A DNA stretch of 64,000 nucleotides from Candidatus Avelusimicrobium intestinipullorum. GTDB lineage: Bacteria > Elusimicrobiota > Elusimicrobia > Elusimicrobiales > Elusimicrobiaceae. Positions within the stretch are counted from its first letter, which is position 1; each line of letters begins with the position of its first letter. The stretch spans positions 1 to 64,000 of the forward strand of contig CALUXC010000006.1 in the NCBI GenBank assembly GCA_944324635.1, in the 5' to 3' direction. This document shows, piece by piece, positions 1-64,000 of the stretch. The notes beneath the pieces are model-generated. The model saw only the letters and a program-made list of their open reading frames with translations. It was not told the origin of the DNA and searched no databases. The position numbers and the translations under genes were made by a program.

Positions 1-76
1 TCTTACCGTGGTCCACGTGTCCAATCGTACCCACGTTCACGTGCGGTTTGCTGCGGGAAAATTTTTCCTTTGCCAT
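1..76 (-). CDS. tuf: Elongation factor Tu, N-terminal fragment
   Basis: Only the first 25 codons lie in the window; the gene continues beyond base 1. The reverse-strand reading begins MAKEKFSRSKPHVNVG and continues to a GHVDHGK P-loop, the hallmark start of EF-Tu, the GTPase that delivers aminoacyl-tRNA to the ribosome. An AGGAG sits about 7 nt before the ATG at 76. It follows tRNA-Gly and two tRNA-Thr genes on the same strand, the arrangement of the E. coli tRNA-tufB operon, so it is probably co-transcribed with them and released by tRNA processing. Confidence 0.93.
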   Translation of the reverse strand, partial: MAKEKFSRSKPHVNVGTIGHVDHGK

Positions 77-132
77 TGTTTAGTTCTCCTGTTTTTAGTC
101 TGGTACTGCTATTGTTTAGTTGTTTCAAAACA

Positions 133-205
133 AGCTGGGAGTGGGAATCGAACCCACGACCTTCTCCTTACCATGGAGATGCTCTACCTACTGAGCTACC
201 CCAGC
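133..205 (-). tRNA. tRNA-Thr (anticodon GGT), copy 1
   Basis: The reverse strand folds as a full 73-nt cloverleaf. The 7-bp acceptor is GCTGGGG against TCCCAGC with one G-U pair, the T-arm is GTGGG-TTCGATT-CCCAC, and the anticodon loop ATGGTAA gives GGT at positions 34-36. The discriminator base is T and CCA is not encoded. It is identical to the copy at 257-329 and lies 56 bp upstream of tuf. Confidence 0.95.
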
Positions 206-256
206 ATTAGCTGCCGTATCCAACCGGAATGCCGGCTGCCTCTTTTCAAATTCATA

Positions 257-329
257 AGCTGGGAGTGGGAATCGAACCCACGACCTTCTCCTTACCATGG
301 AGATGCTCTACCTACTGAGCTACCCCAGC
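257..329 (-). tRNA. tRNA-Thr (anticodon GGT), copy 2
   Basis: This is an identical 73-nt repeat of the tRNA-Thr at 133-205. The spacer between the two copies (206-256) holds a short CCGG-AATG-CCGG hairpin, plausibly a processing site. It forms the middle of a Gly-Thr-Thr-tuf series on the minus strand. Identity over the full length points to a recent tandem duplication or to gene conversion. Confidence 0.95.
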
Positions 330-364
330 ATTTGTTTTGACGCTTTCGCGCACTAAATCTACCG

Positions 365-435
365 AGCGGGCGATGGGAATCGAACCCACGTATCAAGCTT
401 GGAAGGCTAGTGTTCTACCATTGAACTACGCCCGC
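365..435 (-). tRNA. tRNA-Gly (anticodon TCC)
   Basis: The reverse strand forms a 71-nt cloverleaf with acceptor GCGGGCG against CGCCCGC, T-arm GTGGG-TTCGATT-CCCAT and anticodon loop CTTCCAA (anticodon TCC). The anticodon stem has a T-T mismatch at pair 28-42. The discriminator is T, as usual for bacterial tRNA-Gly. It is the first gene of the tRNA-tuf transcript. E. coli also has glyT (TCC) and thrT (GGT) directly before tufB. Confidence 0.94.
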
Positions 436-452
436 GCCAGGCAATATACTTT

Positions 453-488
453 ATTATACAAAAAAACAGAGAAAGACGGAAGTCTTTC
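453..488 (-). promoter_or_regulatory. Probable promoter of the tRNA-Gly/Thr/tuf transcript
   Basis: A perfect TATAAT reads on the minus strand at 458-453, 18 bp before the tRNA-Gly 5' end. The -35 is weak (TTCCGT at a 17-bp spacing). An inverted repeat GAAAGAC-GGAA-GTCTTTC spans about 471-488 over the -35 region and could be an operator or a leftover hairpin. Confidence 0.55.
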
Positions 489-522
489 CGCTTCGTACAT
501 GCGGGTTCCCACCGCGAAAAAC

Positions 523-540
523 GGCCCCCGTACGGGAGCC
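523..540 (-). terminator. GC-rich hairpin, possible secondary terminator
   Basis: GGCTCCC-GTAC-GGGGGCC (minus strand) forms a near-perfect stem followed by GTTTTTCG on the minus strand and by TTTTAATTATT on the plus strand. It lies between the small RNA terminator at 592-621 and the tRNA-Gly promoter and may block read-through into the tRNA operon. Confidence 0.4.
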
Positions 541-591
541 TTTTAATTATTATAGCAAAAAACCGACTGCTGTGCACAACCTTGCCACAAC

Positions 592-621
592 AAAAAACCG
601 GCCGCCTAAACAAGCGGCCGG
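592..621 (-). terminator. Intrinsic terminator of the small RNA
   Basis: On the minus strand CCGGCCGC and GCGGCCGG form an 8-bp GC stem (598-605 with 614-621) around an 8-nt loop, followed by six T (597-592). This is a strong Rho-independent terminator. It has no coding gene upstream on that strand, so it most likely ends the transcript starting near 695. Confidence 0.75.
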
Positions 622-695
622 AAAACCAAAAAAAGTGGGAGGCCGAGTCCCCTACAAGAGGCGTACCCTAAAACGGGTGATGGTGGCACTCCCAT
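598..695 (-). ncRNA. Candidate small structured RNA, unknown class
   Basis: No open frame explains this stretch. On the minus strand it folds as a three-way junction. P1 pairs 694-685 with 644-636 (TGGGAGTGCC with GGCCTCCCA, one bulge). P2 is ACCC/GGGT (678-675 with 668-665), and P3 is CCTC/GGGG (661-658 with 652-649). P3 needs a G-U pair that exists only on the minus strand. P1 is followed by seven T, then by the strong terminator at 592-621. A TTGAAA-16-TATACT promoter lies directly upstream. It does not match tRNA, 5S, SRP, 6S, tmRNA or RNase P motifs that I know. It could be a free small RNA or a leader element. Confidence 0.5.
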
Positions 696-701
696 ACTGG
701 T

Positions 702-729
702 AGTATAGGTAGCAGTTGTAAAATTTCAA
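702..729 (-). promoter_or_regulatory. Sigma70-type promoter of the small RNA
   Basis: On the minus strand TTGAAA (729-724) is separated by 16 bp from TATACT (707-702). A transcript would start near 695, at the foot of the P1 helix of the candidate RNA. Confidence 0.6.
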
Positions 730-754
730 GGCCTAAATTGTATTTTTTTACTTT

Positions 755-784
755 TTGCGTAAAACCGCGCTTTTTTGCTATAAT
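755..784 (+). promoter_or_regulatory. Promoter of tRNA-Cys
   Basis: A perfect TATAAT at 779-784 follows TTGCGT at 755-760 with an 18-bp spacer. The tRNA-Cys 5' end is 30 bp downstream. Confidence 0.6.
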
Positions 785-813
785 AATTTGGTCACAATAA
801 TTCAGACGTATAC

Positions 814-885
814 GGTGCGGTGGCCAAGTGGTAAGGCGTCAGTCTGCAAAACTGATATTCGTGGGTTCGATTCCCGCCCGCACCT
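814..885 (+). tRNA. tRNA-Cys (anticodon GCA)
   Basis: A 72-nt cloverleaf has acceptor GGTGCGG against CCGCACC, anticodon stem CAGT/ACTG enclosing CTGCAAA (anticodon GCA), and a standard T-arm with TTCGATT. The discriminator is T, the identity base of tRNA-Cys. CCA is not encoded. It is a single-gene transcript with its own promoter and terminator. Confidence 0.95.
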
Positions 886-907
886 TTTTCTTTTTATATT
901 TTCTTTC

Positions 908-930
908 ACCGCGCTTTTGCGCGGTTTTTT
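908..930 (+). terminator. Terminator of tRNA-Cys
   Basis: ACCGCGC-TTTTG-CGCGGT forms the stem and is followed by TTTTTT. It lies 22 bp after the tRNA-Cys 3' end. Confidence 0.8.
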
Positions 931-956
931 ATTTTCCCACTTTCCTCAATACTGCA

Positions 957-989
957 AATAAAAACGCCGGGACTTATCGCCCCGGCGTT
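957..989 (-). terminator. Terminator of the efflux operon
   Basis: The 9-bp stem AACGCCGGG/CCCGGCGTT (963-971 with 981-989) is followed by TTTATTTG on the minus strand. It lies 20 bp after the stop of the RND transporter gene. Confidence 0.75.
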
Positions 990-1009
990 TGCTGTTTTTC
1001 CTTTAAGGA

Positions 1010-4000
1010 TTAATCTTCTTCCGGCACTTCGGGCAAGATAACGTCATTGCTCTTATCTTCCGGATAAGGGATCCCCTTAAATTTGTAATTAAACCAATCG
1101 CCCAATTCGTCCATCAAAATATAGGTGACAGGCGTCATGAGCAGCGTAACGAGCAGCGACAAGGCCTGCCCGCCCACGATTACAATCGCCAAACTGCGGC
1201 GCTGTTCGGCACCCGCACCGTTGGAGAAGATCATCGGCGCCACACCCATAATCAAGGTCAGCGTGGTCATCAAGATCGGGCGCAAGCGTACGCGGTTAGC
1301 CTGCAGGATAGCGTCCGTGCGGCCGTAACCGCGGGCACGCAGCTGGTTGGTATAGTCCGTCTGCAAAATAGCGTTTTTACTCACTACACCAATCAACATG
1401 AAAATACCCAGCAAGCTGTACAAGTTTAGCGACTGCCCCGTCAAGAACAACGACAGCACCGCAAACGGCAGCGTCAGCGGCAGCGAAACAATAATCGCCA
1501 CCGGGTGGGTATAGCTTTCAAACTGCGCGGCCAAAATCATGTATTTGAAGAAGAACGCCAAGATGAACGCGATGATAAAAGACATGAACATTTTGTTCAT
1601 TTCTTCACTCATACCCGTCACCCCGCCGGTATATTCGGCACCGGCGTCCAACTGCTTAAACACATTGTTCATAATGGCTAACGCAGAACGCGTATCCAAC
1701 CCGTTCAAGTTGCCCTGCACCGTCACTTGGCGCTGGCGGTTATAACGGTCAATCTGGCTGGGACCGGTACCTTCTTCAATGGCGGCCACGCTGTCCAAGC
1801 GCAGGATTTTGTCTTCCCCGTTAATTTTGCCGGGCACCATCAAAGCGGAAATGGCTTCTTTGGTGTCGCGGTATTCTTCGCCCACACGCACGCGGACGTC
1901 ATAAAGTTCATCACCGTCTTTGAACTTGGTGATATCGTCTTCACCGCCTACCATGGTGCGCAAAGCGGAAGCGATGGACGAAATTTTAACACCCATGTTC
2001 TGGGCTTTTTCGCGGTTGATCAGTACGCGGTATTCCGGTTTGGACAAGTCCAATGACAAGTCCAAGTCAATAAACCGCGGGTCTTTGGAAAGCTGTTCAA
2101 TCATGGCATCGCCATATTCGCTCAGCTTATTAATATCCGGACCGGAAATTACGAACTGCATGTCATACGAACCGGAAGACGGCGTATCACTTACTACATA
2201 CGAGTTGGTCTTAAGCCCGGTGTATTTTTGCATGAGTCCGCGCACGGCGTCCAAATACTGCTGGGTGGTAACGCCTTCGCGCTGTTCGCGGTCTTCAAAC
2301 TCAATACGCACATACCCTTTGTTGGACGGGTTGGAGGACTCAAAGCTGTTCGCCCCCACACCGGCCGCCACCAGGGTATCTTTCACGTGCGGCAAGCGGC
2401 GCACGTCTTTTTCAATTTGTTTCAAAATATCCAACGTATCGGTATAGCTGGTACCCACAGGCGCTTCCACAGACACCTGCACTTTTCCGCTGTCGTCAGT
2501 CGGGATAAATTCCCCGCCCACACGCGCCAACATCGGCACCAACAACGCCATACACAAGAAAGCCAGCCCCACCATCGTTTTGCGGTGGTGAATGGACCAG
2601 TCCAACAACGGAATATACCAATCCACCAATTTTTGGTTAATGGCGTCTACCGTGTGGTCCAGTTTGGTTTTCTGTTCGCCCTGTTTAAGCATTTTGGCGC
2701 AGAGCATAGGAGTCAGCGTCAACGCCACAATACCGGACAAGGCAATAGCGAATACTACCGTCATACCGTAGCTGTTTACGATACGGCCCACGATACCGCC
2801 CATATACGCAAGCGGCAGGAAGATGACCAGAATGGACAGCGTCGTAGCGATTACGGTAGACGTAATTTCGCGCGACCCGTCAACAGCCGCCACCTTGGGG
2901 CTCTTGCCGTACTTTTCCATGTGTCGGAAAATGTTTTCCAACATTACGATAGCGTCGTCGATTACGATACCGACCGCCACCGTCAACCCCAGCAGGGTCA
3001 TGGTGTCTACGGTAAATCCGCTCATCTTCATAAATATGAACGAACCTATAATGGAGATGGGCATAGCCAAGAAGGCAATAAAGGTGGAGCGCAAAGACCC
3101 CATGAACAACAACACCATTATACCCGCCAGGAAGCCGCCCAGCACCAAGTGTTCCAACACACTGTTTACAGAAGCTTTAATGTTGCCGGACTGGTCCATC
3201 ATTAACGAAATGGAAATATCCTGCGGCAAGGTGGGTTTGATTTTTTCCAGCTTGTCTTTCACGCCCTGCACTACGGCCAGGGTGTTGGTACCGGACTGCT
3301 TGGTTACTTCCAGCGTAACGGAACGGCGACCGTTCAAATAAGTGGATTCGCGTTCGTATTCGCCGGAGTCTTCGGCATAACCGATATCGGAAATTTTAAT
3401 GGAAGTGCCGTTGCGGTTAGCAATAAACACATCGTTAAACGCCGACACCGTAGGAATACGCCCCAAAATACGCAGCGTATATTCCTGGTGCTGCTGTTCC
3501 ACGCGGCCGCCGGGGATTTCTACGTTCTGGTCCGCCAATGCGCTGGACACGTCCCCAATCGGCAAATTCAGCGAGAACAATTTAAGCGGGTTGACCGTAA
3601 TATGAATTTCGCGTTCGCGTCCGCCCACAATGGTTACGGCGCCCACGCCGCGAATGTTTTCAATGTTTTCTTTTACTTTCTTTTTGGCGATTTCGGTCAA
3701 TTCCACGATATCGCGGTCGCCAGACACGATAACGTTCAAAACGGCAATGGAGTCCATATCAATTTTCTGCACCACGGGGGCTTCAGTCCCGTCGGGCAAA
3801 TCGTTTTTAATCAGCTCCACTTTGTCGCGCACTTCCTGCGCGGCCACGTCGCCGTCTTTATCCATTACGAATTTGATACTTACCAAGGAAGCGCCTTCCA
3901 TGCTCTGGGATTTAATTTCGTCAATCCCTTCCACCTGGTTGACGGATTCTTCAATCACCTTGGTAATAGAGGTTTCCACCTCTTCGGGGCTCGCGCCGGC

Positions 4001-4216
4001 CAGCGTGGTCTGCACGAGCACGTAGGGCACGTCAATGTTAGGGAACATGCCTACGCCCATGGAGGAGTAAGACATTAACCCCAACACCACGATAGCCAAA
4101 CACAACATGATGGTGGCTACCGGGCGGCGGATAAACACGGCCGTAAAACCGCCGCGTTTCATCTTCTCCTTTTCCAGTTGCTTAGACTGGGATAAATTGG
4201 TGTTATTTTCTTCCAT
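1010..4216 (-). CDS. RND multidrug efflux transporter, inner-membrane pump (AcrB/HAE1 type)
   Basis: The 1068-residue protein is a proton-driven pump of the AcrB family that would form a tripartite complex with the two genes upstream. It has the usual duplicated layout: TM1 near residues 31-52, a periplasmic loop opening with FPNIDVPYV, TM helices at about 355-500, a second periplasmic loop and a second TM bundle. The proton-relay aspartates are the pair D420-D421 in GIVIDDAIVM, and the partner lysine is K947 in VVSKNAIL. Length and motifs are complete. The ATG lies 2 bp after the adaptor stop. It is the last gene of tetR-tolC-adaptor-pump. Drug substrates cannot be read from sequence. Confidence 0.95.
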   Translation of the reverse strand: MEENNTNLSQSKQLEKEKMKRGGFTAVFIRRPVATIMLCLAIVVLGLMSYSSMGVGMFPNIDVPYVLVQTTLAGASPEEVETSITKVIEESVNQVEGIDEIKSQSMEGASLVSIKFVMDKDGDVAAQEVRDKVELIKNDLPDGTEAPVVQKIDMDSIAVLNVIVSGDRDIVELTEIAKKKVKENIENIRGVGAVTIVGGREREIHITVNPLKLFSLNLPIGDVSSALADQNVEIPGGRVEQQHQEYTLRILGRIPTVSAFNDVFIANRNGTSIKISDIGYAEDSGEYERESTYLNGRRSVTLEVTKQSGTNTLAVVQGVKDKLEKIKPTLPQDISISLMMDQSGNIKASVNSVLEHLVLGGFLAGIMVLLFMGSLRSTFIAFLAMPISIIGSFIFMKMSGFTVDTMTLLGLTVAVGIVIDDAIVMLENIFRHMEKYGKSPKVAAVDGSREITSTVIATTLSILVIFLPLAYMGGIVGRIVNSYGMTVVFAIALSGIVALTLTPMLCAKMLKQGEQKTKLDHTVDAINQKLVDWYIPLLDWSIHHRKTMVGLAFLCMALLVPMLARVGGEFIPTDDSGKVQVSVEAPVGTSYTDTLDILKQIEKDVRRLPHVKDTLVAAGVGANSFESSNPSNKGYVRIEFEDREQREGVTTQQYLDAVRGLMQKYTGLKTNSYVVSDTPSSGSYDMQFVISGPDINKLSEYGDAMIEQLSKDPRFIDLDLSLDLSKPEYRVLINREKAQNMGVKISSIASALRTMVGGEDDITKFKDGDELYDVRVRVGEEYRDTKEAISALMVPGKINGEDKILRLDSVAAIEEGTGPSQIDRYNRQRQVTVQGNLNGLDTRSALAIMNNVFKQLDAGAEYTGGVTGMSEEMNKMFMSFIIAFILAFFFKYMILAAQFESYTHPVAIIVSLPLTLPFAVLSLFLTGQSLNLYSLLGIFMLIGVVSKNAILQTDYTNQLRARGYGRTDAILQANRVRLRPILMTTLTLIMGVAPMIFSNGAGAEQRRSLAIVIVGGQALSLLVTLLMTPVTYILMDELGDWFNYKFKGIPYPEDKSNDVILPEVPEED

Positions 4217-4218
4217 AC

Positions 4219-5127
4219 TTATTTTTCCAGTACGATTTTGCTTCCGTCTTTAAGCCCATACACAAAACCCAGGATTACGTCCCCGTTGGAAAGGCCTTCG
4301 GTAATTTCCAAGAAATTGCTGTTGATAAATCCCGTTTTGACGTTTTTGCGAACGGCGGTTTTTCCGTCCGTGGACGGGATAAACACATACGTTTCGCCGG
4401 TAGCTTCATCGGTATAGACGCTCTGTTTGGAAATAGAGATGGCGTCTTTTTTCTCCGCCAGCGTGATGTCTACTTTGGCAAACATACCGGATTTAAGCAA
4501 ACCTTTCGGGTTATCGGCATAAAATTCCACGGCTACGGCACGGCTCATGGAGTCCACCACCGGGCTGATGATGCTCAGTTTGGCTTCAAATTCTTTGCCG
4601 GGCAAAGCATCTACACGCAAGGTAGCGGGTTGACCTTTATAAATTTCGCCGATGTAGCGTTCCGGAATATCCACCGCAATGCGCACTTTTTCCTGGTTTA
4701 CCACCAGGGCAATGGGGGTGGAAATCGTCACGTTGGCACCCGGATCCAAATACACGCGGCCGATTAAGCCGGTAATCGTAGACGGCACCACCACGGGTTC
4801 ATACACGGCACCCACTTCGTCGCGTTCAATCAAGGACACGGTCTGATTTTTCTTTACGCTGTCCCCTTCGCGCAACAAGTTTTTAAGCAGTTTGCCTTCC
4901 ACACGCGGGAAAAGCGTCGCTTCTTCCTGCGCTTTAATGCTGCCGGACATCAACAGTTCATGTTTGAGGTCACGTTTTTGGACGGTTTCCTGTCTCACCA
5001 GGAACACGTCGCGCGCCACGCCGTCTAACGGACCGGCCGGCTTCGGTTTGAAAATGACTGCCAACGCAATCACAAAAGCCAGGACAACAACCCCCCAGGC
5101 AATTCTTTTTTTAGTTCTTCTTTTCAT
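4219..5127 (-). CDS. RND efflux periplasmic adaptor (MFP/HlyD family)
   Basis: The 302-residue protein has an N-terminal membrane anchor (about residues 9-26) after a very basic start, then a split lipoyl/barrel-sandwich region (a KNQTVSLIERDEVG-like half and an RVYLDPGANV-like half) and beta-barrel and membrane-proximal domains. It links the inner-membrane pump to the outer-membrane channel. At about 300 residues it is shorter than AcrA (about 400), so the alpha-helical hairpin is probably reduced. The start overlaps the upstream tolC-like gene by 17 nt, which implies translational coupling. A cleavable lipoprotein signal is not evident. Confidence 0.9.
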   Translation of the reverse strand: MKRRTKKRIAWGVVVLAFVIALAVIFKPKPAGPLDGVARDVFLVRQETVQKRDLKHELLMSGSIKAQEEATLFPRVEGKLLKNLLREGDSVKKNQTVSLIERDEVGAVYEPVVVPSTITGLIGRVYLDPGANVTISTPIALVVNQEKVRIAVDIPERYIGEIYKGQPATLRVDALPGKEFEAKLSIISPVVDSMSRAVAVEFYADNPKGLLKSGMFAKVDITLAEKKDAISISKQSVYTDEATGETYVFIPSTDGKTAVRKNVKTGFINSNFLEITEGLSNGDVILGFVYGLKDGSKIVLEK

Positions 5128-6487
5128 ACAAATCTACCTCCGCCCCTACGGCGAATTTCAAGTCGGACAGCGCAATCGCTCCGTCGTACACGGCCTGCAC
5201 AAACTGCAAGTCGGAATCGTTCACGTTGGAAATGGCGTCGTTTACTTCCAACTGGCTCGTCAAACCCGCGCGGTAGCGTTTCATCTGCGCGTTCAAGTTT
5301 TCGCGGGCTTGGTCCACCACTCCTTTAGTCGCTTCAATGCGGGAGCGGGCTTCGTCCAGGTTCAGCCAGGCTTCTTTCACTTGGATACGCACATTTTTCA
5401 TTTTGTTTTGATACGCAGCCACCGCCTGTTCGTAAGCCAGTTCTTTCTGGGCCACCTGCGAGCTGATTTTTCCGCCTTCAAACAAAGGAATGCTCAAGCT
5501 CACGCCGGCAGAAGAAGACCAGTAATAATCTTGCTTATGCTGCGGAAACCCGTGATCCGTCACGCCGTTATAGGTATAATCGGCGTTTAACGCCAACACC
5601 GGCATATGGCCCGCTTTGGCGATGTTGATGTTGTAGTGCGCCGCGTCCACTTCCAGTTTAGCCAGCATTAATTCGGGCCGTCTTTCCATGGCAATGCGGT
5701 ACAGTTCGTCCAAAGAGGGCGTGGGCGGCAAGTGCAAATCCTTTTCGGACCAGGTCAGATAGATATTATCTTCCGGGTCGCGGTTTAAGATTTGTCTCAA
5801 ATACAAATTGCCCAGTTCAAAATTTTTCTTGGCTTGCAGCACCAAAGGCTCAATGTTTTCCACTTTCACTTTTTGGGTCAACACGTCCAGGTTGCTGGCC
5901 AAACCTTGTTTATATTTGGCGCGGGCTTCGGCCAAGTGCTGTTTGGCGATATCCAGGTATTCCTCCTGCACGCGGATGAGTGCCGCGGCATAAATGATGT
6001 CGTAGCAAAACTTCACCACTTGCTGGGTAACCAGGTCCTGCACATGGAGCAGGTTATAATAGCCCGTTTCGGCGCCCACTTTGGCGGCACGGGCCGTATT
6101 GCGGATCTGTCCGCCGGACCACAACACATACGATCCGTTAATCCCTGCCGTATAGGTGTTGTTCTGTCCGATTTCAATGCTATTGGAGCCCATGATAATC
6201 TTTCCTTTTTTCAAGGCGCGGTTATAGGAACCGTCCACAGAAAGGGAAGGATAGAAATACGAATTGGCTTCCGCCAGTTTTTCTTCGTAAATTTCCTTCG
6301 TTTTTTGGGCGTCAATGATTTGGTAGCTGTCCGAGAGAGCCATGCGGATTGCATCCGCGATGGTGATCTTTTCACCCTCCACCTCTTCACGTTCGGCAAA
6401 TAAGCTATTTGCCGATTGGTTTGGAGTCCCCCCCAAACATACGGGCGCATACACTGCCATCAGCGCGAGTATTATCCATTTCTTCAT
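5111..6487 (-). CDS. TolC-family outer-membrane efflux channel
   Basis: The 458-residue protein starts with a signal peptide (MKKWIILALMAVYAPVCLGG). It has the two-fold repeated OEP architecture of long amphipathic helices, with stretches such as QHLAEARAKYKQGLAS and ARENLNAQMKRYRAGLTS and an SLSIPLFEGG strand typical of TolC proteins. It forms the outer-membrane exit duct for the adaptor and pump encoded directly downstream. It begins 4 bp after the tetR stop codon, so the whole set is one transcript. Length agrees with the family. Confidence 0.92.
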   Translation of the reverse strand: MKKWIILALMAVYAPVCLGGTPNQSANSLFAEREEVEGEKITIADAIRMALSDSYQIIDAQKTKEIYEEKLAEANSYFYPSLSVDGSYNRALKKGKIIMGSNSIEIGQNNTYTAGINGSYVLWSGGQIRNTARAAKVGAETGYYNLLHVQDLVTQQVVKFCYDIIYAAALIRVQEEYLDIAKQHLAEARAKYKQGLASNLDVLTQKVKVENIEPLVLQAKKNFELGNLYLRQILNRDPEDNIYLTWSEKDLHLPPTPSLDELYRIAMERRPELMLAKLEVDAAHYNINIAKAGHMPVLALNADYTYNGVTDHGFPQHKQDYYWSSSAGVSLSIPLFEGGKISSQVAQKELAYEQAVAAYQNKMKNVRIQVKEAWLNLDEARSRIEATKGVVDQARENLNAQMKRYRAGLTSQLEVNDAISNVNDSDLQFVQAVYDGAIALSDLKFAVGAEVDLYEKKN

Positions 6488-6491
6488 ACGT

Positions 6492-7160
6492 TTATTTGTT
6501 TTCCTTATAGTATTGTTTAATTCCCAGTAAAATGATTTTCACCAAACGGGCCAGCATTTCTTTGTTATACAGGCCGCCTTTGGCTTCGCTCGGGCACACG
6601 TGTTGGTCCAGATAGGCGCTGAACATAATTTCCGTCGCCAAGCCGGACACCAACCGCACGATATCGTTTACCGCCGCGGCCGGGATTTTGCCTTCTTTCG
6701 CTTCGTTGCGCAGCAATTGTTCCAACAAACCGTGTATATAGCGGTTTTGTTTCTCGTGCGGGATATTCTGCGGATCCATATCCAAGGTATACGAAATCAT
6801 CTGAATGACAAATTTGGAATGGATGGGATCTTTGGTAAAAAAATCCAAGTGCGATTTGAGGCCTTCATACAATACGGCCTGCGGCCCTTCGGCGCGTTGC
6901 TGTACGGCTTCCAGCTGGTTGCAAAAAGCTTGCTCATGGTCTTCAATAATGCTGGAGCACAAATCTTCCTTATTCTTAAAGTAATAGTACAGCACGGGCT
7001 TGGTCACGTGCACTTTCTCCGCGATTTCGCGCATGGACACTTTTTCCAACCCTTTTTCCGCCATCAGCATAAATGCGGCATTTTTAATGGCGTCGCGCAT
7101 GCGGGTTTCGCGTTCGGATTTATCGGTCTTATCGGTTTTTTCCGTTTCGTTCTTTTTCAT
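6492..7160 (-). CDS. TetR-family repressor of the efflux operon
   Basis: The 222-residue protein has a highly charged N-terminal tail (about 20 residues rich in K, D, E and T), then a TetR helix-turn-helix (about residues 22-68, with VSMREIAEKVHVTKPVLYYYF) and a divergent all-helical ligand-binding domain. It is the first gene of the efflux operon. A perfect 16-bp palindrome lies 4 bp before its ATG, which strongly suggests that it represses its own operon and is released by a pump substrate. The ligand is unknown. Confidence 0.93.
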   Translation of the reverse strand: MKKNETEKTDKTDKSERETRMRDAIKNAAFMLMAEKGLEKVSMREIAEKVHVTKPVLYYYFKNKEDLCSSIIEDHEQAFCNQLEAVQQRAEGPQAVLYEGLKSHLDFFTKDPIHSKFVIQMISYTLDMDPQNIPHEKQNRYIHGLLEQLLRNEAKEGKIPAAAVNDIVRLVSGLATEIMFSAYLDQHVCPSEAKGGLYNKEMLARLVKIILLGIKQYYKENK

Positions 7161-7164
7161 AATT

Positions 7165-7180
7165 TACCTACCGGTAGGTA
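7165..7180. promoter_or_regulatory. Probable TetR operator (16-bp perfect palindrome)
   Basis: TACCTACCGGTAGGTA is a perfect inverted repeat. It lies between the -10 of the tetR promoter and the tetR ATG at 7160, so bound repressor would cover the transcription start. The right half read on the minus strand also supplies the only purine-rich Shine-Dalgarno-like bases (TAGG), so operator and ribosome binding site overlap. Confidence 0.8.
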
Positions 7181-7181
7181 T

Positions 7182-7211
7182 ATTTTACTAAATAAACCCT
7201 TTTTTATACAA
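7182..7211 (-). promoter_or_regulatory. Promoter of the tetR-efflux operon
   Basis: On the minus strand TTGTAT (7211-7206) and TAAAAT (7187-7182) are 18 bp apart. The palindrome at 7165-7180 lies directly downstream of the -10. A second short palindrome, GTCCGTACGGAC (7212-7223), abuts the -35. Confidence 0.55.
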
Positions 7212-7230
7212 GTCCGTACGGACAGAGCAA

Positions 7231-7254
7231 AGTCCCCGGCGACGGCCGGGGACT
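7231..7254 (-). terminator. Hairpin at the end of the dap-murC operon
   Basis: AGTCCCCGGC/GCCGGGGACT (7231-7240 with 7245-7254) makes a perfect 10-bp stem with a 4-nt loop, 18 bp after the murC-like stop. The following T-run is poor on the minus strand (TTGCTC), so termination may be partial. Confidence 0.5.
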
Positions 7255-7271
7255 CCTTTCTTCAAATTACG

Positions 7272-8687
7272 CTATTTGCTGTAATGCAGGCAGCAGTTGC
7301 CTAACATGCAGTTGGCACACCCACATACGGGCTGGCGTTCCTTTAAGGAGGCCAGCAATTTGCGGGCGAAGTCGGTCAAGGTCGGGTCGCGCGCGCCCAA
7401 TACCAGCAGAATATCCCCCGGTTTGGCGGCGCCGGCCATCTCGGCCAAGATGCGTTCGCGGCAATCGTCGTAGCTCACGCCCACGCCGCGCGCTTTCAAG
7501 CCTTCATATACGGTCCGACAGGAAACCCCTTGCGGAATGGTCCCGCCCGGGTAATACACTTCCGTCAGCCACAAATGATCTTGCGGCCCGATATGCTTGG
7601 CAAAGCTTTCCACAAATTCCGGAGCCAGCAGTTTAATGGACGTAAACGCATGCGGCTGGTAAAACGCCAACACCCGCTGGCCGCGCAAATGCGCGGCGGC
7701 AATGGTGGCGCCCAATTTGTGGGGGTTATGGGCAAAATCGTCAATCACTTCAATTTTGTCGTAGCTGCCCACGCTGGCAAAGCGGCGGGCAATACCCTGA
7801 AATTTATTTAAGGCTTTGGCGCAGGTTTCCAAATCTACGCCCATCTGCAGCGCGGCGGATACAGCCGCCACGGCATTGGCCACGTTATGCAGGCCCGGCA
7901 CATGCAAACGGAACGGCTGGCCCTGGATAATAAAGTCCGACCCAAAACCGTCCACCTTAATTTCGGTGGGGTGTACGTCCCCCAAGGACAGGCCGAACGT
8001 TTTGGCCTGCGGCGCGATTTGGCGCAGGTTTTCTTCTTCGGCATTGATGATGGCGGTTTTGCAATGGGAAATAAATTCCTTAAAATAGCCTTGCAGGATG
8101 TTGATTTCTTTATGGTCTTTCTGCAAGTTGAGGCACAGCCCCAAGTGGGGGCGGTATTTAACGATAGAACCGTCGCTTTCGTCGGCTTCTATCACCAAAA
8201 TATCGGAATCTCCTTTGTACACATTGCCAAAAACGCCCTGTTCTTTTTGCAAAGACAAAATAGCCGCACCCGTAATGACGGACGGGCTCATGCCGGCAAA
8301 GGCCAAAATATCGTACACCATAGCCGTCGTGGTGCTCTTGCCGCTGGTGCCGGAAACGGCAATCGTGCGGTGGGAGGCCACATGTTTGGCCAACAGTTCC
8401 GAGCGGTGCATGGTGGGAATACCCAGCGCCTTGGCTTTAAGGAGTTCGGGGTTATCTTCTTCTATGGCGGAGGACAAAATCACCAGTTCCGTCCGGTGGT
8501 CCAAGCCGCTTCCGTCCTGCGGGAACAATTTTACCCCCAATTTTTTGAGGTAGTCCCACAAGGCCATATCGGTATATCCTTTGCTGATTAAGCGGTCCGA
8601 ACCGGTCACCTGGTCGCCGCCCATGGCGTGCAGCTGCGCCAGCGCGCTCATGCCCACGCCTCCAATTCCTACGAAGTGAATTTTCAT
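7272..8687 (-). CDS. murC: Mur ligase of the MurC/Mpl family (probable UDP-N-acetylmuramate-alanine ligase)
   Basis: The 471-residue protein opens with the MurC signature HFVGIGGVGMSALAQL (dinucleotide-like fold), followed by the ATP loop GTSGKSTTT (residues 113-121), a central domain and a C-terminal domain with VIDDFAHNPHKL. It would join L-alanine to UDP-MurNAc in the cytoplasm. Several points are atypical: the loop is GTSGKST where MurC and Mpl usually have GTHGKTT, and the C-terminus carries five cysteines in the last 18 residues (C455, C457, C460, C465, C466). It is also the last gene of a dapA-asd-dapB operon rather than part of a division cluster. Its start overlaps the dapB stop (ATGA). 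A peptide-recycling (Mpl-like) role is an alternative. Confidence 0.8.
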   Translation of the reverse strand: MKIHFVGIGGVGMSALAQLHAMGGDQVTGSDRLISKGYTDMALWDYLKKLGVKLFPQDGSGLDHRTELVILSSAIEEDNPELLKAKALGIPTMHRSELLAKHVASHRTIAVSGTSGKSTTTAMVYDILAFAGMSPSVITGAAILSLQKEQGVFGNVYKGDSDILVIEADESDGSIVKYRPHLGLCLNLQKDHKEINILQGYFKEFISHCKTAIINAEEENLRQIAPQAKTFGLSLGDVHPTEIKVDGFGSDFIIQGQPFRLHVPGLHNVANAVAAVSAALQMGVDLETCAKALNKFQGIARRFASVGSYDKIEVIDDFAHNPHKLGATIAAAHLRGQRVLAFYQPHAFTSIKLLAPEFVESFAKHIGPQDHLWLTEVYYPGGTIPQGVSCRTVYEGLKARGVGVSYDDCRERILAEMAGAAKPGDILLVLGARDPTLTDFARKLLASLKERQPVCGCANCMLGNCCLHYSK

Positions 8688-9358
8688 TTTTTCTTTTCCT
8701 TCAACTTAAATTTTGCGTAGTCCGACATGGTGTAAAAACCGCTTTCGCATTTCATCAGCCACAAGGCAATTTGCACAGCCGAGTCGGCAAACAAATCGCG
8801 GTTTTTGGCCTCATGCGAAAGGGTGATTTCATCAAAGGGAGAAGCAAACGTCGCGGTGTGGGTGCCCACCACCTCGCCGGTGCGCTCATAGGTTACTTTA
8901 TCGTAAGCCAAGTCCATCACGTCCGCCAATTTTTTGGCGGTGCCGCTGGGAGCGTCTTTTTTGTGCACATGGTGAATTTCGTGCAGCTTAAACTCGTACC
9001 CGGCGTACATTTTAGCCGCCTGGCGGACAAGTTCCGTAAAAAAATACACGCTCAAGCTGACGTTGGGCGCGTAAAAAACGGGGATTTTTTCCTCTTCCTG
9101 CATTTGGAACAGAAAGGTTTCGGGCAGGTTGGTGGTACCGGTCAAAAACGGGCGGCGGTGTTTGCGGGCCATGGCAAAAGCTTCCTGCGCCCCCTGCGGG
9201 GAGGAAAAATCAATCACCACGTCAAAATCCCCCAACACGGGCTGTCCGCTCTCGCGTTTAACGGCTACTTCCAACCCCAGCTCGGGGCGGGATTCAATAA
9301 TGCGGGCAATGGCTTTGCCCATTTTACCTTCGGCCCCGTTGATAAACACTTTTTTCAT
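8684..9358 (-). CDS. dapB: 4-hydroxy-tetrahydrodipicolinate reductase
   Basis: The 224-residue enzyme reduces the DapA product in the diaminopimelate/lysine pathway. Residues 5-16 form the NAD(P) loop (FINGAEGKMGKA), TGTTN is at 73-77, and the catalytic/substrate signature EIHHVHKKDAPSGT is at 127-140. It is shorter than the E. coli enzyme (273), closer to compact forms, but keeps all motifs. It overlaps asd upstream and the Mur ligase downstream by 4 nt each (ATGA), so translation of the three genes is coupled. Confidence 0.95.
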   Translation of the reverse strand: MKKVFINGAEGKMGKAIARIIESRPELGLEVAVKRESGQPVLGDFDVVIDFSSPQGAQEAFAMARKHRRPFLTGTTNLPETFLFQMQEEEKIPVFYAPNVSLSVYFFTELVRQAAKMYAGYEFKLHEIHHVHKKDAPSGTAKKLADVMDLAYDKVTYERTGEVVGTHTATFASPFDEITLSHEAKNRDLFADSAVQIALWLMKCESGFYTMSDYAKFKLKEKKK

Positions 9359-10233
9359 ACAAACCGCTCCAACAACAGTTCCACAATCTGCCGTCCGTTC
9401 ATCGCGGCGCCTTTGAGCAGGTTGTCAAACGTTACGAAATAATGAATGATGTTCGGTTCTTCCACGTCTTTGCGCAGGCGGCAGATGAACGTGGTTTCCA
9501 AGCCGCTGGCTTCCTTGGGGGTTATCACTTTTTCGCTGTACACCAAGTTGGGAAACGCGTTCCACAACGCTTTGACTTGGTCCAAATCAAAATTTTCTTT
9601 GGCTTTAATCGTCACCCCCAGCGAGTGGGAATTTTCCACCGCTACGCGCACCGTATGGCAATAGACTTTAATGTCGGGCATTTCCATAATTTTGCGCGTT
9701 TCATACAAACCTTTGAGTTCTTCGCTGGTGTGCCCGTTAGGCTGAATGGAGCCAATTAACGGCACGCAGTTGTTTTCGTAATAAGAACCGGGGGTATGAA
9801 AATCGTCCAGCAGTTTTTTGCCCCCGCCGCTGATGGCCTGATAGGAGCAGAAGAAAGCTTCCGTTATGTGGTAGTGTTTCACCAGCGGGGCTAAGCTCAT
9901 CACAAGCCCGGTGGTGGTGCAGTTGGGACTGGCGATAAGCGGAGTGTCTTTGGTGATGGCGTGCGGGTTAATCTCGGGGATTACCAGCGGCACGCCGGGC
10001 GTCATGCGAAACTCGGAAGACATATCCACCGTAAATTTGACGCGGTCCTTAATCTTAGGCGCCAATTCGGCACTGACGGGGTTATCCGTACACAGCACCG
10101 CAATATCCAGCGGCGTAATTTCGTCGTTTCTTCCAAAAGTTTTAATTTCAAACGGAAGGTTGATTTTTTTCAGTTCGGACAGCATATTCTGCCCCACCAT
10201 TCCGTTAATTCCGATAATTCCTACGGTTTTCAT
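9355..10233 (-). CDS. asd: Aspartate-semialdehyde dehydrogenase
   Basis: The 292-residue enzyme makes aspartate semialdehyde, the branch-point precursor for diaminopimelate, threonine and methionine. The N-terminal NADP loop is GIIGINGMVGQNML. The nucleophile is C105 in ASPNCTTTGL, the loop QAISGGGKKLLDD follows, and VENSHSLG holds the catalytic histidine. The C-terminal DNLLKGAAMNGRQIVE segment is family-typical. It is about 40 residues shorter than most Asd proteins. It sits 9 bp after dapA and overlaps dapB. Confidence 0.93.
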   Translation of the reverse strand: MKTVGIIGINGMVGQNMLSELKKINLPFEIKTFGRNDEITPLDIAVLCTDNPVSAELAPKIKDRVKFTVDMSSEFRMTPGVPLVIPEINPHAITKDTPLIASPNCTTTGLVMSLAPLVKHYHITEAFFCSYQAISGGGKKLLDDFHTPGSYYENNCVPLIGSIQPNGHTSEELKGLYETRKIMEMPDIKVYCHTVRVAVENSHSLGVTIKAKENFDLDQVKALWNAFPNLVYSEKVITPKEASGLETTFICRLRKDVEEPNIIHYFVTFDNLLKGAAMNGRQIVELLLERFV

Positions 10234-10242
10234 GACAGCTCC

Positions 10243-11130
10243 TTAATGAATAAAAAGTGTTTTGTCGGCCGTTTGCAGCAAACGGTCAATTTTTTGTTTA
10301 TTCTCGGCGGAAATTTCACCCAGCGGCAAGCGCACATGCTGCGAGCCAAAGCCGATTTTTTCCAACATGTACTTCGCGCAGGTAGGGTTCGTTTCCAAGT
10401 AGCACGCTTTAATAAGCGGGTACAGTTTGGCAAACAGTTCAAACGACTGTTTCGTCTGGCCCTGTATAAACAATTTATAAATTTGCACAAACGCAGGGGC
10501 AAACACGTTGGCCGCGGCGCTGATAATGCCCGATGCATTAATGGCCAAATACTGCGGGAACAAATCGTCGTTTCCGCAAATATAATCCAACCGATAAGCG
10601 TATTTGACGGCGGTATCCGTCACGTGGGCCATGTCGTAGTCGGATTCTTTTATCCCGGCAATTTGCGGCACTTCTTCCAGCAGGCGTTCCAACACCGAAG
10701 CCGGCACTTTTAAGCCCGTGCGGCCCGGAATGTGGTACATCACCACCGGTTTACCCAGTGCGGCCACGCGCTTGTAGTGTTCCACCAAGCCATTCGGGTT
10801 GGGTTTATTGTAATAAGGCGTTACCACCAGCACGCCGTCGGGATTAAAGGCCAGCGCGGCGCGGGTGTTTTCTACGGTAGAAGCGGTATCGTTGGTGCCG
10901 GTGCCGATAATCACTTTGGCCCGGTGCTGGATTTTGCCCATGCAAAACTGCAGCACTTCGCTTTTTTCCGCGGCGGACAAGGTGGCCGCCTCCGCGGTAG
11001 TTCCCAGCAGAACAAGTCCGTCCACCCCGGCATTTAGCTGAGCCTGCAGCAAGCGGCCCAGTGCATCGTAATCCACGCCGCCGTCTGCATGCATCGGCGT
11101 GGCCAAAGCGGTATATACTCCCTTAAACAT
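10243..11130 (-). CDS. dapA: 4-hydroxy-tetrahydrodipicolinate synthase
   Basis: The 295-residue TIM-barrel aldolase condenses pyruvate with aspartate semialdehyde. The Schiff-base lysine is K161 in IAGIKESDYD, and Y132 in MYHIPGRTG belongs to the proton-relay triad. I placed the start at the ATG at 11130 because GGGGAGG lies 7 nt upstream and the family begins here (FKGVYTALATP). A longer in-frame reading to 11205 would add 25 unconserved residues. It is the first gene of dapA-asd-dapB-murC, divergent from sppA. Confidence 0.95.
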   Translation of the reverse strand: MFKGVYTALATPMHADGGVDYDALGRLLQAQLNAGVDGLVLLGTTAEAATLSAAEKSEVLQFCMGKIQHRAKVIIGTGTNDTASTVENTRAALAFNPDGVLVVTPYYNKPNPNGLVEHYKRVAALGKPVVMYHIPGRTGLKVPASVLERLLEEVPQIAGIKESDYDMAHVTDTAVKYAYRLDYICGNDDLFPQYLAINASGIISAAANVFAPAFVQIYKLFIQGQTKQSFELFAKLYPLIKACYLETNPTCAKYMLEKIGFGSQHVRLPLGEISAENKQKIDRLLQTADKTLFIH

Positions 11131-11241
11131 ATATATCCTCCCCCAAACATATTCTCGGCTATTCGCGCGGGGCGAGGCCGGGGCTTCCCGCCGCGTCGTA
11201 CGCACCAGCGGGAACAGCTCTTATTTTAGCAATTTAATTTG

Positions 11242-11247
11242 TATAAT
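11242..11247 (+). promoter_or_regulatory. -10 element upstream of sppA
   Basis: A perfect TATAAT lies 34 bp before the sppA ATG, with no convincing -35. The 150-bp region between dapA and sppA must also hold the divergent dapA promoter, which I cannot place with confidence. Confidence 0.45.
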
Positions 11248-11280
11248 TAAGTAACAATTTTGAACACGAGGAACCTTTCT

Positions 11281-12405
11281 ATGCCAGAAAACGAAAAAGA
11301 CGGCCTCCCGGCCGACACTAACACCAGCCTCCCCAAAGAACAATGGGAGCAAAAATTACTGGAAAATGAAAAAACCGCTTTGCTTACGGCAGAGGGCAAA
11401 AAAGACGAATCCAAAAAATCTTTCAAACGCCCTTCGGCCAATCATTTTTGGGCGTTTTTGCTGCTTCTTACGTTTGGCATTTCGGCCGTGTGCGGGGTAT
11501 ATTTAACGGTCAAACCGGTGGCCAAGTGCGAACCGTCCAAAACGGAAGGGAAAGACGACACCAAAGATATTGCCTCCTCCTTGCGGACCGATAAAAAAGG
11601 CGAAATCGCCTGGATTAAAATCCGCGGCGTCATCGCACAGGACAACAGCAACTCTCCTTTCGCGCGGCCTTCGGGCGCGTCCGCCATTGCCAAAAAAATC
11701 CGCGAAGCGGGCGAAGATAAAAAAGTAAAAGCCATCGTGCTGGACATCAACTCCCCCGGCGGCACCGTAGCTTCCGTGCAAAACATTTATAGCGAAATTC
11801 AGCGCGCCAAGAAAAACAAAAAAATAGTGGCACTCTTCCGCGACGTGGCGGCCAGCGGCGGTTTTTATGTAGCCATGGCGGCGGACAAAATCGTAGCCGA
11901 ACCCGGCACCATCACCGGTTCGGTGGGCGTGATTATGCAAACGGGCAACGTGGAAGGCTTGTTTGAAAAACTCGGCGTCAAAGTAACGCCCATCACCTCG
12001 GGAAAATACAAAGACATGGGCTCCGCTTTCCGCCCCATGTCCGACGCGGAAAAAGCCATTCTGCAAGACATGGTGGACGATACCTACGGCCAATTCCTGG
12101 CTGCGGTAAAAGCCGGCCGTCCCAACGTAAAACCCGAAGACATGACCGAATATACCGACGGGCGCATTTTCACGGGCCAACGCGCCTACAACTTGGGCTT
12201 TATTGACAAATTGGGCGGTGAAGAAGAAGCCCTGCAGCTGGCTGGCGAACTGGCGGGCGTAAAAAATCCCAAAATTATTGAACAACGCTCGGACAGCCTG
12301 CGCGAATTAATTTTCTCGTTTGGCACGTCTATGGAAAACCAGACGTTGGCCAAACAGCTTCAGTCCATCGCCACTCCCAGCGTATCGTATCTGTGGGTGC
12401 ATTAA
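11281..12405 (+). CDS. sppA: Signal peptide peptidase SppA (36-kDa type)
   Basis: The 374-residue inner-membrane serine protease degrades cleaved signal peptides. A charged cytoplasmic N-terminus of about 53 residues precedes one TM helix (about 54-78), and the ClpP/crotonase-like domain follows. The nucleophile is S192 in VAASGGFYVAM and the general base is K242 in TSGKYKDMG, the Ser-Lys dyad of the short SppA class; DINSPGG is at 155-161. The ATG at 11281 has GAGGA 9 nt upstream. A TTG 21 bp earlier is in frame but lacks a ribosome site. Confidence 0.93.
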   Translation: MPENEKDGLPADTNTSLPKEQWEQKLLENEKTALLTAEGKKDESKKSFKRPSANHFWAFLLLLTFGISAVCGVYLTVKPVAKCEPSKTEGKDDTKDIASSLRTDKKGEIAWIKIRGVIAQDNSNSPFARPSGASAIAKKIREAGEDKKVKAIVLDINSPGGTVASVQNIYSEIQRAKKNKKIVALFRDVAASGGFYVAMAADKIVAEPGTITGSVGVIMQTGNVEGLFEKLGVKVTPITSGKYKDMGSAFRPMSDAEKAILQDMVDDTYGQFLAAVKAGRPNVKPEDMTEYTDGRIFTGQRAYNLGFIDKLGGEEEALQLAGELAGVKNPKIIEQRSDSLRELIFSFGTSMENQTLAKQLQSIATPSVSYLWVH

Positions 12406-12414
12406 GGAGCGTGT

Positions 12415-12978
12415 ATGAATTGGCTCAAAGCTTATTTTAGCTACGTGGACGACCCGACCAAAACCCTGCAAACCGTTTTGGAACAGCGTTCCTTCCCGCG
12501 TGCCTGCGGCGGCTATTTGGCCGCGGCGCTGGGGTGGGTGTTGTTTTTCAACATTGGCGACGGACTGTCCGTCCCCGCTTTTTTGGGCAAACTGTTTTTG
12601 GTGTTTGCGGCGGAAGTAACGGCAGGCTATTTTATCGCCGCGGTGTGCGGGCTGTTTTTGGATTTTTCCAAAGTAAAATCTTCCCCCGCGGAATTGTTTA
12701 GCTTGGTCGGTTCGGCCGGTTTTATTAACGGCCTGCTCATTGCGTTTGCCCTGCTTTCGGCCGCGTGGCCTTCGGCCCGGCTGGGGCTGCTGGCACCGCT
12801 TGCCATACTCACGGTGCTGGGCCTCAAAACGGGCTATTTAACGCGCGGGTTAATGCGTGTGTATCAAATCCCTGCCGGCAAAGCACTGGGGGCCTGGCTG
12901 TTTGGCCTGGTGCCCGTGGCGGCAGCCGGATTATTGGGGTTCATCTTTTTAGTGTGGGGCACCATGCTGCTTTTTTAA
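12415..12978 (+). CDS. Polytopic membrane protein, possibly YIP1-like
   Basis: The 187-residue protein is very hydrophobic, with about five TM helices (about 30-50, 57-78, 95-118, 122-140 and 158-185). A cytoplasmic N-terminus containing SYVDDPTKTLQ resembles the lead-in of bacterial Yip1-domain proteins. It starts 9 bp after the sppA stop with GGAG upstream, so the two are probably co-transcribed. There are no catalytic motifs, the function is unknown, and the YIP1 assignment is only by general pattern. Confidence 0.7.
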   Translation: MNWLKAYFSYVDDPTKTLQTVLEQRSFPRACGGYLAAALGWVLFFNIGDGLSVPAFLGKLFLVFAAEVTAGYFIAAVCGLFLDFSKVKSSPAELFSLVGSAGFINGLLIAFALLSAAWPSARLGLLAPLAILTVLGLKTGYLTRGLMRVYQIPAGKALGAWLFGLVPVAAAGLLGFIFLVWGTMLLF

Positions 12979-12998
12979 CCGATTGAACGCCGACAAAA

Positions 12999-13024
12999 AA
13001 CCCCGCCATCAGGCGGGGTTTTTT
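12999..13024. terminator. Bidirectional terminator between 12978 and murD
   Basis: AACCCCGCC-ATCA-GGCGGGGTT is a 9-bp stem flanked by A-run and T-run, and serves the convergent genes on both strands. Confidence 0.85.
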
Positions 13025-13039
13025 ATGGAATGGCAAAGG

Positions 13040-14434
13040 TTATTTGTCTCCGTCCATGCGCTCCTTAAAAATCCGCGCCGTAACCAGCCGCTTAAACACT
13101 TTGCCGCGGTGTTCAAAATCCTTAAACTGGTCAAAGCTGGAACACGCCGGGGAAAGAAGCACAATATCCCCTCTTTTGGCTCCGGCCATGGCGGTTTCCA
13201 CGGCTTTTTCCAAGGTGCCGCAGCGCATAAGGGGCACGGCTCCGTGCAGCTCTCTTTCTATTTTATCCATGGACTCGCCAATCGTCAGCACATGTTTGCA
13301 GTAGTCTTTCAAATACGGGATTAGCACCTCGTAAGAAGCGCCTTTGTCTCTCCCGCCCAAAATCAACCACAGATTGCCGTTCTTTTCAAAGCTTTTTAAG
13401 GCCGTAATGGTGGAATCCAAATTGGTGGCTTTGGAATCGTTCACATACGTCACCCCATGGTGATAGGCAAACTGTTCAATGCGGTGTTCCATGGCTTCAA
13501 AGCGGTCAAATACGCATTGCACCGTTTGCGCCGGCACACCGGCGGCTAACGCCATAAGGGCGGCGGCCATGGCATTTTCCACGTTATGAATGCCTTTCAA
13601 GTGCGGCGGGCGGATTTGGTGCCCTTCGCTAAAAATCAGTTCGTCTCCGTCAAAGAAAACGTCCGTCTTAAGCAAATGCTTAGGCTGAGTGGAAAAAGCC
13701 AATACTTCGCTTTTGGCTTTTTCAACCAACTGGGCACACACGGTATCGGCTCCGTTTACCACCAGCACATCATTTTCGCGCTGATTGCGAAAGATTTTGG
13801 ATTTGGCTTTGATATAGCCTTTCATGCCGCCGTGATGGTCCAGATGGTCCGGCGTCACGTTCAAAATACAGGCAAAATGCGGGCGGAAATAGGTGCTGTC
13901 TTCCAGTTGATAGCTGGACACTTCTATCACCAAATCGTCCCCCGCGCACACCTGCGAAGCGCACAGCGAAACGGGGCTTCCGATATTGCCGCAAATATGC
14001 ACGCGGCGCCCTTTGTTTTCGCGGGCGGCGTGCTCTTTCAAAATTTCTCCCAATAAAGCCGTCGTGGTGGTTTTGCCGTTTGTTCCCGTCACGGCAAACA
14101 CGCGCACCCCTTTGGGCATAAAAGCCAAGGCCGTTTCCAACTCGCTGTAAACGGGTATTTTTCTTTTTTTGGCTTCCAGCAACACGGGATTTTTGGGGAA
14201 TATGCCGGGGCTTTTGATCCAAAACCCACAGTCAAACACGCGCGAAGAATGCCCGCCCGTTTCCACGGACACGTTCGCCGGCAGGCGGAAAGAATCCGCA
14301 TGGGCGATATTGGCCTCTTCGCTAATTAATACTTCAAAACCGTTCTCGGCTAGCAGCGCCGCGGCCGCACGGCCGCTTTTGCCCAGGCCCAACACACAGG
14401 CTTTTTGCCCTTGTACTTTGTCTTTCTTAAACAT
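13040..14434 (-). CDS. murD: UDP-N-acetylmuramoyl-L-alanine--D-glutamate ligase
   Basis: The 464-residue cytoplasmic ligase adds D-glutamate to UDP-MurNAc-L-Ala. Motifs in order are the N-terminal VLGLGKSGRAAA, the ATP loop GTNGKTTTT, NVTPDHLDHHGG, the family signature YVNDSKATNLDST and LILGGRDKGASYE. I set the start at the ATG at 14434, which overlaps the murE stop by 8 nt and is preceded by AGAGAA. A longer frame to 14476 would lie inside murE. It is paired with murE only; murF, mraY and murG are not in this window. Confidence 0.95.
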   Translation of the reverse strand: MFKKDKVQGQKACVLGLGKSGRAAAALLAENGFEVLISEEANIAHADSFRLPANVSVETGGHSSRVFDCGFWIKSPGIFPKNPVLLEAKKRKIPVYSELETALAFMPKGVRVFAVTGTNGKTTTTALLGEILKEHAARENKGRRVHICGNIGSPVSLCASQVCAGDDLVIEVSSYQLEDSTYFRPHFACILNVTPDHLDHHGGMKGYIKAKSKIFRNQRENDVLVVNGADTVCAQLVEKAKSEVLAFSTQPKHLLKTDVFFDGDELIFSEGHQIRPPHLKGIHNVENAMAAALMALAAGVPAQTVQCVFDRFEAMEHRIEQFAYHHGVTYVNDSKATNLDSTITALKSFEKNGNLWLILGGRDKGASYEVLIPYLKDYCKHVLTIGESMDKIERELHGAVPLMRCGTLEKAVETAMAGAKRGDIVLLSPACSSFDQFKDFEHRGKVFKRLVTARIFKERMDGDK

Positions 14435-15890
14435 TTTTATTCTCTTTGCGCAGAAAAGCGCGAATGGTTTGCGCATCCGAAAAATGACGTTTTTCCGCGC
14501 CGATTAGCTGATAGTCTTCGTGCCCCTTCCCGGCTATGAGCACAATGTCCCCCGGGCGCGCCTGCGCCAAGGCGCGGCAAATGGCTTCGCCCCGGTCCGG
14601 CACGATTTGATAATTGGTAAATCCTTTCATGCCTTGCAAAATATCGTTAAAAATTTGTTGCGGGTCTTCCCGGCGCGGGTTATCATTTGTCAAAAACACA
14701 TAATCCGCATGCGAGCAAGCGGTCTTCCCCATCAGTGGGCGCTTGGTGCGGTCACGTTCGCCGCCGCAGCCAAACACTACAAACAAACGCCCTTTTTTGA
14801 AAGGAGCAAGCGTGTCAAACGCGCGCCGCAGGGATTCGTCCGTATACGCAAAATCCACAAATACGGAAAAATCTTGTCCCGCTTCTATGCGCTCCATACG
14901 TCCCGGCACGCCGGTCAGCGCGCTTAATCCCGCGGCGATATGTTTTTCGTCCACGCCGTTCACCCAGGCCGCCGCGCAGGCGCCCAACGCGTTATACACG
15001 TTATGGCGGCCCAACAAGCGTATATGCATGGGCGTACCGTTTACGCGGAAGTATGTGCCTTCCAGCGTTTCGCGGATATCGGAAGCGTAAAAATCGGCAT
15101 TTTTGTTTTCCAGCCCAAACGTTACGGTTTTTACACGCCCCGCCAACAGATCCAGCAAGCGTTGGCCGTAGGGGTCGTCTAGATTAATTACCGCCACACG
15201 GTTAGGCTTGGGGTTTTGCGGGTCGGCCAGATTTTCAAACAATTTCTGCTTGGCCTTAAAATAGTTTTCAAACGTTACATGGAAATCCAAATGGTCCCGC
15301 TGCAAATTGGTAAACACCGCCGTATCGTACCAGATGTGCCGCACGCGCTGCAATTCCAACGCATGGGAAGATACTTCCATCACCACGCTGTCACAATGGC
15401 GCGCTTTCATCTGAGCCAGCAAATCAAACAACACCAAAGCGGCCGGCGTAGTGTTGGGGGCCTGGCAGACCACCTCTCCGTCAATGCGGTAGTTAATTGT
15501 GCCCAACGCGCCCACTTTATGCCCCGCCGCGGCCAATACCGACTCCAACAAATAGGCAATAGATGTTTTCCCTTTCGTGCCGGTAATGCCAATCATATTG
15601 AGGCTGTCGGACGGGCGGCCGTAAAATTCATACGCGGCATCTGCCATATCGCGGTCAATATCGTCCGATTGATAATACGGCACCGGGCAAGGTTTCGCCG
15701 GCGCAAAGGCCGACACCACCATCACCGCCCCGCGGGACACGGCATCATCTATAAACAAATTGCCGTCCACATTGGCGCCTTTAAGCGCAAAAAAAACGGT
15801 TCCGGGCCGCACATCTTGCGAGCGGAACGTAACAGCCTTTACGGTTAGCCCGTGCTGGCGGGCTTTTTCCAATACAATACTGGTGGGCAT
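14427..15890 (-). CDS. murE: UDP-MurNAc-L-Ala-D-Glu:meso-diaminopimelate ligase
   Basis: The 487-residue ligase adds the third stem-peptide residue. The ATP loop is GTKGKTS (104-110), the central domain has the VMEVSSHALELQRV motif, and DNPR (403-406) is the determinant of meso-diaminopimelate over lysine. That agrees with the dapA-asd-dapB operon 3 kb away and with a diderm wall. A C-terminal GKGHEDYQ motif is present. It is the first gene of murE-murD and diverges from the hydrolase at 15943. Confidence 0.95.
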   Translation of the reverse strand: MPTSIVLEKARQHGLTVKAVTFRSQDVRPGTVFFALKGANVDGNLFIDDAVSRGAVMVVSAFAPAKPCPVPYYQSDDIDRDMADAAYEFYGRPSDSLNMIGITGTKGKTSIAYLLESVLAAAGHKVGALGTINYRIDGEVVCQAPNTTPAALVLFDLLAQMKARHCDSVVMEVSSHALELQRVRHIWYDTAVFTNLQRDHLDFHVTFENYFKAKQKLFENLADPQNPKPNRVAVINLDDPYGQRLLDLLAGRVKTVTFGLENKNADFYASDIRETLEGTYFRVNGTPMHIRLLGRHNVYNALGACAAAWVNGVDEKHIAAGLSALTGVPGRMERIEAGQDFSVFVDFAYTDESLRRAFDTLAPFKKGRLFVVFGCGGERDRTKRPLMGKTACSHADYVFLTNDNPRREDPQQIFNDILQGMKGFTNYQIVPDRGEAICRALAQARPGDIVLIAGKGHEDYQLIGAEKRHFSDAQTIRAFLRKENKNV

Positions 15891-15942
15891 AGGAATATGG
15901 TATCAAATTGATAGAATGTAGGAAACGGGAAAAAGAATTTTT

Positions 15943-16707
15943 ATGAAAAACCTTCGCTATTACGGCAAATCCCCCTATACGCTGGCCCTGGTGCACGGCG
16001 GGCCGGGCGCCAAAGGAAGCCTGGCCGGAGCCGCACGGGAACTGGGCCGTTTTCGTGGGGTGCTGGAACCCATTCAAACCCAAACGGATATCCCCTCCCT
16101 GGTGCAAGAACTGCATGAGCAGCTCTCCCTGGGGCAACCCCCGCTCACGCTGGCAGGCCATTCGTGGGGGGCCTGGCTGGCGCTTATTTACGCGGCCTAT
16201 TTTGGGGACCGCGTACGCCACTTGGTATTAATTTCCTGCCCGCCTCTAACGGAAGAATTTACCTCGCTTATTTTGAAAAACCGTCTTGCCCGACTCTCTT
16301 CGCAAGAAGCGCAAGACTACCTCCAAGCCGAGCAAACCCTCGCCACGCGGCCCGATCCCGCCGCTTTTGAAACCCTGCAACGCTTAACCCAGCAAACGGA
16401 TTTTGTAAAACCTTGCCCTTATGACGACTCCGCCCTGGACCCGGACCCCGCCCAATATCAAGCCGTCTGGCCACAAGCCGCGCAGCTGCGCGCAAGCGGT
16501 AAACTGTTGCAATTTCTCAAGCGGATTTCCTGCCCGGTAAGCGTTGTACACGGCAACCAAGACCCGCACCCGTTAAGCGGCGTATTGACACCTTTGGCTC
16601 AAGCGGGGATAACGCCGCAGGTACTGGAGCTGGCCCAATGCGGGCATTCCCCTTTTGCGGAGCAGTTTGCGCGGGACGAATTTTATCGTTTTTTACTTCA
16701 GGCGTGA
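15943..16707 (+). CDS. Alpha/beta-hydrolase
   Basis: The 254-residue protein shows the alpha/beta-hydrolase pattern: an oxyanion-type HGGPG near residue 19, the nucleophile elbow GHSWG (Ser near residue 75), a helical lid region and the catalytic histidine in QCGHSPFAEQF near the end. HGGPG plus GHSWGA recalls proline iminopeptidases and related esterases, but substrate cannot be assigned. No signal peptide is seen. The stop meets the stop of the convergent pentapeptide-repeat gene with no gap. A TAGAAT -10-like element precedes it by about 25 bp. Confidence 0.85.
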   Translation: MKNLRYYGKSPYTLALVHGGPGAKGSLAGAARELGRFRGVLEPIQTQTDIPSLVQELHEQLSLGQPPLTLAGHSWGAWLALIYAAYFGDRVRHLVLISCPPLTEEFTSLILKNRLARLSSQEAQDYLQAEQTLATRPDPAAFETLQRLTQQTDFVKPCPYDDSALDPDPAQYQAVWPQAAQLRASGKLLQFLKRISCPVSVVHGNQDPHPLSGVLTPLAQAGITPQVLELAQCGHSPFAEQFARDEFYRFLLQA

Positions 16708-17283
16708 TTATTCCGTTTCAATGCCGTATTTTTCCAACAGGCCGGGCAAGCCGTAAACGGAAAAACGCGCTTTACGCAGGCGGTTGGCGTCGGGGTCAAG
16801 AGTAAAATTATATGCGGTGGTAAAATCGGTTTTTTCCAAGTTGGTATGCAAAAATACGGCACGGGCCAAGTCACACCGCACAAAAGAGGAGCCGGCCAAA
16901 TCGGCTTTAGTAAACACGGTTTCGCGCAGGGAGCAATCTATAAATTCAGTCTTGCGAAGCGCTACCCCGGCAAAAGACGCACACCTTAAATCACACCCGG
17001 CAAAACGCATGGAAAGCACTGTACGGCAACAATCAAAAAAATTGATTCCTTCCAGTTTGCACCGCTCAAACCGTACCTGCTTAAACGCCGTACCGCGCAC
17101 GTCCGCCAAAGACAAATCGCAATCTTCAAACAGACAATCTTCAAACGAAAAAGACTTCAGCACGGCCTCCTGTAAACGGCTTTGCCGAAAAACACACGAA
17201 GAAAAAACGGCCTGTTCCTGAGCGGGTGGGAACTGACGCAAAGAAGAAAAAGTTTGTCCTTCAAAATAATTGGGCAATGTCAT
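16708..17283 (-). CDS. Pentapeptide-repeat protein (McbG/Qnr-like shape)
   Basis: The 191-residue protein consists mainly of A(D/N)LXX-type repeats (CSF, CDL, CKL, CDLRCASF, ADLAGSSF, CDLARAVF) that form a right-handed quadrilateral beta-helix. It ends with NFTLDPDANRLRKARFS and a LLEKYGIE tail, as in Qnr/McbG relatives that mimic DNA. Known members of that group protect gyrase, but most chromosomal members have no proven role. It overlaps the tilS stop by 4 nt (ATGA), so it is coupled to tRNA modification. Cysteines are frequent at the repeat corners. Confidence 0.85.
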   Translation of the reverse strand: MTLPNYFEGQTFSSLRQFPPAQEQAVFSSCVFRQSRLQEAVLKSFSFEDCLFEDCDLSLADVRGTAFKQVRFERCKLEGINFFDCCRTVLSMRFAGCDLRCASFAGVALRKTEFIDCSLRETVFTKADLAGSSFVRCDLARAVFLHTNLEKTDFTTAYNFTLDPDANRLRKARFSVYGLPGLLEKYGIETE

Positions 17284-18020
17284 TTATCGGAAACGGCACT
17301 TATCCATTTTTCCACATCTTGCGCCATGAGCGCCAAGTGCTGTTTAATTTGAGGCTGTTTGCTTTCCAACAGCGGCAGCAACGTGCCGCGCACCCAATTG
17401 CGGGTGAAAGCGTCGTCAAAATTGGTTTGGTCGGTGATATGAGAAAGTCCGTTTTGAACAAGGTAAGCTTCTGTTTCTTGCCGCGTAATGCACAACAGCG
17501 GGCGTACAATTTCCACCCCGCTGCAAAGCGGCCTGCGCACGGGAATGCCGGCCAAGCCTTTGGCTTTGGTGCCGCGCAATAAATTAAGCAAAACGGTTTC
17601 GGCCTGGTCGTCTAGCTGATGACCCAGGGCCAGTTTATTGGCGCCCCATTGTTTGGCCAGGTGCGAAAAAGCTTCATAACGCGCTTTGCGGGCACCATGT
17701 TCGGGGCTTAAGTTATATTTGGCGGCCACTTTTTTGGCGTCGGTTTTCACCGTCAAAAATTCCACGTCCAGTTCTTTGCACAAGTCGCGGCAAAAGCGCT
17801 GATCGGCCGCGGCGGCCTTTCCGCGCAAACCGTGATTAACGTGCGCCGCCGCCAGCGAGAAATGTTTTTCCCCCGCTAAGTACCGCAAAAAATGCAGCAA
17901 ACACACCGAATCCGCCCCGCCGCTAAGACCCACCAAAACGGCGTCTCCCCGCCCGATTAAGCGCGAAGCAAATGCACGCATGCGGGGCAAAACGGAAGCG
18001 TTAAAGCTTTTTTTTGTCAT
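17280..18020 (-). CDS. tilS: tRNA(Ile)-lysidine synthase, short form
   Basis: The 246-residue enzyme converts C34 of the CAT-anticodon tRNA-Ile to lysidine so that it reads AUA. The PP-loop is SGGADS (residues 33-38), followed by HVNHGLRG, the KARYEAF segment and GHQLDDQAETVLLNLLRG, all diagnostic of TilS. It ends after the N-terminal catalytic domain and lacks the C-terminal substrate-binding domains of E. coli TilS (432 residues), resembling the compact Aquifex type. It diverges from the receiver gene at 18062 and is coupled to the pentapeptide gene. Confidence 0.93.
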   Translation of the reverse strand: MTKKSFNASVLPRMRAFASRLIGRGDAVLVGLSGGADSVCLLHFLRYLAGEKHFSLAAAHVNHGLRGKAAAADQRFCRDLCKELDVEFLTVKTDAKKVAAKYNLSPEHGARKARYEAFSHLAKQWGANKLALGHQLDDQAETVLLNLLRGTKAKGLAGIPVRRPLCSGVEIVRPLLCITRQETEAYLVQNGLSHITDQTNFDDAFTRNWVRGTLLPLLESKQPQIKQHLALMAQDVEKWISAVSDK

Positions 18021-18061
18021 ATAAAAAAGTATAATAAAAAATACAGAGAGTGAAAACGCTT

Positions 18062-18427
18062 ATGAAAAAAAGAGTTTTAATTGTAGAAGACGAAGCCAGC
18101 ATCGTTGATTTGCTGACCCTGGTTTTGACGCGCGAAGGGTATGAAGTATATTCCTGCCAAACGGGACGCGACGCCATCGCCATGATGAAAAAAGTGCACC
18201 CCCATTTGGTTATTTTGGACGTAATGCTCCCCGGCTTGGACGGTGCGAGCATCGTTAAAATCATGAACGAAGACGAAACCCTCGCCTCCACTCCGGTTAT
18301 TATTACGTCGGCCTTGGTGGAATCGGAAAAAATGTTCCTTACCTATCCGCAGGTAAAAGGGTTCTGCTCCAAACCGTTCGTGCTGACGGATTTCATCGCC
18401 AAAGCCAAACAGGCCCTGGGCGATTAG
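18062..18427 (+). CDS. Stand-alone response-regulator receiver domain
   Basis: The 121-residue protein is a single CheY-like receiver. Acidic pocket residues are in IVEDEAS (near residue 9), the phospho-acceptor Asp is in VILDVMLPG (near 53), Ser is in IITSA and the switch Lys is in CSKPF. There is no output domain, and no kinase gene lies nearby, so the partner is unknown. I chose the ATG at 18062; a GTG at 18050 is in frame but its ribosome site would be too close. A TATAAT lies at 18030-18035. Confidence 0.88.
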   Translation: MKKRVLIVEDEASIVDLLTLVLTREGYEVYSCQTGRDAIAMMKKVHPHLVILDVMLPGLDGASIVKIMNEDETLASTPVIITSALVESEKMFLTYPQVKGFCSKPFVLTDFIAKAKQALGD

Positions 18428-18447
18428 TTTCCTCCGATTCCATAAAA

Positions 18448-18475
18448 AACACCCGCCAAAAGCGGGTGTTTTTTT
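18448..18475. terminator. Bidirectional terminator between receiver gene and birA
   Basis: AACACCCGC-CAAAA-GCGGGTGTT (18448-18456 with 18462-18470) is followed by a T-run on the plus strand and by ATAAAAAA/TTTTTTAT context on the other, serving the convergent genes. Confidence 0.85.
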
Positions 18476-18488
18476 ATCGCTTAAAAAG

Positions 18489-19076
18489 TTATTGCGCCGA
18501 ATACGTCCAATGTGCGTAATGCTTCCAAAACGAAGTCAGGATTTCGTCCAGCGCCACTTCTTTGCTGGTTTCCATGCCGATTAACTGTTTTAAGGACACG
18601 CTTTTTGCTTTTGCGCTTCCCGTTAAGCGGTTGTTCACATTGATGCCAACGCCCAACAGGGCAAAACGGCTGTTTTCTTCAAAAAAAGTTTCCGTCAATA
18701 CGGCGGCAATCTGTTTCCATTGGCGGGTTTTGCCGTCCCACGCGAGCACTTCGTTGGGCAATTTTACTTTGGTTTTTATGCCATAGGCCTGGGCCAACGC
18801 TTCGGCCACGGCCTGCGCCGCCTGGCGGCTAAGAGACAGGGCGCACAAGTCCGCTTTAGCCGGGCGCAAAATCAGCGTGAAATACACGCCCCCTTCGCCC
18901 GCTGCAAAGCGGGAACCGTCCTGCTTGCGGGCCGCCGTTTGCTGACAGGCCAGCACCATGGTTCCTTCTTCTTCGCCTCTTTGGGCCAGTTCCAGGGCCA
19001 AGTCCTGCGTGCTTTGCGCCAGTTCCAGGCCGATTACTCTTTTAACGCATTTCAAAGGGATTTTTGTTTCTTCCAT
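18489..19076 (-). CDS. birA: Biotin-protein ligase, short divergent form
   Basis: The 195-residue protein aligns in outline with the catalytic domain of BirA: STQDLA (22-27), a biotin/ATP loop region at 44-57, VYFTLILRP, KLPNEVL (105-111, in place of KWPNDL), KQIAAVL (121-127) and GVGINVNN (142-149). It would attach biotin to a carboxyl-carrier protein. The normally conserved GRGRxGR loop is replaced by TAARKQDGSRF, so affinity or activity may differ. The N-terminal DNA-binding domain of E. coli BirA and most of the C-terminal domain are absent. Confidence 0.8.
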   Translation of the reverse strand: MEETKIPLKCVKRVIGLELAQSTQDLALELAQRGEEEGTMVLACQQTAARKQDGSRFAAGEGGVYFTLILRPAKADLCALSLSRQAAQAVAEALAQAYGIKTKVKLPNEVLAWDGKTRQWKQIAAVLTETFFEENSRFALLGVGINVNNRLTGSAKAKSVSLKQLIGMETSKEVALDEILTSFWKHYAHWTYSAQ

Positions 19077-19124
19077 AATTATATTTTACCAATTTATCCG
19101 CCCCGCTAAAGAATTGGGGCTTGT

Positions 19125-21134
19125 TTATTTTTTCTTTTTGCCCGTTGTCCGCACGCTCATTTGGCGCAGTTCAAACAACCGGTCGCGCAGTTCGGCCGCC
19201 AGTTCAAAGTTAAGCGCTTCGGCCGCCTGCAGCATTTGCTGTTCCAAATCTTTTTCCACCGATTGGATATTTTTAAGCGTCGGTTCCGGCAAGGTTTGGC
19301 TTAAAATACCAAATGCGCTGGTTTTGGTTTGCTGTTCCAGCTCCTTGAGTTCCACTTCTATTTTTTGAATGGTTTTAGGCGTAATGTGGTGCTCTTTGTT
19401 ATAAGCTTCCTGCAGTTCGCGGCGGCGGCTCATTTCGTTAAGCGCGTATTTGATGGAATCGGTTTTGCGGTCCGCGTACAAAATCACTTCCCCGTCTGCG
19501 TTGCGGGCGGCGCGGCCGGAAATTTGGATAAGCGTGGTGGTATTGCGCAGGAACCCTTCGTTATCCGCTCCCAAAATAGCCACCAGCCCCACTTGCGGGA
19601 TATCAATCCCTTCGCGAAGCAGGTTGATGCCCACCAGCACATCAAACTTTCCCTGCCGAAATTCTTTCAAAATTTCCACGCGGTCCAACGCTTCTATATC
19701 CGAATGCAGGTAACGGGTTTTGATATTTTTTTCGGTAAAAAACGCGCTCAAATCTTCCGCCGTTTTTTTCGTAAGAGCCAGCACCAAGGTGCGTTCCCCG
19801 CGGTTTTTGTGTTCGGTAATTTTCTGCACCAAATGGTCAATTTGTCCGGCCGTCGGGTGCATATACACTTTGGGGTCCACCAGACCCGTCGGGCGAATCA
19901 CCTGCTCCACAATATGGTTGCCGCACACGGTCAGCTCGTAAGGGCCGGGCGTGGCCGATACAAACACCGTAGAAGGCAGGAGTTTTTCAAACTCGTCAAA
20001 TTTTAGCGGGCGGTTATCCAACGCCGAAGGCAGGCGAAAGCCAAAATCCACCAGCATTTGTTTGCGGGCGCGGTCGCCGTTAAACATACCGCGTACCTGC
20101 GGCAAAGCCACGTGGGATTCGTCCACCATCATCAAAAAATTATCGTATCTTCTAAAATAATCCAACAAGCAAGCGGGCCGTTCGCCTGGTTTGCGCCCGT
20201 CCATATAACGGGAATAGTTTTCGATACCCGGGCAAAAGCCGGCCTGCTGCAGCATTTCCAAATCGTATTCGGTGCGTTGTTTCAAACGATAGGCTTCCAG
20301 TTCTTTGCCCATGCCGAGCAGTTCGGCATGGCGCACGTCTAAGTCGCGGCGGATTTGGTCTATGGCGTTTTGGGTGTCTTCGTCCGTGGCCACGAAATGT
20401 TTGGCGGGGTAAATCCAGGCTTCTTCCAGCTCGGCAAGCACATTGCCCGTGATGGGGTGAATTTCATAAATATGCGAAATCGTCTTGCCGGAAATTTCCA
20501 CCCGAATGGCGTTTTGGCTGTAAGGAGTCATCACATCGGTATAGGGGCCGCGCATGCGGAACTTGCCGGAAGAAAATTCCATTTCGTCGCGGTGGTACTG
20601 GATTTTAATCAATTGCCCGGATAAAAAAGACCGCGTCATTTCCGCCCCTTTTTTTACGTAAATGCGCATTTCGCGAAAGCTATCCGGCGAACCAATGTTA
20701 TAAATGCAGGAAACGGACGCCACCACAATCACGTCTTTTCGCGTTAAAAGAGAAGTGGTGGCTTTTAGACGAAGTTTATCAATATGTTCGTTTACGGCAG
20801 AATCTTTTTCAATGTAAGTATCCGTCTGCGGAATATAGGCTTCGGGCTGATAATAATCGTAATACGAAATAAAATACTCCACCGCATTTTCGGGGAAGAA
20901 CTGCTTAAACTCGGCATACAGCTGTGCGGCCAGCACTTTGTTGGGGGACAAAATAAGCGTCGGCATGTTCAAACGTTCAATCACGTTTGCCATCGTAAAA
21001 GTTTTGCCCGATCCCGTGACGCCCAACAAGGTTTGGCGCGGGTAACCCGCCAACACGCCTTTTGTTAAAGCGTCAATGGCTTTGGGTTGGTCGCCCGCGG
21101 GCTTAAAGGGAGAAACCAGTTTGAAGCGGTCCAT
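19125..21134 (-). CDS. uvrB: Excinuclease ABC subunit B
   Basis: The 669-residue helicase-like damage-verification subunit works with UvrA and UvrC in nucleotide-excision repair. The Walker A is GVTGSGKTFTMA, the beta-hairpin region with YYDYYQPEAYIP is intact, the DEAD-type box is MMVDESH, and helicase motif VI is QISGRAARNADG. It closes with the UVR domain (LNFELAAELRDRLFELR), followed by a basic tail. Length is typical. A TATTAT -10-like sequence lies upstream. A weak CCCC/GGGG hairpin (about 19100-19120) follows its stop. Confidence 0.97.
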   Translation of the reverse strand: MDRFKLVSPFKPAGDQPKAIDALTKGVLAGYPRQTLLGVTGSGKTFTMANVIERLNMPTLILSPNKVLAAQLYAEFKQFFPENAVEYFISYYDYYQPEAYIPQTDTYIEKDSAVNEHIDKLRLKATTSLLTRKDVIVVASVSCIYNIGSPDSFREMRIYVKKGAEMTRSFLSGQLIKIQYHRDEMEFSSGKFRMRGPYTDVMTPYSQNAIRVEISGKTISHIYEIHPITGNVLAELEEAWIYPAKHFVATDEDTQNAIDQIRRDLDVRHAELLGMGKELEAYRLKQRTEYDLEMLQQAGFCPGIENYSRYMDGRKPGERPACLLDYFRRYDNFLMMVDESHVALPQVRGMFNGDRARKQMLVDFGFRLPSALDNRPLKFDEFEKLLPSTVFVSATPGPYELTVCGNHIVEQVIRPTGLVDPKVYMHPTAGQIDHLVQKITEHKNRGERTLVLALTKKTAEDLSAFFTEKNIKTRYLHSDIEALDRVEILKEFRQGKFDVLVGINLLREGIDIPQVGLVAILGADNEGFLRNTTTLIQISGRAARNADGEVILYADRKTDSIKYALNEMSRRRELQEAYNKEHHITPKTIQKIEVELKELEQQTKTSAFGILSQTLPEPTLKNIQSVEKDLEQQMLQAAEALNFELAAELRDRLFELRQMSVRTTGKKKK

Positions 21135-21166
21135 AAATTTATTCTACTTATATAATACCGACAAAA

Positions 21167-21192
21167 AAAGGGGCGGCCTCTGCCGCCCCTTT
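21167..21192 (-). terminator. Terminator of marC
   Basis: AAAGGGGCGGC/GCCGCCCCTTT (11-bp stem, 4-nt loop) is followed by TTTT on the minus strand, 14 bp after the marC stop. Confidence 0.85.
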
Positions 21193-21205
21193 CTGTTACA
21201 AAAAA

Positions 21206-21886
21206 TTATTTTCCGCCAGCATGCGTGAAGGTAGAGTCCAACACCCCCGGCAGCAGCTGGGCCACGCCGTCAATCATAAACTGCATGGCAATCGCGCACA
21301 AAATCATACCCATAAAGCGAATGACAATCTGCGTACCGTTCGGCCCGATTTTATTAAAAATATAACGGGATCCCACCAAACAAACACCCACGATAGCCGA
21401 GCTTAAAAAGAGCACGCCGATCATCATCATCGCCATCGAAAAATCGGTCGTTTTTTCGGCGTACAAAATAGCCGTGGTGATAGACCCGGGGCCAATAAAA
21501 AGCGGCATGGCTACCGGCACCAAAATATGGCTCAAGCGGTTGCGGGCCTGGTCAAAGGTGTTGCCTTGGGAAGCAGCCGTTTCAATACCGTGGCTTTCAA
21601 ATTTGCTTTTACCTTGCAACATGCGAAGACCCACTATCAAAATGATAATGGACCCGGCCAGACGGAAGGCCGGAATGGTAATGCCGAACAGGGTCAAAAT
21701 GCGGTTACCAAAAACAAAAAACGCCGTCAACAACAGGAAAATGGCAATGGCCATCATCATAGCCACCGCGCGCTGCACTTTCGGCGGTTCATTTTCCACA
21801 TGTTCCAAGAATATCGGTACGTTGCCGATAGGGTTGAGAATGGACAGCATACCAATAAACGAGTTTACCAACAGGCCCCAATCCAT
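21206..21886 (-). CDS. MarC-family integral membrane protein
   Basis: The 226-residue protein has six predicted TM helices with the MarC-family signatures LNPIGNVPIF near residue 17 and PLFIGPGSITTAIL near 125. Function is unsettled: the family was named for multiple antibiotic resistance, but a transport role is unproven. The ATG at 21886 has AAGGAG 10 nt upstream. A longer frame extends to 22234 but runs through the tRNA-linked direct repeat and is spurious. Confidence 0.9.
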   Translation of the reverse strand: MDWGLLVNSFIGMLSILNPIGNVPIFLEHVENEPPKVQRAVAMMMAIAIFLLLTAFFVFGNRILTLFGITIPAFRLAGSIIILIVGLRMLQGKSKFESHGIETAASQGNTFDQARNRLSHILVPVAMPLFIGPGSITTAILYAEKTTDFSMAMMMIGVLFLSSAIVGVCLVGSRYIFNKIGPNGTQIVIRFMGMILCAIAMQFMIDGVAQLLPGVLDSTFTHAGGK

Positions 21887-22019
21887 AGTTTGAAATTTCT
21901 CCTTAAATGAAAATTGCCTGCTTAAAGCAGACAGTTTAACGCTATATAGATAGTATATAAAATAACGCGAATGAGCCCAATAGTTCCGCATTTGCCAAGC
22001 GGGACCCGCCCAGCCGGAC

Positions 22020-22135
22020 AACTCGCACACCCCTGCGGCTTTCAAATCCTGCCGCGCGCAAAGCAGTTTGCGCGCTTCCTGCCTAATAAAAAACCCCCGC
22101 TTCATGCGAGGGTTATTAAATGGTGGGCAGTACAG
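22020..22135. repeat. Direct repeat copy A, with a 13-nt remnant of the tRNA-Val 3' end
   Basis: This 116-bp block is repeated at 22209-22323 with one substitution-rich spot and a 1-bp length difference (about 189 bp apart). It contains a stem GCGCGCAAA-GCAG-TTTGCGCGC, a copy of the tRNA-Val terminator (22093-22113), and the last 12 nt of tRNA-Val plus the discriminator base (22124-22135). The tRNA body is missing. The rest of 21887-22311 has no gene that I can support. Confidence 0.85.
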
Positions 22136-22208
22136 ACTTTGCCCACAAGTCCTTCCGCTGACGCTACAGGCTCGCGGGCCCGCCTCGCGGTGCTCGCCTT
22201 GCTTTGCA

Positions 22209-22323
22209 AACTCGCACACCCCTGCGGCTTTCAAATCCTGCCGCGCGCAAAGCAGTTTGCGCGCTTCCTGCCCAATAAAAACCCCCGCTTCATGCGAGGG
22301 TTAATAAATGGTGGGCAGTACAG
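22209..22323. repeat. Direct repeat copy B, running into the intact tRNA-Val
   Basis: This is the second copy of the block at 22020-22135. Here it continues into the complete tRNA-Val at 22312-22383, so this is the parental copy, and copy A is a duplication that includes the tRNA 3' end and its terminator. The 73-bp spacer between the copies shows only GC-rich imperfect repeats. Confidence 0.85.
22276..22301 (-). terminator. Terminator of tRNA-Val
   Basis: On the minus strand ACCCTCGC-ATGAA-GCGGGGGT (one G-T pair) is followed by TTTTATT. A second copy lies at 22088-22113 within repeat copy A. Confidence 0.8.
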
Positions 22324-22383
22324 GATTTGAACCTGTGACCTTCCGCGTGTGAGGCGGACGCGCTACCGCTGCGCCAACTGCCC
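22312..22383 (-). tRNA. tRNA-Val (anticodon CAC)
   Basis: A 72-nt cloverleaf on the minus strand has acceptor GGGCAGT against ACTGCCC, anticodon stem CCGC/GCGG with loop CTCACAC (anticodon CAC), and T-arm CAGG-TTCAAAT-CCTG. The discriminator is A and CCA is not encoded. A TATAAT on the minus strand at 22406-22401 is its likely -10. Its last 13 bases are duplicated at 22124-22135. Confidence 0.94.
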
Positions 22384-22480
22384 TTAAATCGTGTGTAATT
22401 ATTATATCAATTTCCGCTAGGGTTTGAAAAGTTTTTCTTTTTCTCTATTCTCAAAACCCGTGTCCCGCACCGGCCTTACG

Positions 22481-22491
22481 TATGCTATACT
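22481..22491 (+). promoter_or_regulatory. Extended -10 promoter of the muropeptide-recycling operon
   Basis: TATGC-TATACT combines a -10 hexamer (22486-22491) with an upstream TG, 18 bp before the ATG at 22510. No clear -35 is visible. AGAGAGG serves as the ribosome site. Confidence 0.5.
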
Positions 22492-22509
22492 AAATACAAG
22501 AGAGGTCTT

Positions 22510-23526
22510 ATGTTTCAAAAAAATTCATTGGAAAAATTAGCTCCCATTAATACCGTTTGTTTAATGATTTTGGCCGCCACCGCGGCTACTTGGGTACTCA
22601 TCTACACCAAAACTATTCTGATGCCCTTTGTCATTGCGTTATTTATTTCCATGGTAGCCGGCACGCTGGCCGGATGGCTCAAACAAAAATGGAAAGTGCC
22701 CTACGGCTTAGGCCTGGTGCTTAGTTTTGTAGCTTTTTTGGCAGTGGTGGCGCTGTCGGTCCTGTTTATTTCGGGCTCCATTGAAAGCTTTGTGGCCGGG
22801 GCAGACATTTACAGCGAACGCCTAAACGATACGCTGGACTGGCTGCTTATGTATTCCCAAAAATTTGGCATCAATATCAATGCCCAATTCGTAGCGGATA
22901 CCGTAGCTAAATTCCCCGTATTTAATATGCTCAAAAGCGTAGGGAGCACGCTCGTTTCCATTTTAACTAACCTGATGCTTATTACACTGTTTGTCATCTT
23001 TATCTTCATGGGTAAAGCCTCGGCGGATAAACCCTCTCTCGTCGGCAATATTCAAAAACAAATCTCGTTTTACCTGCTGATTAAACTGTTTGTTTCGCTG
23101 TTAGCCGCAGGCTGCACGTGGATTGTGTTGGCGTCTGTCAAAACGGAGTTGGCCTCCATGCTGGCGGTGCTGACGTTTGTGCTGAACTTTATCCCAAATA
23201 TCGGGCCTTTTATTTCCACCGTGCTCCCCATGCCGGTGCTGTTTTTGCAGTACGGGCTGGACTGGCACATTTTGCTGGCGCTTATTTTGCTCACGGCTGT
23301 GCATTTCGTCATTGGCAACATCTTGGAAACCAAATGGCTGGGCAAAGGAATGGATTTGGATCCCATCGTCGTTATCGCCTGTTTAATTTTTTGGGCCTTG
23401 GTATGGGGCGTGATGGGCGCGCTGTTGGCCGTACCCGTTACGGCTATCATCAAAATTGCGCTGGAGCGCAACGAAACCACCAAACCGCTGGCTAATTTGC
23501 TGGGCGGGAAATACGCATTCAAATAA
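22510..23526 (+). CDS. AI-2E family membrane protein (PerM-like)
   Basis: The 338-residue protein has about eight TM helices arranged as in the AI-2E/PerM family: paired N-terminal helices, a periplasmic stretch, then a C-terminal bundle with FVLNFIPNIGPFIS and the WGVMGALLAVPVTA motif. Family members export autoinducer-2 or act as Na+/H+ antiporters, and most remain unassigned. It is the first gene of a five-gene operon; its stop TAA is directly followed by the AmpG ATG. Its link with muropeptide recycling is unexplained. Confidence 0.88.
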   Translation: MFQKNSLEKLAPINTVCLMILAATAATWVLIYTKTILMPFVIALFISMVAGTLAGWLKQKWKVPYGLGLVLSFVAFLAVVALSVLFISGSIESFVAGADIYSERLNDTLDWLLMYSQKFGININAQFVADTVAKFPVFNMLKSVGSTLVSILTNLMLITLFVIFIFMGKASADKPSLVGNIQKQISFYLLIKLFVSLLAAGCTWIVLASVKTELASMLAVLTFVLNFIPNIGPFISTVLPMPVLFLQYGLDWHILLALILLTAVHFVIGNILETKWLGKGMDLDPIVVIACLIFWALVWGVMGALLAVPVTAIIKIALERNETTKPLANLLGGKYAFK

Positions 23527-24870
23527 ATGAAAAAGAATCCTTGGTTCTATATCCCCACGCTGTACTTGGCGGAAGGTTTTCCGTACATCGTCATCAACAC
23601 GGTGTCCACCGTGCTGTATGCCGATTTGGGCTTCTCCAACGAAAAAATTGCGTTTTGGACCGGCTGGCTGTACCTGCCCTGGATTTTGAAAATGTTTTGG
23701 AGCCCGCTGGTGGACGCTCGCTCCACCAAACGCCGCTGGCTGTTGGGCGCGCAGACGGTGCTGGCGGGGATTTTCCTGCTGTTAGCCGGCTTAACCGCCT
23801 GGGAAGCATTCCGCTTTGCGGGCAATACGGGAAGTTTAACCTTTTTCTCTCTTTCGCTGTTTGGCTTTTTGGCGGGAGCGTTTGCTTCGGCCACGCTGGA
23901 CATCGCTACCGACGGCTATTACCTGCTTGCTTTAACGCCGGTGGAACAATCTAAATTTGTAGGTATCCGCACCATTTTCTATCGTCTGGCCATGATTTTG
24001 GGCAGCGGTATTTTGGTAGCGGCCACGGGAGCGTTGGCCAGTTCCGATCCGTCCATGTCCGGCACGTTAGTCAAATGGCCGTACAACTGGGCGCTGATGT
24101 TTGCGGCATTGGCGGTATTCTTTGGGCTGTGCGTGCTGTGGCACCGCTTTTCTCTCCCCTGCCCGCAGGAGGACCGCCCCGTTCAAACCGGCAACAAAAA
24201 CGCCTGGGGCGAATCTTTCCGGACGTATTTCTCGCAAAAAAATATTCTCTATATTTTGGCTTTCATTTTGCTCTACCGCTTGGGAGACGCTTTCCTGGAA
24301 AAAATCGTCCCGCTCTTTTTGCTTAAACCGCAGGCGGAAGGAGCGCTGGGGCTCAGCGTGCAAACCTATGGGCTGATTAAAGGCACCCTGGGTTTGGGAG
24401 CAGTAATCGTAGGGAACCTGGCAGGCGGGTGGCTGCTGAGCAAATACGGTTTCAAAAAATGCATTTGGCCGTTTGCCGTAATTTTGATTTTGCCCAATTT
24501 CTTTTATGCATACATGTCGTGGGTACATCCGTCCACGGCGGTAGCGGCCGTACTGATTACGCTGGAGCACTTGGGCAACGGGCTGGCGCTCATGGCATTT
24601 ACGGTATTTATTATGTACATTTCGCAAGGGGCGTATAAAACGTCCCACTATGCTATTTCCACGGGGATTATGGCCCTGGGCATGATGGTGCCGTCCATGG
24701 CCTCTGGCTGGCTGCAGGCCAAACTGGGATATACGGCTTTCTTTGTCGTAGCCAGTATTATCAGCTTGATAACGGTAGCCGTGGTGCCGCTTTCTTTCAA
24801 GATTAAATCCATAGAAGAAACGGAAGCCTCTTTCCGCGCGCACAAACATTCGCTGGAGGACGCCCAATGA
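23527..24870 (+). CDS. ampG: AmpG-like muropeptide permease (MFS)
   Basis: The 447-residue protein has about 12 TM helices. The opening LYLAEGFPYIVINTVSTVL and WLYLPWILKMFWSPLVD motif match the AmpG/PAT group of major-facilitator transporters, which import GlcNAc-anhydromuramyl peptides from the periplasm. Context supports this strongly: murQ, anmK and nagZ follow in the same operon. The gene starts immediately after the AI-2E stop and overlaps murQ by 4 nt (ATGA). No ampD or ampR lies nearby. Confidence 0.88.
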   Translation: MKKNPWFYIPTLYLAEGFPYIVINTVSTVLYADLGFSNEKIAFWTGWLYLPWILKMFWSPLVDARSTKRRWLLGAQTVLAGIFLLLAGLTAWEAFRFAGNTGSLTFFSLSLFGFLAGAFASATLDIATDGYYLLALTPVEQSKFVGIRTIFYRLAMILGSGILVAATGALASSDPSMSGTLVKWPYNWALMFAALAVFFGLCVLWHRFSLPCPQEDRPVQTGNKNAWGESFRTYFSQKNILYILAFILLYRLGDAFLEKIVPLFLLKPQAEGALGLSVQTYGLIKGTLGLGAVIVGNLAGGWLLSKYGFKKCIWPFAVILILPNFFYAYMSWVHPSTAVAAVLITLEHLGNGLALMAFTVFIMYISQGAYKTSHYAISTGIMALGMMVPSMASGWLQAKLGYTAFFVVASIISLITVAVVPLSFKIKSIEETEASFRAHKHSLEDAQ

Positions 24871-25763
24871 AATCGGTCAACCTCACGCAACTAGCCACCG
24901 AAGGGCGCAACCCGAACACATTGGATTTGGATAAATCTTCGCCGCGCCAAATTGCGCGCAAAATTAACCGCGAGGATTTCAACGCCGCCCGCGCCGTAAA
25001 AGCGGCCAACAAAGAAATCGCCGCCGTTATGTTGCTGGCGGCACAAGCCTACGCCCACAAGCATAAAATCATTTTTATCGGTGCCGGCACCAGCGGACGC
25101 CTGGGCATTTTGGAAGCGGTGGAATGTGTGCCCACCTTTGGCACTAAGCCTTCGCAAATTATCGGGCTGATTGCCGGGGGCAAAAAGGCTGTTTTTCGCT
25201 CGCAGGAAGGCGCCGAAGACGACGCCAAACAAGGCGCCAAGGAAATTGCCCGCGCCGCCAAAAAGGACGATTTGGTTATCGGCCTTACGGCCAGCGGCCG
25301 CACGCCTTATGTAATGGGTGCCCTGGAACAAGCCCAAAAACAAGGTTCCCGCACGGCGCTTATTTCGTGCAATCCGCTGGCGCAATGTCCCGCGGCCGAG
25401 GTGCATATATGCCTTCCTACCGGGCCGGAAGCGCTCAGCGGTTCTACCCGCATGAAAGCGGGCACCGCCACCAAAATGGCCTTAAACGCCATCACCACCG
25501 GGGCCATGACGCTGTGCGGCAAAACATACGGGAATTTGATGATTGACGTACAACCCACCAACCAAAAGTTAATCGCGCGCGCCATACGGCTGATTTGCAC
25601 CGTGTCCGGCGCGGACGAAAAAACCGCCGCACGTTTGTTGCAAGCGTCGGGGAAAAACGTCAAAACAGCCGTTGTAATGCACAAGAAACAAGTTTCCAAA
25701 CCAGAGGCGGAAAAATTATTAGCCCGCCAAAAAGGATTTTTGACGAAGGTGATTGATGACTAA
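24867..25763 (+). CDS. murQ: N-acetylmuramic acid 6-phosphate etherase
   Basis: The 298-residue SIS-domain lyase cleaves the lactyl ether of MurNAc-6-P to give GlcNAc-6-P and D-lactate. Signatures are GAGTSGRLGILEAVE, the catalytic Glu in QEGAEDDAKQG, GLTASGRTPYV and the SGSTRMKAGTATK segment, all diagnostic. A C-terminal UBA-like helical part (ARLLQASGKNVKTAVV) is present. It overlaps ampG by 4 nt and anmK by 8 nt, so the chain is translationally coupled. Confidence 0.96.
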   Translation: MKSVNLTQLATEGRNPNTLDLDKSSPRQIARKINREDFNAARAVKAANKEIAAVMLLAAQAYAHKHKIIFIGAGTSGRLGILEAVECVPTFGTKPSQIIGLIAGGKKAVFRSQEGAEDDAKQGAKEIARAAKKDDLVIGLTASGRTPYVMGALEQAQKQGSRTALISCNPLAQCPAAEVHICLPTGPEALSGSTRMKAGTATKMALNAITTGAMTLCGKTYGNLMIDVQPTNQKLIARAIRLICTVSGADEKTAARLLQASGKNVKTAVVMHKKQVSKPEAEKLLARQKGFLTKVIDD

Positions 25764-26844
25764 ATACGCGTTAGGGCTGATGAGCGGCACAAGTGCGGAC
25801 GGATTAACCGTCTGCGCGGCCGGCGTGCGGCCTTTTCGCGTAATTGGTTTTAAGAATTATCCTTATCCGGCCCCCCTGCAGCAAAAATTGCTTACGGCAT
25901 ATTCGCTGCGCGCGGCAGAACTGTCGGCCCTGCATTTTGAGCTGGGGCGGCTGTATGCCAAAACAGTCCAAAAATTTTTGAAAGAGTTCCACCTCCCTTT
26001 ACAGGATTTGGTGGTCATCGGTTCGCACGGGCAGACCATTTATCATGGCCCGCGCGATAAGGAACCCAACACCCTGCAAATAGGGGAGCCTTCTTTTATG
26101 GCGGCCCAGCTGGGGCGGCCGGTCGTGTCCGACTTTAGATCCATGGACATTGCCCTCGGCGGCGAAGGAGCCCCTTTAATCCCGTTTTTTGACGAATACA
26201 TCTGGGGCCAAAAACAACCCAAAATTTTACTTAACGTAGGCGGCATTTCCAATTTTTCCGTAGTCGGCAAAAATGTGGAAACCTTCGGTTTTGACGTGGG
26301 CCCCGGCAATACGCTCATGGACTTGGCGGCACAACAATTTCTGCACCGCCCGTTTGATAAAAACGGTCAAACCGCCGCTAAAGGCCGGCCGGACAAACCC
26401 CTCGTTTCACGGCTGCTCAAGCAAAAGTATTTTTTGCAACAGCCGCCCAAAAGTTTGGATAAAAATGCCTTTGGACAAAGCTATCTGCAGAAACATTTTC
26501 CGCTCCAACGCTTTGCCCACAAGGCCGATTTGTTGGCCACGCTCACGTGGTTTACGGCCGCGGCCGTGGCACAGGCGGTGGAGCATTTTGTGCCCCGCTC
26601 GCTTCAAAAAGAATTGGTCGTTTCCGGCGGGGGCTGTTATAACCGCACGCTTCTTGCTTACTTGAAAGAATTGCTCCCCCATCTGAAAATCACCACCACC
26701 CTGGCCTACGGCATAGATCCGCAAGCCAAAGAAAGCGCCGCGTTTGCGCTGTTTGGGTGGCTGGCCTTACGCAAACAAATTAATCACTGCGCCCGCGCCA
26801 CCGGCGCCGCGCGCAACGCAATATTGGGGAAAATTACCTTATGA
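25756..26844 (+). CDS. anmK: Anhydro-N-acetylmuramic acid kinase
   Basis: The 362-residue ASKHA-fold kinase opens the 1,6-anhydro ring of anhydroMurNAc and phosphorylates it to MurNAc-6-P, the MurQ substrate. Motifs are GLMSGTSADGL at the N-terminus, GSHGQTIYH, the NVGGISNF phosphate-binding strand, FDVGPGNTLMD and VVSGGGCYN. The ATG at 25756 lies 8 nt inside the murQ end and has GAAGGTGA upstream. It overlaps nagZ by 4 nt. Confidence 0.96.
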   Translation: MTKYALGLMSGTSADGLTVCAAGVRPFRVIGFKNYPYPAPLQQKLLTAYSLRAAELSALHFELGRLYAKTVQKFLKEFHLPLQDLVVIGSHGQTIYHGPRDKEPNTLQIGEPSFMAAQLGRPVVSDFRSMDIALGGEGAPLIPFFDEYIWGQKQPKILLNVGGISNFSVVGKNVETFGFDVGPGNTLMDLAAQQFLHRPFDKNGQTAAKGRPDKPLVSRLLKQKYFLQQPPKSLDKNAFGQSYLQKHFPLQRFAHKADLLATLTWFTAAAVAQAVEHFVPRSLQKELVVSGGGCYNRTLLAYLKELLPHLKITTTLAYGIDPQAKESAAFALFGWLALRKQINHCARATGAARNAILGKITL

Positions 26845-28256
26845 ACATTGCCCGATTGGTACACCCCGGCTTCTGGTTCGGGAAAACGGATAAAAAAGAT
26901 GCTTTGAATTTGGCCCGTATGGGCGTGGGCGGATTTTGCCTATATGGCGGAACCCGCACGGAAGTGGCACAGCTGACGCAAGCCTTGCGCGCGGCTTCGC
27001 CGCATAAACGCATTTTAATCTCGGCCGATTATGAAGACGGCCTGGGCCGCTGGCTGCCCGACGCTCCGTTATTCCCCTCCAACCTGGCTTTGGGCGCAGC
27101 GGACGTTGCTTCCCTGGCGTTTGAAAAAGGCCTTTTAACGGCGCGCCAAGCCAAAAGCCTGGGGGTGGACTGGGTGTTTGCCCCCGTGGTGGACTTGGCC
27201 GATAATCCCCATAACCCTATTGTAAACACCCGTTCGTTTGGGGCCGACCCGGAACGCGTCACCCGTTTGGCCGAAGCGTTTATGGAAGGGCTCAGCAAAG
27301 GCGGCGCGTTAAACAGCCTGAAACATTTCCCCGGCCACGGGAACACGAATACCGATTCCCACCTGGCCTTGCCCGTAGTGATGGCCACCAAACAGCATTT
27401 GTGGGATTATGAACTCCTCCCGTTTAGGCGTCTGTTGGGTCTGGCCGACAGCGTGATGGTGGGGCATTTGCTGGTCCCCGCGTTAGACGACCAACGCCCG
27501 GCGTCCACCTCGCCTGCCGTCATACGGGAATTCCTGCAAAAAGGAATGGGCTACTGCGGGTGTATTTGTACGGACGCGCTGTGCATGAAAGCCCTGGGGG
27601 ACGAAAAACAAGCCGCTCTGTCTGCTTTCTTGGCAGGCGCGCACATTTTGTTGGTACCGGAAAAACCGTTTGATTTAATCAACTTTTTGAACGCGCAAAA
27701 CCTGCCTGCGGATTTACTAAAACGCGCCGAACAAATGCAAAACGTTCTTTGCGCGCGGGCGGACGAAGTGCCCTATCCCACGCAAGCATCCGCTTTTGGG
27801 CCGACTGATTTTTGCGAACGCACGGCGCAAAAAGCGCTCACCTTGCTGGGCATGCCGCTTCACCTGCAGGCGGGGGACACGCTGCAATATCTGTCTATCG
27901 GGAACGACGAGGATATCTCCGCCGAGCCTTTCTTTACTGCTCTTCGCGCCCAAGGGATACAAGTCCAGCCTTTTAGCGGCACGGCCGATAAACTGGCCGT
28001 TTTATGCTGGCGCCGCTACCAGGCGTTCAAAGGCAAAATTGGCCTGGACGAAAAAGAAAGCGCCCTCGTTAAAAAGGCGCTTTCACAAGCTCACAAAAGT
28101 ATCGTCATCAGCTTTGCCAACCCGTGGGCCGCTTCGCAGTTAAACTGCAACGGAAAACTGTTCACCTTCAGCCCCGCGCCCGCTTTCCAGCAGGCCGCCG
28201 CTTGGGCTTTGACGGAGCGGTTAACCCCGCACGGGCAGCTGCCCATCACGCTGTAG
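26841..28256 (+). CDS. nagZ: Beta-N-acetylhexosaminidase, GH3 (NagZ)
   Basis: The 471-residue protein has a GH3 TIM barrel. The catalytic loop KHFPGHGNTNTDSH (161-174) carries the Asp-His dyad, and D245 in CTDALCM is the nucleophile. It removes GlcNAc from imported GlcNAc-anhydroMurNAc peptides. It has no signal peptide, so it is cytoplasmic, as the pathway needs. An extra C-terminal region of about 120 residues goes beyond the single-domain E. coli NagZ (341). It is the last gene of the recycling operon and convergent with 28257-29255. Confidence 0.93.
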   Translation: MNIARLVHPGFWFGKTDKKDALNLARMGVGGFCLYGGTRTEVAQLTQALRAASPHKRILISADYEDGLGRWLPDAPLFPSNLALGAADVASLAFEKGLLTARQAKSLGVDWVFAPVVDLADNPHNPIVNTRSFGADPERVTRLAEAFMEGLSKGGALNSLKHFPGHGNTNTDSHLALPVVMATKQHLWDYELLPFRRLLGLADSVMVGHLLVPALDDQRPASTSPAVIREFLQKGMGYCGCICTDALCMKALGDEKQAALSAFLAGAHILLVPEKPFDLINFLNAQNLPADLLKRAEQMQNVLCARADEVPYPTQASAFGPTDFCERTAQKALTLLGMPLHLQAGDTLQYLSIGNDEDISAEPFFTALRAQGIQVQPFSGTADKLAVLCWRRYQAFKGKIGLDEKESALVKKALSQAHKSIVISFANPWAASQLNCNGKLFTFSPAPAFQQAAAWALTERLTPHGQLPITL

Positions 28257-29255
28257 TTAAGGCAAAATCACCTGCGCGTCAAACCCGCTCATACGGGCCC
28301 ACTCTTTGTTGTTCCAAGCTAAGGTGCCGGGGCGGGCGTCTTTGAAATTGCGCCACCGGTGGAACAGGAAATCACGCGAGCCGCGCACGCTGGTAATGTT
28401 AATGGAAAATACTTCTTTTTCATTTAACATGTTAGCCAGGGCATACTTCCAGTCATACGCCGCGGCCAGCGGGGAAACGTACACAAAGAAAATAGCCCGC
28501 GGGAATTCTTCCCGCCACTGAGCCAAACTGCCCCGCATATGCCAAGCGCGTACGGCTTCGCCGGCGGCTGTTTTATCGGCGGGCAGAAGCAAGTTGGTGT
28601 TTTCCTGTGTGACATATCCTTCTTTTTGTATGGACGCGTCCTTCAGCCCGCCAATAGACAGGCCTTCATGCGCAAAAGAAAGAATAAAATTCTTGTCTGA
28701 TTCGGCCGCCGTAAAGCCAGACGCAAACCGCACGCCCTTATCGGGCAATGTCTCACTCAGCACAATAATCTTCCTATTGGGAAACGCTTCCCGATATTCC
28801 ATAATAATTTTTTTGAATGCGGAAAAAGATTGAAAATCGTGTTCTTTTCCACCCACCAATACATAGTTAACGTCCGCCCCAATGCGGGCAGGCAATTCCC
28901 CCTGGGAAAGCGTAGAAAGCAGGCCTGCCTCAAAGGGGTGCCGGACAAAAAACTGCAGTTGCTTTTGGCGAAGGGAAAAATCCTTGCGCATAAGGCGATT
29001 ACTTAATGCGGCCCACGCGTCCAGGCGCTCGGTTAAAACAGGCGTTACGGCGCTGTGGCGGCCATTTAACCACAACTCTACGCTTTGGTTAGGCGCTTTT
29101 AACGATCGGCGGGATTGCTTAAGTGCCTGCTGGGTAACAGGCAGGGAAGTGGCGGGTTTGGCTAGGGCACGCTGGGCACCCTGCCAGGCTTTCTGCCAGG
29201 TTTGTGCGGAAAGCAGGGACGGCATGAGTAAAAAAATAAAAATCCATTTCTTCAT
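28257..29255 (-). CDS. Secreted protein of unknown function
   Basis: The 332-residue protein has a clear signal peptide (MKKWIFIFLLMPSLLSAQ). After a basic, glutamine-rich N-terminal region comes an alpha/beta region containing NYVLVGGKEHDFQSF (near residues 130-144) and RKIIVLSETL. This faintly recalls the GExHD pattern of ChaN/Tiki-type proteins, but the first Glu is Gly here and I would not assign the family. It ends in WARMSGFDAQVILP. It is convergent with nagZ and lies downstream of the guaD terminator. A TAGAAT lies upstream, with no good ribosome site. Confidence 0.75.
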   Translation of the reverse strand: MKKWIFIFLLMPSLLSAQTWQKAWQGAQRALAKPATSLPVTQQALKQSRRSLKAPNQSVELWLNGRHSAVTPVLTERLDAWAALSNRLMRKDFSLRQKQLQFFVRHPFEAGLLSTLSQGELPARIGADVNYVLVGGKEHDFQSFSAFKKIIMEYREAFPNRKIIVLSETLPDKGVRFASGFTAAESDKNFILSFAHEGLSIGGLKDASIQKEGYVTQENTNLLLPADKTAAGEAVRAWHMRGSLAQWREEFPRAIFFVYVSPLAAAYDWKYALANMLNEKEVFSINITSVRGSRDFLFHRWRNFKDARPGTLAWNNKEWARMSGFDAQVILP

Positions 29256-29322
29256 ATAATTTTATTCTAAAATTTCTATCCGCCCAAAACCAGGGTCCTT
29301 AGTCCTAAATTCAAATAGGCCT

Positions 29323-29346
29323 AAAAAACCCCCGCCGAAGCGGGGG
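29323..29346 (-). terminator. Terminator of the dnaX-comEC-guaD operon
   Basis: CCCCCGC-CGAA-GCGGGGG (29329-29335 with 29340-29346) is followed on the minus strand by six T, 9 bp past the guaD stop. Confidence 0.85.
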
Positions 29347-29354
29347 CTTGAAAG

Positions 29355-29843
29355 TTAGTATTCAATTTTATCTGCCTTATCGTTCCATTTTTCAAACGGA
29401 CGGTTTCTTTCTTCCAATTCCAGGCAATAGGTTTTCAGCGAGCGTTTGTCCACCGGGAGGGGAACCTCTTTGTAGATAAACTCATCGTCAAATCCGTATT
29501 TGGCCGCGGTAAACCGATCCGCTGCGAAGAACAGCGCTTTCGGCCGGGCCCAATAAATGGCGCCCAAGCACATCGGGCAGGGCTCGCAGGAAGAATAGAT
29601 GATGCAGTCTTTCAATTCAAAAGTTCCCAATTTTTTGCAGGCCTTGCGAATAGCGTCCACTTCCGCATGACGGGTGGGATCGTTGGACGAAGTCACCTGG
29701 TTGCAGCCGCGGGCGATAATTTTGCCGTCTTTTACAATCACAGCCCCAAACGGGCCGCCTTTGCCGGCCGTCATTCCTTTCTCGGCCATTTTCACGGCTT
29801 CTTTCAAAAATTTTTGATGTTGTTTCAGTTCGGCTTGTTCCAT
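29355..29843 (-). CDS. guaD: Guanine deaminase (cytidine-deaminase fold)
   Basis: The 162-residue zinc enzyme closely follows the Bacillus GuaD pattern: GGPFGAVIVKDG, HAE (59-61) with H59 as zinc ligand and E61 as proton shuttle, and SCEPCPMC with C89 and C92 as zinc ligands. GAIYWARPKALFFAAD and YGFDDEFIYKEV follow. It converts guanine to xanthine. I chose the ATG at 29843, preceded by GGAGG at 8 nt; the frame extends to 29942 without conservation. It is the last gene of the long minus-strand operon, 34 bp after comEC. Confidence 0.92.
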   Translation of the reverse strand: MEQAELKQHQKFLKEAVKMAEKGMTAGKGGPFGAVIVKDGKIIARGCNQVTSSNDPTRHAEVDAIRKACKKLGTFELKDCIIYSSCEPCPMCLGAIYWARPKALFFAADRFTAAKYGFDDEFIYKEVPLPVDKRSLKTYCLELEERNRPFEKWNDKADKIEY

Positions 29844-29877
29844 AGCATGGTCCTCCAAAGGTGCCTCTCTATTATAG

Positions 29878-31740
29878 CTAAATTTTGGCGCGCACGGTTT
29901 GGTTTCTTTGTTGGGCAATAAGTTTGTTCCCCGCCTGGGCAAAGCGTCCGTCCGCCCCTACGCACAGGGAAGTGTCTTTTTCCTGTAAACAGTAAGACAC
30001 ATCGTCCTGCTCCGTGCCGCTGTATCCGGCGTTAGTCCACAGGCGCCCGCGGCGGGAAAGATGTTTCCCCCACTGCATGCGGATAAGCACTCCGTCTTGT
30101 GCCCATTCTTTGCCCGGCCAAAGGCCTTTTTCAAAAGGCCGCACGATTTGCCCGTCTTTAGCTAAGCGGGACAAATCTTTATGGCCTTTTCCCTCGTCAA
30201 AAGCCAACACGCCAGATGCCCGGCGTACCCCTATCTTATGCAAGGAGGCTTCTATCTTGTCCGCCTCCAGGGCGGTCCCCAACACAAACACCTTGCCGGA
30301 GGGCATTTTCACCAAAGCGGCACTCTTGTTCCATTCATTTAACAAGAACACCTCTCCGCGCGAAAAAAACATTTTTTGTCCCAGCGGCAGGGCGAGTATC
30401 ATCATAACGCACGGCCATAAAATCCGCCGCGCAAACTTTTTCTGCGGCCAGTTAAATAACCAAAACAACCCCACATAAAATGCCGCCACACTCCCCGCGC
30501 TCCACGCCGCCACCGGCACCGCAGAAACGCGAAACGAAGCAAAAAATTCCACCACCGCCCGAAACCCTTCCAAGCACCATATGGCCGGCCAATACAATAA
30601 CACGCCCGCATGCACCCATGTTAGTACGTAATAGCCAAACGTCAGCCCCATCAGTGCCGAGGCCCACGGCACCAAAATCATATTGGCCGCAAAACCCGTC
30701 AGAGATACTTTATAAAACACATTGGTAAATATGGGCAGCAGCACCAACTGGGTAGCCAATGTGGCCAGAAAAATTTGTGCAAAAAACCGCACCCACCCCG
30801 GCCATTTGGCGGGCAACTTATAATTGTTTAGACACAAAATAATGGCTACCGTAGCCAAAAAAGACATTTGAAATCCCGTTTCAAATACGGACGCAGGCTC
30901 TATGCACAAAATCACCAAGCAGGAAACCAATAACCCCTGAAACACCCCGCTGTTTCGCCCCAAGAAATACCCCGCACAAGCGCACACGGCCATAAAATAC
31001 GCCCGCACAAGCGGAGCGTCCGCCCCCGCGGCCAAGGTGTACACCCCCGCCACAACAAGCGCCGCCCCCACCGCCTGTTTGTGCCGCACGCCCAGCCAGC
31101 CGCATAGCGCCATCGTCAGCAAGGTAACAAACCCCACATTCCCGCCGGAAGCCACCAGCAGGTGAATGGCCCCGCTGTCTTGAAAGGCGGTATATAGTTG
31201 CTCGGAAAGTTCCCCTCTTTCCCCCAGCAGTACTCCCCCCGCAATAGAAGCTAATTGTGGCGGGAAAGATTCTTCAAACACACGCAAAATATCGGCCCTT
31301 ACAAAGCGAATAATCCGCCAGGGGAAAGCCGCTTTTTTAATTACGCGCGTTTGTTTGGCTTTTATTTCGGTAAAAATATGTTGGTTGGCCAGGTAGCGGC
31401 GCCAGTCAAAATTGCCCAGCAAATCTATGCCGTAGGGTTTTTGTAAGCGTCCGTTTATTTCCAGGGTGTCTTTCCACTGTGGGTTAAAATCCGCAAAGCG
31501 GGCATATACGTATCCTTCGGCCGGCTGGCCGTTTACGCTAAACACCTTCACTTTTACATTGTTGGATTTTGGTTTGTGGACGGCAAATCCTTCCACCCGT
31601 CCCGTTAGGGTAACGTCTTGTTTGGAAATGGCATGGAAAACGTCCCGCTGGGAAGGAGCGGGACGATAAAAACAAATCAGCACTGCAATCAAGGCCGCCA
31701 AGCACCACAACAGCGGCCGCTTATAAATATCGGGATGCAT
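29878..31740 (-). CDS. comEC: ComEC/Rec2-family DNA uptake channel with degenerate C-terminal domain
   Basis: The 620-residue polytopic protein has an N-terminal DUF4131-like domain (to about residue 170) with OB-like strands. The competence domain follows, with GVLLGERGELSEQLYTAFQDSGAIHLLVASGGNVGF and about eight TM helices. It would carry single-stranded DNA across the inner membrane. The C-terminal part (about 490-600) corresponds to the beta-lactamase-like domain, but the HxHxDH metal motif is missing (the region reads LAFDEGKGHKDL), so nuclease activity is unlikely from it. It overlaps recR by one base (TAATG). Confidence 0.9.
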   Translation of the reverse strand: MHPDIYKRPLLWCLAALIAVLICFYRPAPSQRDVFHAISKQDVTLTGRVEGFAVHKPKSNNVKVKVFSVNGQPAEGYVYARFADFNPQWKDTLEINGRLQKPYGIDLLGNFDWRRYLANQHIFTEIKAKQTRVIKKAAFPWRIIRFVRADILRVFEESFPPQLASIAGGVLLGERGELSEQLYTAFQDSGAIHLLVASGGNVGFVTLLTMALCGWLGVRHKQAVGAALVVAGVYTLAAGADAPLVRAYFMAVCACAGYFLGRNSGVFQGLLVSCLVILCIEPASVFETGFQMSFLATVAIILCLNNYKLPAKWPGWVRFFAQIFLATLATQLVLLPIFTNVFYKVSLTGFAANMILVPWASALMGLTFGYYVLTWVHAGVLLYWPAIWCLEGFRAVVEFFASFRVSAVPVAAWSAGSVAAFYVGLFWLFNWPQKKFARRILWPCVMMILALPLGQKMFFSRGEVFLLNEWNKSAALVKMPSGKVFVLGTALEADKIEASLHKIGVRRASGVLAFDEGKGHKDLSRLAKDGQIVRPFEKGLWPGKEWAQDGVLIRMQWGKHLSRRGRLWTNAGYSGTEQDDVSYCLQEKDTSLCVGADGRFAQAGNKLIAQQRNQTVRAKI

Positions 31741-32333
31741 TACAGTTTGGTGCGTCCTTTTAAGGAATATCCCAGCGTCATTTCGTCAATATAATCAATA
31801 TCGCCGCCCAAAGGAACCCCGTAACCGATACGCGTCACTTGCCCCACCAGGCCGCGCAATAAATCGGCCAGGTACAAAGCGGTGGTTTCGCCTTCGCTGT
31901 CCGGATCGGTGGCGATGATGACTTCCCGCACGGGCGTTTTGGCATGCTGTACTCTTTCCAGCAGTTCGCGCACTTTCACTTGTTCGGCCCCGCGTCCTTC
32001 CATGGGGGAAATGGCACCGTGCAACACGTGATAAAGCCCTTTATAAGCGCCGGTTTTTTCAATGGATTCAATATCCTGCGGGTCTTCCACCACGCAGATA
32101 AGCCCTTGGTCGCGGTCCGGGTCGCGGCAAATTTCGCACAATCCGTCTTCGCAATAGCTAAAGCATACCGGGCACAGCTTCACGTCTTGTTTGACCGATA
32201 AAAGTGCCTGCACAAATTCTTCCGTTTCCCCTTGGGAAGCACGCAAGAAATACGCCGCAAAACGCTCCGCCTGCCGCGGGCCTACGCCGGGCAGTCTACG
32301 CAAGGCACGTATTAATCGGTCTAAACTTTTCAT
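31740..32333 (-). CDS. recR: Recombination mediator RecR
   Basis: The 197-residue protein is complete: a helix-hairpin-helix (LPGVGPRQAERFA), a four-cysteine zinc finger (CPVCFSYCEDGLCEIC), and a Toprim domain with CVVEDPQDI, IIATDPDSEGE and GVPLGGDIDYID. It helps load RecA at gaps. The neighbour order dnaX-recR is widely conserved. It starts 3 bp after the dnaX stop and shares one base with comEC. No recO or recF is seen in this window. Confidence 0.97.
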   Translation of the reverse strand: MKSLDRLIRALRRLPGVGPRQAERFAAYFLRASQGETEEFVQALLSVKQDVKLCPVCFSYCEDGLCEICRDPDRDQGLICVVEDPQDIESIEKTGAYKGLYHVLHGAISPMEGRGAEQVKVRELLERVQHAKTPVREVIIATDPDSEGETTALYLADLLRGLVGQVTRIGYGVPLGGDIDYIDEMTLGYSLKGRTKL

Positions 32334-32336
32334 AAG

Positions 32337-34193
32337 TTATGCCAGCAATTCTCCGGGGAAAATTTCCAAAATATCTTTCAATTCTTCGGGTGCATTTTGA
32401 TTTTGCGCGCCCGCCGCATCGGCTTCAAAATTGCCTTTTACAAAAGGTTCCTCATCGGAAATGGCTGGCGCCGCATTGGCCGCAGGGGCCTGTTTGGCAG
32501 GCTCTTTAGAAGGCGCCGCGTCCGCTTGCGGGCGAGCGGCCTGGCGCGGAGCGGGAGCCGTTTTTTCCGTCGGTTCGGCCGTACCCAATTTGATGGTAAT
32601 CACGCGACCGCTTATTTTTTTGGCCGCCGCTTCCAGTTCGGGCAATTTGTTTTGCGCGGGGATTTGATAAAACTCTTTGCCGGGCGGGAAAGAAAGCGTC
32701 CAGAGATTGTCCGAAAATTGCACGGAGCAATTCGTCATTACATCATACACAAACGGACTCTTTTCAAATTGCTTCAGCATTTTATCCCAAATCTGGCGGT
32801 TGCTCACGGCCGCACGCACGACAGGTTCCGCTTGCGGCAGGACTTCTTCTTCATCGTCCGCCACAATTTCTTCCACTGCCGGTTTTACGGCTGTCGGGCG
32901 CGCCACAGGCGCCGGCTTGGAAACGGCGGGCGCAGGCTGCTGATAAAAAGTTTGCGCTTGGGAAGAAGCCGCCCGCGGGGCAGGACGGGGAGCCGCCGCC
33001 GGCGTGGTCTGTTTGGGAGAAGATCCTTGCGAAGGAGGCAGCGTGCCGCCGCGCTCCAGCGCTTCCAAACGGCGGATAAAAGCGTCAATGTCCAGGCAGC
33101 TGTCCATCACGGTAAACATACCCACTTCGGCGCTGACCAGGGCATTATCCGAAAATTTTACTTCTTCTATAATTTTGTTAATTTTGCGGGAAATCTGCGC
33201 CAAAAAACCGGGAGAAACCCCTTTTACAATTTGGGCCGCCCCTTCAAAAGGCTCGCTTCCCTGCCCGAGCGAAAAATAAAACAAATCGCCCAAGGTGTTT
33301 TTCAAATCTTTCAAAAACGAATTGGCGTCAAACCCTTCTTCTTTCAGGGTTTCAAATACGCCATGAAGCTGGGGCCCGTTTTTCTGCACCAGGGCTTCTA
33401 CCGCCTGCTTGAGCAGTTCGTCCGGCGTCAGGCCCAGCATTTCTCCCACCAGTTTTTCGTCAATGCGTTCGCCAGAATAGGCGATGGCGCGGTCCAACAG
33501 CGTCAGCGCATCGCGCATGGCGCCGCCGGCATTTTTGGCAATGATTTTAGCCGCACCGGGAGTCAGGTCTATATTTTCCGCACCGGCCAAATCCAACAAA
33601 TGGCTGCTGATTTCTTCCACCGTAATCGGGCGGAAGCGGAACGTTTGGCACCGGCTGACAATCGTGGCCGGCACTTTGTGTTTTTCGGTAGTAGCCAAAA
33701 TAAACACTACGTGGGCGGGCGGTTCTTCAATGGTTTTTAAGAGCGCGTTAAAAGAGCTGGTGGAAAGCATGTGCACTTCGTCCAAAATAAACACTTTGAA
33801 GCGGTCCCGAGACGAGGCCAACGCCACCGTATCAATGATGGCTTCGCGTACTTTTTCCACTTGCGTATTGCTGGCGGCGTCCAGCTCCAGCACGTCCATA
33901 TCCGCACTTTGGGCAATTTCCAAACACTGCGGGCACTGGCCGCACGGTTCGGGAGTAGGTTTCCCGTTTCCGTTGCCCGTACAGTTAAGCGCTTTTGCCA
34001 AAATGCGCGCCGTCGTGGTTTTACCGCAGCCGCGCGGCCCGTAAAACAAATAGGCATGCGCAATGCGGCCCAGCTTTAACGCATTTTGCAACGTTTTGGA
34101 AATGCTTTCCTGGCCCACCATGTCTTCAAACTTTTGCGGGCGGTACTTGTTGGCCAAACTGACATATTGGTTTTTTTCGTCAAACATTTCCAT
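32337..34193 (-). CDS. dnaX: DNA polymerase III subunit gamma/tau
   Basis: The 618-residue clamp-loader ATPase has Walker A GPRGCGKTT (52-60), zinc ligands C71, C84, C87 and C90, the Walker B/DExx region FILDEVHMLS, and sensor 1 with TTEKHKVPATIVSRCQTF. An Ala/Pro-rich linker (about 390-450) leads to the tau-specific C-terminal domains. I set the start at the ATG at 34193 (AGAGG 8 nt upstream, just after the doxX stop). The frame upstream of it is unconserved. A seven-A run near 32612 is discussed under rejected items. Confidence 0.95.
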   Translation of the reverse strand: MEMFDEKNQYVSLANKYRPQKFEDMVGQESISKTLQNALKLGRIAHAYLFYGPRGCGKTTTARILAKALNCTGNGNGKPTPEPCGQCPQCLEIAQSADMDVLELDAASNTQVEKVREAIIDTVALASSRDRFKVFILDEVHMLSTSSFNALLKTIEEPPAHVVFILATTEKHKVPATIVSRCQTFRFRPITVEEISSHLLDLAGAENIDLTPGAAKIIAKNAGGAMRDALTLLDRAIAYSGERIDEKLVGEMLGLTPDELLKQAVEALVQKNGPQLHGVFETLKEEGFDANSFLKDLKNTLGDLFYFSLGQGSEPFEGAAQIVKGVSPGFLAQISRKINKIIEEVKFSDNALVSAEVGMFTVMDSCLDIDAFIRRLEALERGGTLPPSQGSSPKQTTPAAAPRPAPRAASSQAQTFYQQPAPAVSKPAPVARPTAVKPAVEEIVADDEEEVLPQAEPVVRAAVSNRQIWDKMLKQFEKSPFVYDVMTNCSVQFSDNLWTLSFPPGKEFYQIPAQNKLPELEAAAKKISGRVITIKLGTAEPTEKTAPAPRQAARPQADAAPSKEPAKQAPAANAAPAISDEEPFVKGNFEADAAGAQNQNAPEELKDILEIFPGELLA

Positions 34194-34197
34194 ACCA

Positions 34198-34638
34198 TTA
34201 ACCTCTGTACGAACGCTGCGCGCGGCGCACCGCGTGTTTATAATCCAAACTGATTTTTCCCGGCCCCAAAAGTGCCGCCGGCAAAATGGCCGCCAACAGC
34301 AATACCAGCAAGGCCACATACAGCTTGTTCAAATCCGACGCGAAGAAAATTACTCCCATCGCCGCCGTGCATAAGACAGACAGCCACGCCGCCGGCCGCG
34401 TAAACCACCCCAACACAAGTAGCAAAGCCAAAAACATTTCCACCACCAGCACCGTCAGCCCCACCGGCACAGGAAGCGGCAAACCGATAGCCGTGGCGTT
34501 ATATAAAAATTCACGATAAAAAAGCAGGCACCCCACCGTTACATACAGCAACACCAGGCCCGTAAGCAGGCGGGTGAGAAAAATGGTAAAAGAAAACACG
34601 TCTTCGTCTATATTACAGCGCAAATTCATATTAGGCAC
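34198..34638 (-). CDS. DoxX-family membrane protein
   Basis: The 146-residue protein has four TM helices typical of DoxX (around 17-37, 55-80, 84-102 and 106-125), with GLPLPVPVGLTVLVVEMFLALLL and the terminal GPGKISLDY motif found in many members. Family functions are diverse and mostly unknown, with some links to oxidative stress. The GTG at 34638 is preferred because GGAGG lies 5 nt upstream; an ATG 9 nt later is the alternative. It sits between the beta-barrel gene and dnaX with gaps of 12 and 4 bp. Confidence 0.85.
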   Translation of the reverse strand: MPNMNLRCNIDEDVFSFTIFLTRLLTGLVLLYVTVGCLLFYREFLYNATAIGLPLPVPVGLTVLVVEMFLALLLVLGWFTRPAAWLSVLCTAAMGVIFFASDLNKLYVALLVLLLAAILPAALLGPGKISLDYKHAVRRAQRSYRG

Positions 34639-34650
34639 GGGGTCCTCCGG

Positions 34651-35505
34651 TTAAAATTCCACTTCGGCAGACATGGAAAAATAGGTTTTGCGGTTTGCCT
34701 CTCGCCGGGGTTCAAATACCTCCACCCCGCCGGAGAGCGACATTTCGCCCAAATGCAGGTGCAACCCCGCACTTACGGCAGCCGCCGTATCGCTGAGTTC
34801 ATTATAGCGATAACGCGCCAAAGCGGCATACGGCGTGATAAACTCCGTGCGGTAACTAAGACGCACGGCGGCGGCTTCTTTCAAAAAGCCCTGCACAACC
34901 GCCGTCATAAAAGGGATATTGGCCCAGCTAAACGTAACGTTTTGCGGCGGGTGGCTACTATATTCTATCACTTTATGCCAGGCGGCTTTCAAGTTCCAAT
35001 TTCCCGCGTCGGCCGACGCTTCCGCATGCGCGCCCGTTTCCACCAGGCTAAAAGCGCCGCCCGTCAAACCGTTGCCTTGTTTATCCACATAGGTGCGGTA
35101 GCGGGTTTGCTCGGCATAGGCTTCCAAAGAAGGGTTGGAAAAAATCCACCAGCGGTGAAAAGGCGCCCAGCCGATACCGGCCGCATAGCCTACGGCCTGA
35201 TAGCCCACGGCCTGCGGCTGCCACATGCCTTCAGCCAGCGCCTTCCAAGAATCGTTTATTTCGTAGGAAACGGCCAGCCCGTAGCGGGAGGTGGAGCCGG
35301 CCTCGTCAATTTCTTTGTCCGACATGCGGTAATACCCATACATGGGCATAAACACAAACCCGTTATCCAAATCCAACCGATATTGGGCCCGCATGGCGGC
35401 ATAACCGCGTTCACCGTTTACGCCCGAAAAATTGAGCTGCCCGTAGCAAAACGCACACGGGCAGATCAACAAGCATAAACTGATAAACGCGGTTTTTAAT
35501 CGCAT
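34651..35505 (-). CDS. Outer-membrane beta-barrel protein, unknown function
   Basis: The 284-residue protein has a signal peptide (to about residue 22, CAFCYGQ). The body alternates aromatic/hydrophobic strands (YAAMRAQYRLDLDNGFVF, YGLAVSYEINDSWKALAEG, LSYRTEFITPYAALARYRY) and ends in SMSAEVEF with a terminal Phe, the usual signal for barrel assembly. About 12 strands look likely. No family recognised. It starts 6 bp after the deoxyhypusine-synthase-like gene, so it is in the same operon. The ribosome site is weak. Confidence 0.75.
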   Translation of the reverse strand: MRLKTAFISLCLLICPCAFCYGQLNFSGVNGERGYAAMRAQYRLDLDNGFVFMPMYGYYRMSDKEIDEAGSTSRYGLAVSYEINDSWKALAEGMWQPQAVGYQAVGYAAGIGWAPFHRWWIFSNPSLEAYAEQTRYRTYVDKQGNGLTGGAFSLVETGAHAEASADAGNWNLKAAWHKVIEYSSHPPQNVTFSWANIPFMTAVVQGFLKEAAAVRLSYRTEFITPYAALARYRYNELSDTAAAVSAGLHLHLGEMSLSGGVEVFEPRREANRKTYFSMSAEVEF

Positions 35506-35511
35506 TGCAAT

Positions 35512-36588
35512 TTATTTTTTGGCTTTTTTGGCTTTCAAAGCCGCCACTTTAGCGTCTTCCTGCTGCAGGAATTTGACGTAGTTGGCCGCTTTGCGTTTTT
35601 TCCAAGCGCCTTTGTGGTAACCGTAACCGATGATGAGCGGGATCAAGGTCGTGCATTCGCCGTACACCATCTGTTCCAGCGCGGTGGAAACTTTACCCCA
35701 GGAAGAAGCCTCCTTGAGGGTGGAGCCGGAGAGCGCACCGTCGCGCACGTCGGCTACGGTGATCTGCACGGCGTATTTGTGCATGGGGGCATCGGCACCC
35801 AAAATTTCGGCCGCGACCACGGTGTCCTGGGCGAAGTTTTTCGGTACGCCGCCGGAGAACATCATAAGACCGGTTTCTTTGGCTTTGATTTTGATTTTGG
35901 TGAGTTCCAAGAAGTCTTTGGCGCTGTCGATAGACACGTGAGCTTCGGGGTGTTCGGTCTGGTGGGCTACAAAGCCAAAACCGGCCGAGCAGTCCGAGAA
36001 CGCCGGCACAAACACGGGCACGCCGTATTTGTAAGCGTTATACACGATAGAATCTTTGCCTTTGCCTTTTTTCTCCAGCCATTTGCCCATTTCCCAAATG
36101 AATTCGCGGGAAGAGTAGGGGCGGGGTTCCAGGGAATTGCAGATTTTGTGGACGGTTTCGTCACATTCTTTCAGTTGGTCTTCGTCGATATAGGTGTCGT
36201 AGATACGGTCAATGTGCAAGTCGCGCAGCAAGTTGTCGTCGGCGTTGTAGGGAGTGCCGATATAGTGTTTGTAACCCAACGCTTCAAAGAAGTCCTGGTC
36301 CACAATGTTGGCGCCGTTGGAAACGATGGCGTCCACCATGTTGTTTTGAATCATGTCTACCACTACTTTTTTAAGTCCGGCGGATACGAGCGACCCCGCG
36401 ATGCACAAAATGACGGAGCATTTTTTGTCGGAAAGCATCATATTGTAGATTTTGCTCGCTCTGGCCACTTCGCGGGACGCGTAGGCCATGCTCCCAAAGG
36501 CTTCCACCATGGGAACCACATTGTATTTTTTCAAATCAATGTGTTTGATGGTGTCTTTGAGAAAGTCTTTTTTGGTAAGTTTTGCCAT
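35512..36588 (-). CDS. Deoxyhypusine synthase-like protein
   Basis: The 358-residue protein belongs to the DHS superfamily: VPMVEAFGSMAYASRE, SNGANIVDQDF (NAD site region), PVFVPAFSDCSAGFGF, the active-site loop GGVPKN with K250 aligned to the enamine-forming Lys of DHS, and ALSGSTLKEASSWGKV at the end. DHS moves the aminobutyl group of spermidine to a lysine in eIF5A. Bacteria lack eIF5A, so its substrate is open; some bacterial relatives make homospermidine. The C-terminus is Ala/Lys-rich. AGAGGTG precedes the ATG. It is the first gene of a seven-gene operon and diverges from glyA. Confidence 0.88.
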   Translation of the reverse strand: MAKLTKKDFLKDTIKHIDLKKYNVVPMVEAFGSMAYASREVARASKIYNMMLSDKKCSVILCIAGSLVSAGLKKVVVDMIQNNMVDAIVSNGANIVDQDFFEALGYKHYIGTPYNADDNLLRDLHIDRIYDTYIDEDQLKECDETVHKICNSLEPRPYSSREFIWEMGKWLEKKGKGKDSIVYNAYKYGVPVFVPAFSDCSAGFGFVAHQTEHPEAHVSIDSAKDFLELTKIKIKAKETGLMMFSGGVPKNFAQDTVVAAEILGADAPMHKYAVQITVADVRDGALSGSTLKEASSWGKVSTALEQMVYGECTTLIPLIIGYGYHKGAWKKRKAANYVKFLQQEDAKVAALKAKKAKK

Positions 36589-36738
36589 TTCTTTACACCT
36601 CTGCTGGATTTATTTACTTCTATTTAGTAAATTATATTAAATAACGCGGTATTTTCATAGGAAAATATGCAAAAAAACGCGCTAGAAAAAACGGGCCGAA
36701 ACAAAACGCTTTGTTTGTCCGCCCAAGGAGTGCAAAAA

Positions 36739-37986
36739 ATGTATCCCGATTTGCAAAAAACCGATCCGTCCGTTTTCGCCGCGGTAGAGAAAGAATTGAA
36801 CCGCCAGCGCGAAAAATTGGAGCTTATCGCTTCCGAAAATTTTACTTCCTTGGCCGTTATGCAGGCGCAGGGATCCATCTTAACCAACAAATATGCCGAA
36901 GGGTACCCCGCCAAACGTTATTACGGCGGCTGCGAATTTGTGGACCAGGTAGAACAACTGGCCATAGACCGGGCCAAACAACTTTTCGGCGCGGAACACG
37001 CCAATGTGCAGCCGCACTCGGGCGCGCAGGCCAATATGGCGGTATATTTTGCGCTCTTGCAGCCGGGCGACACCGTGCTGGGGCTCAACCTGTCCCACGG
37101 CGGGCACCTCACCCACGGACACCCTTTGAATTTTTCGGGCAAACTCTATAACGTCGTGGCCATGAACGTGCGCCCCGACACCGAAGAAATTGATTACGAC
37201 GAAGCCGCCAAACTGGCCTTGGAACACAAACCCAAACTCATCATGGCGGGCGCGTCCAACTATTCGCGCGTGTTTGATTGGAAACGCCTGCGCGAAATTG
37301 CCGATTCCTGCGGCGCCTACCTGGCCTGCGACGTAGCACACTACGCCGGGCTCATTGCGGCGGGCGAATATCCCAACCCGTTCCCGTATGCGGACGTCGT
37401 CACCACCACCACGCACAAAACGCTCCGCGGGCCGCGCGGCGGGCTGATTTTGTGCAAAGAAAAATTGGCCAAAGCCATTAACTCGGCCGTTTTCCCCGGC
37501 GTACAAGGCGGGCCGCTGATGCACGTTATCGCCGGCAAAGCCGTGTGCTTTGGCGAAGCCTTAAAACCGGAATTCAAAGCTTATCAGCATCAGGTGAAAC
37601 TCAACGCGGCGGAACTGGCCAAACAGCTTGTGGCCCGCGGTTACCGCTTGGTGGCGGGCGGGACGGACAGTCACGTCATGTGCATTGATCTTCGTTCCAA
37701 AGGGCTCACGGGCAGAGCGGCCGAAGCCGCCCTGGACAAAGCCGGCATCACCGCCAACAAAAACACCATTCCTTTTGACCCGGAAAAACCGTTTGTTACC
37801 AGCGGCCTTCGCTTGGGAACGCCGGCCATTACCACCCGCGGCATGAAGGAAACCGATATGGCCCAGGTGGCCGCCTTTATAGACGAGGCCATCTCCCACG
37901 CGCAAGACGAAGCCTACCTAACCGCAACCGCCGAAAGAGTAAAGAAATTTCTGGAGAAATTTCCGCTTTACCCGCAGTTGCAGTAA
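36739..37986 (+). CDS. glyA: Serine hydroxymethyltransferase
   Basis: The 415-residue PLP enzyme interconverts serine and glycine, charging tetrahydrofolate with a one-carbon unit. It contains [37 protein letters not shown], the PLP-lysine motif [13 protein letters not shown] and the [16 protein letters not shown]-terminal motif. The ATG at 36739 has AAGGAG 8 nt upstream and matches the family start. An in-frame ATG at 36667 with AGGAA would add 24 unconserved residues. Length equals that of E. coli GlyA (417). Confidence 0.96.
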
Positions 37987-38008
37987 TTCGTTTCATCTTT
38001 GTTCAACC

Positions 38009-38041
38009 CCGGGGAGCGCCAGACAGCCTCCCCGGTTTTTT
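38009..38041 (+). terminator. Terminator of glyA
   Basis: CCGGGGAG/CTCCCCGG (38009-38016 with 38028-38035) is followed by TTTTTTAT. Confidence 0.85.
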
Positions 38042-38053
38042 ATTAGCGGGCCT

Positions 38054-38119
38054 AATTTTTTATGGGTCCATTGAATAATTTTTATGGGTCAAAAGACCCT
38101 GGTTTTAACCGGTCAAAAG
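38054..38119 (+). promoter_or_regulatory. Repeated elements upstream of the protease-like cluster
   Basis: AATTTTT(T)ATGGGTC occurs twice (38054-38068 and 38077-38090), with 22 bp between equivalent bases, about two helical turns. GGTCAAAAG also occurs twice (38087-38095 and 38111-38119), and GGGTC-AAAA-GACCC forms a small hairpin. TATAGA at about 38120-38125 is a possible -10. The phasing suggests binding sites for a regulator, but no regulator gene lies next to it. Confidence 0.4.
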
Positions 38120-38134
38120 CTATAGAGTATTAGC

Positions 38135-39262
38135 ATGAAGCGGTATCTTATTTTGCTTATCTTATATATGGCTGCGCTCCCGGCCCTGGTGCCGACGCAG
38201 GCGCACGCACAAAAAGCCGGCTTGCGCCAGGCGGCCAAAGCCTTGACGGGCTACAACGCCGCCGCGGCAACCAAACTGCCGGCCCTGCTGCCCCGTATAG
38301 AAACGGCCGCAGCGGTGGCCGCGCGTCAAGCGGCGATGCAAGCGGCGGCTCGCAAAGCGGCCGTCAAAGATATCCGCCTCTCCGTAGCCAAACTGCAATC
38401 CGCTTTGTTAAAAGACATGCCCGAAGCCAAACAACCTACGGCCACCGCTTTTATTTTCAAAACCACCTACAACGGCAAAGAAGAAGTTTGGGGTGCCACG
38501 GCCGGACATATTGCCAAAGGCATGGGTAACAATTTATTGCTGATTTTTTACGAAGGGGACCAAAAATTTGTCGTCCCCGCACAAGTCGTGCAGTACGGGC
38601 CCAACATGATTTCGGATATCGCCCTCTTAAAACTGCCCGACAATCTCCCCGCTCAGATTAACCCCCTCCCGCTGGCCGAGCCGCCTTTTGCCCTGGGGGA
38701 ACCTTTTATCTCGACGGGATATTGCGCCCATGATTTAGTGTACACGGGCAAACAGGCCCTGCAAAAAGACAATCAGCGTTTCCTGCGCACCGATTATACG
38801 GTGCCGCTTAGCAAACGCGCCGGTCTTTGCGGAGCCCCGCTGATTAACAGCCAAGGGGCCGTCACCGGCATTCACTGCGGAAGCGTGTGGAACAATACCA
38901 CCGGCTATGCTTCCAACGTAAAAGTGCTGTCCTATTTATTAAAGGCCCAACACGAAGGAACGGCCGAAATTCCGTTAGTGGCCGGCAAAGTGGTTTTCGG
39001 AAACATCAAAACGACCGAGCACATTCATTCCATTGAAGCGCTGGACGCCGAATTCCGCGACCTGGCCCGCTACGATACAGCAAACCGGCTGACTCAGTCC
39101 ACCATGTTGTCTTTGCTCCAAGAACCCGGCACACGCTACCTGCGCTTTATGCTGGAAGACCGCAAAGCAAACCCGGTGGATTTTAATATGCGTAACGATT
39201 TTCGTTACCTGATTTACGACAAGGAAACTCAAACTTCGCGTTTTGAGCCGATACACTGGTGA
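38135..39262 (+). CDS. Exported trypsin-fold protein with cysteine at the nucleophile position, paralogue 1
   Basis: The 375-residue protein has a signal peptide ending near AHAQ (residue 26) and an Ala-rich, basic helical segment (27-95). A chymotrypsin-like double barrel follows: H125 in GATAGHIAKG, D161 in ISDIALLKLP, and C232 in AGLCGAPL where serine proteases have GDSGGP. A strand TGIHCGSV follows as in S1 proteases. A C-terminal region of about 100 residues holds VAGKVVFGNI and is shared with the other three copies. His, Asp and Cys could form a 3C-like cysteine-protease triad. Substrate unknown. First of four tandem genes; weak ribosome site. Confidence 0.85.
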   Translation: MKRYLILLILYMAALPALVPTQAHAQKAGLRQAAKALTGYNAAAATKLPALLPRIETAAAVAARQAAMQAAARKAAVKDIRLSVAKLQSALLKDMPEAKQPTATAFIFKTTYNGKEEVWGATAGHIAKGMGNNLLLIFYEGDQKFVVPAQVVQYGPNMISDIALLKLPDNLPAQINPLPLAEPPFALGEPFISTGYCAHDLVYTGKQALQKDNQRFLRTDYTVPLSKRAGLCGAPLINSQGAVTGIHCGSVWNNTTGYASNVKVLSYLLKAQHEGTAEIPLVAGKVVFGNIKTTEHIHSIEALDAEFRDLARYDTANRLTQSTMLSLLQEPGTRYLRFMLEDRKANPVDFNMRNDFRYLIYDKETQTSRFEPIHW

Positions 39263-39270
39263 GGTGTCTT

Positions 39271-40461
39271 ATGAAACGAACTTGCTTATTTGTTGCCTTA
39301 ACCGTTTGCATGCTTTCCCCGATGAATACTTTTGCTCAAAAGAACCTCATCAAAGCGGGCGAAAAATTGCTTCCCGCCAACCTGCGCAAAATGGTGGCCC
39401 CGCTGGTGCACAAACAAACGGCCCCGTTTGCGGTGCAAGGGCTGTCGGCCGCGGCGGCGCATAATTTATCGCTGCAAATTACGTCCCAAGTACAAATCAA
39501 AAAACCGCTGATGCACATGCCGGCGCTGTTGCCGTTTGAACAACATGTACGGCATTTTATTTTTACGGTATCCGCCAAAGGGGTGGAACGTCCGTTTAAG
39601 GGAAGCGGCTTTGTGTTTGCCGAACAGCACGAAGGCCAAACCGTGCTGTGGGGTTTTACGGCGGCCCATGTGGTGCGCGGTATGGGGACGGACGTGAACG
39701 TAACATTTTATAATGACGGAAAAGAATATGTTTATCCCGCCCGCGTGGTAATGACCGGCCGCAAATACGGCATTAACGCGGCGTTGATTCAATTGCCGCC
39801 GGAAGTAGCCGAAGTGGCGCGCCCGGTATTGGCTGCGGCGCGTTTTCCGAAAGACGGCAGCAAGCTGTTTACCTATGGCTTTAGCGGCGGCGAATACAAG
39901 AAAACCCTTCGCCGCGTGTTGGCCGCTCACTCCGACCGCGTAGTGGCCACGTTCCCCCAGCAAAATCAACCCCGCCCCGGCTTCTGCGGGAGCTTGGTGG
40001 TGAACGAAAAAGGGCATGCCGTCGGTATTGAAGTGGGTGGCTATTCCCCCAAAAAAGAATACCTCCAATGGTATCATGTAAAAGATAAACTGCAGTCTCT
40101 GCCGCGCGGCGATTTATCGCGCATCAGCGAAATCGTGCCGTTTAACCGGGCGTATGATTTAATCCGCGAATACCGCAACCCCGGTTCTGCTTTGCGGGTG
40201 ATTTTGTTTGACGGTATGATTATCGGCAGAATTTCCAAAGACGAATTTGTGGAAAGAGTGACGGTGCATTACGAAGACGGTTCTTACACCACCGTGATGC
40301 GCAATCCCTTTTTCAACGTGGCAGGATTAGATGATTTGTTTAATTTAGAAAATGCCGTCCAGGCGGATATTGTCATTAACAAAAACCGCATTCACACGTA
40401 CGGCTACAGAGTGAACTTGAAAGAACATAAAGCGGAGAAGATAGGAGATACAAGAGAATGA
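39271..40461 (+). CDS. Exported trypsin-fold protein with cysteine at the nucleophile position, paralogue 2
   Basis: The 396-residue protein has a signal peptide ending near TFAQ (residue 23). H133 lies in GFTAAHVVRG and C239 in RPGFCGSLVV. The residue in the Asp position is N169 (YGINAALIQLP), so only this paralogue lacks the acidic triad member; it could use a dyad or be less active. A C-terminal domain begins around FDGMIIGRI. I chose the ATG at 39271, with GAGGTG upstream; a GTG at 39259 overlaps the previous stop. It overlaps paralogue 3 by 4 nt (ATGA). Confidence 0.85.
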   Translation: MKRTCLFVALTVCMLSPMNTFAQKNLIKAGEKLLPANLRKMVAPLVHKQTAPFAVQGLSAAAAHNLSLQITSQVQIKKPLMHMPALLPFEQHVRHFIFTVSAKGVERPFKGSGFVFAEQHEGQTVLWGFTAAHVVRGMGTDVNVTFYNDGKEYVYPARVVMTGRKYGINAALIQLPPEVAEVARPVLAAARFPKDGSKLFTYGFSGGEYKKTLRRVLAAHSDRVVATFPQQNQPRPGFCGSLVVNEKGHAVGIEVGGYSPKKEYLQWYHVKDKLQSLPRGDLSRISEIVPFNRAYDLIREYRNPGSALRVILFDGMIIGRISKDEFVERVTVHYEDGSYTTVMRNPFFNVAGLDDLFNLENAVQADIVINKNRIHTYGYRVNLKEHKAEKIGDTRE

Positions 40462-41660
40462 AAGTAAGAAGATGGGTTGTCGTTTTCAGTGCGGCGGCGC
40501 TGCTGTGCTGTTATGCACCGGCGCCGGCGTACGCGCAGAAAAGCATTAAAAAATTCATACAAAAAATTTTAGCCCCCTACAAAAAAACAGGGTCGCGCAA
40601 TTTGCCTTCGGTACTCCCGCGGATTAATCCCAAATCGCTGGACGCTGTGGCTTTTTCCAAAATTTCCAACCGCGGCGCCCGCGTATCGGTAGCGCCGCTG
40701 TTTAATGCGGACGTCCCCTCCATCGCCCCGCGCCCGCTTATGCCGGCGCCCGCCGAAGTGCGCCGGGCGGTGTTCACCTTGCAGTACAACCCGCAAACAC
40801 ATGGGAAAGGGTCCGCCTTTGCCATAGATATTGACGGGGAAGTATGGGGCGTAACCGCACGCCACGTGTTAGACGACATCAGCCGCTCGCCGTACATGTC
40901 CGTACCGGACGAAAACGGCAACCCCCTTTATTTCCAAGTACACTCGGTGCGGGAAGGCAACGTGCACGGGGCGGATTTGGCTATTTTCCGCATTCCGCCG
41001 CAAGCCTTGGCGTATGTATCGCCCTTAAAGCCCGACTATGTTCTCCCCGAAGCTAATACCGATATTCAATCCGCCGGATTCTCGCACGGTAATTTCGGTT
41101 GGTTTAGCCGCATTGGCGTATTGTTTTCCAGCAGCCACCGCATTTTAACACGCTACGAAGATTTCCCTATTCGCAACGGATACTGCGGATCTCCTCTGTT
41201 AAAAGACGGCAAAGTCATCGGCGTTTTTGCCGGGATTATCACTGCCGATCTGGCCCAATCGGCCGAGTGGTTCCGCCTGCTGTCGGATTTCAAAACTTCC
41301 ATCACCTCTTTTAGCCACGTAGTACCCGTAGCGTGGGTGCGCACCTTGGCGCAGCAGGGTAAAAATGCCAACGACCCCAATGGCGTTCCCTTAAAATTGC
41401 TGGGGCATACGCTGGGAATTTTGCACGCGGACGAAAACGTCCAAACCATTCAGCACTTACGTGACGGCAAGTTAATTAAAGCCCTGCACTCTTATCCGTT
41501 TATGGACTACAACCACTTGGAACGTTTTTTGGACATCGGTCCGAACGACGTTATTCGCGTATTTGTACAAAAAGGGGACCGCTCGTCTTCCAGACGTTAT
41601 GTGTTTATCTATGAATGGGACGTGCAGGCCGCCACGCTAAAACGTATGGAGAGTAGATAA
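40458..41660 (+). CDS. Exported trypsin-fold protein with cysteine at the nucleophile position, paralogue 3
   Basis: The 400-residue protein has a signal peptide ending near AYAQ (residue 27). H136 lies in GVTARHVLDD, D173 in HGADLAIFRIP and C243 in NGYCGSPLL, followed by VIGVFAG. The N-terminal linker (28-100) is basic and Pro-rich, with the short SVLPRI segment also seen in paralogue 1 (ALLPRI). The C-terminal domain has LLGHTLGIL and a final beta-rich stretch. It is coupled to paralogue 2 by an ATGA overlap and is followed by paralogue 4 after 1 bp. Confidence 0.85.
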   Translation: MKVRRWVVVFSAAALLCCYAPAPAYAQKSIKKFIQKILAPYKKTGSRNLPSVLPRINPKSLDAVAFSKISNRGARVSVAPLFNADVPSIAPRPLMPAPAEVRRAVFTLQYNPQTHGKGSAFAIDIDGEVWGVTARHVLDDISRSPYMSVPDENGNPLYFQVHSVREGNVHGADLAIFRIPPQALAYVSPLKPDYVLPEANTDIQSAGFSHGNFGWFSRIGVLFSSSHRILTRYEDFPIRNGYCGSPLLKDGKVIGVFAGIITADLAQSAEWFRLLSDFKTSITSFSHVVPVAWVRTLAQQGKNANDPNGVPLKLLGHTLGILHADENVQTIQHLRDGKLIKALHSYPFMDYNHLERFLDIGPNDVIRVFVQKGDRSSSRRYVFIYEWDVQAATLKRMESR

Positions 41661-41661
41661 C

Positions 41662-42900
41662 ATGAACCGTCCCGCCGCCTGTTTTTTGCTTGCTCTGTCT
41701 ATTACGCTTCCCAGGGCGGTGTATGCCCAAAAGCAACTGCTCCCGGCCGCACGGGCTTTGCGGCAAACGACCGCCATTTCAAAAGGGCCGGAAATCTCCT
41801 CGGTTTCTACACGTATGGGCCTAGCGCCAAAAGTATTTTTTGATCCGCTGATCCCTTATTCCAATGCCGAAAAATTGCTGGCCAAAAACCTGCGCTTAAA
41901 CGCCAGAGCCCAAGTACAAAAACCTATTTCCGTTCCGCTTCCGCCGCGGCTTAGCGCCCAAAAACGCAAACAGCGCCAAATGGCTGTTTTTGATGCGCAT
42001 GCGGCAGAAATGATGGTCAATTTGCAAAATCCGTTCTTATGGGATTTAATGCCCGTGGCCGCTTCGGCCTTTTTTGTGGAAGAAACCTATCAAGGGCAAC
42101 GTTATTTGTGGGCCGTAACGGCACAGCACGTGGCGGACTTAATCGGCCCGGACATCTACGCCCACCGCACTTTTGAAGAAGGATCCACCTTACGTTTCCC
42201 CTTAAAAACAGCCGTAAAAGGAAACGCCGGCATGGCGGATATTGCCCTGTTGGAAGTGCCGCCGGAACTGGCCGAACTCGTGCGCCCGATTTCTTTGGCG
42301 CAGCAGGACGCACAGCCGGGTGACGTGCTTCGCTCGTATGGTTTTTTTGCAGATGATCTTCGTATCGTACACAATCGCCGCGTCCTGGCGGTAGCGCCCA
42401 ACCGCGCTATCACTTCTTTTGAATTTGCCGACTACGACCGCTCCGGCGCCTGCGGCGGCCCCGTCTTAAATGAAAATAACGAGGTGGTAGGCGTTCATGT
42501 AGGCAGTTCCAGCAACAAAAAAGAAAGTTACGTGGTGCCGGTATCTTGGTTAAAAAATTTGCTCTATGCCGCGCACCATAACGGCATCTACGAACAAGAC
42601 CTCGTGCTAAACGGCCGCACGATAGGAACGATTAACATTGACGAATATATTTATTCCTTAAATGTAAAAAGAAACGGCGCTACGGTGCGCAGTTTGGTTC
42701 CGTGGCGCATGGAATTTCAGGTAGATTACAACCAACTGGAAAAACTCCTTTCCCCCGCTCAAGGCGATGAAATGGAAATCATCATCATCAAAAACGGCAC
42801 CGTCCAAACCGCCAGCGACGACCAAGCCACCCGCCGCATGCTGACGGTGGACCTGAAAACAGGCGAAGTGGAGCAAACGGATTTGTCCTCCAACCCATAA
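41662..42900 (+). CDS. Exported trypsin-fold protein with cysteine at the nucleophile position, paralogue 4
   Basis: The 412-residue protein has a signal peptide ending near VYAQ (residue 23). H156 lies in AVTAQHVADL, D193 in GMADIALLEVP and C264 in SGACGGPVL, the copy closest to the classical GDSGGP with only Ser changed to Cys. VVGVHVGSS follows. The C-terminal domain starts near LNGRTIGTI, parallel to the other copies. It is last in the operon and is followed by a strong bidirectional terminator. Confidence 0.87.
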   Translation: MNRPAACFLLALSITLPRAVYAQKQLLPAARALRQTTAISKGPEISSVSTRMGLAPKVFFDPLIPYSNAEKLLAKNLRLNARAQVQKPISVPLPPRLSAQKRKQRQMAVFDAHAAEMMVNLQNPFLWDLMPVAASAFFVEETYQGQRYLWAVTAQHVADLIGPDIYAHRTFEEGSTLRFPLKTAVKGNAGMADIALLEVPPELAELVRPISLAQQDAQPGDVLRSYGFFADDLRIVHNRRVLAVAPNRAITSFEFADYDRSGACGGPVLNENNEVVGVHVGSSSNKKESYVVPVSWLKNLLYAAHHNGIYEQDLVLNGRTIGTINIDEYIYSLNVKRNGATVRSLVPWRMEFQVDYNQLEKLLSPAQGDEMEIIIIKNGTVQTASDDQATRRMLTVDLKTGEVEQTDLSSNP

Positions 42901-42932
42901 AAAAACCGGGGTGTTAGCGCCCCGGTTTTTTA
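42901..42932. terminator. Bidirectional terminator between the protease-like cluster and the Sel1 gene
   Basis: AAAACCGGGG-TGTTAGCG-CCCCGGTTTT has T-runs on both strands and separates convergent genes. Confidence 0.88.
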
Positions 42933-42946
42933 TGTCACTATAACGT

Positions 42947-44080
42947 TTATTTGGCTTCTAATAAAGCTTTGGCCGCTTCGTTGCCGGCGTCTGCCGCGCG
43001 GCGAAGCCATTGTTCCCCTTCTTTTTTATTTACCGGAACCCCCAGCCCTTTCCAATAAATTTGGCCCAACACATACTGCGCGGCCGTATGATTTTGCTCG
43101 GCGGCATTGCGGAAGAAATCTATCGCCATAGGCACCGATTTATTGGTCCCCTGGCCCTGCATCAGCATAAACCCCGTCATGTATTGGCCTTGTGCCTGGC
43201 CGCCTGCGGCGGCATTGGAAAACCACGCAAAAGCGTCTTCATATTTGGGCGGGTTGGCTCCATAGGCCATGGTGCCCAACAGATACTGAGCGTCCGGGTT
43301 TTTGGCTTGCGCCGCCGCCCCCAACAGTTCCATGGCTTTGGCTTCGTTCTTTTCCGTTCCTTCCCCTTTTTGATACATCTGCGAAAGTTCATATGCGGCT
43401 TGGGGCAATTTATCCCCCTCCTCCCAAGCCCGCGTAAACAAGCGGAAGGCTTCTTCGTCATTGCGCGCCAGCGGATAGCCCATGTGAAGCGCTTGCCCCG
43501 CTTCCAGCTGGGCTTGCGAATTGCCTTCTTCCGCCCGTTCCAATACACCCGCAAAACGGTTAATTTCTTCATAGAGCTGGGGATCTTCCATCTGGACGTC
43601 CTGCACGGCATTTTGCGCCGCTTCATCACCGCCGGAAGCAGCTTTTATGCGCCAAAACAAGGCCTCCCCGGCGTTTTTGGGAAGTCCCCCCAAACCTTCT
43701 GCATAAAAACGCCCCAACTCGCTCTGCGCGCGGGCATTGCCGCTGCGGGCGGCCAATTGCACGTACACGGCGGCTTCTTCCAAATCCTGCGGCAGCAGCG
43801 TGCCCTGGATATACAAATCGGCCAATTGCCAAGCCGCTTCCATATTCCCGTCTGCGGCGGCTTTGCGGTACCATTCGGCGGCTTGTTTGCCGTCCGGTGC
43901 GGCCAGCCCCGTGCCGCTGGCATATAGTCCGGCCAGCTCAAACGCGGCCTGCGCATTGCCGCTCCGTGCGGACGCAAGCGTTTTTTCAAAGGTGCGCTGT
44001 TGCGGGGTTTTATAGAATACGTAAAAATAAATTCCAGCCAACACCGCCAATAACAAAAGGAGTTTCAAAAATGTTTTCAT
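42947..44080 (-). CDS. Membrane-anchored Sel1-repeat protein
   Basis: The 377-residue protein has an N-terminal hydrophobic segment (residues 2-22, probably an uncleaved anchor or signal), then about eight Sel1-like repeats of 34-38 residues. Examples are AFELAGLYASGTGL, AQSELGRFYAEGLGG, AAYELSQMYQKGEG, AQYLLGTMAYG and AAQYVLGQIYWKGLG. Such alpha-solenoids mediate protein-protein contacts in the periplasm. The ATG at 44080 with GGAG 9 nt upstream is preferred over a longer frame. It faces the Cys-protease-like cluster convergently. No enzymatic motif. Confidence 0.88.
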   Translation of the reverse strand: MKTFLKLLLLLAVLAGIYFYVFYKTPQQRTFEKTLASARSGNAQAAFELAGLYASGTGLAAPDGKQAAEWYRKAAADGNMEAAWQLADLYIQGTLLPQDLEEAAVYVQLAARSGNARAQSELGRFYAEGLGGLPKNAGEALFWRIKAASGGDEAAQNAVQDVQMEDPQLYEEINRFAGVLERAEEGNSQAQLEAGQALHMGYPLARNDEEAFRLFTRAWEEGDKLPQAAYELSQMYQKGEGTEKNEAKAMELLGAAAQAKNPDAQYLLGTMAYGANPPKYEDAFAWFSNAAAGGQAQGQYMTGFMLMQGQGTNKSVPMAIDFFRNAAEQNHTAAQYVLGQIYWKGLGVPVNKKEGEQWLRRAADAGNEAAKALLEAK

Positions 44081-44102
44081 GGTGTAGGTCTCCGTATAAA
44101 AA

Positions 44103-44130
44103 ATAAAAGGGAGGAAGTCCTCCCTTTTAT
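44103..44130. terminator. Terminator after the SPFH gene
   Basis: ATAAAAGGGAGG/CCTCCCTTTTAT makes a 12-bp stem with a 4-nt loop and is followed by a T-rich tract on the minus strand. It separates the SPFH gene from the Sel1 gene. Confidence 0.8.
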
Positions 44131-44161
44131 TATACCTTTCCAAAGCCGCTTTCGCCGCGTT

Positions 44162-44971
44162 TTATTTTACCATTACAAAGGGCATTTGGTCCCCGCCCAT
44201 ATACGTGGGCATGCGGCCGTCCCATTTTTCAATGGCTTTGAGCTGCGCTTCCACTTGGCGCAGTTTGATCAAATTGTCGGACACTACTTCCCGCTGTAAG
44301 CGCAGCGATTTGGCTTCCGCTTCCGCCTGCAAGATTTTTTGTTCCGCTTCTTTTTTCACCTTTTCCACCAAATTGGTGGCGCGTTTGGCTTCCTGTTCGG
44401 CAATTTGTTTTTCTTCCACGGCTTTCAAAAACTGCGGAGAAAATTCAAAGTTGGTGATGGCAATGTCGGACACGATAACTTCTTTTTCTTTCATCTTTTC
44501 TTTCAAAATTTTGTCCAATTCCTTTGCCACTTCCACACGGTTGGAAATTAAACTGTCCGCCGAGTATTTGGCAATCACGGCTTTGGTCCATTCTTCCACC
44601 ATGGGTTTAAGCACCGTCACGGTGTATTCCGGTCCCAAGTTGCGGTAAATGGATTCAATCGTATCCGGCAAAATGCGGTGGTTGATGGCCAGGGTCAAAC
44701 CGACGGTCTGCAAGTCCTTGGAGAAGGCTTCGGTCTGAAACGAATCTTTTTTAATGCGCACGGAAAATTTTTCCACCGTATCTATAAACGGGGTCTTAAA
44801 GTGCAGCCCTTCGCCATACGCTCCTACAATTTTTCCAAAGCGCAGTTTCACGGCCACGTTGCCGGCCGACACCGTAAAAAACGCGTCAAACGCACAAAAC
44901 AGCAGCACTAATCCCGCCGCCAGGACCGTAATTTTTTTCCAGTTTACGGAAATAGGGGTAATTTTTCTCAT
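44162..44971 (-). CDS. SPFH/prohibitin-family membrane protein
   Basis: The 269-residue protein has an N-terminal TM helix (about 13-33), an SPFH/PHB domain (about 33-190, with GNVAVKLRFGKIVGAYGEGLHFKTPFID) and a long Ala/Glu-rich coiled coil (about 190-250, EEKQIAEQEAKRATNLVEKVKKEAEQ). Family members form large ring or cage assemblies on membranes and modulate FtsH-type proteases. AAGGAG precedes the ATG. A TATAAT lies upstream on the minus strand. No protease gene is adjacent here. Confidence 0.92.
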   Translation of the reverse strand: MRKITPISVNWKKITVLAAGLVLLFCAFDAFFTVSAGNVAVKLRFGKIVGAYGEGLHFKTPFIDTVEKFSVRIKKDSFQTEAFSKDLQTVGLTLAINHRILPDTIESIYRNLGPEYTVTVLKPMVEEWTKAVIAKYSADSLISNRVEVAKELDKILKEKMKEKEVIVSDIAITNFEFSPQFLKAVEEKQIAEQEAKRATNLVEKVKKEAEQKILQAEAEAKSLRLQREVVSDNLIKLRQVEAQLKAIEKWDGRMPTYMGGDQMPFVMVK

Positions 44972-45043
44972 TTTTTCTCCTTAATATTCTAATTGAAGAA
45001 CAATTTCTATATTATACAGAAAAACACTTCTTTTTTGGGGGGG

Positions 45044-45889
45044 TTATCCCCAAGCGCCCTTATGCCTGCACACGCGCGCCGCCGTTTGCACGGCGCGTTC
45101 ATGCGCTTGCGTAAGGCTGCACCCCTGCAGGGTGGCGCTTACAAAAGACGCCGTGAACGAGTCCCCCGCGCCCACCGTATCCACCACTTGCACGGAAGGC
45201 GTGTTGATATGGGAAACAGCGCCTGGCGTGTACACCTCGCTATAGCTAGATCCGGCCGTTAAAATCAAAAATTTTAACCGGTACCGTGCCAATAATTCCC
45301 GGCACACTTCTTCTGCCGTACCGCCGATGTCAAACAGGGCAGATAAAATCTTCACTTCTTCATCATTTAGTTTCAAAGCATTACACATCTTGAGCAGCTC
45401 GCTAAGCAGCTGGGCGGAATAATACGGCGCCCGCAAATTAATGTCTAACACCTTGAGTGCTCCGTCCGGCATGCTTTTCAGCAACGCGCTTAGCGTGCGG
45501 CGGGACTCTTCTGAACGAAACGCCAGCGAACCAAAACACACCGCATCGGCCCCGCTAAGAAGCTGCCGCGCTTGCGGCCTCAGCGGGATATGGTCCCAAG
45601 CAACATCAGACGCTATTTCATAGCTGGGGATTCCCTGGCAAAGCCTAATGTTTACTTGCCCGGTAGGATACGGCACTTGCGGCAACACGCTCTGCACCCC
45701 GTGTTGGGCTAACACTTCCGCCAGTTCACGGCCAAGCGAGTCCGCCCCCACGGCGCTCACCAACCACCCTTCTGCGCCGCTGTGTGCCGCATGATAGGCC
45801 ACATTGGCAGGAGCTCCGCCGGCGCGTTTGCCGTCCGGCAGCATATCCCACAACACTTCGCCTAACCCCACCACAATCGGTTTTTTCAT
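45044..45889 (-). CDS. PfkB-family sugar kinase, probable fructokinase
   Basis: The 281-residue ribokinase-fold protein has the N-terminal signature VVGLGEVLWDMLPDGKRAGGAPANVAYH and C-terminal signature 2 DTVGAGDSFTASF with the catalytic Asp. GEVLWDMLP and GGAPANVA are characteristic of bacterial fructokinases, but other sugars are possible. No transporter or operon partner is nearby; it lies alone between the SPFH gene and atpC. Complete length. Confidence 0.88.
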   Translation of the reverse strand: MKKPIVVGLGEVLWDMLPDGKRAGGAPANVAYHAAHSGAEGWLVSAVGADSLGRELAEVLAQHGVQSVLPQVPYPTGQVNIRLCQGIPSYEIASDVAWDHIPLRPQARQLLSGADAVCFGSLAFRSEESRRTLSALLKSMPDGALKVLDINLRAPYYSAQLLSELLKMCNALKLNDEEVKILSALFDIGGTAEEVCRELLARYRLKFLILTAGSSYSEVYTPGAVSHINTPSVQVVDTVGAGDSFTASFVSATLQGCSLTQAHERAVQTAARVCRHKGAWG

Positions 45890-45913
45890 ATTTTCTCCAT
45901 TCCCGCCTAAAAT

Positions 45914-45941
45914 AAAAGCCCCGCCAAAGAATGGGGCTTTT
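45914..45941 (-). terminator. Terminator of the ATP synthase operon
   Basis: AAAAGCCCC/GGGGCTTTT (45914-45922 with 45933-45941) is followed by ATTTTA on the minus strand, 14 bp after the atpC stop. Confidence 0.8.
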
Positions 45942-45954
45942 ACAAGAAACGAAG

Positions 45955-46365
45955 TTACATATGTCTCTTTTTCACTTTCATACGGGCAAGCGCCTGCTTG
46001 ATTTCAATCTCGGCGAGTTCAAAATCAATATCGGCATCTTTGCGGGAGAGGGATTCCTTGGCGGCTTTGATTTTCTGTCTTTCGGCTTCCTCGTCAATTT
46101 CGTCGGCGAGGTCCGCCCCTTCCGCAAATACGTTTACCACGTTGTTGAGCACTTCTACAAATCCGCCCAATACGGCGAATTCTTCTTCTTTCCCGTCCTT
46201 TTTATAGCGCAGGGAACCCATGCCCAGCTGCACAATCGTTTTGACGTGCCCGGGCAAGACGCCCATCTCCCCCAACAAAGCGGGCAGGATTACCATGTCC
46301 ACTTCCAGGTTGGAGATGAGCTGTTTTTCCGGCGTAATCAGGTTTAGGGTCAGTTTTTTGGCCAT
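45955..46365 (-). CDS. atpC: ATP synthase epsilon subunit
   Basis: The 136-residue F1 central-stalk subunit has a beta-sandwich N-terminal domain (LNLITPEKQLISNLEVDMVILPALLGEMGVLPGHV, typical of epsilon) and a C-terminal helical hairpin that is rich in Lys and Glu. It regulates hydrolysis. Last gene of the atp operon, 3 bp after atpD. Confidence 0.95.
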   Translation of the reverse strand: MAKKLTLNLITPEKQLISNLEVDMVILPALLGEMGVLPGHVKTIVQLGMGSLRYKKDGKEEEFAVLGGFVEVLNNVVNVFAEGADLADEIDEEAERQKIKAAKESLSRKDADIDFELAEIEIKQALARMKVKKRHM

Positions 46366-46368
46366 AGA

Positions 46369-47802
<1,434 letters not shown>

Positions 47803-47807
47803 TTAAA

Positions 47808-48710
47808 TTAACTGTTGAGAGCCTCTGCTCCGTTGACAATATCCAAAATTTCGTTGGTAATGCCGGCTTGGCGCACTTTGTTTAGCTTCACGCCTAGCGC
47901 CGTCACCAATTCCCCGGCGTTCTTGCTGGCGGCGTCCATGGCGTTCATGGTAGCGGCCAGGTTGGCTGCCTGGGATTCCAACAAAAAGCGATACATATTG
48001 GCCTTAATTAAGCGGGGCACCATCAACTGAAAAATCTCCATTATTCCCGGCTCAAACAGAAAGTCGCTTTCTTCTTTTTCTTTTTTAATGGCTTCAAAAT
48101 CAAAAGGCAAAAGCTTCTCTTCCATCAGGTTTTGGCTGGCCAGGGACTTAAAGTCGTTGTAAATCAGCGTCACGCTGCTGAGTTTTTGCTCAAAATACGC
48201 CTTCATCACTGCTTCGCCCAACAACTCGGCATGCGCGTAGGAAACTTTCGGGAAAATACCCACGCTTTCATACACCAGGTGCAAATTCGGCATTTTGAGG
48301 CGGGCCAAAAAGTCGCGTCCTTTTTTGCCCACGGCAAAGACAAAAATTTCTTTATCTTTGTGTTCTTTCAAAAACTGCAATACGCTGCGCAAAATAACGG
48401 CGTTGAACGACCCCGCCAGTCCTTTGTCGCCCGTGATGACCAGCAGGCCTATTTTGTGGGGATCCCCCGTCTTGTTGACGAAGAATCTCCCGGCCCAGCT
48501 TTCGCCTTCTTCCGGCTGCGGCATGGCCAAAATATCCTGCTTCAAATCGTCCACCATTTCCAACATTTTCTTGGCGAACGGGCGGGCGGCTTCCATCGCT
48601 TCCTGCGCGCGGCGGATGCGGGCGCTGGAGATCATCTTCATCGTCTGCATAATCTGCTGCGTGGATTTGATGGCTTTTATATTTTGCCGTATGTCCCTAA
48701 GAGATTCCAT
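47808..48710 (-). CDS. atpG: ATP synthase gamma subunit
   Basis: The 300-residue rotor subunit has the N-terminal coiled coil (SLRDIRQNIKAIKSTQQIMQTMKM) and the C-terminal helix with AMDAASKNAGELV and LNKVRQAGITNEILDIVNGAEA, both diagnostic. It is separated from atpA by an LPS heptose epimerase gene, which is unusual. The ribosome site AAGGAA lies 5 nt before the ATG. Confidence 0.97.
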   Translation of the reverse strand: MESLRDIRQNIKAIKSTQQIMQTMKMISSARIRRAQEAMEAARPFAKKMLEMVDDLKQDILAMPQPEEGESWAGRFFVNKTGDPHKIGLLVITGDKGLAGSFNAVILRSVLQFLKEHKDKEIFVFAVGKKGRDFLARLKMPNLHLVYESVGIFPKVSYAHAELLGEAVMKAYFEQKLSSVTLIYNDFKSLASQNLMEEKLLPFDFEAIKKEKEESDFLFEPGIMEIFQLMVPRLIKANMYRFLLESQAANLAATMNAMDAASKNAGELVTALGVKLNKVRQAGITNEILDIVNGAEALNS

Positions 48711-48719
48711 GGAAATTCC

Positions 48720-49658
48720 TTATTTCTGGTTGCGGCCTTCCAAAATGGACACGTAATCGGCAATACCCGCTTCCAGCGAGTAGTCCGGTTCGTAGCCCAA
48801 TTTTTCTTTGGCTAACGTCATATCCGCCTGCGTTTTGAGCTGGAAGAACGGATACGGATTGTCGATGTATTCCGGTTCCAGGTTGGTGCCGAGTTCTTTG
48901 TTCAGGCACGCAATGATGGCATTGTAATCGCGCGGAATGCCGGTGGCGGCGTTATACACACCCGTGTCTTTGCCGTTGTTCAGCGCGCAGAGGTTGATTT
49001 TGACGATATCTTTTACATACACAAAATCGCGCTGCTGTTCGCCGTATTTGAATACGCGCGGGCGTTTGCCGGCTTTCATCTGGTTGTACAGCTGGTACAC
49101 CATGCTGGCCATTTTGCCCTTAAAGTATTCGCCGGGGCCGTACACGTTAAAATAGCGCAAACCGATAATGGTCATGTCGTTATTGTCTTCCGCAAATTGG
49201 CGGGCGACATTGTCCATAATCACCTTGGAAAAGCCATACACGTTTTCCGGGTGGGTGGGCTGCGTTTCCACATTGGGTACGGGTCCGTTGCCGTAGGTGG
49301 CGGCGGAAGAGGCGTAAATTACTTTTTTAATTTCGTTTTCCGCGGCAAAGTTGAGCAGGTTTTTGAACGCTTCCACGTTTTGTTCCATCATGGCTTTCTG
49401 GTCCATGACGGTGGTATCGGTGATGGCCGCTTCGTGGAAGATGGCGTCAAAATACATATCCGTGGGCATGTATTCAAACAAGTCCGCGGTGATGACGTCT
49501 CCCTTAAAACCAATCAAGTTTTTGAAATGTCCGTTTTTGGAAAAATCGTCCAGTACGGTCACTTCATGGCCTTGAGCTTCCAAGGTTTTGGCGATATTGC
49601 TGCCGATAAAGCCGGCACCGCCGGTAACCAGGTACTTCTTTTTCGTTTTAGCGTCCAT
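48720..49658 (-). CDS. hldD: ADP-L-glycero-D-manno-heptose 6-epimerase (SDR), inside the atp operon
   Basis: The 312-residue extended SDR has NAD loop GGAGFIG (13-19) and active-site Y141-x-x-x-K145 in VYGFSK. It carries the HldD-type segments GKMASMVYQLYNQM, RDFVYVKDIV and FFQLKTQADMT. It makes the heptose precursor of the LPS inner core, which supports a diderm envelope. Position is odd: its ATG directly follows the atpA stop, with its ribosome site AGGAG inside the last atpA codons, and atpG begins 9 bp after its stop. It should therefore be translated with the ATP synthase. A related UDP-sugar epimerase is possible but less likely. Confidence 0.85.
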   Translation of the reverse strand: MDAKTKKKYLVTGGAGFIGSNIAKTLEAQGHEVTVLDDFSKNGHFKNLIGFKGDVITADLFEYMPTDMYFDAIFHEAAITDTTVMDQKAMMEQNVEAFKNLLNFAAENEIKKVIYASSAATYGNGPVPNVETQPTHPENVYGFSKVIMDNVARQFAEDNNDMTIIGLRYFNVYGPGEYFKGKMASMVYQLYNQMKAGKRPRVFKYGEQQRDFVYVKDIVKINLCALNNGKDTGVYNAATGIPRDYNAIIACLNKELGTNLEPEYIDNPYPFFQLKTQADMTLAKEKLGYEPDYSLEAGIADYVSILEGRNQK

Positions 49659-51206
<1,548 letters not shown>

Positions 51207-51734
51207 TTAACGTGTCAATTCTTCCTGCAGTTTGGCTAAACGCCCCTGCAGGCTGCCGTCTATCAGTTCTCCCCGGCACCGAATTTTCAATCCGCCCAAC
51301 AGGGCCGGATCGGTGGAAAAAGAAGCTTCCACCTTGGCGCCGTAGCGCGCCGAAAGGGCGGCCTCGGCTTCTTTTTGCTGTTCGGGGCTCAGCGCGCGGG
51401 CCGACACCACTTCCGCACGCAAAATACCCAGCCGCTCGTCTAAGAGTTCCCCCACGCGGCGGGAAACGGCATCTAAAAGCGCGTACCGCTTGGCGTCAAT
51501 CAACAGTTCCACAAACGACGCCGTTTCCGGCGCGTTTTGCAAAGCGGCTTGAACGGCCTGCTTTTTTTCCTGCGTTTTTACGCGCGGGCTGGTCATGTAG
51601 TTGCGCACGGCAGCCAACGCCTCGGCGGCGGCGCGCAGGTCTTCCGCACGGCGGGCGGCCTGTTCGTCGGTAGTGCTTAAGGCGTTGTATGCGGCGGCGT
51701 AACGCTGCACCGCAATTCTGTCTGAACTGTTCAT
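51207..51734 (-). CDS. atpH: ATP synthase delta subunit
   Basis: The 175-residue peripheral-stalk subunit has the family pattern: N-terminal YAAAYNALST-type helix, SPRVKTQEKKQAVQAAL and the C-terminal LGGLKIRCRGELIDGSLQGRLAKLQEEL. It joins the b subunits to the top of F1. Position between atpF and atpA is standard. Confidence 0.94.
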   Translation of the reverse strand: MNSSDRIAVQRYAAAYNALSTTDEQAARRAEDLRAAAEALAAVRNYMTSPRVKTQEKKQAVQAALQNAPETASFVELLIDAKRYALLDAVSRRVGELLDERLGILRAEVVSARALSPEQQKEAEAALSARYGAKVEASFSTDPALLGGLKIRCRGELIDGSLQGRLAKLQEELTR

Positions 51735-51738
51735 AGGG

Positions 51739-52233
51739 TTACTTCGCTTTTATTTCTTCTAATACGCGGTCCACTACGCTTTTGGCGGATTCTTCGCTCA
51801 TCTGCTGGGCCACCACTTTAGAGGCAGCCAGCACCGCGGTGCGGGCAATTTCGCCGCGCACATCGGCCAGGGCTTTGTTTTTTTCCGCTTCAATTTGCGT
51901 TTTGGCTTGTTCCAACAAGCGTTCGGACTGTTCTTTGGCGGCGGAAAGAATTTGTTCTTTCTGCGTTTCCCCGATTTTCACGGCTTCGGCCACCTTTTTG
52001 GCGGCTTCGTCCGAGATTTGGGCCAATTTTTCGTCCAGTTCGCGCTTGAGGGTTTCCGCGGCGGCGCGGGCGTCCTGCGCCTGCTTTTTATCGTTGGCAA
52101 TTTGCTGTTCGCGTTTTTCCAACCCGCCAATAATCAGGTTCCACGCAAATTTTTTCAGCAAATACACCAACAGCAAAAAGTTGCAGACTGTCAGTACGAG
52201 CACGCCGTAGTCCGGCTTTAACAAATCTTCCAT
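51739..52233 (-). CDS. atpF: ATP synthase b subunit
   Basis: The 164-residue protein has one N-terminal TM helix (about 8-27, ending LLKKFAW), then a long, charged, Ala-rich coiled coil (about 38-160) that forms the stator. It lies between atpE and atpH in standard order. The C-terminal VLEEIKAK is family-like. Confidence 0.93.
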   Translation of the reverse strand: MEDLLKPDYGVLVLTVCNFLLLVYLLKKFAWNLIIGGLEKREQQIANDKKQAQDARAAAETLKRELDEKLAQISDEAAKKVAEAVKIGETQKEQILSAAKEQSERLLEQAKTQIEAEKNKALADVRGEIARTAVLAASKVVAQQMSEESAKSVVDRVLEEIKAK

Positions 52234-52253
52234 AAACGTTCCGTCCTAACGGA

Positions 52254-52484
52254 TTATTTGAGTACCAGCGTCAGCAGGCAGATAACCAAGCCCAACATAG
52301 CGGCGCCTTCCAAAAGCGCGGCGATTACGATCATCGTGGAGCGCAAATCGGCACCGGCTTCCGGCTGGCGGGCAATCCCTTCCAACGCGGCATTACCGAT
52401 TTTACCCAAACCGAGACCCGCACCGATTACCACTAAACCGGCGCCCAGACCAGCGGCGATGTATTTAAGTGCTACGAGTTCCAT
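52254..52484 (-). CDS. atpE: ATP synthase c subunit
   Basis: The 76-residue hairpin of two TM helices has the polar loop ARQPEAGADLRS and the ion-binding E59 in ALLEGAAML. The residues that define sodium-type rings (Gln in helix 1, Ser-Thr after the Glu) are Leu and Gly-Ala here, so the ring probably binds protons. GGAG precedes the start. Confidence 0.95.
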   Translation of the reverse strand: MELVALKYIAAGLGAGLVVIGAGLGLGKIGNAALEGIARQPEAGADLRSTMIVIAALLEGAAMLGLVICLLTLVLK

Positions 52485-52533
52485 ATGTTATTCTCCTTTT
52501 TGGGCCGAAGCCCTGTTGATAGATTTTTTCAAA

Positions 52534-53298
52534 TTAATGCGTATGAATGACCGATCCGGCAAAAATGCTGGTTAACAGCGTAAACACATACGCCTGCAAA
52601 AACGCCACCAGCAGTTCCAGACAAGTCATAAAAATTTCCAGCCCCATCGCCGGCAGCAGCGCACCCGCGCCCGCGGCAATGTGCATTTGACCCACTACGA
52701 AAATAATCAGCAGCAAACAAATCAGCACCATGTGCCCGGAAAGCATGTTGGCAAACAAACGAATCGCCAATACGCATACTTTGATGATCATGCTGACTAC
52801 TTCCAAAGGGAAAATCAGCGGGACCAGCCAGCCGGGCGTGCCGGACGGGATAAACCCTTTCAAAAATCCGATCGGCCCGTGGAATTTAAGCCCGCAGTAC
52901 AAAATAAGTCCGCCCGAACACAACGCCAGGGCGGCCGTAACAGAAATGTTAGCTGTGGCGGTTTTCATGTTGGGAATCAAGCCCGCCAACGCCACACACA
53001 ACACAAACAAAAATAGGGTGCAAAAATACGGCAGCATTTGCCGGCCTTCCTGCCCCATATTCGGCAGGACGATACCGTCCCGAATAAACGAAACATACGT
53101 TTCCGAAAGCGTGGTCAGCAAGCGGCCCGCGCGGCTTTTTTGCCCCATGCGGGCAATCCAAGCCAGGCCCAACAGCAATACCAAACTAACCGACAAAAGC
53201 GTTACGGTGTGCGTAGTAATCGGCAGGTGAAAACCAGCCAGCGAAACTCCCCAATCGTGGTCCAAAATGTGATGAGCAATTATTTCAGCGACGTCCAT
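52534..53298 (-). CDS. atpB: ATP synthase a subunit
   Basis: The 254-residue integral membrane subunit has about six TM helices, with the essential Arg in CVLAIRLFANMLSGH and a final ALLVAFLQAYVFTLL segment. It forms the ion half-channels with the c ring. It overlaps the upstream atpI/atpZ-like gene by 14 nt. Confidence 0.96.
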   Translation of the reverse strand: MDVAEIIAHHILDHDWGVSLAGFHLPITTHTVTLLSVSLVLLLGLAWIARMGQKSRAGRLLTTLSETYVSFIRDGIVLPNMGQEGRQMLPYFCTLFLFVLCVALAGLIPNMKTATANISVTAALALCSGGLILYCGLKFHGPIGFLKGFIPSGTPGWLVPLIFPLEVVSMIIKVCVLAIRLFANMLSGHMVLICLLLIIFVVGQMHIAAGAGALLPAMGLEIFMTCLELLVAFLQAYVFTLLTSIFAGSVIHTH

Positions 53299-53542
53299 CT
53301 TCTTTTTCTACCTTTTCTAGAATTGCGTTTTTTTTCGTCATCTTACCGGCGCCCCGGATCACTTGATACAACCCCAGCGCAAAGCCTGCCACGGCACCCG
53401 CCACCAACAGCCAAGGAGACGTTCCAAACCGTTGGTCCAGCCAATAGCCCGCGCCCGCACAAATAATTTCGGACACGGCAAACTCCGTCCCCAACGTCGT
53501 AATTTCCAAATGGTCCCGCGTGCTGAAAGGTCCCAGTGCCAT
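53285..53542 (-). CDS. atpI: AtpI/AtpZ-like small membrane protein
   Basis: The 85-residue protein has two TM helices (about 22-36 and 44-62) with GAGYWLDQRFGTSPW between them and LGLYQVIRGAGK after, the pattern of AtpZ/AtpI (F0F1-ATPase subunit, putative Mg2+/Ca2+ or assembly factor). It is the first gene of the atp operon and overlaps atpB. Confidence 0.85.
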   Translation of the reverse strand: MALGPFSTRDHLEITTLGTEFAVSEIICAGAGYWLDQRFGTSPWLLVAGAVAGFALGLYQVIRGAGKMTKKNAILEKVEKEDGRR

Positions 53543-53559
53543 TATATGCCCCCGGTTAT

Positions 53560-53589
53560 TTACCGAGCGGTAAGTATATCTATATTATA
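53560..53589 (-). promoter_or_regulatory. atp operon promoter -10 with an inverted-repeat operator
   Basis: On the minus strand TATAAT is at 53589-53584. TTACCG-CT-CGGTAA (53573-53560) lies just after it, over the expected transcription start, so binding there would repress. The 13-bp core TTACCGCTCGGTA recurs upstream of the GH13 gene at 55264-55276. The -35 is weak. Confidence 0.55.
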
Positions 53590-53700
53590 AAAAACTTTCG
53601 CCAAAAAAGCTATCCTTTTTCCAGCGAAAAAACGACCTACATTTATTGTAGTAAATCTGAAGCGTTTCGTAACGGGAAATCCAACTGCCGCCACAACAAA

Positions 53701-53729
53701 AAAACCCCGCCCTTAACGGACGGGGTTTT
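53701..53729 (-). terminator. Terminator of the GH13 gene
   Basis: AAAACCCCG/CGGGGTTTT (53701-53709 with 53721-53729) is followed by seven or more T on the minus strand, 13 bp after the stop. Confidence 0.85.
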
Positions 53730-53741
53730 CACGATAAACCG

Positions 53742-55205
53742 TTATACGGAATACGTAAAGATTTTGCTTTCGTACGGCTTCAGGTTCAGTTCATACCCCT
53801 GCGACACCATTTCCGGCGCCACATTGATGGTTTCCCCTGTCAGCTCTTCGGTGATTTTGCTTCCCGGGCCGTACACGCCTTTCATGGACAAGCGCCCTTT
53901 GGCCGGGGCTCCGCTGTAGTTAATCACTATCAGCTTGCCCGTATTGCGCTGTTTCCACTGCCAGGCCAAAATGTTGCGGTGGGAATCGTCCCCCATGGCG
54001 GCCGGGGTTACGTCCCGCAGCGACCATTGCCCGCCGTGGAACGCCGGGTCGGACGCGATATGCAGCAATTTCAAATAATAGTCGGACACTTCCTTGTTTT
54101 CCTGGAAGTCGTCTTTAATATACTGAATCGGCATACGCTCCGGGCGGCCCAACAGCTGGAACAAGTGGAACATGCGCGCCCCGGGCAGCGTGGCGATAAT
54201 AGTGCTGGCCGCGAGGGATTTTTCTTTTCCAAACGCCTTCAAGCTTTCCTCTTCGTCGTGGTTAGCCGTAAAGCGAATGGAGCGCATTTGGAACAAATGT
54301 TCGGCGCCCAAATGGCCTTTGATGTTTTCGGGGTTGGAAAAACGGAGCCGGTCATACAGGATTTTATCGTAGGTATAATCAAACCCCATTTCCTGAATAT
54401 CCCACTCCAAGCCCCAGTACACTTCGGCGATAAAAATAAATTCGGGATGTTTTTCGTGCACCGCCGCAAGCGCCTGGTGCCAGAATTCTTCTTTGGGCAA
54501 ATTCCCGCCGATAAATTCCCACCAGGTATCCCGGTGCACTTTATTGAGGCTCAGCATGGCCATATCACAGCGCACGCCGTCGCACATATCGGCTACGTGC
54601 AGCAAGTTGGCCAGCATAAATTCGCGCGTTTTGGGATTGAAATAATTTAACTGCGCGGTGTCCGTCCACGGGGCGAAATACGGGTCCCGCCCGTGGGCAA
54701 TATAGACGCCCTGCGCATTTTTGAAAAACCAATCCTTATGGGCATGCGGTTCCTGCGTGCCCGTATTGATGTACAAATCGGGCTGCGCATTGACGGTCGG
54801 GCTGTCAATGGCGGTGTGGTTGCCCACAAAGTCCAACAGCAAATTAATGCCCAACCCGTTGAGCTTGGCGCGCAAAGCCGCCAGGCCTTCGTTGCCGCCC
54901 AGCGAAGCGTCCACCTCGTATTCATACACGGCATACGGCGAAGCCGTAATGTCTTCCGGTTTGAAATCGGGTTTAATGGCGCGAATTTGATTTTGAATAT
55001 CTTTGTTTTCGCGCGCAATTTTTTCGGCCGCCGGACTTAACTTCCATACCCCCATCAACCAAATCGCGTCAAACCCTGCGTCTTTGGCCCGCTGCCAATA
55101 CTCGTCCGGTACGTCCGCCAAAGTGACGGAACGGCCATACCGCGCTTCCAGGCGTTTAAGCCAAGAACGCGTATTGATTTCTAAAATATGCGGATTTGTC
55201 CTCAT
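53742..55205 (-). CDS. Glycoside hydrolase family 13 (alpha-amylase-like), cytoplasmic
   Basis: The 487-residue protein has the four GH13 regions: I LLLDFVGNH (D125, N129, H130), II CDGVRCDMA (R212, nucleophile D214), III FIAEVYW (acid E261), IV FTANHDEE (H316, D317). A C-terminal beta domain begins near LIVINYSGAPAKG. No signal peptide, so it acts on intracellular alpha-glucans or oligosaccharides, or is a glucanotransferase; exact specificity is open. AGGGGA lies 8 nt before the ATG. It is monocistronic between gyrA and atp. Confidence 0.9.
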   Translation of the reverse strand: MRTNPHILEINTRSWLKRLEARYGRSVTLADVPDEYWQRAKDAGFDAIWLMGVWKLSPAAEKIARENKDIQNQIRAIKPDFKPEDITASPYAVYEYEVDASLGGNEGLAALRAKLNGLGINLLLDFVGNHTAIDSPTVNAQPDLYINTGTQEPHAHKDWFFKNAQGVYIAHGRDPYFAPWTDTAQLNYFNPKTREFMLANLLHVADMCDGVRCDMAMLSLNKVHRDTWWEFIGGNLPKEEFWHQALAAVHEKHPEFIFIAEVYWGLEWDIQEMGFDYTYDKILYDRLRFSNPENIKGHLGAEHLFQMRSIRFTANHDEEESLKAFGKEKSLAASTIIATLPGARMFHLFQLLGRPERMPIQYIKDDFQENKEVSDYYLKLLHIASDPAFHGGQWSLRDVTPAAMGDDSHRNILAWQWKQRNTGKLIVINYSGAPAKGRLSMKGVYGPGSKITEELTGETINVAPEMVSQGYELNLKPYESKIFTYSV

Positions 55206-55225
55206 AACAGATTTCCCCTATTATT

Positions 55226-55276
55226 TTTATAGCACTTTCTGGGACGGTTGTAAACATTTTTTATACCGAGCGGTAA
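55226..55276 (-). promoter_or_regulatory. Promoter of the GH13 gene with upstream operator-like element
   Basis: On the minus strand TTTACA (55254-55249) and TATAAA (55231-55226) are 17 bp apart. The element TTACCGCTCGGTA (55276-55264) lies about 10 bp upstream of the -35, a position more typical of activators. The same 13 bp occur at the atp promoter. Confidence 0.6.
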
Positions 55277-55303
55277 AATAGCTCTAAAACGCTGTTTTTG
55301 GAC

Positions 55304-55334
55304 AAAAAAATCCGCCCCTTTCTCAAGGGGCGGA
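55304..55334 (-). terminator. Terminator of gyrA
   Basis: TCCGCCCCTT/AAGGGGCGGA (55311-55320 with 55325-55334) is followed by seven T on the minus strand. Confidence 0.88.
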
Positions 55335-55357
55335 AAAATGGGCACGCAAGCCGCCGT

Positions 55358-57877
<2,520 letters not shown>

Positions 57878-57939
57878 TAAAAATATCTCCTGTTACGGAT
57901 AAATCGTATGCCGGACGGCCTGCGCCGCCCGGGCTGAAA

Positions 57940-60738
<2,799 letters not shown>

Positions 60739-60739
<1 letters not shown>

Positions 60740-61848
60740 TACGCTCTCACCGGCATGATGACGTACTTAAACGTCGTATCTCCCACCGGTTCAATCAGTA
60801 CCGGCTGGGAAGAATTGATAAACGAAAAAGATACTTTTTCCGACGAGATATTTTTCAATACGTCAATAATATACTGCGGGTTGAAAGCCGCATCAAACGC
60901 TTCCTGCGTGTATTCAATGGGCAGTTCGTCGGTAAAATCCATATTTTGCGAGTTGGAAGATACCGTCAGCGCGTTGTTTTCCAACTTATATTTCACCACG
61001 CTTCCAAATTCGCCCGCGCACAAAGCGGCACGGCGGGTGGAAGCCAACAATTCTTTGGAAAATACTTCAAAACCGATGTTCTTTTTCGTCGGGATTACCT
61101 GGTTATAGTTCGGGAAGTTTCCTTCAATCAGGCGGGAAATAAACGTGGTTTCGTTCATCATAAAGCTTACCTGGTTGGAGGACACATTTACTTCAATTTT
61201 GCTGTCTTTGCCGGGTTTGGCAATCGTAATATAGCGGCACAGCTCCGTCAGCACTTTGGTAGGAATAATGATTTTGAATTCTTTGCTGCCGGGAATAGCT
61301 TCGTGGGAAGCCACGGCCAAGCGGCCGCCGTCGGTAGCGACGATTTCAAATTTTTCGGCGGTATTATTCCACAAAAGACCGTTCAAAATATAACGGGTTT
61401 CCTGCGTGGAAGCGGAAAAGGCAGTTTTTTCAATCATTTGCTGCAGCAACAACGGATCCAACGATACGCTGTTGGCGCGTTCCACTTCGGGAATGGCGGG
61501 ATATTCCGACGTAGGCGTACCAATCACCCAAAATTTGCTTTTGCCGGATTTGATATGAAATTTGTTGTTTTCGTCGCTATAAAGGTTAATTTCTTTATCG
61601 TCGGACAGGTTCTTAATAATATCGGAAAATTCTTTTATCGGCACGGTGATGCTGCCTTCTTCTTCCACTTCGGCGTTTACGTAGTGGACGGTAGCCATTT
61701 CCATATCGGTGCGGACCAGTTTCAATTTTCCGCCCTGCGCTTCCATCAAAAAGTTATGCAGGATCGGAAGGGTGGTGCGGGACGATACCCCCGCGGAAAC
61801 AATCTGAATGCCTTCCAAAAGAGTAGCTTTAGTAATATTTATTTTCAT
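60739..61848 (-). CDS. dnaN: DNA polymerase III beta subunit (sliding clamp)
   Basis: The 369-residue protein has the three-domain clamp pattern: SSRTTLPILHNFLMEAQGG, TVPIKEFSDIIKNL, TRYILNGLLWNN, LIEGNFPNYNQVIPT and the terminal PVLIEPVGDTTFKYVIMPVRA that forms the partner-binding cleft. It follows dnaA across the oriC gap. Confidence 0.97.
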
Positions 61849-61881
61849 ATCTTAATCCCTATTTATATGTCCTGTTTATTG

Positions 61882-62033
61882 TGTGGATAATGTTTGTTTC
61901 CCAATACAACCTTTTGAAGGGCCTTGTGCATAAACAGCTTTTTTTGTCCACATCATCCACCGCAAAAAATTTTATCCGCCTAATAATCTGTTTGTAAACG
62001 GGGTTATCCACCGTTTTTTATTTTTTATCCACA
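61882..62033. other. Probable chromosomal replication origin (oriC) with DnaA boxes
   Basis: The 170 bp between dnaA and dnaN hold two exact DnaA boxes TTATCCACA (61890-61882 on the minus strand and 62025-62033 on the plus strand; the second lies inside the dnaA end). Three single-mismatch boxes are at 61925-61933 (minus), 61944-61952 and 62004-62012, and weaker ones at 61953-61961 and 61972-61980. AT-rich tracts lie between. Another one-mismatch box, TTATCAACA, lies at 63590-63598 upstream of dnaA, so the origin may be bipartite. Confidence 0.8.
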
Positions 62034-63382
62034 GCTTTAATATCCAAAATAATTTGGTTAATTTCCGCGGCGAAAAACGGATCCGCTTCCACTTTTTCTT
62101 TCACTACGTCGCGCGCATGCACAACGGTGCTGTGGTCGCGGTTGAATTCCCGTCCGATTTCCGGCAGCGACAAATCCGTCAGTTCCGTCGTTAAAAACAT
62201 AGCAATCTGCCGCGGCCAGGCGATAGACTGCGTTTTGCGTTTGGAATTAAAATCTTCCATTTTTACGTTAAAGTGTTTTCCCACGATTTTTTTAATGGAA
62301 TTGACGTTAATGGATAAATCGTTTTCGTTGGTTAAAATATCGGCCAATAGTTCTTTGGCGATGGCAATCGTCGGCGTGACGCCGTGCATGCCGCAGTAGG
62401 CCACTAGTCTAAATAAAGAGCCTTCCAACTCGCGGATATTGGTTTGTATGCCTTCTGCAATAAAGGAGAGTACATCGTCGCCGATGTCAAAATTGATAGA
62501 CTCTCTCTTTTGGCGCAGAATGGCAATACGCGTTTCCAAATTGGGGCGTTTTACTTCCGCAATAATACCCGACAGCAACCGCGAGGACAAACGTTCGTCC
62601 AAATCCAGCTGCTGGGGGGTTCTATCAGACGAGAGAACTATTTGTTTTCTGCTTTCAAACAACGCGTTAAACGTGTAGAAAAATTCAATTTCACTGGCGG
62701 ATTTTCCGGCCACAAATTGGATATCGTCCATCAAAAAGCAATCCAGCGAGCGATATTTCTTGCGGAAACTTTCCGACGATTTATTCTGCAGCGCTTCAAT
62801 GTATTCGCTGACGAATTCTTCGCCGGACATATACAATACTTTCGCATTCGGATTTTCTTTTAGAATTTGGTTTCCAATGGCGTGGAGCAAGTGAGTTTTT
62901 CCCAAACCCGGGGAAGAATAAATCACCAGCGGGTTATTTTCGCGGTTTCCTAATTTATGCACCACCGCTTCAGCCGCTTTATAAGCAAAGCGGTTGGAGG
63001 GGGATTCAATAAAATTATCAAAGGTATAAGAAGAATTTAAGCGCGAAGGGAACGGATTTTTCTTAATTACCGGCGCCGGAGCGGGAGCTGCGGGAATCAC
63101 GTCCTGTGCGGAGCTGACCGCGGGGGCCGGTTCCTGCGCAGATACGGCATATACGACGGAGATTTCCGCCCCCAAATGTTTCAAAAAAGCATCGGTGATA
63201 ATATGTTCGTACCGTTCGCGAATGGTTTTTCCCCAAAACTGGTTTGGAAGCGTAATAGTGAGTGTGGTGCCTTCGTACGCAAATTGCGCGGGGCGGAGCC
63301 ACATGTCATACGTATCTTTTCCTATAATATTTTCGATATCTTGAAAAACGGGAACCAACTGGGGGTAAGCTTGTAAATTGTC
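62018..63382 (-). CDS. dnaA: Chromosomal replication initiator DnaA
   Basis: The protein has an N-terminal domain I ([13 protein letters not shown]), a proline/alanine-rich linker, the AAA+ core with Walker [17 protein letters not shown] and Walker [14 protein letters not shown], the [11 protein letters not shown] segment, and the DNA-binding signature [13 protein letters not shown] near the end. I set the start at the GTG at 63382 (454 residues) because the promoter's -10 at 63423-63418 overlaps the only earlier in-frame start (GTG at 63427). No strong ribosome site is seen for either start. Confidence 0.93.
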
Positions 63383-63417
63383 CACAATAATGCCGCCATA
63401 AAAAGATGTTTTATTAC

Positions 63418-63446
63418 ATATTACCACTTATTGTAGGCCAGGTCAA
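63418..63446 (-). promoter_or_regulatory. dnaA promoter
   Basis: TTGACC (63446-63441) and TAATAT (63423-63418) are 17 bp apart on the minus strand. Expected transcription start near 63411, about 29 nt before the GTG at 63382. Confidence 0.65.
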
Positions 63447-63625
63447 TTAAAAAAAAGACTAAAATTGCTATTAACTAGCTTAAAATGCGTAAATTTGAGA
63501 TTTTATAAATTTTGGCTATCTTTCCTTGTTTTGTGATTAATCTTTCAAAAAAACTGGTGTTTTACCAAAAATTAAAGATTTATATCTACTTATCAACAGG
63601 CCCCTAAACTAGTTATTTTTTGTGC

Positions 63626-63654
63626 TTGTCTGGACCATTCGTCCTGTTTATAAT
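63626..63654 (+). promoter_or_regulatory. Promoter of the desulfoferrodoxin gene
   Basis: TTGTCT (63626-63631) and a perfect TATAAT (63649-63654) are 17 bp apart, the best promoter match in the window. Transcription would start near 63661, giving a leader of about 150 nt. Confidence 0.7.
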
Positions 63655-63660
63655 AAAGTA

Positions 63661-63813
63661 TTCGGGACGGGCCGAAATATTATATACTATATTAATAGGA
63701 ATTATTATTAATAAGGAAGTTTTAGTACGCCTGGTAAACTAATGTATAGTACAATATACAAGAGCAGTTCCCGTAAGGTTGTAAAAATAACCGGGCAACA
63801 GGGAGACTAGTTT
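63661..63813 (+). promoter_or_regulatory. Long structured 5' leader of the desulfoferrodoxin gene
   Basis: The stretch 63428-63813 has no gene. Its transcribed part holds an inverted repeat TGTATA-GTACAA-TATACA (about 63743-63760), a hairpin GTTCCCG...CGGGCAAC (about 63767-63799) and AT-rich palindromic ATTATTATTAAT near 63702-63712 that could bind a Fur/PerR-type regulator. I recognise no riboswitch class. Confidence 0.4.
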
Positions 63814-64000
63814 ATGACGAAATTGAACGAAGTATATAAATGTTCCGTATGCGGAAACATGGTAGAAGTGATTCACACGGGTGCGGGGGAATTGGTATGC
63901 TGCGGCCAGCCGATGAAACTGCAGAACCCCGGCACGACGGACGGAGCCACCGAAAAGCATGTTCCGGTGATTGAAAAAGTGGAAGGCGGCTACCGCGTAA
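63814..64000 (+). CDS. Desulfoferrodoxin / superoxide reductase, N-terminal part
   Basis: The first 62 codons are in the window. The N-terminal desulforedoxin-like domain has CSVCGN and LVCCGQPM, giving the four-cysteine iron site (CxxC and CC) of class I (2Fe) superoxide reductases. [16 protein letters not shown] then begins the catalytic domain, with the first histidine ligand in EKHVP. It would reduce superoxide without making oxygen, typical for anaerobes. GGGAG lies 8 nt before the ATG. The gene runs past base 64000. Confidence 0.92.

What the first reader, a model, noticed from the sequence alone, without database searches (positions are those of the whole stretch)
38135..42900. Four tandem exported trypsin-fold paralogues, all with Cys in place of the catalytic Ser
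Seen: four adjacent genes encode secreted proteins of 375-412 residues with the S1-type order His, Asp, nucleophile. In all four the GDSGGP serine is cysteine (C232, C239, C243, C264) within GLCGAP, GFCGSL, GYCGSP and GACGGP. His is kept in all, and Asp in three (Asn in copy 2). Copies are otherwise very divergent, so conservation of Cys is not simply recent duplication. Known: chymotrypsin-fold cysteine proteases are best known from viruses (3C/3CL). Inference: this may be a bacterial exported family of 3C-like cysteine proteases, possibly a processing cascade or a set with different substrates; each also carries a shared C-terminal domain that I do not recognise.
Basis: partly seen in the sequence, partly recalled or inferred. 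Interest (0 to 1): 0.85.

Follow-up and report, generated by a model that had tools for sequence, protein, structure and literature searches.

The report
Bacterial exported 3C-like cysteine proteases
Gut bacteria of the phylum Elusimicrobiota carry a large, fast-evolving family of exported trypsin-fold proteases that use cysteine where such enzymes normally use serine, a chemistry that in this fold is otherwise described only from RNA viruses.

Summary
Four tandem genes (38135-42900) form one operon of exported trypsin-fold proteins with Cys in place of Ser, His kept in all four, and Asp in three (Asn in copy 2). They belong to a family found, as far as I could search, only in Elusimicrobiaceae: 48 of 66 genomes of the genus have it, with up to 15 copies each. 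Among 130 full-length copies the nucleophile is Cys in 122 and never Ser. All 7 copies that lost His also lost Cys, so the two behave as a catalytic pair. The predicted structure is a confident HtrA/DegP-type double barrel (Z about 20) followed by a C-terminal domain without a PDB match. The Cys clade is separate from its Ser relatives. In 85 of 122 copies a His aligned with the S1 His of V8 protease suggests cleavage after Glu/Gln. Best reading: a bacterial cysteine branch of the PA clan that arose from an HtrA-like serine protease and resembles viral 3C by convergence. Activity is inferred, not shown. Unexpectedly, the operon and about ten other exported-protein genes share a palindromic promoter element, nearly all with an 'AQ' mature N-terminus, which points to a co-regulated export set.

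The parts
38135..39262 (+). copy 1, exported Cys trypsin-fold protease, 375 aa (H125, D161, C232; S1-type H247)
39259..40461 (+). copy 2, 400 aa from GTG (396 aa from the likelier ATG at 39271); H137, N173, C243; S1 position Glu
40458..41660 (+). copy 3, 400 aa; H136, D173, C243; S1 position Phe
41662..42900 (+). copy 4, 412 aa; H156, D193, C264; S1-type H279; structure predicted
38828..38830 (+). codon of nucleophile Cys, copy 1
   Evidence: position computed
39985..39987 (+). codon of nucleophile Cys, copy 2
   Evidence: position computed
41184..41186 (+). codon of nucleophile Cys, copy 3
   Evidence: position computed
42451..42453 (+). codon of nucleophile Cys, copy 4
   Evidence: position computed
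38135..38209 (+). signal peptide of copy 1 (to AHA|QK); the same AxA|QK type in copies 2-4 (39271-39336, 40458-40535, 41662-41727)
   Evidence: read from sequence; A and Q conserved in 116 and 109 of 130 relatives
38945..39259 (+). C-terminal domain, copy 1
40168..40458 (+). C-terminal domain, copy 2
41355..41657 (+). C-terminal domain, copy 3
42568..42897 (+). C-terminal domain, copy 4 (folded alone: pLDDT 83.8, no PDB match)
38086..38105 (+). palindromic promoter element GGGTCAAAAGACCCTGGTTT shared with other exported-protein genes; an AT-rich -10-like stretch (TATAGAGTAT) follows at 38121-38130
38009..38042 (+). terminator-like hairpin and T run after glyA, bounding the operon
   Evidence: read by eye; not listed by the automatic scan
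42906..42931 (+). terminator-like hairpin and T run after copy 4
   Evidence: read by eye; not listed by the automatic scan

Best explanation
The four genes encode Sec-exported proteases of the chymotrypsin/HtrA fold in which cysteine is the nucleophile: a His-Asp-Cys triad in copies 1, 3 and 4, and a His-Cys pair with Asn in copy 2. They belong to an Elusimicrobiaceae branch of the PA clan that arose by a Ser-to-Cys switch in an HtrA-like serine protease and then expanded into many divergent paralogues. Proposed mechanism: after Sec export and signal-peptide cleavage (AxA|QK), the His activates the Cys thiol, which attacks the substrate carbonyl to form a thioacyl-enzyme that water then hydrolyses; the oxyanion hole is the usual GxCG loop. 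Specificity differs by copy: copies 1 and 4 (His in the S1 wall) probably cut after Glu/Gln, copies 2 (Glu) and 3 (Phe) elsewhere. The C-terminal domain sits where HtrA proteases carry PDZ and is probably a substrate- or partner-binding module. Shown by computation: fold, position of the Cys, conservation, joint loss with His, separation from Ser relatives, export signal, operon, synteny. Inferred: catalytic activity, specificity, role of the C-terminal domain, final location and natural substrates.
For: Motifs and export signals in all four copies. Trypsin_2 hits. 122/130 Cys, 0 Ser; His, Asp, Cys and the glycines around them are among the most conserved columns, while mean column identity is 27% in the 48-sequence alignment. 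Joint loss: 122 H+C, 7 neither, 1 H without C, 0 C without H; Fisher p 8e-11 across copies; on the tree all 4 His losses coincide with Cys loss. The Cys is the only Cys in the mature part of 53 of 122 active copies and no other Cys column exceeds 22 of 130, so it is not half of a conserved disulphide. AF2 model pLDDT 86.6, pTM 0.83; DegP/DegQ/Deg1 Z 19.8-20.5, 191-200 residues at 2.8-3.3 A. HMMER puts Cys on the Ser of Deg2 and the S1-type His on the GIHWGG His of V8 protease. Cys and Ser groups lie on either side of one branch, SH-aLRT 95. dN/dS 0.11-0.32 in close active orthologues. Same array between the same neighbours in other species. A fused relative passes the Pfam Peptidase_C3 cut-off (24.2 vs 22 bits).
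Against: No biochemical activity is shown. The model's coordinates could not be read, so His-Cys distance and S1 geometry are inferred from alignments. The family was collected with a profile seeded by Cys copies. Copies are related, so Fisher's p overstates; the independent-pairs test of joint loss has only 3-4 events and is not significant (p 0.25). Inactive copies are also under purifying selection (dN/dS 0.10-0.14), so low dN/dS does not prove catalysis. Copy 2 lacks the Asp, and several of its orthologues are degenerate.
Confidence: 0.82

Rival explanations
1. Pseudoproteases: the barrel is kept as an exported binding or scaffold protein and the Cys is a leftover or serves binding, not catalysis.
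For: Some copies have lost His and Cys and are still under purifying selection, so the fold can serve without catalysis; copy 2 lacks Asp and its orthologues are decaying.
Against: 122 of 130 copies keep both His and Cys across very old divergence, and the residues are lost together, not one by one; a free binding role does not predict that.
Confidence: 0.08
2. Acyl transferases or ligases: the Cys forms a thioacyl-enzyme resolved by an amine (sortase-like or transpeptidase chemistry) that links exported proteins rather than cutting them.
For: A Cys nucleophile favours a longer-lived acyl-enzyme (general knowledge); co-regulation with other exported proteins sharing an AQ leader gives possible partners.
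Against: Fold, triad order and S1 motif are those of proteases; no substrate motif shared at C-termini was looked for or found.
Confidence: 0.05
3. HtrA-like periplasmic quality control: active cysteine proteases whose job is removal of misfolded exported proteins, not specific cleavage.
For: Closest structures are DegP, DegQ and DegS.
Against: Up to 15 divergent copies per genome, fast divergence at a fixed locus and varying S1 residues fit substrate diversification; ordinary Ser trypsin-fold proteins are present in the same genome; no PDZ identified.
Confidence: 0.15
4. Direct kinship with viral 3C: the genes descend from, or gave rise to, an RNA-virus 3C protease.
For: Cys nucleophile, S1 His and weak Peptidase_C3 matches.
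Against: Closest by structure and profile are bacterial HtrA/V8-type serine proteases; no relatives in viral contigs or phages; Ser relatives exist in the same bacterial family.
Confidence: 0.03

Closest known systems
HtrA/DegP/DegS/Deg family (MEROPS S1C, bacterial periplasmic serine proteases)
   Same: Exported double-barrel protease domain followed by a C-terminal domain; best structural match (Z 19.8-20.5) and profile matches to Deg2/HhoA/HTRA1.
   Different: Nucleophile is Cys, not Ser; most copies carry an S1-type His; the C-terminal domain alone has no PDB match, so no PDZ was identified; many divergent tandem paralogues.
Picornain 3C / coronavirus 3CL (MEROPS C3, C30; [quoted passage not shown]
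   Same: Chymotrypsin fold with GxCG nucleophile loop; His-Asp/Glu-Cys triad or His-Cys dyad (described in PMC6524800); S1-type His in most copies.
   Different: Bacterial, chromosomal, Sec-exported, stand-alone with its own C-terminal domain; Peptidase_C3 matches are below cut-off for all window copies.
Glutamyl endopeptidases (V8 protease) and Spl proteases (MEROPS S1B)
   Same: Best single-sequence PDB hits for a family member include SplA and V8; the S1-type His aligns with V8 GIHWGG.
   Different: Ser nucleophile; no C-terminal domain of this kind known; the rest of the V8 S1 pocket was not tested.
MarP / Rv3671c (periplasmic serine protease)
   Same: NCBIfam MarP model is the top weak hit for copies 1, 2 and 4 (E 2e-7 to 8e-3); fold match.
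   Different: Far below the curated cut-off (30 vs 250 bits); Ser nucleophile; signal peptide instead of a membrane anchor.

Membership tests
PA clan (chymotrypsin-like double barrel) | double beta-barrel fold | tested here: met
   AF2 model of copy 4 (pLDDT 86.6) matches DegP/HtrA chains, Z up to 20.5, 200 residues, 3.3 A
PA clan (chymotrypsin-like double barrel) | order His, Asp, nucleophile within GxSG/GxCG | tested here: met
   copy 2 has Asn for Asp
Pfam Trypsin_2 (PF13365) | score over curated cut-off 27.6 bits | tested here: met
   copies 1, 2, 4: 32.1, 33.0, 34.7; copy 3 is below at 24.2
HtrA/DegP (S1C) | catalytic Ser | tested here: not met
   Cys in all four and in 122 of 130 relatives; Ser in none
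HtrA/DegP (S1C) | C-terminal PDZ domain | tested here: inconclusive
   C-terminal domain folded alone gives no PDB match (E >= 0.9; Z <= 4.5) and no PDZ Pfam hit; a missing match does not exclude a diverged PDZ
HtrA/DegP (S1C) | trimer or higher oligomer | not tested
   no complex prediction was available
3C/3CL cysteine proteases (C3, C30) | Cys nucleophile with His in chymotrypsin fold | tested here: met
3C/3CL cysteine proteases (C3, C30) | S1 His giving Gln/Glu preference | tested here: inconclusive
   His at the aligned position in copies 1 and 4 and 85 of 122 active relatives; Glu and Phe in copies 2 and 3; specificity itself not testable here
3C/3CL cysteine proteases (C3, C30) | sequence-family membership (Peptidase_C3 over 22 bits) | tested here: not met
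   13.4 and 12.6 bits for copies 1 and 4, none for 2 and 3; a fused relative reaches 24.2
3C/3CL cysteine proteases (C3, C30) | part of an RNA-virus polyprotein | tested here: not met
   stand-alone exported bacterial genes between glyA and a Sel1 gene in a fixed chromosomal place
Glutamyl endopeptidases (S1B) | catalytic Ser | tested here: not met
   Cys instead (alignment)
Pseudoproteases | loss of catalytic residues | tested here: not met
   all four window copies keep His and Cys; 122 of 130 relatives keep both
Active cysteine peptidase | thiol-dependent peptide hydrolysis | not testable with these tools
   needs purified protein

The most novel reading that the evidence does not exclude
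A cellular counterpart of viral 3C proteases: a Ser-to-Cys switch in an HtrA-type protease, with gain of an S1 His, founded a large family of exported cysteine proteases with diverging specificities, switched on from a distinct palindromic promoter together with other AQ-leader exported proteins. In a related genus (a 1,643,562-base genome that I take, from memory of its size, to be Elusimicrobium minutum) the same domains are embedded in a secreted protein of 3,965 residues with long hydrophobic stretches and four protease domains, which could be a self-processing bacterial polyprotein.
Probability: 0.3. Interest if true: 0.88.

Novelty: new variant of a known kind. Interest (0 to 1): 0.75.

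Why it matters
[quoted passage not shown] A bacterial radiation with well over a hundred sampled members, Ser relatives in the same genomes and several dead copies is a natural experiment on how a serine protease becomes a cysteine protease. The fixed locus, the rapid divergence (most counterparts 40-70% identical while three flanking genes stay at 87-99.7%) and the shared promoter element also point to a concerted set of exported proteins in gut Elusimicrobiota whose role is unknown and now testable.

Tried and rejected
That scan is pattern-limited, so absence elsewhere is not shown.

Mobile-element origin: no relatives found in plasmids, phages or viral contigs.

Viral origin: Foldseek on viral models gives hits of the same fold, the named ones mostly serine or trypsin-like proteases, none closer than the bacterial HtrA group.

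C-terminal domain: no Pfam hit over a cut-off, Foldseek E >= 0.9, VIA-align Z <= 4.5; among 13 genomes searched all matches lie in reading frames of this family's size. I do not claim a new fold.

Formal test of joint His/Cys loss by independent pairs: underpowered.

Matches at G000:C4 (L020) first looked like an eighth copy; they share only the N-terminal leader and are ChaN/Tiki-like. Excluded from counts, as was L046 (a Ser HtrA).

First two promoter patterns were useless: one no better than its control, one mis-spaced; the corrected one gave 15 vs 0.

Literature searches found no earlier report of this family; subscription papers, the E. minutum genome paper and MEROPS were not read.
Full report
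What is there. The window (GC about 52%) holds four adjacent + strand genes, 38135-39262, 39259-40461, 40458-41660 and 41662-42900. Genes 1-2 and 2-3 overlap by four bases and the fourth starts just after the third. A terminator-like hairpin precedes the set (38009-38042) and another follows it (42906-42931) (read by eye; the automatic scan did not list them), so they look like one operon. Each protein starts with a signal peptide ending in A|QK, then a basic, Ala-rich stretch, a trypsin-like domain and a C-terminal domain of about 100 residues. Catalytic residues: copy 1 H125/D161/C232; copy 2 H137/N173/C243 (GTG numbering; 239 from the ATG at 39271); copy 3 H136/D173/C243; copy 4 H156/D193/C264. 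Pfam Trypsin_2 matches all four, three over the cut-off.

The family. The genome holds three more copies, two at C1:315-318 kb and one at C2:198-199 kb, and separate trypsin-fold proteins with Ser (GSSGGP, SSSGSP, GNSGGG). Across the phylum 39 of 150 genomes matched, with strong matches only in the window's own genus and in one other genus of the same family. In the genus, 48 of 66 genomes have it, up to 15 copies each. Record titles of carriers read 'uncultured Elusimicrobiales bacterium', 'Elusimicrobia bacterium' or 'uncultured bacterium'.

Cys is fixed. In 130 full-length copies aligned with MAFFT, the nucleophile is Cys in 122 and Ser in none; His is kept in 123, Asp in 120. These columns and the glycines around them head the conservation list. 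All 7 copies without His lack Cys; one copy keeps His but has Ala. On a tree, His was lost four times and Cys five times, and every His loss went with a Cys loss; the strict independent-pairs test has too few events to be significant. One of these joint losses is in the third of four domains of a 3,965-residue protein in a related genus. The nucleophile is the only mature-part Cys in 53 of 122 active copies and no other Cys column is widespread, which argues against a disulphide role. Two inactive pairs are under purifying selection (dN/dS 0.10-0.14), like the active ones (0.11-0.32), so some members may serve as binding proteins.

Fold. AlphaFold2 with 48 window and relative sequences gave pLDDT 86.6, pTM 0.83 for copy 4. 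VIA-align puts it on Deg1, DegP, DegQ, MucD and HtrA1 at Z 19-20.5, 182-200 residues, mostly 2.5-3.5 A. HMMER aligns the Cys with the Ser of Deg2. I could not read the coordinates, so the His-Cys distance was not measured. The C-terminal domain alone (pLDDT 83.8) had no PDB match, and its matches in 13 genomes all lie in reading frames of this family's size.

Specificity. Fifteen residues after the Cys lies G-[IV]-H-x-G; phmmer aligns this His with that of V8 protease (GIHWGG). In glutamyl endopeptidases and viral 3C/3CL this position forms the S1 wall that binds Glu/Gln (established knowledge, not tested here). His occurs in 85 of 122 active copies, Tyr 13, Phe 12, Glu 6; copies 1-4 of the window have H, E, F, H. 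None of the Ser relatives examined has the GxHxG motif. Hence the inference of Glu/Gln preference for copies 1 and 4 and different preferences for 2 and 3.

Origin. On a tree of 105 Cys-family domains and 9 Ser relatives the two groups are separated by one branch (SH-aLRT 95; quick search, catalytic columns included). Best PDB profile hits are Deg2, HhoA, V8, MarP (Rv3671c) and HTRA1; picornaviral 3C is weaker. No relatives were found in phages, plasmids or viral contigs. The simplest reading is one Ser-to-Cys switch inside a bacterial HtrA-like lineage, before the split of the window's genus and the genus of genome G034, with 3C-like features by convergence.

Evolution of the locus. The array lies between the same neighbours (deoxyhypusine-synthase-like gene and glyA upstream; Sel1-repeat gene and, in most, a Band 7 gene downstream) in the related contigs long enough to show it (domains). 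In the ten closest contigs the DHS-like gene, glyA and the Band 7 gene are 87-99.7% identical, whereas true counterparts of copies 1-4 are mostly 40-70% identical. The proteases therefore diverge fast while keeping the catalytic residues. The four window copies fall in four well-separated clades. Copy 2's Asn is shared with orthologues in four other species that keep His (one of them with Ala for Cys), and five further members of its clade have lost both His and Cys, so copy 2 is either a dyad enzyme or a decaying one.

A regulon, found in passing. The 20-base element GGGTCAAAAGACCCTGGTTT (38086-38105) begins 49 bases before the first ATG. The pattern RGGNCHNNDGNCCYTKGTTT with one mismatch has 15 sites in the genome against 0 for the reversed pattern. 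Eleven of them begin 43-92 bases before the ATG of a gene with a signal peptide, and in ten of these the mature N-terminus appears to start at or beside an AQ. They include another protease of the family at C1:318 kb and, in this window, the ChaN/Tiki-like gene 28257-29255. Forty-three of 130 family genes across the genus have the element upstream with up to two mismatches, against 1 for the reversed control and 0 inside genes. The pattern was drawn up mainly from sites in the window's own genome, so the cross-species count is the fairer test. The AQ leader is shared by the proteases, by a five-gene ChaN/Tiki-like array at C4:38-45 kb and by a few other exported proteins.

What is known. PMC6524800 states that the PA clan's nine cysteine families represent positive-strand RNA virus proteases, and that the triad may be reduced to a His-Cys dyad as in hepatitis A virus 3C and coronavirus 3CL. 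My searches of the held papers found no bacterial PA-clan cysteine family. MEROPS and subscription papers could not be checked, so 'new' means not found here.

Verdict. Activity, substrates and final location are open.

Noticed in passing
window 38086-38105 (+) and 29287-29306 (-); 13 further sites in G000 (among L185-L199): Palindromic promoter element (A/G)GGNC(T/C)NNNGNCCCT(T/G)GTTT overlapping a -35-like box, 43-92 bases before start codons of exported proteins; 15 genome sites vs 0 in the control, and upstream of 43 of 130 family genes vs 1. Suggests an unknown regulator of an exported-protein regulon; at several sites the -10 lies so close to the ATG that mRNAs may be nearly leaderless.
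   Followed up: partly
L020:2295-8798 (G000 C4:38-45 kb); L151; window 28257-29255: A second tandem array of exported paralogues (five genes) with weak Pfam ChaN/Tiki (PF04187) similarity and GEVH-type motifs, sharing the AQ N-terminal leader with the proteases; window gene 28257-29255 looks like a diverged member.
   Followed up: partly
L169:5766-17663 and L170:2687-6778 (genome G034, 1,643,562 bases): Giant proteins (3,965 and 1,363 aa; the larger with an AYAQ-type signal peptide and long hydrophobic, transporter-like stretches) containing four and one domains of the Cys-protease family; in one domain His and Cys are both lost. Possibly self-processing polyproteins.
   Followed up: partly
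L115:2819-11926: Another giant protein (>3,000 aa, TPR repeats) in a third genus of the family carries a trypsin-like domain with Ser (GASGSP), so giant proteins with embedded proteases are not limited to the Cys clade.
   Followed up: no
window 35512-36588 (-): A bacterial deoxyhypusine-synthase-like protein (PF01916, 312.8 bits), 97-99.7% identical across the species closest to the window, next to glyA; a family best known from archaea and eukaryotes.
   Followed up: no
window 46369-47787 (-): V/A-type ATP synthase subunit (PF22919, PF00006) in a bacterium, about 97% identical across the closest species.
   Followed up: no
L152: Two neighbouring exported AQ-leader proteins with a similar 'YRG(L/M)G' region, possibly an ADP-ribosyltransferase-like fold; not tested.
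   Followed up: no
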